Assembly (NCBI GenBank): GCA_017452945.1
Contig: JAFTLD010000076.1
Span: 1-31,136 of the forward strand
DNA: 31,136 bases
Source of the DNA: Clostridia bacterium
GTDB lineage: Bacteria > Bacillota_A > Clostridia > Oscillospirales > CAG-272
Reading direction: 5' to 3'
The notes beneath the pieces are model-generated. The model ran no database searches and was not told where the DNA came from. It saw only the letters and a list, made by a program, of their open reading frames with translations. A program made the position numbers and the translations under genes. Positions 1 through 31,136 of the stretch are shown piece by piece; positions within the stretch are counted from its first letter, which is position 1; every line of letters begins with the position of its first letter.

Positions 1-44
1 CGACGGCATTTGTATTACAAATGCGAAACTGGCAATAAAAACAG

Positions 45-90
45 AAGAGAGAGTAATGCGGAAGTAAAATTCCGTAAAACTCTCTCTTTT
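45..90 (+). terminator. Rho-independent terminator of an upstream gene
   Basis: AAGAGAGAGT (45-54) pairs perfectly with ACTCTCTCTT (79-88), with a second inner hairpin CGGAA/TTCCG, followed by a T-rich run. It probably ends a plus-strand gene lying left of the window. No gene is visible between base 1 and the repeat that follows. Confidence 0.6.
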
Positions 91-103
91 CTGCATTTTT
101 ATG

Positions 104-271
104 AGTGGTATTCTTTGCTATCGCAAAGAGTGATATTGCCCTTCGGGCAGTGATATTGTTCGGCTATGCCTCACAGTGATATTCTATTCGCCGGATAACT
201 CGCGCAGCGAATACCACTCGGCGTAAGCCGAATATCACTGCGAAGCAATATCACTTGCCAGAGGCGAATAG
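104..271. repeat. Hairpin-rich intergenic repeat element
   Basis: The octamer GTGATATT occurs at 130, 150 and 176, with a variant GTGGTATT at 105. Its inverse AATATCAC occurs at 231 and 247, with the variant AATACCAC at 210. Between the copies sit short stems such as CTTTG/CAAAG and GCCC-TTC-GGGC, and CTATTCGCC (184-192) pairs with GGCGAATAG (263-271). The element is thus a mosaic of small hairpins enclosed by larger inverted repeats. It holds no credible gene; the short ORFs crossing it have no ribosome site. It looks like a multi-copy intergenic repeat, but copy number cannot be seen here. Confidence 0.7.
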
Positions 272-275
272 AACT

Positions 276-304
276 GGCGTGTTCTCCGTTAAGGATAACA
301 CGCC
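276..304. terminator. Hairpin at the edge of the repeat
   Basis: GGCGTGTTCTCC and GGATAACACGCC form a 12-base stem with one mismatch around the loop GTTAA. It may be the last module of the repeat, or a terminator for the minus-strand genes that end at 420. It lacks a clear T tract on either strand. Confidence 0.35.
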
Positions 305-419
305 AAACGCTCGGTCTTTTTGTGTCAATGCGAGACCGACGCCCACGACGGTCAGGTAGAGCAGCGCTTTTATCCCGCAAGCGGAGAATGGTACTGCCAT
401 ATGTAATTTTCCTTTGTAT

Positions 420-776
420 TCAGTACGTGATCCTCAAATATTCAATCACCATATGCCAGAGCATAAGCATGGGAACGGACAAGGCCAAAGAGCAAACGAT
501 TTCTATGATCCAAGTGATCGCGGTGCTTTTTAACTCTCTTGCAATAAAAAAGTTCAAGGCGCACAGTACGATAATTGCAATCAATGCTAAAAAACCTACA
601 AGTACGCAAAAGGGAACCAATCTCGGATATTCTTCTATTAGGGGCTTGCCGCCAAAGGTAGCTGCGGCAAGCAGCATTCCGAATATGGTCAGAAAGCATT
701 CTGTTCCTAACCCCAACAAGACTGCATACGACACGGTAAAAATTGACGTAAACACAATATTGAGCGCCTTTTTCAT
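420..776 (-). CDS. Hypothetical four-helix membrane protein
   Basis: A 118-residue protein dominated by hydrophobic stretches: roughly residues 5-35, 44-70 and 83-108, suggesting three to four membrane helices with short loops. I do not recognise the family. The start at 776 (MKKALN) is chosen over the ATG at 788 because GGAG sits about 8 bases before it, whereas the earlier ATG has no ribosome site. It is the last gene of a minus-strand string and lies 48 bases behind a second small membrane protein, so the two are probably co-transcribed. No catalytic or binding motif is visible. Confidence 0.65.
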   Translation of the reverse strand: MKKALNIVFTSIFTVSYAVLLGLGTECFLTIFGMLLAAATFGGKPLIEEYPRLVPFCVLVGFLALIAIIVLCALNFFIARELKSTAITWIIEIVCSLALSVPMLMLWHMVIEYLRITY

Positions 777-824
777 GTGATTCTCCATTTCTGCAATAGT
801 AGCTTTTAGAAAGGTACGAATCGA

Positions 825-1127
825 TCAAAAATTGCTCAGCACGTCCGCAAACGCGTACAGAAATGCCATACAAACCGCTGCAGATGCAACCGCTTGCCCG
901 CCGCCCGTCAAAACGCAGCATTTCCAATCCGCAAGCTGTACTTTTTTCGTGATCAACCCCTCGATCAGAGAGACTCCCCATGCCACGAACCATAAGGTGT
1001 GCAGCAGGAAGCCTATGTACACAAACGAGAAAAAATGCATCAAAAAGCCAAGCGCGGCAAGCAAAGCAGCCAAAACCGATGCCGCAGCCAAGGTGATCAT
1101 CATTGTTTTACGTGAATTTGTTTTCAT
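825..1127 (-). CDS. Hypothetical small membrane protein
   Basis: A 100-residue protein with about three hydrophobic segments (near residues 9-30, 33-55 and 74-97) and a basic N-terminus (MKTNSRKT). It has AGGAG about 10 bases before the ATG. The family is unknown to me. A possible promoter of its own (TTGACA at 1193-1198, TATATT at 1168-1173, reverse strand) lies between it and the lipoprotein gene, but the 19-base spacing is long. It could equally be read through from upstream. It probably forms a pair with the 118-residue membrane protein that follows. Confidence 0.65.
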   Translation of the reverse strand: MKTNSRKTMMITLAAASVLAALLAALGFLMHFFSFVYIGFLLHTLWFVAWGVSLIEGLITKKVQLADWKCCVLTGGGQAVASAAVCMAFLYAFADVLSNF

Positions 1128-1167
1128 AAATCATATTCTCCTTTTTGTTACGTTTCGGGTTCAAACA

Positions 1168-1198
1168 AATATACTTTTTTGCGTTGTAAAGATGTCAA
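1168..1198 (-). promoter_or_regulatory. Possible internal promoter
   Basis: On the minus strand TTGACA (1193-1198) is followed 19 bases later by TATATT (1168-1173). The -35 box overlaps the stop codon of the lipoprotein gene. The spacing is longer than the 17 bases seen at the other promoters here, so the call is weak. Confidence 0.3.
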
Positions 1199-2085
1199 CC
1201 TTCCAATTCCGCGTTTTCATCTATGATATACATATCTACAAGTGAATTTTGGTATTCATCAAAATAAACGGATGTGTAATACTCACATTCTTCGGTTTCA
1301 AAATTCCATTTGACAACGTAGTAAATGCAAGGATACCCCAAAAAGCCCACCTCAAAGTAGGTTGAGAAATAAATATCACCATTTCGATCAAATACGCGAC
1401 AGACATTGAATGATGTCAATACGTTGATTCTCATCGTATTTCGGATTTTCTTTCCTTGCTCAAAACTATTCAAAACAGAACGGTTGATTTCTTTTGTTTC
1501 GCCTGTTTGATTACAAGTGACGTAAAGACGGTTTCTGGACTCGGATTCGGAAAAGGAATAGTCTTTCGATCTGTTTTTGTTGACCGAATATTCATATTCA
1601 CGCGTTACATCATCGCTATCGGCTATGGTAGCGGTTTGCGTATCAATATTCCATATGTAATAGATTTGAGCAAATTCATCCTTTTCGGGATCGTCTGTAC
1701 GAAACCAAAAGCAGTTATCAGAAAAGAAAGCATTGGCGATATCAGCAAGGAGCACGACGGAGCCCAAATGCGTGAATTCAAAGGTTTCGTAGTCAGTAAA
1801 CAAAAGCTCAACCGACATATTTTCCGGATCATACGTATAGGAGTAAAACCCCTTATCGTCCAGATACTCTATATTGCACTTGCGTCCATTGTACGTGATT
1901 TGATCCCTATCATAATGTATCTCGCCAACGACAAGCTGATCACTTGATAAAATAACGCAGTTCTTGGAATATCCAAATGAATCAAACATTTCTATGATAC
2001 GGTCTTGCTTATTGTCGCTGTAGCCGCAAGAAGAAAAGGTCAAAAGTGCTATGGAACACAGAAACATCGTAATTGCTTTTCTCAT
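1195..2085 (-). CDS. Hypothetical lipoprotein
   Basis: A 296-residue protein with a classical lipoprotein signal: a basic start (MRKA), a hydrophobic core and a lipobox-like FSSC with the cysteine at residue 20. It is therefore predicted to be lipid-anchored on the outer face of the membrane. The mature part is rich in Tyr, Asp and Glu, with alternating short stretches typical of beta structure (for example DRNGDIYFSTYFEVGF). It resembles beta-propeller or sheet-rich extracytoplasmic proteins, but I cannot name a family. Its ATG overlaps the stop codon of the preceding membrane protein by 4 bases, so the two are translationally coupled and may act together at the cell surface. Confidence 0.75.
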   Translation of the reverse strand: MRKAITMFLCSIALLTFSSCGYSDNKQDRIIEMFDSFGYSKNCVILSSDQLVVGEIHYDRDQITYNGRKCNIEYLDDKGFYSYTYDPENMSVELLFTDYETFEFTHLGSVVLLADIANAFFSDNCFWFRTDDPEKDEFAQIYYIWNIDTQTATIADSDDVTREYEYSVNKNRSKDYSFSESESRNRLYVTCNQTGETKEINRSVLNSFEQGKKIRNTMRINVLTSFNVCRVFDRNGDIYFSTYFEVGFLGYPCIYYVVKWNFETEECEYYTSVYFDEYQNSLVDMYIIDENAELEG

Positions 2086-2882
2086 TTACCACCGATCCTT
2101 TTGCTGATATACTTCCACCCACACGTGCTTATGATATGCTTATCCAAGGGTTTGCTAATGTAATCTATATCGGGATCTTCATAAAACATATAAACGATTT
2201 GCTTGGTATCATCGTTAGTTGCTATGAATACCATGTACTTGGGAAATTGTATGTATTTGTAAATATAATCAACCGAGAGCACCCTGAATTTATACCCGTC
2301 TATTTCTGCATACGGTGTGCAGGCGTGGTCGAATTCAACCATATCTTCGGTTTGGAAAACATATGTTTGATCCAGCATAGCCTTTTGCTGCTCGTATTCG
2401 GATGAATCGTAGGTACACACAAGAGTATAGGTATGCCAACCGAATATGTATTCTTCACGCTGGAATATAAAGTAATCCGTTTTTTGGGGCGTTCCGATCT
2501 CATCGAGCCCCGGCATTGCGTCAATTTTGTCCTGCACCTCTGTATATTGTGTAGCAACATCGTTTTGTTCATAATGATCCAAAGAGATGACAGGGCCTAT
2601 AAAGAAACAAAACAAAACCAAAAATACCAAAGCGGCTAATACGACAATGTCAGCAATGACGCGCCAAACAGCCCTTAATGGATTAAAATTGCACGCTGAT
2701 AACAATGCCATAGCACTCAAAGGCAGAATAAAAAGACCGAGTATTATGCAAGGAGTCATTATTGCCAGATTGCATAGCTTTATAAATCCTTTTACGATAA
2801 AAAACGAAGGAATGATGCAGCTGATCGCAAACAGTATGATCCGTGAAGTAGAAACCCACTTTTTGTTGCTACTTTGATCCAT
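2082..2882 (-). CDS. Hypothetical membrane protein with extracytoplasmic domain
   Basis: A 266-residue protein. Three hydrophobic segments lie near residues 13-35, 38-62 and 73-98. A soluble C-terminal domain of about 165 residues follows, rich in Tyr, Asp and Phe (from about LDHYEQND onward). The family is unknown to me. It starts directly after the stop of the HTH regulator (no gap) and overlaps the lipoprotein gene by 4 bases, so it belongs to one tight transcription unit with both. The late soluble domain and the lipoprotein next door could form one surface complex, which is inference from position only. Confidence 0.7.
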   Translation of the reverse strand: MDQSSNKKWVSTSRIILFAISCIIPSFFIVKGFIKLCNLAIMTPCIILGLFILPLSAMALLSACNFNPLRAVWRVIADIVVLAALVFLVLFCFFIGPVISLDHYEQNDVATQYTEVQDKIDAMPGLDEIGTPQKTDYFIFQREEYIFGWHTYTLVCTYDSSEYEQQKAMLDQTYVFQTEDMVEFDHACTPYAEIDGYKFRVLSVDYIYKYIQFPKYMVFIATNDDTKQIVYMFYEDPDIDYISKPLDKHIISTCGWKYISKRIGGK

Positions 2883-3158
2883 TTATGCCCCTCCTTTAAC
2901 GGCAGTTGGCTGCACTTGCAATGCCTCCTGTTGTTGCTCGTTGACCTCCGCGCTTGTCTCAGGCACATACTCCAAAATATCCGCAGGCTGGCAGTCAAGC
3001 GCGCGGCACAGCGCGTCCAGCGTGCTTAGTCTGACCGCCTTGGCGTGATTGTTTTTGAGAATGGATAGGTTAGCAAGCGTAATGCCCACCTTGTCGGAAA
3101 GCTCGTTCAGCGACATTTTGCGCTTTGCCATCATAACGTCCAGGTTAATGATAATCAT
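2883..3158 (-). CDS. YozG-like Cro/CI-type HTH regulator
   Basis: A 91-residue DNA-binding protein. Its first 65 residues (from MIIINLDVMMAKRKMS through LSTLDALCRALDCQPADILEY) match the small helix-turn-helix family represented by B. subtilis YozG. The recognition helix lies near residues 26-38 (ITLANLSILKNNH). The extra 25 residues at the C-terminus (QQQEALQVQPTAVKGG) are low in complexity and unusual for the family. AGGAG lies 10 bases before the ATG. It follows a DUF2975 membrane protein by 14 bases, a pairing common in Firmicutes where the membrane protein is thought to modulate the regulator. It may bind the palindrome at 3712-3734 and control its own operon. Confidence 0.88.
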   Translation of the reverse strand: MIIINLDVMMAKRKMSLNELSDKVGITLANLSILKNNHAKAVRLSTLDALCRALDCQPADILEYVPETSAEVNEQQQEALQVQPTAVKGGA

Positions 3159-3172
3159 ATCGGTATATCTCC

Positions 3173-3646
3173 TTATATCGTAAATTCATTTTCTTGTTTG
3201 ATCTCGGCTGCCTGCCTGAGCAAATGTCGCACGATCAGCATGCAAATCGCAAGGGCAAGCGCGAGGCACACCGCCAAAAGTGCCATTTGAAACTGCGGGA
3301 TCAGCAGAGTGAACAGGATTGCCTCTCCAAAGCAGCATAGGGAAATGCCAAGCAGCAGAATTCCAAAGCCCTTGGTATGCTCACGCTTTTTGATGACACC
3401 AATCAACAGCCAAGCCACCAAAGCATCACACACAGCGGCAACCGCCAGCATGGCGTAAGCATCCAGCAAAATCAATTGTCGCCCCTCGGCATCCAACTCG
3501 TTTCGGTTACCGATCTGATCCGGGATATCGATCAGCCCGGATACCACGGGCGGCAGATAAAGCGCGATCAGTACAACAGCGGCCAATATGCCAACGCACG
3601 CCACAATGCCCGTGATGGCAAAGGCGTTTTTGATGTCAAGCTTCAA
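3173..3646 (-). CDS. DUF2975 membrane protein
   Basis: About 157 residues with four hydrophobic segments (around residues 9-31, 54-80, 93-112 and 118-140) and an extracytoplasmic loop with VSGLIDIPDQ. This layout and the following YozG-like HTH gene match DUF2975 proteins. A longer reading from GTG at 3655 exists, but there the AGGAG overlaps the start. The TTG at 3646 has the AGGAG 8 bases before it and is preferred. It is first in the operon, behind a consensus promoter. Its function is unproven in the family. Control of the partner HTH protein at the membrane is a common proposal, not shown by this sequence. Confidence 0.8.
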   Translation of the reverse strand: MKLDIKNAFAITGIVACVGILAAVVLIALYLPPVVSGLIDIPDQIGNRNELDAEGRQLILLDAYAMLAVAAVCDALVAWLLIGVIKKREHTKGFGILLLGISLCCFGEAILFTLLIPQFQMALLAVCLALALAICMLIVRHLLRQAAEIKQENEFTI

Positions 3647-3678
3647 AATTCTCACTCCTTGTCGTGTTTGCTATATGT

Positions 3679-3707
3679 ATTATAACATGGAAAATATTGC
3701 AAGTCAA
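3679..3707 (-). promoter_or_regulatory. Promoter of the DUF2975/HTH operon
   Basis: On the minus strand TTGACT (3702-3707) and a perfect TATAAT (3679-3684) are spaced by 17 bases. This is a strong housekeeping-type promoter reading leftward. Confidence 0.85.
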
Positions 3708-3711
3708 TATG

Positions 3712-3734
3712 AATTTATTGAAAATCAATAAATT
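3712..3734. promoter_or_regulatory. 23-base palindrome, candidate operator
   Basis: AATTTATTGA (3712-3721) and TCAATAAATT (3725-3734) are perfect inverse copies around AAA. The site begins 4 bases upstream of the -35 box of the leftward operon, which encodes an HTH protein, so autoregulation is a reasonable guess. Confidence 0.55.
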
Positions 3735-3749
3735 TCGCAGAATTGTCAC

Positions 3750-3783
3750 AATGCACAATTATGTAAACACGCCCTTGTGCATT
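3750..3783. promoter_or_regulatory. Inverted repeat in the divergent promoter region
   Basis: AATGCACAA (3750-3758) and TTGTGCATT (3775-3783) form a perfect 9-base inverted repeat with a 16-base centre. It lies just upstream of the rightward promoter. It could be a regulator site or simply a hairpin. Confidence 0.35.
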
Positions 3784-3795
3784 TTGAAAAATCTC

Positions 3796-3824
3796 TTGAT
3801 TTCTGTCATATTATTTGCTATAAT
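3796..3824 (+). promoter_or_regulatory. Promoter of the cyclase operon
   Basis: TTGATT (3796-3801), 17 bases, then TATAAT (3819-3824). It reads rightward into the cyclase-family gene. The predicted transcript start near 3831 rules against the ATG at 3833 as the start codon. Confidence 0.85.
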
Positions 3825-3853
3825 AGTATCAAATGAAAAGGGAAGGAAACGTT

Positions 3854-4432
3854 ATGCAAATATTTGACATTTCCCAAGAGGTATTTTCCTGTGCGGTCTA
3901 TCCGGGTGATCCCGCGCCCGCGCGTGAGGTGCTTGCAAGCCTTGATGCGGGTGACGTTTGCAATCTGACCTCGTTTTCCATGTGCGCCCACAACGGCACG
4001 CATATCGATGCCCCCGCGCATTTTATCAAAGATGGGGCAACAGTTGACGCACTGCCGCTTGATGTGCTGATCGGTAAGGCCGTCGTAATCTCGCATACGG
4101 GGGATATCACCGCTGACGATGCGCACCGCATGCTGGAAACGGTGGGAAATATCAAAAAGCTGCTGATCAAGGGCAACGCCACGCTTTCGCTCGAAGCAGC
4201 CGAAGTGCTTGCGCGGGCAGGGCTCGACCTGTATGGCAACGAATCTCAGACCGTAGGCCCCGAATCCGCACCTATGGCGGTGCATCTTTCGCTGCTTGGC
4301 GCGGGCGTCGTGCTACTGGAAGGTATACGTCTTTCGCACGTACCCGACGGCATCTATCTGCTGCATGCTGCACCCATCAACTTAGGCGGAGCGGACGGTG
4401 CGCCCTGCAGAGCAACACTGTTAAAACTGTAA
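3854..4432 (+). CDS. Cyclase-family metal-dependent hydrolase (kynurenine formamidase-like)
   Basis: A 192-residue enzyme of the Cyclase_2/KynB fold. The metal-binding signature HNGTHIDAPAHF lies at residues 47-58, and an early YPGDP (16-20) is typical of the family. Members hydrolyse amide or ring bonds (arylformamide, isatin and similar). The substrate here is unknown, and no tryptophan-degradation gene is nearby. The start at 3854 has GGAAGGA 7 bases upstream. The ATG at 3833 sits almost at the predicted transcript start and has no ribosome site. The gene is followed by a UPF0316 membrane protein 21 bases away, probably in one operon. Confidence 0.85.
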   Translation: MQIFDISQEVFSCAVYPGDPAPAREVLASLDAGDVCNLTSFSMCAHNGTHIDAPAHFIKDGATVDALPLDVLIGKAVVISHTGDITADDAHRMLETVGNIKKLLIKGNATLSLEAAEVLARAGLDLYGNESQTVGPESAPMAVHLSLLGAGVVLLEGIRLSHVPDGIYLLHAAPINLGGADGAPCRATLLKL

Positions 4433-4453
4433 AAATGAAAAGGAGAACAAACT

Positions 4454-5005
4454 GTGTCTGAATTTCTTGCAACACTTGAATCCATCCACCCCATCCTTGT
4501 CTGTCTGTTGATCTGCGCAGCCAAGATCGTGGAGATCACCATCCAGTCGCTCAAAACCTGTATGATGGTCAAAGGGCAGCGCCTCAAAGCCGCAGGATTG
4601 GGCTTTATTGAGTGCATTATCTGGGGACTTGTCGTGTCCGGTGTCATTGCTACACTGGGCGATAATCCCTTGCGTCTTGTCTTTTATTGCGCGGGTTATG
4701 CAACCGGCTTGTTCTTGGGCTCTACCATAGAAAGCAAGATTGCGCTGGGTACTTCCAACTTGGAGCTGATCGCAAGTGACGAAAGCACCGAAAAGATCAC
4801 GGCTTACTTAAAAGAGAACAACCGCGGCTATACCGTGTTTGCAGGTCATGGCTCGACCGACAAAATGAACATGATCTTTATCGTGCTGCCGCGCAAGGAA
4901 ACCCCCAAGGTGCTGCGCGAGATCCGCAAGTGCTGCGACAATAAGGTGTTTGTGGTCGCGTCCGAGGTCAGCAAGTATGCCGGTGGCTACGGTATGATGA
5001 AATAA
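4454..5005 (+). CDS. UPF0316 membrane protein (DUF5698 + DUF2179)
   Basis: A 183-residue protein with a GTG start, and AGGAG about 8 bases before it. The N-terminal half has three hydrophobic segments (about residues 12-30, 48-67 and 73-92). The C-terminal half (about 105-175) is a small soluble DUF2179-like domain carrying RGYTVFAGHGSTDKMNMIFIVLPRKE. Segments such as AKIVEITIQSLKTCMMVKG and LGSTIESKIALG are typical of the UPF0316 family, whose role is not established. DUF2179 domains are thought to bind a small ligand, so a ligand-sensing role at the membrane is possible. It sits between the cyclase gene and a broken gene. Confidence 0.88.
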   Translation: MSEFLATLESIHPILVCLLICAAKIVEITIQSLKTCMMVKGQRLKAAGLGFIECIIWGLVVSGVIATLGDNPLRLVFYCAGYATGLFLGSTIESKIALGTSNLELIASDESTEKITAYLKENNRGYTVFAGHGSTDKMNMIFIVLPRKETPKVLREIRKCCDNKVFVVASEVSKYAGGYGMMK

Positions 5006-5024
5006 CTGCGCAAAGGAGAGCACC

Positions 5025-5580
5025 GTGGCAAAAAAGAAGAAAAAAACAGCACCGTTATCCACGTTGGATAAGGTGATTTACGGCATAGTCAAGGTTTTGC
5101 TTGTCGTTGCGAATTTAGCAGGTCTCATTCTGTTTGGCGTATGTACAGCACGATCACACCGTTGTTTGGAAACAGAAAGCACCAATCTGATGCGAACAAG
5201 CATATCATAGAGAGCGCCCCGTTGTTTTCCAAGCGTTTCTTTTCGGAAATGAGTGCGGAAAAGAAAAAGGTGCTGATCAAAAGATTCGGTGCATGGATTT
5301 TGGCTCTTTTTATCACAGCGGGAGTCATGGGCTTTTCCTGGATGGATAGGCAAACGGTGCAATCGGACGGTGTACTCAGACAATATAATGGCTTTAACGT
5401 TGTAACGAACGATCTGCCCTTAGAGCAGGCAGATCAGATCAATATTTCCGTATACGCAGCCGCGAACATGGTGACGATCTGTTCAAAAACTCCGATTATC
5501 ATGCGGTCAAAGAGCTGATCGATTCGTCGAAATTCTATTCCGATCGCGAAAAAGAGCTTTTGTTTGAGATATTGGTATAA
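5025..5580 (+). pseudogene. Membrane protein gene broken by two frameshifts
   Basis: A GTG start at 5025 with GGAG upstream opens a frame for a basic N-terminus (MAKKKKKTAP) and a membrane helix (VLLVVANLAGLILFGV). Near 5140 the sensible reading moves by -1 into MYSTITPLFGNRKHQSD and a second helix (WILALFITAGVMGFSWM). Near 5461 it moves by -1 again into HGDDLFKNSDYHAVKELIDS and ends at the TAA at 5578-5580. Read as one gene it would give about 185 residues with two membrane helices. Two single-base losses of the same sense suggest a decayed gene or assembly errors. I do not recognise the family. No slippery heptamer is evident at either site, so programmed shifting is unlikely. Confidence 0.6.
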
Positions 5581-5637
5581 AGATAAGGTTGATATTCAAT
5601 CTGAGTGCAAACAAACGAAAAAAAACAGGGAACGATA

Positions 5638-5668
5638 AAAAGCCAATGCCTTGAAGGCGTTGGCTTTT
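5638..5668. terminator. Bidirectional terminator
   Basis: AAAAGCCAA (5638-5646) and TTGGCTTTT (5660-5668) enclose an inner GCC-TTGA-GGC stem. A runs and T runs on the two sides let it work for the plus-strand operon and for the minus-strand GTPase gene. Confidence 0.8.
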
Positions 5669-5758
5669 CGTGTCTGTTGGGATATCATGTGAGCAAACCG
5701 TTTCCGTTCTTTTTTGTGCAAGTAGGCGCAAAAAAGAACCAAAAAACGCCGTAAATGG

Positions 5759-5834
5759 AGTTTCGCCTCTGCGGAGGCGACCAAGGGCTCTGCCCTTGGA
5801 ACCTGCAAGCCTTTGAAAAGGCTTGAGCGAAACT
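5759..5834. repeat. Three-hairpin cloverleaf-like repeat
   Basis: An outer stem, AGTTT (5759-5763) with AAACT (5830-5834), closes three hairpins: CGCCTC/GAGGCG (5764-5779), CCAAGGGC/GCCCTTGG (5781-5799) and CAAGCCTTT/AAAGGCTTG (5806-5825). It resembles dispersed intergenic repeats of Clostridia. Together with the terminator it fills the stretch 5581-5854, where I see no gene. Confidence 0.6.
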
Positions 5835-5854
5835 TTTATCCTGTGTGGCTTAGA

Positions 5855-8437
5855 TTAAGATTGTTTGGCCGCCAATTTCCGCACAAAGTCATTGATCTCG
5901 TTGCCCACCTGTGTGATCTCGTCCCAGAATTCCTTGGCGGTCATGCGCGAGATACCGTAGCTGACGGCAGAGAACTGCAGCAGTCTGTCGCCCGTGACCA
6001 CTCGGATGCTGTAATCGGGGCCCAGGTCGTGCATGATCTGCTCGATATACGCGTCCGCCGTCTGATCCTGCCTTGTGTACACCACGCGATAATCGTCGTG
6101 CAAAATCTCCGAGCCCGCACTGTCCTTGACCAAATACGCGTCAAACACCAGCAACACGTCTGTCTTGGTAAAGGCGTGATAATTGCTCATGACGTCCATC
6201 AGCGTCTCTCTTGCTTTCTCAAGGCTGTAATTGGCAATTTCCTGAAGTGCGTCTGCCGAATAGATCACGTTATAGCCGTCCACGATCAGCAAATTCTTGG
6301 GTGCCTTGATCGCTTTTGCTCGCTTGGGTGCTTTTCCGTTTGCCACCGTGATCTTGGGCTCGGTATATTTCTTTCTGCGGATCGGCCCAAATTCGCGCAG
6401 CATGATTGCCTCCAAGTCCTCATCGCTCAACTCATATTTTTTGGCAATCGATTTGACCTTAGGGATAGGAGCAACCGTACTTTGCGAAAGGGAAATGCCC
6501 GCATCCAGATGCTTGTGCGCATCCACCTCTTGCCACGGCACAACAATCCCCGCGCCATGTGCGCAGAACACCGAATGCGGTGTATTTTCAAGGTCGCTCT
6601 CGGGATCGTATCCCGCCTTTGCGACAATCTCGTCTGCATTGTGGCAGGACTCGTATCCGTCCGAGGTGCAGAACAGTCTGCCGTTCCCACGCGTGTAGGC
6701 AATGACCTCGCGCGTGTAATCGTGTAAGGTTGCCACGGGGCCGCGCCCTGTGATAGTGGTTATCTCTTCGCTGCTTGATTCAACTTCAAATTCTGCCGAT
6801 CTTGCCTGAAGATCACTCATGGCGCGTCCCGTCATGCCGTTGGGGATTTCCAATCTGAACTTGTAGTAAGGCTCCAGCAGGATGCATCCTGCCTTCATCA
6901 GGCCGTGTCGCACCGCGCGCAAGGTCGCCTCGCGGAAGTCACCGCCTTCGGTGTGCTTGAGGTGCGCCTTGCCTGCTACCAGTGTGATCTTTGTATCTGT
7001 CAGGGCAGCGCCGATGCTTGTGCCGCGATGTGTTTTTTCGTAAAGATTATAAAGGATCAGCCGCTGCCAGTTGAGATCGAGATTGTTTTCCGATACGCGC
7101 GAGTCAAAGATCAATCCGGTTCCCTTGGGCTGCGGCTCCATGAGCAGCTGCACCTCGGCATAATGGCGCAACGGCTCAAAATGTCCCACACCGATCGCCT
7201 TTGCAGCGATCTTTTCTTTATAAAGGATTCTGCCCGTATCCAACGTACATTCCACACCGAATCTCTCCGAGATCAGGCGTACAAGCAGCTCGATCTGCAC
7301 CTCGCCCATCAGCCGCGCTTCTATCTGACGCAATTCCTCGTTCCAGAAAAGGTGCAGGGAAGGCTCTTCCTCCTCAAACTCCTTGAGCTTGGGAAAATAT
7401 ACGGCTACGTCGCACTCGGGCGGCAGATTGATGCGGTAGGACAGAACCGGCTCCAGCACCGGCTTGCAGGTATCCGCCTCCATACCGAGCCCTTGTCCGA
7501 TATAGGTAGCCGAAAGCCCCAATACGGCACAGATCTCACCTGCGCCCACGCTGTCCACCTGCTCGAATTTATCACCCGAATAAAGTCTTAACTGACTGAC
7601 CTTTTCCGTGTATCTCTTGCCGTCGGCAGAAAGGTAGACAACCTCATCGCGTGCCGTCAGCGTGCCGCCCGTCAGCTTGATATACGTCAGACGCGTGTTT
7701 CCCGTGCGCGCGATCTTGTAAACCTTTGCACCAAAGCCGTGGTCATTGTAAACGGGGGAAAGGGTATAGCGATCCAAAACCTCCAAGAGAAAATCCACGC
7801 CCTGCATACGCAAAGCCGAGCCAAAAAGGCAAGGGAACAGCCGCCGCTGTGCAACCAGCGCAGCAATATCCTCGTTAGCAATTGGTTCCCCTGCAAGAAA
7901 GCTGTCCAAAAAGTCCTCGTGTAAAAGTGCAAGCCGCTCGTCAAGTACGCTTTTGTCCTCATCCTCGTAAAAGGCGCAGATGCGGGGGTCCAGCGTGCGG
8001 GTAAACTCGTCTGCCATTTCCTGCTTGAGTTTAATGGCTATGTCGGTCTTGTTGACAAAAATCAAGGTCGGTACGCTGTAATATGCCAACAGCTGCCAGA
8101 GCGTGCGCGTGTGATTCTGCACGCCATCCGTGCCGCTGATGACCAGAATGGCATAATCCAACAGAGCAAGCACGCGCTCCGCCTCTGCTGAAAAATCTAC
8201 GTGACCGGGGGTATCCAACAAAATAAAGTCGCATAGCTCGGTAGAAAACCGCGCCTGCTTGGAAAACACGGTGATCCCACGCTCGCGCTCAATCGCGTGC
8301 GTATCAAGATAGGTGTTCTTGTGATCCACGCGCCCCAGCGTCCGAATTCTGCCCGAAAGATAGAGCAGTGCTTCGGAAAGCGTGGTCTTGCCCGCATCTA
8401 CGTGCGCAAGGATGCCAATGGTCAGCTTTTTCTTCAT
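5855..8437 (-). CDS. TetM-like translation GTPase fused to a Rae1/YacP-like nuclease domain
   Basis: An 860-residue two-part protein. Residues 1 to about 640 form a ribosomal-protection-type GTPase related to TetM/TetO and EF-G: P-loop AHVDAGKT (11-18), switch motif ERERGIT (50-56), DTPGH (75-79), NKTD (129-132), then the beta-barrel, EF-G-like domains and a C-terminal EF-G-type domain with NGMTGRAMSDLQ (533-544). After a basic Lys/Ala/Pro linker (about 690-714) comes an NYN/PIN domain (715-860) resembling B. subtilis Rae1 (YacP): VDGYNVIY with Asp720, VFDA with Asp766, QTADAYIE with Asp795 and VTGD with Asp817, the four expected metal-binding acids. Plain ribosomal-protection proteins are about 640 residues, so the tail is an addition. 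Family knowledge: TetM frees the A site of tetracycline, and Rae1 cuts mRNA in the A site. A combined A-site function is inference; actual tetracycline resistance cannot be read from the sequence. AGGAG precedes the ATG by 8-9 bases. Confidence 0.9.
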   Translation of the reverse strand: MKKKLTIGILAHVDAGKTTLSEALLYLSGRIRTLGRVDHKNTYLDTHAIERERGITVFSKQARFSTELCDFILLDTPGHVDFSAEAERVLALLDYAILVISGTDGVQNHTRTLWQLLAYYSVPTLIFVNKTDIAIKLKQEMADEFTRTLDPRICAFYEDEDKSVLDERLALLHEDFLDSFLAGEPIANEDIAALVAQRRLFPCLFGSALRMQGVDFLLEVLDRYTLSPVYNDHGFGAKVYKIARTGNTRLTYIKLTGGTLTARDEVVYLSADGKRYTEKVSQLRLYSGDKFEQVDSVGAGEICAVLGLSATYIGQGLGMEADTCKPVLEPVLSYRINLPPECDVAVYFPKLKEFEEEEPSLHLFWNEELRQIEARLMGEVQIELLVRLISERFGVECTLDTGRILYKEKIAAKAIGVGHFEPLRHYAEVQLLMEPQPKGTGLIFDSRVSENNLDLNWQRLILYNLYEKTHRGTSIGAALTDTKITLVAGKAHLKHTEGGDFREATLRAVRHGLMKAGCILLEPYYKFRLEIPNGMTGRAMSDLQARSAEFEVESSSEEITTITGRGPVATLHDYTREVIAYTRGNGRLFCTSDGYESCHNADEIVAKAGYDPESDLENTPHSVFCAHGAGIVVPWQEVDAHKHLDAGISLSQSTVAPIPKVKSIAKKYELSDEDLEAIMLREFGPIRRKKYTEPKITVANGKAPKRAKAIKAPKNLLIVDGYNVIYSADALQEIANYSLEKARETLMDVMSNYHAFTKTDVLLVFDAYLVKDSAGSEILHDDYRVVYTRQDQTADAYIEQIMHDLGPDYSIRVVTGDRLLQFSAVSYGISRMTAKEFWDEITQVGNEINDFVRKLAAKQS

Positions 8438-8469
8438 GCCTGCTCTCCTTTCAAAGAATTACTCTAAAC

Positions 8470-8498
8470 ATTCTACCATATTTCGCGCGAAAATACAA
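8470..8498 (-). promoter_or_regulatory. Promoter of the GTPase-nuclease gene with palindromic spacer
   Basis: On the minus strand TTGTAT (8493-8498), 17 bases, TAGAAT (8470-8475). The spacer contains the perfect palindrome TTTCGCGCGAAA (8481-8492), placed where a bound repressor would block RNA polymerase. Confidence 0.65.
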
Positions 8499-8537
8499 GT
8501 TGTTATTCTCCTTTTTTCGCCAACTGCCGCAAAAGAC

Positions 8538-8566
8538 TTGCATGTGCGTCTGAAATATGCTATAAT
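8538..8566 (+). promoter_or_regulatory. Promoter of the Cys-rich membrane protein gene
   Basis: TTGCAT (8538-8543), 17 bases, TATAAT (8561-8566). The first codon lies at 8595, after AAGGAG. Confidence 0.8.
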
Positions 8567-8594
8567 ACGGGAAGCAACAAACAAGGAGTACGAT

Positions 8595-9113
8595 ATGAAA
8601 AGAGCTTTTATTCGAATATATATTGTCGCGATCACATCAGTCTTACTTGCGCTGACGCTGTGCATGGGCACGTATGCTGCCGAGAGCGAACAGTTCTGTG
8701 AGCACACGTTCGGTGAATGGGAGCTGACGATCGTGCCGGACTGCACGCAAAAGGGCGAGGCCGTGCGCACCTGTGCCAAGTGCGGCTATAGCGAATCGCT
8801 TGTTGTCACGCGTCCCGGACACGTCCCCGGGGACTTTATCATGGATGCCGCTCCTCAGATCGGTGTTGCGGGTAGCATGAGCCGCTCTTGTACCGTTTGC
8901 GGGGAAATATTGCAAACCGAGGTGATCGCTCCGCTGCCCGAACCCGAGTCCGAGCCTGAACCGGAAACAGAAGCACCTACCTTGCCCGAAGAAAACTGGA
9001 TCGACGTTCCGCTGCCGCTTGCGCTGCTTGCCTTTATTTTGCCAAACTTGATCTTGGTCGCGGTGCTTGTTATTCGTGCGATCAGAAAACGCATTGAAAA
9101 GCTGAAGCTCTGA
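8595..9113 (+). CDS. Secreted, membrane-anchored Cys-rich protein
   Basis: A 172-residue protein with a signal peptide (hydrophobic residues about 6-25, cleavage likely after TYA). Next is a module with CEHTFGEWEL, DCTQKGEAVRTCAKCGYSES and SCTVCGEI, whose Cys pairs resemble small surface modules common in clostridial exported proteins. An acidic Pro/Glu stretch follows (PEPESEPEPETEAP), then a C-terminal membrane helix (about 140-160) and a basic tail (RAIRKRIEKLKL). The layout says it is displayed outside the cell. The Cys pairs might bind metal or form disulphides. The function is unknown. It stands alone between its own promoter and terminator. Confidence 0.8.
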   Translation: MKRAFIRIYIVAITSVLLALTLCMGTYAAESEQFCEHTFGEWELTIVPDCTQKGEAVRTCAKCGYSESLVVTRPGHVPGDFIMDAAPQIGVAGSMSRSCTVCGEILQTEVIAPLPEPESEPEPETEAPTLPEENWIDVPLPLALLAFILPNLILVAVLVIRAIRKRIEKLKL

Positions 9114-9144
9114 TAGCCGTCCGCAAGCTTTCGCCTTTTTCACT

Positions 9145-9177
9145 AAAAAACAGCACGTTGAATTGTGCTGTTTTTTT
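9145..9177 (+). terminator. Terminator after the Cys-rich protein
   Basis: AAAACAGCAC (9147-9156) pairs with GTGCTGTTTT (9165-9174), followed by a run of T. The A run on the left lets it act in both directions. Confidence 0.85.
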
Positions 9178-9188
9178 ATCACATTTTG

Positions 9189-9217
9189 TTGACAATTCCT
9201 ACATATTGTGATAAAAT
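9189..9217 (+). promoter_or_regulatory. uraA: Promoter of the uracil permease gene
   Basis: TTGACA (9189-9194), 17 bases, TAAAAT (9212-9217). An imperfect inverted repeat spans it: ACATTTT (9181-9187) with AAAATGT (9213-9219), and ACAAT (9192-9196) with ATTGT (9205-9209). The leader also has a perfect CGGACAG/CTGTCCG hairpin (9231-9254). I see no known riboswitch or PyrR-type element. Confidence 0.7.
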
Positions 9218-9286
9218 GTTGATTAAGGGTCGGACAGGCACAATATGCTGTCCGAAGTCCTAAAATTTCATAAAAGGGGAGTAACC

Positions 9287-10735
9287 ATGGCTAAAAACTT
9301 AGTTTATGACATCCATGACAAGCCGAAATTTGGCAATTTGATCATTTTTGCCATTCAGCAGTTGCTGGCAATTCTCGCAGCAACCATCGCAGTTCCCACC
9401 ATCATCGGTATTCCGACGCAGATTCCCGCCGCTATTTTGGGCGCAGGCGTCGGCACACTTACCTATCAGTTCTTCACCAAACGCAAGAGCCCCGTATTCT
9501 TGGGCAGCTCTTTTGCATTCCTTGGCTCGTTGGGCGTCGCCCTTGCTTACGGCTATTGCGGCATTTTGCTCGGTTCTGTCGTTGCAGGCCTTGTATACGT
9601 CGTGATCGCGCTGATCATCAAGCTGATCGGCACAAACTGGGTCAACAAGCTCATGCCTCCCGTTATCATTGGCCCCACCGTTACCATCATCGGTCTGTCC
9701 CTTGCAGGCGCTGCTATGGGTGACATGGTCAAGGCAAACGCAGACGCTGTCAACGGCGGCTATAACCTCGTGGGTCTGTTCTGCGGTCTGGTCACCTTCC
9801 TGACCGTTGTCATCTGCTCCACGCAGAAAAAGTTCACCATGCCCAAGCTGATCCCGTTCATTTTGGGTATTGTTGCCGGCTACGTCGTTGCATCCGTATT
9901 CACCGCAATCGGCTTGATTGCTAACATTGAGTATCTCCAGATCATCAACTGGGATCCTATCGTCAACAATTTCGTCAATGCTGACGGTACCTTCAGAGGC
10001 TTTGAGGCGTTTATCAGCGTTCCCAAGATTTCCTTGGTTGCTGCGATTCAGGAGCTTGTCAACGGTACGCTGACCGCTGACGTTCTTGCTGCCAACCCCG
10101 GTGCTAAGCTGATCGACCTTGGCGGTGCAGTTGAAGTTGTCGTAGCATTCCTGCCCGTAGCACTCGTTGTTTTCGCAGAGCACATCGCAGACCATAAGAA
10201 CCTTTCCACCATCATCGACCGTGACCTGATCAAGGAGCCCGGCCTTTCCCGCACTCTGCTGGGTGACGGTGTTGGTTCTATTTTGGGTACCGCATTCGGT
10301 ATCTGCCCCAACACCACCTACGGTGAGTCTGTCGGCTGCGTAGCGATCACCGGTAACGCATCGGTCATCACCATTACGGTAACTGCCATTATGTGCATTC
10401 TGCTGTCCTTCGTCAGCCCCTTGATGGTGCTGCTGCAGTCCATTCCTTCCTGCGTCATGGGCGGTGTTTGCCTGACGCTGTACGGCTTTATCGCAGTATC
10501 CGGCTTGAAGATGTTCAAGGATCTTGATCTGAACGATAATAAGAACCTGTTCGTTGTTTCCGCAATTCTGATCGCAGGTATCGGTGGTCTGAGCATTCAG
10601 ATCCCCTACGCACTGGCAGAAAACGGCGCAGTTGCAAGCACCATTCAGATCACCTCTATCGCAACCGCACTCATTCTTGGTATCATCACCAATGCTGTGC
10701 TTTCCAAGTTCGATAAGAAGAAGGAAGATAAGTAA
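9287..10735 (+). CDS. uraA: Uracil permease (NCS2 family)
   Basis: A 482-residue polytopic membrane protein of the nucleobase:cation symporter 2 family, expected to import uracil with protons. The N-terminal VYDIHDKPKFGNLIIFAIQQLLAI is a family hallmark. Other supporting segments are MPPVIIGPTVTIIGLSLAG, the VFAEHIADHKNLS stretch with the conserved acidic site (about residues 294-306), and GICPNTTYGESVG. About 14 membrane segments are visible, with a basic cytoplasmic end (KFDKKKEDK). GGGGAG precedes the ATG at 9287. An ATG at 9245 in the same frame lies within the leader hairpin and lacks a ribosome site. It is a one-gene unit with its own promoter and terminator. Confidence 0.93.
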   Translation: MAKNLVYDIHDKPKFGNLIIFAIQQLLAILAATIAVPTIIGIPTQIPAAILGAGVGTLTYQFFTKRKSPVFLGSSFAFLGSLGVALAYGYCGILLGSVVAGLVYVVIALIIKLIGTNWVNKLMPPVIIGPTVTIIGLSLAGAAMGDMVKANADAVNGGYNLVGLFCGLVTFLTVVICSTQKKFTMPKLIPFILGIVAGYVVASVFTAIGLIANIEYLQIINWDPIVNNFVNADGTFRGFEAFISVPKISLVAAIQELVNGTLTADVLAANPGAKLIDLGGAVEVVVAFLPVALVVFAEHIADHKNLSTIIDRDLIKEPGLSRTLLGDGVGSILGTAFGICPNTTYGESVGCVAITGNASVITITVTAIMCILLSFVSPLMVLLQSIPSCVMGGVCLTLYGFIAVSGLKMFKDLDLNDNKNLFVVSAILIAGIGGLSIQIPYALAENGAVASTIQITSIATALILGIITNAVLSKFDKKKEDK

Positions 10736-10749
10736 TCCATCAAAAATGC

Positions 10750-10780
10750 AGCAGCTGCGCCTTGGCGCAGCTGCTTTTTG
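10750..10780 (+). terminator. Terminator of uraA
   Basis: AGCAGCTGCGCC and GGCGCAGCTGCT form a perfect 12-base stem (10750-10775) with a TT centre, then TTTTTG. Very strong. Confidence 0.92.
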
Positions 10781-10782
10781 TA

Positions 10783-10811
10783 TTGCAATTTTCACGGTTT
10801 TGTGATACAAT
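10783..10811 (+). promoter_or_regulatory. Promoter of the PatB-like gene
   Basis: TTGCAA (10783-10788), 17 bases, TACAAT (10806-10811), 32 bases before the ATG at 10844. Confidence 0.75.
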
Positions 10812-10843
10812 GTAAGCAATGAAATAAAAAGGGGAGAGAACCT

Positions 10844-12043
10844 ATGAAATACGATTTTACGACAATTATGGACAGACGCGGAAAGGACGCGTTGGCGGTC
10901 GATGCACTTGGACACGGTTGGGCGCCTGCAGCACCGGGGGAGGGCTTTGATGCGATCCCTATGTGGGTAGCGGATATGAATTTTCCCACTGTTCCGACCG
11001 TGCAACAAGCCATTGCCGAGCGTGTGCAGCATCCTGCGTTCGGGTATTTTGAGCCCCGCGAGGAATATTTCGATTCCATCATCCGCTGGCAGGAAAAGCG
11101 CAACGGTGTGAAGGGGCTTGAGCCAAAGCATATCGGTTATGAGAACGGTGTGCTTGGTGGTGTTTTGTCCGCACTCAATACTTACTGCTCTCGCGGTGAT
11201 AACGTACTGGTGCTCAGCCCCTTGTACGTTGGTTTCCGCGGATCGCTGAACAATAACGGGTATCATATTGTGGAAAGCCGTCTTGTACAGGACGAACAGG
11301 GAGTTTGGCGTATCGATTTTGAAGACGTAGAGCAAAAGATCGTGCAAAATCATATCCATGCTGCCATTTTCTGCTCACCGCATAACCCCACGGGACGCGT
11401 TTGGGAGCATTGGGAGATCGAGCGCATCATGGAGCTGTACCGCAAGTACGACGTGTACGTGGTTTCGGACGAGATCTGGTCGGATATTATCTTAGACGGA
11501 CATAAGCATATCCCCACGCAGTCGGTCAGCGAGGATGCAAGACAGAGAACGGTTGCGCTGTACGCCCCCTCCAAAACCTTCAATCTTGCGGGCCTGATCG
11601 GGGCTTATCATATCATTTATAACGATCGCATCCGTGATCGCGTGGAAAAGGAATCCTCGCTCTCGCACTATAATTCCATGAACGTGCTGTCCATGTACGC
11701 GCTGATCGGCGCATACAAAGACGAGGGCTACGAATGGGTGGACGAGCTGTGCGAGGTGCTCTCGGGCAACGTGGATTTTGCATGCAATTATATCGCGGAG
11801 CACTTTGAGGGCGTTAAGGTCTTCCATCCGCAGGGTACGTATATGCTGTTCATCGATTGCGGTGAGTATATGGAAAAGCATGGCAAGACGCTTGATGAGA
11901 TCGTGGCGGCAGGCTGTGACGTGGGTGTAACCTGGCAGGACGGCCGCACGCACGGCGGCACGACGCATATCCGCATGAATCTCGCGCTGCCCCTGTCCCG
12001 CGTCAAGGAAGCCTTTGACCGTTTGGATAAGCACGTCTTTTAA
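10844..12043 (+). CDS. patB: PatB/MalY-type C-S lyase (PLP-dependent)
   Basis: A 399-residue fold-type I PLP enzyme of the MalY/PatB group, which cleaves C-S bonds in cystathionine or cysteine (ammonia, pyruvate and a thiol are released). Visible landmarks: PMWVADMNFP (39-48), which marks this group; SPHNPTGRVW (178-187); VSDEIWSDI (207-215) with the PLP-binding Asp; and APSKTFNLAGL (241-251) with the Schiff-base Lys244. WQDGRTHGGTTHIRMNLALP near the C-terminus holds the substrate-binding Arg. Length is normal for the family. It has its own promoter and GGGGAG before the start. Whether it serves methionine synthesis or cysteine breakdown is not shown by its neighbours. Confidence 0.93.
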   Translation: MKYDFTTIMDRRGKDALAVDALGHGWAPAAPGEGFDAIPMWVADMNFPTVPTVQQAIAERVQHPAFGYFEPREEYFDSIIRWQEKRNGVKGLEPKHIGYENGVLGGVLSALNTYCSRGDNVLVLSPLYVGFRGSLNNNGYHIVESRLVQDEQGVWRIDFEDVEQKIVQNHIHAAIFCSPHNPTGRVWEHWEIERIMELYRKYDVYVVSDEIWSDIILDGHKHIPTQSVSEDARQRTVALYAPSKTFNLAGLIGAYHIIYNDRIRDRVEKESSLSHYNSMNVLSMYALIGAYKDEGYEWVDELCEVLSGNVDFACNYIAEHFEGVKVFHPQGTYMLFIDCGEYMEKHGKTLDEIVAAGCDVGVTWQDGRTHGGTTHIRMNLALPLSRVKEAFDRLDKHVF

Positions 12044-12098
12044 GCGGCTGCAATAAGCAACAAAAAACAGAAAAATTTAACAATTTTTGTTGTAGGTA

Positions 12099-12127
12099 TT
12101 GATTTTCCATGGCGAATATGATAATAT
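12099..12127 (+). promoter_or_regulatory. Promoter of the fibre operon
   Basis: TTGATT (12099-12104), 17 bases, TAATAT (12122-12127). Transcripts would start near 12134 and carry the paired repeats at the very start of the leader. Confidence 0.65.
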
Positions 12128-12138
12128 TATATCGTAAT

Positions 12139-12187
12139 TGTAGTAAACACTACATTTTGTTTTGCCGCAAATGTAGTGAACACTACA
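12139..12187. promoter_or_regulatory. Twin operator-like inverted repeats
   Basis: Two near-identical 16-base sites, TGTAGT-AAAC-ACTACA (12139-12154) and TGTAGT-GAAC-ACTACA (12172-12187). Their starts are 33 bases apart, about three helical turns. They lie directly downstream of the predicted transcript start, so a repressor bound to both would block the fibre operon. The inner arms also pair with each other (ACTACATTT with AAATGTAGT), so an RNA hairpin is an alternative reading. Confidence 0.6.
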
Positions 12188-12221
12188 AACGAGCAAAACA
12201 AAAAAGAAAGGAAGAACCAAA

Positions 12222-12761
12222 ATGAAGAAAAGAAAGTTTATTGTGGTTGCATTCTTGCTTGTTGCCGTTGCATTGTTGGGCGTAGGCTACGCTGCATTGA
12301 CCGACACCCTGACCATCATCGGTAACGCACACATCGACATTGGTGAGGCAAACGAAACCTTTGATGAGAAGATTTACTTCTCAAAAGCAGAAGCCACTTC
12401 CTCTACCGGTACCGGTTCTACAGATGACGTAGCAAGCTGCACCACAGATGACGCTACCTTTACTGCAAACAAACTGGCTGTAGTAAATGAAAAGTCTGTG
12501 TTTACTTTCACTATCAAAAACGATAGTAACGTAGATGCTACGATTTCTGTTAACGACACTAAACTGTCCGGTGCTGAAAACCCCAGCAACTCCAACACTG
12601 ATAAGTTCACCGTTGAGTATTCGTATCCGGATGGTATGACTGTTGCAAAGAATGGCGGTACTATTACGGTTGTAGTAACCGTAACCGTTAAGGAGCCCGT
12701 TACCGCTGCTACCAGCGCAACCTTCGGTATCGAGCTGACTGCTACTTCCATAGATCCGTAA
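12222..12761 (+). CDS. TasA/camelysin-like surface fibre protein
   Basis: A 179-residue exported protein. The SipW-type signal is clear: a basic MKKRK, a hydrophobic core, then GVGYAALTDTLTI (residues 21-33), with cleavage expected near YAA. The mature part begins with ALTDTLTIIGNAHIDIGEANE and is Thr/Ser/Val-rich and beta-strand-like, with VFTFTIKNDSNVDATISVND typical of the TasA/CalY family, ending SATFGIELTATSIDP. TasA of B. subtilis builds biofilm fibres and is processed by SipW. A fibre role here is inference from that family and from the signal peptidase next door. AAGGAAG precedes the ATG. It is first in a four-gene operon, where the structural protein is expected to be most expressed. 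Confidence 0.85.
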   Translation: MKKRKFIVVAFLLVAVALLGVGYAALTDTLTIIGNAHIDIGEANETFDEKIYFSKAEATSSTGTGSTDDVASCTTDDATFTANKLAVVNEKSVFTFTIKNDSNVDATISVNDTKLSGAENPSNSNTDKFTVEYSYPDGMTVAKNGGTITVVVTVTVKEPVTAATSATFGIELTATSIDP

Positions 12762-12824
12762 TTGGTTTGCCAAAAAAGCCAAACAAAGATTTGGGTGATT
12801 AACTGCTAAGAAAGGAGAACGGCG

Positions 12825-13961
12825 ATGACGCTTGACAGAAAAAAGCTATACATCATTTCTTCTGTAACGCTCGCCGTGCTCCTGATCACTCTGTTTGCAC
12901 CAATGGGCAGCGGCAGAATTATTGCAGCAATCTTGTTGCTGCCCTTGGCGATCATCACCTGTGCGATGATCAAGAAACGAGTAGCGCTTTCCATGAACGC
13001 AAAGCAGGTTCTTTTGCTGATCAGTGTGATCGGTCTGCTTTACTTTGTGTTTTATTACGTCTCCGGTGTTCGCTTCGGTTTTACAAAAACAGGATACGGT
13101 ATCAATAAACCTGACATTTTGCTTTTGTACATCATTCCCATCGCTGTTATTATTGTTTGTAACGAGCTGATCCGTCACGTTCTATGCGTGCAGAGCGAAA
13201 AGTACGGTAGCGTATTTGCGTTCTTTATCTCGTTGTGTACAGATGTGATCATTTGTGCAACTATCCCAGCAGTTACAAACATGTCGACCTTCATGGACGT
13301 TGTCGGTTTGACGCTTGTCCCGGGGCTGATGAGCAATTTGCTCTTTAACTATTTGACCGCAAGATACGGTATATGGCCCAATATCGTATACAAAGGATTT
13401 ACAGTTTGGGCGTTCTATCTGATCCCTTACGGATCGGGTATTTCGAATTCGCTTTTGGGATTCGTCAATTTGATCCTTCCCATTTTCGTTTTCCTGTTTA
13501 TCGATTCTTTTTACGAAAAGAGAAGACGGTATGCACTGGGGAACACCTCAATGACCTGGCGGGTGTTTTCCGGTGTGCTCACGGCAATTGCCGTTGTTAT
13601 TATGCTCGGCACTGTGATGCTCATTTCCAACCAGTTTCGCTACGGCTTGCTGGTAGTCGCAACCCCCAGTATGACGGGTGAACTCAATAAGGGTGACGCT
13701 GCCATATTCGAAAAATACGAGGACCAACCTATCGTGGAAGGTCAAGTCATTGTTTTTGAAAAAGACGGCTCTATGATCATTCACAGAGTCGCTGATATAC
13801 AAACGGTTAACGGTACGACCAGGTATTTCACCAAGGGCGATGCCAATGAAGACCTCGATGCGGGCTTCATTCAACGATCGGATATCGTAGGATTGGTGAA
13901 TTACAAGGTACCGTATATAGGCTACCCAACTCTTTGGATGCGTAGCCTGTTCAAACGATAA
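12825..13961 (+). CDS. SipW-type signal peptidase fused to a polytopic membrane domain
   Basis: A 378-residue protein. Residues 1 to about 228 contain some six to seven membrane helices (for example 9-25, 33-49, 60-79, 97-113, 129-150, 157-176, 207-227). Another helix (about 248-268) leads into a type I signal peptidase domain of the SipW/ER (S26B) kind: VVATPSMTGEL with Ser282, MIIHRV with His320 and TKGDANEDLD (336-345). Histidine instead of lysine as the second catalytic residue is what marks this kind. B. subtilis SipW is about 190 residues with only two helices, so the large membrane domain is extra. It probably cleaves the two YAALTDTL-bearing proteins in the same operon. GGAG lies 8 bases before the ATG. 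Confidence 0.9.
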   Translation: MTLDRKKLYIISSVTLAVLLITLFAPMGSGRIIAAILLLPLAIITCAMIKKRVALSMNAKQVLLLISVIGLLYFVFYYVSGVRFGFTKTGYGINKPDILLLYIIPIAVIIVCNELIRHVLCVQSEKYGSVFAFFISLCTDVIICATIPAVTNMSTFMDVVGLTLVPGLMSNLLFNYLTARYGIWPNIVYKGFTVWAFYLIPYGSGISNSLLGFVNLILPIFVFLFIDSFYEKRRRYALGNTSMTWRVFSGVLTAIAVVIMLGTVMLISNQFRYGLLVVATPSMTGELNKGDAAIFEKYEDQPIVEGQVIVFEKDGSMIIHRVADIQTVNGTTRYFTKGDANEDLDAGFIQRSDIVGLVNYKVPYIGYPTLWMRSLFKR

Positions 13962-13979
13962 AGATAAGGAGGTAAAGGC

Positions 13980-15551
13980 ATGTCCGAGGCTGAAAGATTA
14001 CGGCGACAAGAATATAAGCGCAACAGAAAAAAATGGATCATAATTCAGTCCATCGCTCTTGCAGTAGTATTGGCGATCGCTCTGACCTGTTTTGTCGTCT
14101 ATGACAGAATGAACCGCACCTACTATATCGAATATACGGAAAACGGTGATGTTGATTACAAGGTATACCTCAAGGACAATCAGTTCTTCGAAGAAAATTA
14201 TCTTGGCAAGGATCAGTCTTACGTAGCAAGCTTGATCAAGGAGATCACAGCAGATTTTTCTTACGATCTGAAGATGGATGCATCCTCCGTTGGTTTTGAT
14301 TATACTTACAGAGTCGATGCGCAGTTGATCATTGCCAATAAAGATACGGGTGACCATATTTTTGCCCCTGTCTATGAGATCGTGCCCCAAACGCAGGCAA
14401 CCGTTGAAAACGGCAATCTGTTGAACATCGATAAGAGTGTTGCGATCGACTACAATAAGTACAACGCACTTGCAAACGAATTTATCAGTGCCTATGGTCT
14501 TAAGAGCACGACAAGCACGCTGGTTGTTACCATGACGGTTGATGTACTCAGCCGTTGCGATGAGTTTGAGGACAATAACGAGAATTCGTATTTTGTGGCA
14601 CTGAACATTCCGCTCACCGAGGAGAATTTCAGCATTTTCTCAACCTCCAGTACAGAGGAAGAGAACAAGGTGCTGGCTTGCAGCGGCGCTGTAAATCAGA
14701 ATCTCTTTTTGACTCTTGCGATCGTCATGCTGTCTATTGCAGTGCTGCTTGCAGCGCTCTTGATTGCATTTGTCTATATCACCAGAAATGAAGACGTCAA
14801 CTACACCAACAAGGTCCGTAAGCTGGTCTCTGCTTACCGCTCCTTTATCCAACAAATGGAGGGTGAGTTTGACACAACGGGATATCAGATCGTACCGATC
14901 AAAACTTTTAATGAAATGCTGGGTATCAGAGATACCATTCAGTCTCCGATCCTGATGTTTGAGAATTACGATCAGACCATGACTGAATTTGTTATTCCTA
15001 CCAATACCAAAATTCTGTATACTTTTACCATCAAGGTTGATAACTATGATGAGATCTACGCAGAACCCGAGGAAGAGCCGATTGAGGAAGAACCGATCGC
15101 AGAGGAGCCCGAAGAGGAAGTCGTGATCGTCAGTGAAGACGTACCTGAGGAGGAGATCGAGGAAGCGTTGGCAACGCCTGACGTTGTACTGGAAGAAATC
15201 AACTACGTTGAGGATGACGATGAGGACTATGAGGGAACTGAGGAAGAACCCGGTATCGAAGTCGTTGGTGTCGTTTGGCCTGAAAGAGCAAAGCGCAACA
15301 AGGTATATCGTTATGATCCTAACGGTGAGCAACTTGAAAAGGGCGATATGGTTCTTGTTCCGACCAGAGACGTGCATAAGAACAGAGAGGTGATCCGAAA
15401 GGCAGCCATTGCGCACGGGAACCATAAAATAGACCCTGCGTTACATCCTTACACGCTGAAAAAGATCATTGGTGTTATCAGACATCATGCGGATGCGGTT
15501 TTGGCACCCATGCCCAATAACACCGAAGAGAATCAAGAGAACAAAGAATAA
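13980..15551 (+). CDS. DUF5305 membrane protein with acidic linker and cytoplasmic domain
   Basis: A 523-residue protein. Basic N-terminus, membrane helix at about 19-41, then an extracytoplasmic DUF5305-like domain (about 48-235) recognisable from VDYKVYLKDN, LIIANKDTGDHIF and NLLNIDKSVAIDYNKYN. A second helix follows (about 241-267), then a cytoplasmic part. The tail has a helical segment (268-350), a very acidic linker (about 356-425) and a small domain (about 428-508) with KVYRYDPNGEQLEKGDMVLVPT. DUF5305 proteins often sit beside SipW-type signal peptidases in Clostridia and archaea; their role is unknown. GGAGG is 5 bases upstream of the ATG. A scaffold or anchor for fibre assembly is one inference. 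Confidence 0.8.
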   Translation: MSEAERLRRQEYKRNRKKWIIIQSIALAVVLAIALTCFVVYDRMNRTYYIEYTENGDVDYKVYLKDNQFFEENYLGKDQSYVASLIKEITADFSYDLKMDASSVGFDYTYRVDAQLIIANKDTGDHIFAPVYEIVPQTQATVENGNLLNIDKSVAIDYNKYNALANEFISAYGLKSTTSTLVVTMTVDVLSRCDEFEDNNENSYFVALNIPLTEENFSIFSTSSTEEENKVLACSGAVNQNLFLTLAIVMLSIAVLLAALLIAFVYITRNEDVNYTNKVRKLVSAYRSFIQQMEGEFDTTGYQIVPIKTFNEMLGIRDTIQSPILMFENYDQTMTEFVIPTNTKILYTFTIKVDNYDEIYAEPEEEPIEEEPIAEEPEEEVVIVSEDVPEEEIEEALATPDVVLEEINYVEDDDEDYEGTEEEPGIEVVGVVWPERAKRNKVYRYDPNGEQLEKGDMVLVPTRDVHKNREVIRKAAIAHGNHKIDPALHPYTLKKIIGVIRHHADAVLAPMPNNTEENQENKE

Positions 15552-15577
15552 TTTCATAAAGAAGGGAGAGTGTGGTT

Positions 15578-17032
15578 ATGACAAAGAGAACGATCGTTGT
15601 GCTTTGCGCCGCGCTCTCTTTTGCTTTTGTGTTTTGTTTCCTTTCTATGGGATATGCAGCCCTGACGGATACGTTGAAGATATCAGGGTCTGCAGAAATA
15701 GAGGTTCCGTACGGACTTTTCATCACTAAGATCGAGCCCCAAAATTCTGCAACAAGACTGGACGTCACAGATATCAGCTTTGCGCAGTATTCCACAACGG
15801 TGGATTGTGCGTTGAGCAAATCAAGCAACAATCAATCCGGCTATATCACATATGAAATAACGGTATTCAATAACACCACACGCGAATATGCGTATCGAGA
15901 CCTGTACTATCAGACCTCGGTTAACGGATATCATAACAACCTGATCTCCAAGAGCAATGCCAACAACAAAATCGGTGTTGTGACCAACTTTCCCGAGGGG
16001 AAAATCGTGCCTGCAGGAGAGGAAATGACCTTCGAGGTCACGTATACGTTAGGCTCGTCCCGAAGCTCTTTGCCGTCAGGCACCACGCATAAAACGCTGA
16101 TCAATTATCAGTTTGGTATCAACGTAGATTCAGAGGCGGATGCGGTGGACGTTGTTCATGAAAAGTTTTTGGATATTCTGAACACGACTTCTACGTACGA
16201 AACTCTGGTGGATGTTCTGGATAACAAGTTTGATGGCAGACAGGAATGGACGTCCAACTACGTTGGAAACGTTGGCAGCGCAACGTCAGATGACTCTATG
16301 GCAGTCAATACGTTGTTTGCGGGACAGCTGCAGTTGATCATCAATGGAGAAACCAAAAAGGCTACTGTTTTGATCAAGCACGAAAACCTGGATAACAACA
16401 CCCAAACAGGTGATGATTACGTTGCAACAAATACAAGCAATGGCGGAGTCTTCCGAGGTTACGGATGCGAAATGACGCTGTATTTGACTACGGACGATCT
16501 ATCGGAGCGAAACGGCTGGGCGCCTGTTTACGTTTCGGTCTTTACCTGTGACAGGGACGAGAACGGGAATATCATCAGCGATTGGTATCTGATCGGTGAG
16601 ACCTATAAGGGAACTGCCAACATCGTTGGCTATAACGGCGAAGAGGGCGGCACTGGTTCGTTCGTGACCGATAACTGGATCGCAGACGCGGCAACGTATC
16701 GTGTGACCGATGATTATTCCTATCAAGTCGCCTCAGGAACAACTATCAAGACGCTGACGCAGACGGTTGATCATGCAATGATTGCAGAATTCCAACAGCT
16801 GCTAACGGATGCGAAGACTATGATAGAGGATACGACTTATGCAGGTACAGGTATTACTGTGGTAGAAGAGGCATATGAGAGGGCAGCTCCTTTCTACACG
16901 CTTGATGCAAACGGGAATCCTGTGGCAAATGCAAATGTGACCAGAGCGCAGCTTTGTCCCATTGTACGCGATCTTGAAACCAATCTCAGTGTAGCACAGG
17001 ACAAGATCGACGAGATCACGGGAAACAATTGA
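15578..17032 (+). CDS. Large TasA-like exported protein with C-terminal helical module
   Basis: A 484-residue exported protein. The signal is the same kind as in the first gene of the operon: hydrophobic core, then MGYAALTDTLKISG (about residues 24-37). A TasA-like beta domain follows (to about 180; VDCALSKSSNNQSGYITYEITVFNN). A middle region of about 200 residues has beta-rich sequence (GQLQLIINGETKKATVLIK). The C-terminus (about 400-484) is helical, with LLTDAKTMI and TNLSVAQDKIDEI, resembling FIVAR-type modules of surface proteins. The ATG at 15578 has GGGAG 9 bases upstream; the GTG at 15572 is too close to it. It may be a minor or tip subunit, which is inference. Confidence 0.78.
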   Translation: MTKRTIVVLCAALSFAFVFCFLSMGYAALTDTLKISGSAEIEVPYGLFITKIEPQNSATRLDVTDISFAQYSTTVDCALSKSSNNQSGYITYEITVFNNTTREYAYRDLYYQTSVNGYHNNLISKSNANNKIGVVTNFPEGKIVPAGEEMTFEVTYTLGSSRSSLPSGTTHKTLINYQFGINVDSEADAVDVVHEKFLDILNTTSTYETLVDVLDNKFDGRQEWTSNYVGNVGSATSDDSMAVNTLFAGQLQLIINGETKKATVLIKHENLDNNTQTGDDYVATNTSNGGVFRGYGCEMTLYLTTDDLSERNGWAPVYVSVFTCDRDENGNIISDWYLIGETYKGTANIVGYNGEEGGTGSFVTDNWIADAATYRVTDDYSYQVASGTTIKTLTQTVDHAMIAEFQQLLTDAKTMIEDTTYAGTGITVVEEAYERAAPFYTLDANGNPVANANVTRAQLCPIVRDLETNLSVAQDKIDEITGNN

Positions 17033-17040
17033 TCATTTGA

Positions 17041-17074
17041 CCGAAGCACTTGGAATCCGAGTGCTTCGGTTTTC
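17041..17074 (+). terminator. Terminator of the fibre operon
   Basis: CCGAAGCACT and AGTGCTTCGG pair perfectly (17041-17069). The stem extends inward with one G-U pair, followed by TTTTCTTT. Confidence 0.9.
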
Positions 17075-17106
17075 TTTCGTTACCAAAATATTTTTCTGTT
17101 AAGGTC

Positions 17107-17135
17107 TTGCAATCTGCAAATGATTATGATATAAT
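17107..17135 (+). promoter_or_regulatory. Promoter of the peroxide-response cluster
   Basis: TTGCAA (17107-17112), 17 bases, perfect TATAAT (17130-17135). Transcription would begin near 17142, within the palindrome that follows. Confidence 0.85.
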
Positions 17136-17137
17136 AG

Positions 17138-17159
17138 ATTGAACTCAATCGAATTGAGT
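17138..17159. promoter_or_regulatory. Candidate OhrR operator
   Basis: ACTCAAT-CGA-ATTGAGT (17143-17159) is a perfect 7+3+7 inverted repeat at the predicted transcript start. It overlaps a second arrangement, ATTGA-AC-TCAAT (17138-17149). Size and AT-rich form suit a MarR-family dimer, and an OhrR gene lies in the same cluster. Confidence 0.6.
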
Positions 17160-17181
17160 AAAACAAATACGGAGGTGCGAA

Positions 17182-17727
17182 ATGAACGCATACGATTTCA
17201 AGGTCAAGGCAAGAGACGGCAGTGTAGTATCTCTGGAGGAATATTCGGGTAAGGTATTGCTGGTGGTCAATACCGCAACAGGCTGCGGCTTTACACCGCA
17301 GTACAAGGAGCTGCAGGAGCTTTATGAAGAGCTTGCACCCAAGGGGCTGGAAATATTGGATTTCCCCTGTAACCAGTTTGGTGAGCAGGCACCGGGCAGC
17401 AACGAGGAGATTTATACCTTCTGCACGGGACGCTTCGGGATTACGTTCCCGCAGTTTGCCAAAATTGACGTCAATGGGGAAAATGCCATTCTGCTTTACA
17501 AGTGGTTGACAGAGAATACCAAATTCAACGGATTTGGCAAGTCGCCCATGGCATTGATGCTGTCAGGCGTTATCAAAAAGATCGATAAGGACTACAAAAA
17601 CAACGGCCTTATCAAATGGAATTTTACCAAGTTCCTGATCGATCGGAACGGTGAGATCGTCGGGCGCTTTGAGCCGACCGACATGAAGTCGCTCAAGGCT
17701 GCAATCGAAAAATGCTTGCAAGCATAA
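17182..17727 (+). CDS. gpx: Glutathione peroxidase-family thiol peroxidase
   Basis: A 181-residue enzyme of the thioredoxin-like glutathione peroxidase family, which reduces peroxides and lipid hydroperoxides. The active site is visible: NTATGCGFTPQY with the peroxidatic Cys35 (cysteine, not selenocysteine), FPCNQFGEQAPG (61-72) with the conserved Gln, and KWNFTKFLID (145-154) with the Trp-Asn pair. Cys-type bacterial members usually use thioredoxin rather than glutathione; this is family knowledge. GGAGG precedes the ATG. It is first in a cluster with a flavodoxin-like protein (10 bases downstream) and OhrR, which supports a role against organic peroxides. Confidence 0.95.
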   Translation: MNAYDFKVKARDGSVVSLEEYSGKVLLVVNTATGCGFTPQYKELQELYEELAPKGLEILDFPCNQFGEQAPGSNEEIYTFCTGRFGITFPQFAKIDVNGENAILLYKWLTENTKFNGFGKSPMALMLSGVIKKIDKDYKNNGLIKWNFTKFLIDRNGEIVGRFEPTDMKSLKAAIEKCLQA

Positions 17728-17737
17728 GGGGGCAAAC

Positions 17738-18145
17738 ATGACTTATGCCGTAAGATATTATACACGTTCGGGCAATACCGAAAAGCTCGCGGATGCCATT
17801 GCCATTGCTTTGAAAACACAGTCGCTGCAGGTCAGTGTCCCATTGGAAGAGAAGGTGGACGTGCTCTTTTTAGGCTGCTCTTATTATGCTTTTGACGTAG
17901 ACGAGGCGGTTAAGGCCTTTGTACATGAGAATCAGGATAAGATTGGCAGTATCGTGTGCTTCGGTACCTCTGCTATGATGAAATCCATGCAAAAGCCCAT
18001 GTCCAAAGTGGTTGAGGGGACGAGCATTGTACTTTCAAATCGCGAATTTCATTGCAGGGGAGCATTTGGCCCGATGCATAAAAACAGACCTGATGAAAAG
18101 GATCGCAAAGCCGCTGCGGATTTTGCAAAAAGTGTGATTGGCTGA
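17738..18145 (+). CDS. Flavodoxin-like protein
   Basis: A 135-residue protein with the flavodoxin phosphate-binding loop RYYTRSGNTEKLA near the N-terminus (about residues 6-18). DVLFLGCSYYAFDVDEAVKAFV follows at the position of the flavodoxin core strand and loop. Short-chain flavodoxins carry FMN and move electrons. It begins 10 bases after the glutathione peroxidase stop, preceded by GGGGG, so the two are co-transcribed. It may supply reducing power to the peroxidase or serve a separate redox task; the sequence does not say which. Confidence 0.85.
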   Translation: MTYAVRYYTRSGNTEKLADAIAIALKTQSLQVSVPLEEKVDVLFLGCSYYAFDVDEAVKAFVHENQDKIGSIVCFGTSAMMKSMQKPMSKVVEGTSIVLSNREFHCRGAFGPMHKNRPDEKDRKAAADFAKSVIG

Positions 18146-18160
18146 TTTTGGCGCAAACAC

Positions 18161-18189
18161 TTGCTGTTTGGCAGATAATGTGATAAAAT
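18161..18189 (+). promoter_or_regulatory. ohrR: Promoter of ohrR
   Basis: TTGCTG (18161-18166), 17 bases, TAAAAT (18184-18189). An ACTCAA half-site (18190-18195), like those in the candidate operator at 17143, follows directly, so weak autoregulation is possible. Confidence 0.6.
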
Positions 18190-18211
18190 ACTCAAAAAGG
18201 GGGGATCGGAT

Positions 18212-18643
18212 ATGGAAAAATCAGAATATGATGCGCTCAAACTGGATAATCAGCTGTGTTTTCCGCTGTATGCGGCAGCACGCGAGGTGGTGAAAAAATA
18301 CCGTCCCTTTTTGGATGAGCTTGATCTGACGTATACGCAATACATCGCTATGATGGTGATGTGGGAGCATGAGCAGATCACGGTCAAGGAGCTGGGAGAG
18401 AAGCTATATCTGGATTCCGGTACCGTGACGCCTGTGGTCAAAAGTCTGATCGCCAAGGGACACGTGCAAAAGCAACGCAACCAAGCGGACGAGCGCTCGG
18501 TGATCGTGTCGCTGACCGAGCAGGGACGCACGTTGCGAAAGTTCGCTGCCGATGTGCCGCACCGCGTAGCGGATTGTATTTCGCTTGATCCAAGCGAGGC
18601 TGTGCAGCTTTATACCTTGCTTTATAAGGTGCTCAAATCATAA
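18212..18643 (+). CDS. ohrR: OhrR, organic-peroxide-sensing MarR-family repressor
   Basis: A 143-residue winged-helix regulator. The N-terminal LKLDNQLCFPLYAAAREV carries the reactive Cys16 in the OhrR signature, and PFLDELDLTYTQYIAMMVMWEHE matches the OhrR core. The recognition part is LGEKLYLDSGTVTPVVKSL (about 66-84), and the wing holds RNQADERSVIVSLTEQG. There are no further cysteines in the N-terminal half, but one lies at about residue 127 (VADCISL), so a two-cysteine switch cannot be excluded. In the family, oxidation of this Cys by organic hydroperoxides releases DNA. GGGGGG precedes the ATG. Its likely targets are its own gene and the peroxidase operon. Confidence 0.93.
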   Translation: MEKSEYDALKLDNQLCFPLYAAAREVVKKYRPFLDELDLTYTQYIAMMVMWEHEQITVKELGEKLYLDSGTVTPVVKSLIAKGHVQKQRNQADERSVIVSLTEQGRTLRKFAADVPHRVADCISLDPSEAVQLYTLLYKVLKS

Positions 18644-18675
18644 AAAAAGGCTGAGCCGCGGCTCAGCCTTTTTTG
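18643..18675 (+). terminator. Terminator of ohrR
   Basis: A perfect stem GGCTGAGCC/GGCTCAGCC (18649-18668) with a two-base centre, flanked by six A and six T. It works in both directions. Confidence 0.95.
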
Positions 18676-18689
18676 CCGGATATTTTTGT

Positions 18690-18743
18690 TTGACAATTTG
18701 TTTGTCAAGGAGAATTGCATTTACCATGCTTCTATGATATACT
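18690..18743 (+). promoter_or_regulatory. Promoter of sigma module 1, with an upstream palindrome
   Basis: TTGCAT (18715-18720), 17 bases, TATACT (18738-18743). This is a housekeeping-type promoter, not an ECF-type one. Just upstream, TTGACAA (18690-18696) and TTGTCAA (18702-18708) form a perfect inverted repeat that could bind a regulator. Confidence 0.6.
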
Positions 18744-18854
18744 ATAGAAAAAGATTTGGACAAATATCGGGAATATATGTCAAAAATTCGTCGAAACGCG
18801 GTGTAGATAGATGAGGTACAAAGATATCACACCAAAGGACGAAAGGAGTCAAAT

Positions 18855-19415
18855 ATGCAAGACCAAGAAATTATTGATTTGTACAACAGGCGCGATGAAC
18901 AGGCTATTGTACAGACCGAGACCAAATACGGCTCGTACTGTATGAGCATCGCGCAAAACATCCTGCAAAACATGCAGGATAGCGAGGAATGTGTCAACGA
19001 CACGTGGCTGCACACATGGAATTCCATTCCGCCGGCGCAGCCTAATAATCTGCGCACGTATTTGGGCAAGATCACGCGCAATCTGTCCTTCAACCGTTAT
19101 GAGATGCGCAACCGCCAAAAACGGGGCGGGGGAGAGGTGATCGTGGCGCTTGATGAGATCGGTGAGGTTGCTGCCCCCGATGCAGAGCTTGCTTCCCAGC
19201 TGGAAAGAGAGGATTTTGCACGCATTCTCAATGCCTTTTTGTGGAGCTTGCCCGAGCGCGATTGCAGCATCTTTATCCGCCGCTATTATTACGTGGAGAG
19301 CGTGGATGAGATTGCGGAGCGTTATGCAATGAGCAAGGCAGCTGTGTTCAAAAGCCTTTCCCGCGCACGCATGAAATTGCGTCAAGCCTTGGAACAGGAG
19401 GGCTACACGGTATGA
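18855..19415 (+). CDS. ECF-type RNA polymerase sigma factor (module 1)
   Basis: A 186-residue sigma-70 family protein. Region 2 spans about residues 22-85 (YGSYCMSIAQNIL, DSEECVNDTWLHTWNSIPP, LRTYLGKITRNLSFNRYE). Region 4 spans about 125-180 (LNAFLWSLPERDCSIFIRRYYYVESVDEIAERYAMSKAAVFKSLSRARMKLRQ) with the HTH near 150-172. It has no region 1 or 3, as expected for the ECF group. AGGAG lies before the ATG. Its stop overlaps the start of the LRR membrane protein by 4 bases (ATGA), so both are made together. It is about 75 percent identical by eye to the sigma of module 2. Confidence 0.93.
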   Translation: MQDQEIIDLYNRRDEQAIVQTETKYGSYCMSIAQNILQNMQDSEECVNDTWLHTWNSIPPAQPNNLRTYLGKITRNLSFNRYEMRNRQKRGGGEVIVALDEIGEVAAPDAELASQLEREDFARILNAFLWSLPERDCSIFIRRYYYVESVDEIAERYAMSKAAVFKSLSRARMKLRQALEQEGYTV

Positions 19416-21409
19416 AAAATCTCCCTTTGTTGAAATGGATGGAGGACATTGATCCGGTTCTGATCGAGCGTGCAGACCGATACGTTTCCAAGCACCGCAG
19501 CCGCACGCTGCGCACGATTCTGATCGCAGCCGCAGCTGCTTTGCTGATCCTCACAATGCTGAGCGCGGTATCTTTGATGATGCTGGATTCTTATGCTGAG
19601 CAGAATTATCCCGAATACGACGGTACCGTGCTGCATGCGCTTGATTTCGTGCTGACGCAGGACCAAAACCCCGTGGCAGAGGCACTTGGCGAGCAAAACA
19701 GAGCGTCCTTGCACACGCTGTTCAATGCATTGCGCGGTATCGAATCCGAGCCTGAGCCAGAGCCCGAGCAAACGACAGGCTCCGAGGGCTTGCTCTATGA
19801 GCGATACAGCAACGGCACCTGCACAGTCACGGGCATGGGGGATTGTAAGGACTTGCACGTGATCATCCCGAAAAAATCACCGGACGGTGATACGGTTACG
19901 GGCATTGCGATGGGCGCGTTTGAAAATTGCGTCAGTATTACGCGCGTCACCGTTCCCGAAACCGTGACCGTGATCCACGAGGGCGCGTTCCGCGGCTGCT
20001 CCAAGCTGACCGAGATCAATATCCCGGACAGCGTGAGTGTGATCGGAGCCGAAGCCTTTAAGAACTGCTGGAAACTGGAAAAGCTGCATATTCCGGATAG
20101 CGTTGTCAGCATCGGATCCAACGTCACGGGTATGTGTATCCTGCTGGAGAACATTACGGTCGATGAGGAAAACCTTATGTACTACAGCCAAGGCAACTGC
20201 CTGATCGAAACAGGCAGCGGAACGCTGATCGCAGGCTGCGAGAGCAGTGTGATACCCGAGGGCGTGACAAGCATTGCACCGTATGCGTTCTACTGCATGT
20301 CGGGCTTGCGCACGATCGTCATTCCCGAGGGCGTGGAAAGCATCGGAGAGGCTGCGTTCCTTGGCTGCTCTGCGCTGCGCGAGGTATCGCTGCCCACTAC
20401 GTTACAAAGCATTGATTACAAAGCGTTTTCGGAATGTACAACGCTGCGCACCGTCAACGTATCCGAGGGCCTTGTCGAAATCGCTCCCTATGCCTTTGAA
20501 AAGTGCGAGCGCTTGGCAAATATCACCCTGCCAAGCACGCTGCAAAGCCTTGGCCAAGGCGCATTTACGGATTGCGCTGCCTTGACCGAGATCGATATTC
20601 CGCAGGGAATGACGCTGATCGATATCGGCGTATTTCAGGGCTGCTCCTCGCTTATTCGTGTGGGGATCCCGGATAGCGTGATACTCATCAACAGCTATGC
20701 GTTCCGCCAATGCGAGTCGCTTGCATCGATCGATCTGCCGGAAGGCTTGAAAAGCATTGGGTACAGCGCGTTTTACGATTGTGACGGCTTGACCGAGATC
20801 GCGTTTCCAAGCTCTATGACAAGCATTCCCGGCAGTGCGTTTGCCGATGCAGATGGCCTGACATATCTTACTATCCCCGACAGCATTTTTGAAATCGGCG
20901 TGTGTGCTTTTGCTTCTTGTGACGCTTTGCAGTCGGTATATATTCCCGCAAGCGTGACAAATATTGGCGACTCTGCCTTTCGTGCTTGCAGAGCGCTGAC
21001 CGAGTTTGTGGTCGCACCCGAAAATCCAAAATATAAGAGCGAAGGGAACTGCCTGTATCACGTTGAGTTTGGCAGGCTGATGTTTGCGAATTCTTACAGC
21101 GTCATCCCGGATGGTTTGACGATCATCGGCGAAGACGTATTCAACTACTCTGATGTGAAGGATGTGATTCTCCCAAGCGGCATTACGACGATTGAGAGCA
21201 ATGCGTTCAATGAGGCAAGCGATATGAAAAGCATCGTCATTCCCGCAAGTGTGACAAGCATTGGCGATCATGCGTTTTATTTTTGTTTCTCTTTGAAGCA
21301 CGTGTATTACACGGGCACAGAGCAAGAGTGGGAGCAGATCGATTTCGGTGAAGGCAACGAGGATCTGCTGGAGGCAACCGTACATTTTGAATACGTGCCT
21401 GAGGAATAA
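19412..21409 (+). CDS. Membrane-anchored BspA-type leucine-rich repeat protein, probable anti-sigma sensor (module 1)
   Basis: A 665-residue protein in three parts. Residues 1-34 are cytoplasmic and carry WMEDIDPVLIERA, a motif of the kind seen in proteins encoded after clostridial ECF sigmas. A membrane helix follows at about 35-57. Outside lie a conserved stalk (YPEYDGTVLHALDFVLTQDQN), an acidic linker (SEPEPEPEQ), and about twenty BspA/LRR_5 repeats of some 23 residues (pattern IPDSVxxIGxxAFxxCxxLxxIxIP) from about 150 to 635. It ends with YYTGTEQEWEQIDFG. Coupling to the sigma gene suggests that the head holds the sigma factor and the repeats sense an outside ligand. That role is inference; the ligand is unknown. 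Confidence 0.88.
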   Translation: MKNLPLLKWMEDIDPVLIERADRYVSKHRSRTLRTILIAAAAALLILTMLSAVSLMMLDSYAEQNYPEYDGTVLHALDFVLTQDQNPVAEALGEQNRASLHTLFNALRGIESEPEPEPEQTTGSEGLLYERYSNGTCTVTGMGDCKDLHVIIPKKSPDGDTVTGIAMGAFENCVSITRVTVPETVTVIHEGAFRGCSKLTEINIPDSVSVIGAEAFKNCWKLEKLHIPDSVVSIGSNVTGMCILLENITVDEENLMYYSQGNCLIETGSGTLIAGCESSVIPEGVTSIAPYAFYCMSGLRTIVIPEGVESIGEAAFLGCSALREVSLPTTLQSIDYKAFSECTTLRTVNVSEGLVEIAPYAFEKCERLANITLPSTLQSLGQGAFTDCAALTEIDIPQGMTLIDIGVFQGCSSLIRVGIPDSVILINSYAFRQCESLASIDLPEGLKSIGYSAFYDCDGLTEIAFPSSMTSIPGSAFADADGLTYLTIPDSIFEIGVCAFASCDALQSVYIPASVTNIGDSAFRACRALTEFVVAPENPKYKSEGNCLYHVEFGRLMFANSYSVIPDGLTIIGEDVFNYSDVKDVILPSGITTIESNAFNEASDMKSIVIPASVTSIGDHAFYFCFSLKHVYYTGTEQEWEQIDFGEGNEDLLEATVHFEYVPEE

Positions 21410-21511
21410 GAAGCGTATTGCCCGAAAATAAAAAAGTTTGTAAAATTGTGTCAGTCTTCCGCCTGTTTGTTGTGAATATAGGTAAGGAGCAATAAACCCA
21501 AGGAGGAAGAC

Positions 21512-21577
21512 ATGGAAACAAAAATGCAAAAAATACCAAAGAAAGGGGATGCTTATGCAAGACGAGCAGATCATTGA
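21512..21577 (+). CDS. Possible 21-residue leader peptide before sigma 2
   Basis: AAGGAGGAAGAC directly precedes an ATG at 21512. The frame encodes METKMQKIPKKGDAYARRAD then His and stops at 21575-21577, 23 bases inside the sigma gene. The ribosome site is the best in this region. It may be a coupling leader, or simply a false site. There is no homology to judge by. Confidence 0.3.
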   Translation: METKMQKIPKKGDAYARRADH

Positions 21578-22115
21578 TCTTTACAATCAAAGAAAAGAGC
21601 AGGCAATTGTGGAAACAGACGCCAAATACGGCCCGTATTGCATGAGCATTGCCCAAAATATTCTTGAAAACATGCAGGATAGCGAGGAATGCGTCAACGA
21701 CACCTGGCTGCAAACCTGGAACTCGATCCCGCCCGCACATCCGCTGGATCTGCGCACTTATCTTGGCAAGATCACGCGCAATCTCTCGATCAATCGCTTG
21801 AAATACCGTATGCGTGAAAAGCGCGGAGGTGGTCAAGCCTTGCTTGCCTTGGATGAGATCGCTGAGATAGCCGCTCCCGACTCGGATATTGCGTCACAGA
21901 TGGCCAAACAGGATTTTACGCGTATACTCAACGCATTTTTATGGAGCTTGCCCGAGCGTGATTGCAATATTTTCATACGCCGCTACTATTTTGTGGACAG
22001 CGTGCAAGATATTGCCAATCGTTACCGCATCAGCCGCGATGCGGTGCTGAAAATTCTCTCCCGTGCCAGAAAAAAGCTCAGAGCCGGCTTGGAAGAGGAG
22101 GGATATATCGTATGA
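21555..22115 (+). CDS. ECF-type RNA polymerase sigma factor (module 2)
   Basis: A 186-residue paralogue of the sigma in module 1, matching along its whole length: KYGPYCMSIAQNILENMQDSEECVNDTW in region 2 and FLWSLPERDCNIFIRRYYFVDSVQDIANRY in region 4. The start at 21555 (MQDEQIID) is chosen because it aligns with the first paralogue and has GGGG 7 bases upstream; the ATG at 21549 has none. The end overlaps the next gene by 4 bases. Residues differ in the recognition helix (RISRDAVLKILS against AMSKAAVFKSLS), so the two factors may read different promoters. I saw no convincing promoter in 21410-21511. Confidence 0.92.
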   Translation: MQDEQIIDLYNQRKEQAIVETDAKYGPYCMSIAQNILENMQDSEECVNDTWLQTWNSIPPAHPLDLRTYLGKITRNLSINRLKYRMREKRGGGQALLALDEIAEIAAPDSDIASQMAKQDFTRILNAFLWSLPERDCNIFIRRYYFVDSVQDIANRYRISRDAVLKILSRARKKLRAGLEEEGYIV

Positions 22116-23248
22116 ATCAAATAACTGTGTTTGAATGGATGAGCGAGATCGATCCCATCCTGATCGCGCGTGCAGCTGCTCCCGTAAAGACAAAGCGCAG
22201 CTCCGGTATTCGCACTGTAGTGATCATTGCGGCAGTGCTTGCAGCGCTGATGCTTGTCGGAACACTTGCCTCGGCCGCCATGTTGGATTCCTACGTAGAG
22301 CAACGATACGAGGACTACGACGGTACGCTCTTACACGCGCTGGATATTGTGCTGACGCAGGACGATAATGTTGTTTCTTCCTTGCTGCTTGAACAGAACA
22401 AGCAAGCCCTGCACGCGCTGTTTGACGCTTTGCGCAGAGCGGACCGGGAGCAGGGAGAGGAGCAGGAAACAAAGCCGCTTGTTCCGTCTGAGGGCCTGGA
22501 ATTCAAGGAGTATTTTCCCGGCTCGGGGACTTGCCTGGTTACAGGTATCGGAACGTGTACGGACACCGACGTCGTCATTCCGCAAACCAATCCCGACGGC
22601 TACGAGGTGATCGGTATTGCAAAAAATGCGTTCCAAGGCTGCGCTGAGATTAAAAGCATTACCACGCCTGACGGCATGCAGTTTATCGAGGAAATGGCCT
22701 TTGCAGGCTGCACCACCCTGGAAAGTGTGACGATTGCTGACAGCGTCACACAGCTGAGCACCATGCTGTTTGTCAATTGCGAAAGCCTGAAGACCGTCAA
22801 GCTGCCGAGCGGTATAACTAATATCAACTGGCAGCTGTTCAGCCATGCAACGGGCCTTGAAAAGATTATCATTCCCGATACCGTCGAATCGATCGATCCG
22901 TATGCTTTTGAGCATTGTACGTCATTGAAAAGCATTGAAATTCCGCCAAGCGTCCAATTCATCGGACACGGAGCATTCAGAAATTGCGAAAACCTTACGT
23001 TTATCATACTTCCCGAAGGGATTACCGAGATCAAGATGGAAACCTTTAATCAATGTAACAGCATGACGGGTATCGTAATTCCAAAAAGTGTTACTGTAAT
23101 AGAACAACAGGCTTTTTGGGTGTGCAAAAATCTCAAGGACATTTACTATACGGGAACACAGGAAGAGTGGGACGCAATTTCGGTAGGATCACTCAACTAC
23201 GAACTTGATTCTGTTACCGTGCATTTTCCGGAAGAATCGGCAGAGTGA
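22112..23248 (+). CDS. Membrane-anchored BspA-type leucine-rich repeat protein (module 2)
   Basis: A 378-residue shorter paralogue of the LRR protein in module 1. Cytoplasmic head with EWMSEIDPILIARA (residues 8-21), membrane helix at about 34-57, stalk YEDYDGTLLHALDIVLTQDDN, an acidic linker (EQGEEQETK), then about nine LRR_5 repeats (from about 150 to 355; for example IPDTVESIDPYAFEHCTSLKS). It ends with YYTGTQEEWDAISVG. The head and stalk are conserved with module 1 while the repeats differ in number and sequence, as expected if the sensor part has diverged. The start at 22112 has GAGG upstream and overlaps the sigma stop. Confidence 0.88.
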   Translation: MNQITVFEWMSEIDPILIARAAAPVKTKRSSGIRTVVIIAAVLAALMLVGTLASAAMLDSYVEQRYEDYDGTLLHALDIVLTQDDNVVSSLLLEQNKQALHALFDALRRADREQGEEQETKPLVPSEGLEFKEYFPGSGTCLVTGIGTCTDTDVVIPQTNPDGYEVIGIAKNAFQGCAEIKSITTPDGMQFIEEMAFAGCTTLESVTIADSVTQLSTMLFVNCESLKTVKLPSGITNINWQLFSHATGLEKIIIPDTVESIDPYAFEHCTSLKSIEIPPSVQFIGHGAFRNCENLTFIILPEGITEIKMETFNQCNSMTGIVIPKSVTVIEQQAFWVCKNLKDIYYTGTQEEWDAISVGSLNYELDSVTVHFPEESAE

Positions 23249-23315
23249 GAAAATTAAGCAGAACGACATGTGTTGATACAAGATATGCGTTAGGGGATTA
23301 TCCGAATTTTTGTCC

Positions 23316-23415
23316 GTCATCCTCGAGCGCAGCGAAGGATCTTGACAAAAATTCGATCTTGGAAAAGCAATTGATTCACGCCCTTGCAAGATCCTTCGCT
23401 GCGCTCGAGGATGAC
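23316..23415. repeat. Long inverted repeat (29-base arms)
   Basis: The arm at 23316-23344 (beginning GTCATCCTCGAGCGC) and the arm at 23387-23415 (ending CTCGAGGATGAC) are perfect inverse copies around 42 bases. This looks like a dispersed intergenic repeat of the GTCATCCTCGAGCG kind seen in various genomes. It lies in the 356-base gap between two convergent units and holds no gene. Confidence 0.75.
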
Positions 23416-23469
23416 ATAAACCGCTGCGCGGCTATGTCGCAAGGGCTCACTTGATCCGATATCCCAAAA

Positions 23470-23502
23470 CACCCGCCAACGGCTGTGTGCCGTTGGCGGG
23501 TG
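23470..23502. terminator. Strong hairpin between convergent operons
   Basis: A perfect 14-base stem, CACCCGCCAACGGC with GCCGTTGGCGGGTG, and a 5-base loop. On the minus strand it is followed by TTTT, on the plus strand by CATTTTAT, so it may stop both the LRR unit and the phosphohexomutase operon. Confidence 0.65.
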
Positions 23503-23517
23503 CATTTTATGGAATTG

Positions 23518-23584
23518 CGTAGGGGCAAAATATTTCGGCAAAGCCGAAATCGATCGTCTGCGGCGTTCAAAGAACGCCACTACG
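23518..23584. repeat. Two-hairpin repeat next to the phosphohexomutase gene
   Basis: ATTTCGGC/GCCGAAAT (23532-23550) and GGCGTTC/GAACGCC (23562-23578), both with AAA loops, lie inside an outer pair CGTAG/CTACG (23518-23522, 23580-23584). It probably belongs to the same group of intergenic structures, and may help stop minus-strand transcription. Confidence 0.5.
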
Positions 23585-23604
23585 TGTTGGGTTTGGCTGC
23601 ATTA

Positions 23605-25320
23605 TTACGCGTTCAGCGTCTTTTTGTAGCCGTCAAGCTTGCCAAGCACGTCGGCCTGATCCTTACCGAGCAGCAGGAAATAGAACTTGATCTTGGGTTC
23701 TGTGCCGGAAGGACGCACCACAATGACGTCGTTGTTTACAAGCTTAAAATACAGCACGTTGGACTTAGGCAAGCCTGTCGGGATCTTCTTGCCGGTTGCA
23801 AGCTCGGTAAAGGTTTCAGTCTTGTAGTCGCCAAACAGCTCAACGTCCACACCGCCAAAGACTGCGGGGGGATCGTTGCGCAAGGTGTCCATCATAGCAG
23901 CCATACGCGCGGCACCGTCCAGACCTTCCATATAGATCTCTACGTTGGTTTCATAGCAGTAGCCGTAGCGCGCGTAAAGACCTTCAAGTGCGTCGCAAAG
24001 CGTCATGCTCTTGGCCTTATAGTACGCAGTCATTTCGCAGATCAGCATGGATGCCACCACAGCATCCTTGTCACGCGCGTAAGTCCCCTTGAGATAGCCG
24101 TAGCTTTCCTCAAAGCCGAGAATGAACGAGCCGTAACCCTTGGCCTCGTAGTTTTTGATAACCTCACCAATGAACTTAAAGCCTGTCAGTACGTTATGCA
24201 TGGTCACGTTATGCGCAGCGCAAATAGCAGCGGCAAGCTCGGTGGAAACAATGGTCTTGACAGCGTAAGGATGATCGGGCATGCTGCCTGTTTCCTCGTA
24301 TGCAGTCAGGATATAATCCAGAAGCAAAGCACCCATTTGGTTACCTGTAATGGTTTTGAAGGAGCCGTCAGCCGTTCTGGTCATGACGCCAACGCGGTCT
24401 GCGTCGGGGTCTGTTGCCACGATCAGATCGCTGCCTACGCGGTTAGCGATCTCAATACCCAGCTCAAATACCTGCGGATATTCGGGATTGGGCTTGGGAA
24501 CGGTGGGGAAGTCACCGTCAATGATCATCTGCTCGGGAACGGTGTAGAGGTTTTTCAGCCCAATGCGCTTCATGACCTCGGGAACCAGCTTGTGACCCGT
24601 GCCGTGCAAAGGGGTATAAACGATAGCCAGATCGTCAGCCACGGCCTTGACCGCATCGGGATTAACCGCTTGAGCTACAACTTGGGCAAGATACTTTTCG
24701 TCGGTTTCAGCACCCAGCATGATAATCAAGCCGTCAGAGAGTGCCTTGTCAAAGTCGGCAAGCTTGACGTCCTCAAAAATGTCAAGTGCTTCCATGGATG
24801 CGCTGACCGTGTCCGCATGCTCGGGGGGCAGCTGCGCACCATCCTCCCAATATGCCTTGTAGCCGTTGTATTCCTTGGGGTTGTGGGATGCCGTGATGTT
24901 GATGCCCGCAACGCAGCCGTATTCGCGCAGCGCGAAGGAAAGCTCGGGGGTGGGGCGCAGATCGTCAAAGAGGTAGGACTTGATGCCTGCAGCAGCCAGC
25001 ACCTGTGCAGCTGTCTTTGCAAAGAGTGCTGAGTTGTTACGGCTGTCATACGCAATGGCAACACCGTCGGCAGCGCGGCCTTCCTTGAGAATCAGATTTG
25101 CAAGCCCCTGCGTAGCGTAAGCCACGGTATGGGTGTTCATGGCGTTCATGCCGGTCTTCATAATGCCGCGAAGTCCCGCTGTGCCGAAAGAGAGATACGA
25201 GGTAAAGCGCAGACGGATCTCACCGTCATTGTCACGGATGCTTGCAAGCTCTGCCTTTTCGGTATCGCTGAGCTTGTCAGACTCCAGCCAACGTAAATAG
25301 TTTTTCATGTACTGTTCCAT
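23605..25320 (-). CDS. pgcA: Phosphohexomutase (phosphoglucomutase/phosphomannomutase, PgcA type)
   Basis: A 571-residue enzyme that interconverts hexose 1- and 6-phosphates through a phosphoserine. Landmarks: GTAGLRGIM (about 46-54); the phosphoserine loop NITASHNPKEYNGYK; the metal loop ATDPDADRVGV; the sugar-binding GFEESYGYL; and RPSGTEPKIKFYF near the C-terminus. Length fits the PgcA/YhxB group, which feeds UDP-glucose synthesis. A start far upstream (25452) is open in frame but would run through the TSCPD gene; the ATG at 25320 has AGGAG 9 bases before it. It is last in a five-gene operon, 25 bases after the TSCPD gene. Confidence 0.93.
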   Translation of the reverse strand: MEQYMKNYLRWLESDKLSDTEKAELASIRDNDGEIRLRFTSYLSFGTAGLRGIMKTGMNAMNTHTVAYATQGLANLILKEGRAADGVAIAYDSRNNSALFAKTAAQVLAAAGIKSYLFDDLRPTPELSFALREYGCVAGINITASHNPKEYNGYKAYWEDGAQLPPEHADTVSASMEALDIFEDVKLADFDKALSDGLIIMLGAETDEKYLAQVVAQAVNPDAVKAVADDLAIVYTPLHGTGHKLVPEVMKRIGLKNLYTVPEQMIIDGDFPTVPKPNPEYPQVFELGIEIANRVGSDLIVATDPDADRVGVMTRTADGSFKTITGNQMGALLLDYILTAYEETGSMPDHPYAVKTIVSTELAAAICAAHNVTMHNVLTGFKFIGEVIKNYEAKGYGSFILGFEESYGYLKGTYARDKDAVVASMLICEMTAYYKAKSMTLCDALEGLYARYGYCYETNVEIYMEGLDGAARMAAMMDTLRNDPPAVFGGVDVELFGDYKTETFTELATGKKIPTGLPKSNVLYFKLVNNDVIVVRPSGTEPKIKFYFLLLGKDQADVLGKLDGYKKTLNA

Positions 25321-25345
25321 GATCGCGTTCTCCTTTTTTGTATGA

Positions 25346-25600
25346 TTATTTTTGCAGATTCTGCTCCAGTGCCTGTGCGAGCTGGTCGGGGCAAGAGGTG
25401 GGCTTAAAGCCGCACTTGATGCCGCGCAGACGGCGAATGGCCTCTTCTGCACTCATGCCGATGACCAGGGCAGCAACGCCCTGCGTGTTACCGTGGCAGC
25501 CGCCGACAAAGGCAGCCTCCTTGATGATGCCGTCCTCGACGACAAGGTCGATCTGTCGGGAGCAAACGCCCGAGGTCTTGTAAGAAATTGTTTGTTTCAT
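25346..25600 (-). CDS. TSCPD-domain protein (TIGR03905 family)
   Basis: An 84-residue protein carrying the family signature KPTSCPDQLAQAL at the C-terminal end, GGCHGNTQGVAALV in the middle, and three further cysteines (GVCSRQI, GGCHG, IKCGF). The Cys/His placement suggests metal binding, and related TSCPD domains occur at the end of some ribonucleotide reductases, but its own function is unknown. MKQTISYK at 25600 is chosen as the start because AAGGA is about 9 bases upstream, against only one base for the ATG at 25609. It is fourth in the operon. Confidence 0.9.
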   Translation of the reverse strand: MKQTISYKTSGVCSRQIDLVVEDGIIKEAAFVGGCHGNTQGVAALVIGMSAEEAIRRLRGIKCGFKPTSCPDQLAQALEQNLQK

Positions 25601-25621
25601 AGTATGCATTCCTTTTCAAAT

Positions 25622-26533
25622 TTATTTAATCATATAGATTCCGATGGGGGTGATATCCGTGCAAAAGAGCGACAGATACAACAGAAAGGGATATAGCGAG
25701 CCGGAGTTTACGCCTAAGCGCAGGCGAAAGATCTCGCTGTCATTTCCCATGTAGGTTGCGGTATGCAGAACGGTGTGTCCGCATAGCGCAGCAACGCTGA
25801 TCAGCGCTCCCACGTCATCCGGAGATGCGGGGGAGTACAGAAAATCAAGGTAGTGAAGGGGCTGTGGATAAACGACGGGAAGCGTCTTGCGTACCAAGGC
25901 AAAAGAAGTATATCCGTTATTGGCAGTCGGAATACGGCATAAAGCGCAGATGCGAAGATCGTAAAGCTCAATCAAGCGGAAAAGTCCTGCCATTAAGCCC
26001 TCGGCTGTGGATTCCACGGGCAGGATACCGTATTCGCAAAGGCCGTTGTTTACTTCCTGGCAAACGTCTTCAAAATGATGAAAGTATGCCACGCGGCGTT
26101 GCTTGACCATACCCTTGAGCTCCATAAAAGCCTGCTCTGTATAGCTGTTTGCAACGTACGCAATGCGTCCCTGTGCTTCTTGTGTGGGGATCGTGTAATG
26201 CCCGAATACCGATGCGAACGTTTGCTCGTATCCTTCGGGATAAGCCGCAGCGATCTCAGCGCAAAGCGTGATCCGATCGGCAGGTAACAGGGCAGAAGTG
26301 TAGTAGTCCATGTTCTGATCAGAATAGAACAGGTGCTCACAAATCGACTGGACCGTGTCCTTATCGGGCAGCTCTGTCTGTTCTTTGCCGGCGCCCATCA
26401 GTTCTCCGAGCTGAAAGGCTCGCGAAAGATAAAGCGGCAGCAAATGCTCATTGATTTCAACGAGATTTTCGTGTACTGCCTCAGTCGGATCATGTCCGGC
26501 TGAGAGTGGAATTTTGTGATACTCAGGTGTCAT
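25622..26533 (-). CDS. Prephenate dehydratase-like protein with altered catalytic motif
   Basis: A 303-residue protein. Residues 20 to about 110 are helical (ENLVEINEHLLPLYLSRAFQLGELMG), reminiscent of a chorismate-mutase-like head. A periplasmic-binding-type PDT domain spans about 122-215: GRIAYVANSYTEQAF, then EDVCQEVNNGLCEYGILPVESTAEG, equivalent to the usual LPIENS. The C-terminal third (226-303) is in the place of an ACT domain. The active-site TRF of prephenate dehydratase is TSF here (209-211), losing the arginine, so dehydratase activity is doubtful. The ATG at 26533 overlaps the htpG stop by one base and has GGAG 8-9 bases upstream; a TTG at 26536 is also in frame. Confidence 0.7.
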   Translation of the reverse strand: MTPEYHKIPLSAGHDPTEAVHENLVEINEHLLPLYLSRAFQLGELMGAGKEQTELPDKDTVQSICEHLFYSDQNMDYYTSALLPADRITLCAEIAAAYPEGYEQTFASVFGHYTIPTQEAQGRIAYVANSYTEQAFMELKGMVKQRRVAYFHHFEDVCQEVNNGLCEYGILPVESTAEGLMAGLFRLIELYDLRICALCRIPTANNGYTSFALVRKTLPVVYPQPLHYLDFLYSPASPDDVGALISVAALCGHTVLHTATYMGNDSEIFRLRLGVNSGSLYPFLLYLSLFCTDITPIGIYMIK

Positions 26534-28368
26534 CAAAGCAGCTCCAGCAAGGAGAAGCTGTCGGACAGGAAATCCTGCAGCTCATCGGCACTCAGCTTAC
26601 GCTGCGCCAAAAGCGAGAGCGCATAGATCTGACGTGCGATCAATGCCGCCTTTTCGGGATTGGAAGAGGACAGCTCCAGCAGCTTTTGATACAAGGGAGA
26701 GGTCGTATTGACCACCATGGAGTATTCAAGCGGGAAATCCATGGGAGATGCACCCGTGCTCATGGCGTACATACGCATCATCTCGGCCATGCGTGAGGAT
26801 TCCTCGGTTACGTTGAGCATCGCGGGAACACCGCTGTCCTTAAGCGGCTGATAGGTCACACCCAACTGCTCGTTCTTGCTGACACTGCGGAACAGCTCTG
26901 TCAGCTCAGGCTGATCACTTACTTCTCCATCGCCCTTGAGCGCGTCTGCTACGTCAGAGTCGATTCTCTTGAACTTGACGTCGTCGCGATAGCTCTCAAC
27001 AGCGGATACGAACTGCGTATCCAGTGTCTTTTCCAGTACGGCTACGGGAATGCCCTGTGCTGTGAACATGGAAATATACTGCGCCTGCAGCGCTTTATCG
27101 GTTGTATAGTAGACCACACCCTCATGCTTTTCCTTGGCATTTTCCAGATACTGCTCTATTGTGACGCACGTGCCGTCTGTCAGGGAAAGCAGCAGGCTGC
27201 CCTTGACTCTGTCGTAAAATTTGCGATCGCGAATGCAAGCATATTCCACGAAAATGCGTATGTCGTTCCAGATCTTTTCATACTGCTCACGCTCCAGATT
27301 GCAAAGCGAATTCAGCTTGTCCGCAACCTTTTTGACGATGTGCGCGCTGACCTTGGAAACGTAGGTGTTGTTTTGCAGATAGCTGCGCGAAACGTTGAGC
27401 GGCAGCTCAGGGCAATCCAGCACACCACGCAGCATCAGCAGGTAGTCCGGAATGACCTCCTTGATATTGTCTGCTACGAATACTTGGTTGTAATACAGCT
27501 TGACCTGCCCCTCGATCGATTCGTACTCAGACGAGATACGGGGGAAGTAGAGAATACCCTTGAAGTTCAGGGGATAATCGGCATTGATGTGAATGTGGAA
27601 CAGGGGCTCCTTGAAATCCGAGAATACCTTGTTATAAAAATCCTTATACTGCTCGTCGGTGCAGTCCGAAGGATTGTTTTGCCAAAGCGGGGTGGTATCA
27701 TTCATAGGTGCAGCGTCCTGCTTGCTCTCTTCACCACCCTCTTCAAAGTATATCTCCACAGGCATAAACGAGCAGTATTTGCGAAGCATTCCGGTCAGTC
27801 TTGCGCGATCCAGATATTCGCGCTCCTCATCCACAATGTGCATCACCACAGTCGTGCCGCGATCGGTCTTGTCGCAGCTCTCCGAGCTGTAATTGCCGCT
27901 TTCGTCACAAACCCAGTGTACAGCAGGCGCATCGGTATAGGATTTGGTGTAGATCTCTACGCTGTCGGAAACCATGAAGGCTGAGTAAAAGCCCAAGCCA
28001 AAGTGGCCGATAATGCCGTTAGCACCGCCTTCCCCCTCGTACTTTTGAATAAACTCAAAAGCACCGGAAAGCGCAATATTGCAAATATAAGTTTCCAGCT
28101 CCTCGGCACTCATGCCGATGCCGTTGTCGCTGACGCTGATCGTGCCCGCGTCCTTGTCAAGAGATACCGTGATGCGATAGGTGCAATCGTCACTCGGGAT
28201 CTGGCCGAGCGATTGCAATCTCTTGTATTTGGTTACCGCGTCGGTTGCATTGGATACGATCTCGCGCAAAAAGATGTCCTTTTCGGAGTAAAGCCATTTT
28301 TTGATGATGGGGAAGATGTGCTCGGTATCGACCGAGATGCCGCCCCTTTTGATGTTGTCGTTGTTCAT
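26533..28368 (-). CDS. htpG: HtpG, Hsp90-family chaperone
   Basis: A 611-residue ATP-dependent chaperone. The GHKL ATP site is visible: FLREIVSNATDAVTK (about 34-48) with the conserved Glu and Asn, SVSDNGIGMS with the nucleotide-binding Asp, and IGHFGLGFYSAFMV. Further Hsp90 landmarks are DCPELPLNVSRSYLQN and NPSDCTDEQYKDFYNKVF in the middle domain. It is slightly shorter than E. coli HtpG (624) and ends without the MEEVD tail, as in other bacteria. GAGG precedes the ATG. It lies 13 bases after a membrane permease gene and overlaps the next gene, so it is co-transcribed. No CIRCE or other heat-shock site is seen at the operon's promoter. Confidence 0.96.
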   Translation of the reverse strand: MNNDNIKRGGISVDTEHIFPIIKKWLYSEKDIFLREIVSNATDAVTKYKRLQSLGQIPSDDCTYRITVSLDKDAGTISVSDNGIGMSAEELETYICNIALSGAFEFIQKYEGEGGANGIIGHFGLGFYSAFMVSDSVEIYTKSYTDAPAVHWVCDESGNYSSESCDKTDRGTTVVMHIVDEEREYLDRARLTGMLRKYCSFMPVEIYFEEGGEESKQDAAPMNDTTPLWQNNPSDCTDEQYKDFYNKVFSDFKEPLFHIHINADYPLNFKGILYFPRISSEYESIEGQVKLYYNQVFVADNIKEVIPDYLLMLRGVLDCPELPLNVSRSYLQNNTYVSKVSAHIVKKVADKLNSLCNLEREQYEKIWNDIRIFVEYACIRDRKFYDRVKGSLLLSLTDGTCVTIEQYLENAKEKHEGVVYYTTDKALQAQYISMFTAQGIPVAVLEKTLDTQFVSAVESYRDDVKFKRIDSDVADALKGDGEVSDQPELTELFRSVSKNEQLGVTYQPLKDSGVPAMLNVTEESSRMAEMMRMYAMSTGASPMDFPLEYSMVVNTTSPLYQKLLELSSSNPEKAALIARQIYALSLLAQRKLSADELQDFLSDSFSLLELL

Positions 28369-28381
28369 GTGGGAGTTCCTC

Positions 28382-29893
28382 TTATTCTTGATCTTGATTT
28401 TCTTTGGTTTCGGTTTGGTCGGCCGCGTGATCCGGCTCGTTTTCTTGCGTGTCTGCTGCTACGTCAGTATTGACTGCTTCTGCAGCGGCAGCCTCAGCCT
28501 TTTGCTGTTTGCGCAGCTCTTTTTCCTCTCGGCGCTTGTCCAACCACTTTTTCAGAATGCTGTGTTCGTAATAATAAGTCAGTTTTCTGTTTTGGTAGTG
28601 TACGGCAAAATCGATCTCATCCTCGGTTGCTGCTCCTCGGTAATATTCCGCAGTGTCGGTTGGCAATCCCTTTTTCTTGAGTCTGTGCTCGATAAACATC
28701 TTGCCAAGCTCAACCATAACCGCAAACAGGGGGACAGATATGATCAGTGCAATGGGGTTTCCTGCAAAGATGGTGCCCATGACCACGATTGAGATCAGTA
28801 CGCAAAGTGCGCTGACGCCCATGTGCTGGCCAAGGATCTTGGGGCTGATGATGTTTCCTTCGAGCTGCTGAATGAGCAGTACAATGATCACGTAAAGGAT
28901 AAACTTGGAGGGGTTTGTGATCAGAATGATAAATCCTCCGGGGATCGCACCGATGAAGGGACCCACCACGGGAATGATATCGGTGATACCGATCAAGGCT
29001 GCGATCAGCAGGTTATAGTCCGAGATGCCGAAGATGGCAAAGGAGCCCCAACAAAGCACAAAGATGATCAAAGCATCCAAAAGCTTACCTTCCAGGTAAC
29101 TGCCAAAAGAGTCGTTTATGATTTTGAGTACGTTGTTGATAAATTTGTTTTGCTCGTAGGTGAAAATGGCCTTGCGCATTTTTTTGACCTGTGCAAGTCT
29201 TGTTTCTTTGGTTGCAAGCAAATGCAGAGCGATCAGGATACTGAAGAAGGCTTCAATGATAAAGACGTAGATCTTGCTGATCAGCGTACCCGTGTAGGGG
29301 AACAGCTTGTCAAACAGCTTTTTAAGAATAGAGGTCGAATTCTCGTCAAAGATCTCAGTGATCTGCTGGAGAATGCTCTTGGAGGAGTCAAAGATTGAGT
29401 TGACCGCATCCGTGATCATGATCTTGATCTCGTCAACGCTGATATACTGCTGATTCTCCTCGGGAGCCATACCCGCAACCTTTTCCAGCCAAAGAATGCC
29501 GTTGTTGACGATGGAAATGACCTCTTCCAGATAATCGTCGTAGTGGGTAAAGAGGTGCTGAATGCTGCGCACGATCTCGGGGACCAAAAGGCCGATGATG
29601 ACTGCGATACCGATAAGCACGACCAGTACGGTCATGGTCAAAGACAGCGCACGGCGCAGGCCGGGCAGCTTGATCTTTTTGAAGATGTGATTATCAAACA
29701 CCTTCATGATGGGGTTGCACAAATATGCAAGACAGAAGCCGTAAACAACGGGTGCAAAGATCACCCATACACGGTTGATAAAGGCGTTTATGCTCTGGAT
29801 ATTGACAATGGCGTAAAGCAGAATACCGACAATTGCTACGGCTAGTGCGGCAATCATATACACCTTATGTCCTTTGGTTTTTTGGAGCTGCAT
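28382..29893 (-). CDS. AI-2E family permease
   Basis: A 503-residue membrane protein of the AI-2E (PerM/YtvI-like) exporter family, whose members carry small molecules or ions; the substrate here is unknown. About seven to eight hydrophobic segments are visible. Family features include VYGFCLAYLCNPIMKVF (about 49-65), the LLIAALIGITDIIPVVGPFIGAIPGGFI core (about 290-320) and GNIISPKILGQHMGVSAL (about 350-367). The C-terminal 80 residues are soluble and charged, ending in an Ala/Glu/Asp/Gln-rich stretch not typical of the family. It is first in the operon, with GAGG 8 bases before the ATG and a strong promoter 56 bases upstream. Confidence 0.9.
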   Translation of the reverse strand: MQLQKTKGHKVYMIAALAVAIVGILLYAIVNIQSINAFINRVWVIFAPVVYGFCLAYLCNPIMKVFDNHIFKKIKLPGLRRALSLTMTVLVVLIGIAVIIGLLVPEIVRSIQHLFTHYDDYLEEVISIVNNGILWLEKVAGMAPEENQQYISVDEIKIMITDAVNSIFDSSKSILQQITEIFDENSTSILKKLFDKLFPYTGTLISKIYVFIIEAFFSILIALHLLATKETRLAQVKKMRKAIFTYEQNKFINNVLKIINDSFGSYLEGKLLDALIIFVLCWGSFAIFGISDYNLLIAALIGITDIIPVVGPFIGAIPGGFIILITNPSKFILYVIIVLLIQQLEGNIISPKILGQHMGVSALCVLISIVVMGTIFAGNPIALIISVPLFAVMVELGKMFIEHRLKKKGLPTDTAEYYRGAATEDEIDFAVHYQNRKLTYYYEHSILKKWLDKRREEKELRKQQKAEAAAAEAVNTDVAADTQENEPDHAADQTETKENQDQE

Positions 29894-29948
29894 ACAGATT
29901 CCTCGATTCTTGAACTGAATACGGAATACAAAAAATCCCGCACCTTAA

Positions 29949-29977
29949 ATTATATACCAATTTTGGACGCGCGTCAA
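29949..29977 (-). promoter_or_regulatory. Promoter of the permease-htpG-pgcA operon
   Basis: On the minus strand TTGACG (29972-29977), 17 bases, perfect TATAAT (29949-29954). It faces the ispE promoter across about 65 bases. Confidence 0.88.
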
Positions 29978-30040
29978 GAGTTGCGGACAAGATTTGTGTG
30001 ATGTGAGCGAAATTTCATATTCCGTACATACTTTACGCTC

Positions 30041-30069
30041 TTGCCAAACGCGTCCGCGTATGGTATAAT
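30041..30069 (+). promoter_or_regulatory. ispE: Promoter of ispE
   Basis: TTGCCA (30041-30046), 17 bases, perfect TATAAT (30064-30069), 27 bases before the start at 30097. Confidence 0.85.
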
Positions 30070-30096
30070 GAGAGCAGAAAGAACATGGAGGATGCT

Positions 30097-30963
30097 ATGG
30101 AAATACGTGCCTGTGCCAAAATCAATCTGTATCTGGACGTGACAGCCAAACGCAGTGACGGATATCATGATATTGTCAGCATTATGCAATCAGTCGATCT
30201 TTGTGACATTGTGAACGTACAGTATGATGAGCAGCAGCCCGGTGAGATCGTACTGCGCTGTGACGGTGGGCTGCCGTGTGATGAGCGTAATCTTGCATAT
30301 CGCGCAGTGCTTGCGTATTTTGATGGATGTGTCCCGTGCCGGATCGAGATCGACGTGCAAAAGCATATTCCTGCAGAAGCGGGACTTGCGGGCGGCAGCA
30401 CGGATTGCGCAGCCGTTTTGCGCGCGCTCAATCTGCAATTTGGTAAATACAACAATCGGGAGCTGATCGCCCTTGGTGCAAGCCTTGGCGCAGACGTGCC
30501 TTTTTGTCTGGTTGGCGGCACGCAGATCACGCGCGGTATCGGAGAGATCATGCAGCCGTGTGTTCCCATGCCCGATTGCCATATCGTCATAGCCCGTGGC
30601 GGTGAAGGCGTTAGTACACCGCAGGCGTATCGCGCGCTTGACTGCATGTACGGTGACTATGCTGCGCAAAAGGAGGGAAGTGAGGCGCGCCTGTCGCACT
30701 TGATTGCAGGCATGCAAAGCGGTGATCTTGCGCAAATGACGCGCGGCATGTATAACGTGTTTGAATCGGTGGTGCTGCCCGTGCATAGCGTGGCAAATGA
30801 ACTTAAGCAGTGGATGCTGGACGGCGGTGCGATCTTTGCCATGATGAGCGGCAGCGGCCCGAGCATCGTGGGCATTTTTGAGCATGAAAATGCTGCACAA
30901 AATGCCTGCAATCTGATTCGCCAAAAGGGCATTGTCGCACACGTTTGCAGACCGGTCAATTAA
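30097..30963 (+). CDS. ispE: 4-diphosphocytidyl-2-C-methyl-D-erythritol kinase
   Basis: A 288-residue GHMP kinase of the MEP isoprenoid pathway; it phosphorylates CDP-methylerythritol. CAKINLYLDVTAKRSDGYHDI (about 5-25) is the family N-terminus with the catalytic region. IPAEAGLAGGSTDCAAVL (about 92-109) is the ATP-binding GHMP loop, GADVPFC with the catalytic Asp follows, and MMSGSGPSIVGIF (about 250-262) is the C-terminal motif. The ATG at 30097 has GGAGG 5 bases upstream; the ATG at 30085, also in frame, lies beside that ribosome site and is less likely. It stands as a single gene with its own promoter, divergent from the AI-2E operon. Confidence 0.95.
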   Translation: MEIRACAKINLYLDVTAKRSDGYHDIVSIMQSVDLCDIVNVQYDEQQPGEIVLRCDGGLPCDERNLAYRAVLAYFDGCVPCRIEIDVQKHIPAEAGLAGGSTDCAAVLRALNLQFGKYNNRELIALGASLGADVPFCLVGGTQITRGIGEIMQPCVPMPDCHIVIARGGEGVSTPQAYRALDCMYGDYAAQKEGSEARLSHLIAGMQSGDLAQMTRGMYNVFESVVLPVHSVANELKQWMLDGGAIFAMMSGSGPSIVGIFEHENAAQNACNLIRQKGIVAHVCRPVN

Positions 30964-31013
30964 ATCATGGCAAAGAAAAAGGAGATGCACCGCATCCAAT
31001 GTCATTAAGTTAA

Positions 31014-31055
31014 GAAAAGAACCAAGTTCAGAAATGGACTTGGCTCTTTTTTTGC
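31014..31055 (+). terminator. Terminator after ispE
   Basis: AAAGAACCAAGT and ACTTGGCTCTTT form a 12-base stem with one A-C mismatch, followed by a run of T to 31053. Confidence 0.8.
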
Positions 31056-31085
31056 AAAAAAGTTAAAGAAATTTTGAAAAAGGGG

Positions 31086-31136
31086 TTGACAAAAAAGCAA
31101 AAGTGTGCGGTCGATTTTATTAGCGAGCTAATAAAA
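31086..31136 (+). promoter_or_regulatory. Edge promoter element with 22-base palindrome
   Basis: A TTGACA box (31086-31091) is followed by the palindrome TTTTATTAGC (31115-31124) and GCTAATAAAA (31127-31136) around GA. No -10 box is visible 17 bases after TTGACA; the palindrome may lie over or after the start site. The gene it serves is outside the window. Bases 30964-31013 hold no supportable gene. Confidence 0.5.

Follow-up and report, generated by a model that had tools for sequence, protein, structure and literature searches.

Domain IV of EF-G and TetM enters the ribosomal A site. Stand-alone Rae1 works in Bacillus subtilis without such a GTPase partner, so the GTPase need not be required for cutting, and the distribution of Rae1 was reportedly surveyed by Condon in 2018. 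Passages of two papers (PMC12320835, PMC6613710) name the mRNA in the ribosomal A site as the target of Rae1. According to passages of Atkinson 2015 (PMC4342817), the Tet proteins of ten Clostridiales species acquired a YacP-like NYN domain, which may show a new resistance mechanism. Within the literature excerpts covered, this is the only description found of a Rae1/YacP fusion with a Tet protein or other GTPase; excerpts of PMC8161019 yielded neither NYN nor Rae1.

The window is a 31,136-nucleotide stretch of a Clostridia bacterium genome (CAG-272; contig JAFTLD010000076.1 of assembly GCA_017452945.1). One gene on its minus strand (5855..8437) encodes an 860-residue protein that consists, by its open frame and Pfam domains, of an EF-G/Tet-type GTPase, a linker and an NYN_YacP (Rae1-type) nuclease. 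A ribosome-binding site, AAGGAGA, is read directly from the sequence 5' of the ATG (8444..8450, minus strand). The protein carries a Tet-like GTPase and a YacP-like NYN domain in one chain in the Clostridiales, as do the proteins in the passages of Atkinson 2015. The fusion architecture is thus already published, and the window gene is another member. It is like the published Tet-NYN proteins in domain architecture and bacterial group; it differs in that those were filed there as Tet proteins with a suggested resistance role.

The GTPase half is complete over residues 1-645, and all coordinates given for the fusion are on the minus strand. The G domain spans residues 4-225 (7763..8428; GTP_EFTU, E 9.7e-47), and its P-loop, switch I, switch II and (N/T/S)KxD motifs are kept across an alignment of 92 fused proteins. 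Domain II follows at residues 245-314 (EF-G_D2). Domain III, at residues 329-400 (7238..7453), scores 26.0 bits with EFG_III, just below the cut-off of 27, and is also identified by the fold match to TetM. Domains IV and V occupy residues 420-516 (6890..7180; EFG_IV) and 520-600 (6638..6880; EFG_C). With its GTP-binding motifs, switch II histidine and domains II-V, of which III is marginally below the cut-off, this half has the composition of an EF-G-type GTPase. The NYN_YacP domain (PF05991) covers residues 717-855 (5873..6289) with 133 bits against a cut-off of 24.6 (E 1.3e-38). PF05991 is present in all 120 rows listed (query included) among 7995 relatives, and the fusion is therefore neither a chance product nor an assembly join. 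The 92 aligned proteins comprise 78 of the best 80 of 588 loci plus 14 others; two rows broken by stops (L006, L220) and the partial loci L161-L163, L166 and L170 were left out. A sequence-only reading of this DNA had proposed an 860-residue frame joining a GTPase to an NYN domain. The Pfam domains and the relatives bear this out and the frame is real, although its location on the minus strand went unmentioned. The predicted structure does not place the two halves relative to each other (pTM 0.60).

Among solved structures, the best relative of the C-terminal part is B. subtilis Rae1. It matches the Rae1 chains 5mq8 and 5mq9 in a search of PDB sequences (E 2.1e-18), and the same two structures are the best fold matches of the NYN domain (E 3.3e-11 to 5.5e-10, TM 0.80). 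Asp720 (6278..6280), Asp766 (6140..6142), Asp795 (6053..6055) and Asp817 (5987..5989) align with D7, D53, D81 and D104 of Rae1, as counted along the printed alignment. The first three are aspartate in 92 of 92 fused proteins and Asp817 in 91 of 92, and N723 is invariant. Each of 20 stand-alone NYN proteins also has all five residues. In the GTPase half, the switch II histidine is present in 91 of 92 fused proteins, and the residues of the P-loop and switch II hardly vary. With catalytic residues kept in both halves, both enzymes look active from their sequences. The window domain and B. subtilis Rae1 thus share the NYN fold, the four acids and N10 of Rae1; they differ in that the window domain is the C-terminal part of a GTPase, is encoded elsewhere and has about 30% identity to Rae1. 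The sequence-only reading had placed four acids at Rae1 positions, and the Rae1 alignment and the conservation agree with it. Its two other expectations here, a C-terminus within the NYN/YacP profile and acids kept across homologues, also hold, and the structure prediction it called for returned a Rae1-like NYN fold and a TetM-like GTPase. At residue 728 (6254-6256), the window protein has alanine, at a position where tryptophan is found in 89 of 92 fused proteins and in 19 of 20 NYN domains that stand alone.

The GTPase half resembles the tetracycline ribosomal protection proteins (RPPs) in its EF-G-like domains, its GTPase motifs and its fold, which matches TetM (3j9y) across residues 2-637. 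The nearest solved chains by sequence, for residues 3-597, are TetO and TetM. The differences from Tet(M) and Tet(O) lie in identity, family score, clade, loop III and C-terminus. The NCBIfam tet_protect model gives 387.3 bits, below its curated cut-off of 775, and the Tet(M) profile gives 213.8 bits against a cut-off of 1420. Both domain names in the sequence-only reading hold, but its term "TetM-like" overstates the kinship, which is about 30% identity.

In the tip of domain IV, loop III (residues 491-502; 6932..6967) reads AHLKHTEGGDFR in the window protein and YYSPVSTPADFR in TetM, with no change of length in the alignment. H492, K494, H495 and T496 are present in 91, 89, 92 and 92 of the 92 fused proteins and in 16, 16, 17 and 17 of 17 unfused relatives, respectively. 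H492 aligns with the tip histidine of EF-G. Most RPP rows read Y-Y-S-P-V-S at the tip; these 31 rows were assigned to the RPPs on their length, coverage and identity rather than on tested function, and L005, at a contig end, was excluded. Proline occupies the position of TetM P509 in 24 of the 31 and in none of the 92 fused proteins, so that the fusion lacks a YYSPVSTPADFR-type loop III. The tip is an unclean divide, since about 6 of the 31 RPP-binned rows also have histidine at both 492 and 495. Passages of PMC4750697 state that TetM with S508A/P509A/V510A can remain active, and the tip alone thus does not exclude tetracycline release.

The C-terminal helix of TetM is described as important in the same passages. 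In the fused proteins, another extension stands in its place (residues 598-645; 6503..6646). It contains C598 in 92 of 92, C625 in 90 of 92 and H643 in 90 of 92 fused proteins, and each of the 17 unfused relatives has all three residues. None of the 31 RPP rows has a residue in columns 599-645. The extension alone has no match among PDB sequences up to E 1. C598, C625 and H643 might conceivably form a metal site.

Two trees were made, the first with 41 of the 92 fused rows and the second with 27, from which the long branches L204 and L219 were left out. In both trees, the fused GTPases and a group of Lactobacillaceae proteins form a single clade (99* in the first, 95* in the second). Its sister group consists of clostridial unfused proteins. 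The RPP rows are separated by a 100* branch in both trees; as placed by these sequences, the GTPase half lies outside the RPP clade, in a clade sister to it. In the second tree, the Lactobacillaceae (100*) are nested within the fused clade at 88, unstarred. This nesting points to a single fusion that was likely followed by loss of the NYN domain in the Lactobacillaceae. The Lactobacillaceae protein P0139 has 45-56% identity to 18 fused proteins and 40-43% to three clostridial unfused proteins. A single fused clade of GTPase halves is not rejected by the AU test on a smaller set of 55 rows (p 0.532). The NYN tree does not contain a single fused clade, yet such a clade is not rejected there either (p 0.296).

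The unfused relatives, annotated as "translation factor GTPase family protein" in Lactobacillaceae and Clostridia, are about 640-730 residues long. The 17 unfused rows share with the fusion the tip H-x-K-H-T-x-G-G-D-F-R and the C-terminal extension with its cysteines and histidine; unlike the fusion, they have no NYN domain and end 3-14 residues after H643 (counting H643). Among the matches listed, 120 of 120 Lactobacillaceae GTPases are without the domain. No GTPase of the Lactobacillaceae type was seen in a phylum sample of 299 genomes with 21 matches. On plasmid pMP118 of L. salivarius (L176, 5399-7917), the unfused GTPase gene adjoins rpsN (S14) and, on the other strand, a small "putative metal homeostasis protein". 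Together with the conserved C-terminal cysteines and histidine, these neighbours give hints of a link to metal stress.

The linker between the two halves (residues 646-716; 6290..6502) is variable and predicted to be flexible. Between positions 640 and 717, the 92 fused proteins have 66-117 residues. The pLDDT is below 50 at residues 652-667 and 687-710, and a helix is predicted at 672-683. This helix lies within a motif, DxELxxI(F/M)xR(T/E)(Y/F)G (residues 672-691; 6365..6424), identified by alignment. A loose pattern, written after the sequences had been seen, fits 90 of 93; a stricter pair of patterns fits 53 of 92. By its conservation, the motif is a possible docking element.

The fusion is common in the class sample, which consists of 243 genomes, many of them drafts, from the class of Mediterraneibacter massiliensis (genome G030, locus L057). 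An NYN_YacP domain is found in 161 of these genomes, 84 as a clear fusion (in an open frame of at least 600 residues), five as a fragmented fusion and 72 as a stand-alone protein (frames of 160-216 residues), so that 89 of 243 carry the fusion. In the five fragmented cases, a GTPase of the fusion's subfamily is on the same or another contig; for G212 and G196 the two parts are on different contigs and their joining is assumed. G243, which has GTPase fragments without NYN, was placed in neither group. None of the 243 genomes contains both the fusion and a second NYN_YacP match above the cut-off of 24.6, and in three fused genomes a second match scores about 21 bits, below it. The naive Fisher p for this exclusion between fused and stand-alone forms, uncorrected for kinship, is 1.9e-18.

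The same pattern appears in other genomes. A further set of fused genomes came from 40 of the 80 best-matching loci (of 588), and in 39 of these 40 the fusion itself is the sole NYN_YacP match. The remaining genome, G005, has no match, and a contig end cuts its fusion. A further 12 of 12 fused genomes have no separate YacP. In total, a separate YacP above the cut-off is present in 0 of 139 fused genomes, many of them drafts and with G030 counted once. These include G001-G004, the nearest tested relatives of the window; the window's own genome is outside the sample. The searches for the same domain pair and for a separate yacP gene had been proposed in the sequence-only reading. An unfused GTPase of the subfamily occurs in 15 genomes of the class sample, ten with a stand-alone NYN, five without NYN and none with the fusion, and three of three further genomes with the unfused GTPase carry a stand-alone NYN. 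Within the class sample, Rae1 thus accompanies the unfused GTPase in 10 of 15 genomes and is found in 72 of 154 non-fused genomes overall, with no clear co-travel.

The site of the stand-alone gene is without NYN in the fused genomes surveyed. In a C. difficile record with a stand-alone NYN, the gene order is cysS-mrnC-thyX-rlmB-NYN-sigH-tuf, where mrnC is our name for the record's "ribonuclease III domain-containing protein". The region of rlmB with 1.5 kb on each side was surveyed in 30 fused and 20 stand-alone genomes. These had been chosen by hand on their NYN state, ahead of any view of the region, and NYN, sigH and mrnC were each identified with a single C. difficile protein. NYN comes after rlmB in 15 of the 20 stand-alone genomes and in none of the 30 fused genomes. 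In these stand-alone genomes, sigH starts 598-786 bases past the rlmB match. In 19 of 30 fused genomes, sigH is next after rlmB without NYN, at 22-682 bases, and mrnC is also present in 14. The other 11 have neither sigH nor NYN beside rlmB, one of them at a contig end, and there the site is uninformative. In two fused genomes (G231 and G062), the gap between rlmB and sigH is as long as it is with rae1. The identity of sigH in ten fused cases is 70-76% in seven and 42-47% in three (G063, G030 and G116); the latter three could represent a different sigma factor. The gene order is most simply explained by a loss of rae1 from its former site after the fusion had taken over the job, or by its move into the fusion. 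Because the rlmB-sigH interval has no NYN where the fusion exists, the fusion and B. subtilis Rae1 probably represent the same gene function. A mobile Rae1 on C. difficile plasmids was considered and dropped, as the single record examined shows a chromosome-like gene order.

No conserved neighbourhood of the fusion gene was found. Across 78 loci, the largest cluster of neighbours occurs in 24, mostly away from the gene, and the next in 11; an operon clue from conserved neighbours was accordingly rejected. The gene was not taken for a mobile resistance gene, since coverage of the query reaches 80% or more in 2 of 1215 plasmid records and 2 of 102 phage records with a match. A near full-length relative of the fusion is present in each of two phage records without annotation, both filed as "Bacteriophage sp." and derived from human faeces (MT835563.1, 5421-7964; MT835514.1, 15279-17759). 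Elsewhere in the window, a divergent gene beside the fusion (8595-9113) encodes 172 residues with a start that looks by eye like a signal peptide and has no Pfam match. Positions 12222-17032 encode a 179-residue orphan, a weak match to S26 signal peptidase, a DUF5305 protein and a 486-residue protein without a Pfam match. At positions 18855-23248, an ECF sigma factor gene with a gene for a BspA-type leucine-rich-repeat protein behind it occurs twice. At gathering scores, Rfam matches nothing in the window.

The fusion takes the place of Rae1 in the fused genomes examined, and the least strained reading is therefore that it does Rae1's work. We consider it fairly probable that the fusion is the counterpart of Rae1 in much of the Clostridia, an A-site mRNA endonuclease that forms the C-terminal domain of a ribosome-dependent GTPase and is brought by it to stalled ribosomes. 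The GTPase would dock, in the pose of EF-G and TetM, on ribosomes whose A site is vacant or blocked, its domain IV tip would probe or clear that site, and it would then hydrolyse GTP and withdraw. The nuclease, kept near by the linker, would next enter the same A site and cut the codon, and the cut would leave the ribosome fit for tmRNA-type rescue. Each domain is assigned to the A site, so one would have to leave before the other acts, with GTP hydrolysis as the presumed switch. An order of GTPase first and nuclease second would fit the long linker. Points against this reading are that B. subtilis Rae1 needs no such partner, that the unfused GTPase and Rae1 show no clear co-travel, that the listed Lactobacillaceae GTPases have no NYN, that the rlmB site is uninformative in 11 of 30 fused genomes and that the NYN tree lacks a single fused clade. 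We propose only tentatively that a whole branch of Clostridia has a GTP-gated A-site nuclease, which senses stalled ribosomes through its EF-G-like domain IV and replaces free Rae1. This would be a kind of rescue factor unseen in model organisms.

The suggestion in the passages of Atkinson 2015 would make the fusion a tetracycline-resistance protein in which the GTPase half ejects the drug and the NYN domain adds RNase-based resistance. In its favour, TetO and TetM are the closest solved chains, some sources name relatives TetM, TetW, TetO or TetS, loop III is unchanged in length, TetM with a triple tip mutation can still be active (PMC4750697), and a minority of RPP-binned rows share the two tip histidines. 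Against these stand the tet_protect score at about half its cut-off, the 100* branch between the RPP rows and the fusion's clade, and a C-terminal extension different from the helix called important in TetM. The fusion is also common, has no conserved neighbourhood that could be found, and coexists with a separate RPP-like gene in seven fused genomes, where the five best candidates per genome were scored. A drug-specific protein would moreover not be expected to entail the loss of stand-alone Rae1, and we regard a resistance function as very unlikely.

The two remaining alternatives keep the nuclease function and assign the GTPase another part. It is improbable that the NYN domain cleaves in the A site first and that the GTPase then acts on the ribosome left on the cut mRNA, splitting or translocating it in the manner of EF-G during recycling: fold neighbours give no indication of function, and the tip KHTEGGDF is unlike that of EF-G. 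The fusion could also be mainly a tether or an expression link, in which the GTPase has a different role of its own, for example during stress, and the Rae1 half functions like the free protein. The length and variability of the linker are consistent with this, as are the unfused relatives in Lactobacillaceae and other Clostridia, by which the GTPase has its own function. The absence of a separate Rae1 from all 139 fused genomes and the conserved linker motif both argue for a use of the joined state, and we regard this alternative as unlikely. A GTPase-delivered Rae1 remains the preferred reading. The sequence-only reading had called the fusion a rescue or mRNA-surveillance factor rather than a plain resistance protein; this is partly supported, being favoured by the mutual exclusion with Rae1, the empty rae1 site, and a GTPase half that falls outside the RPP clade and is unlike the RPPs in its tip and C-terminus.

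The replacement of Rae1, the empty site, the tip and C-terminal differences and the shared Cys/His extension are absent from the passages of Atkinson 2015 considered here, and no claim is made that they are unpublished. If the preferred reading is true, some genes of gut Clostridia that are counted as "tetracycline resistance" would be housekeeping factors of mRNA quality, which would matter for resistome counts. Because a ribosome-docking GTPase and a nuclease form one chain, the fusion would also be a natural test of the timing of mRNA cleavage in the A site.
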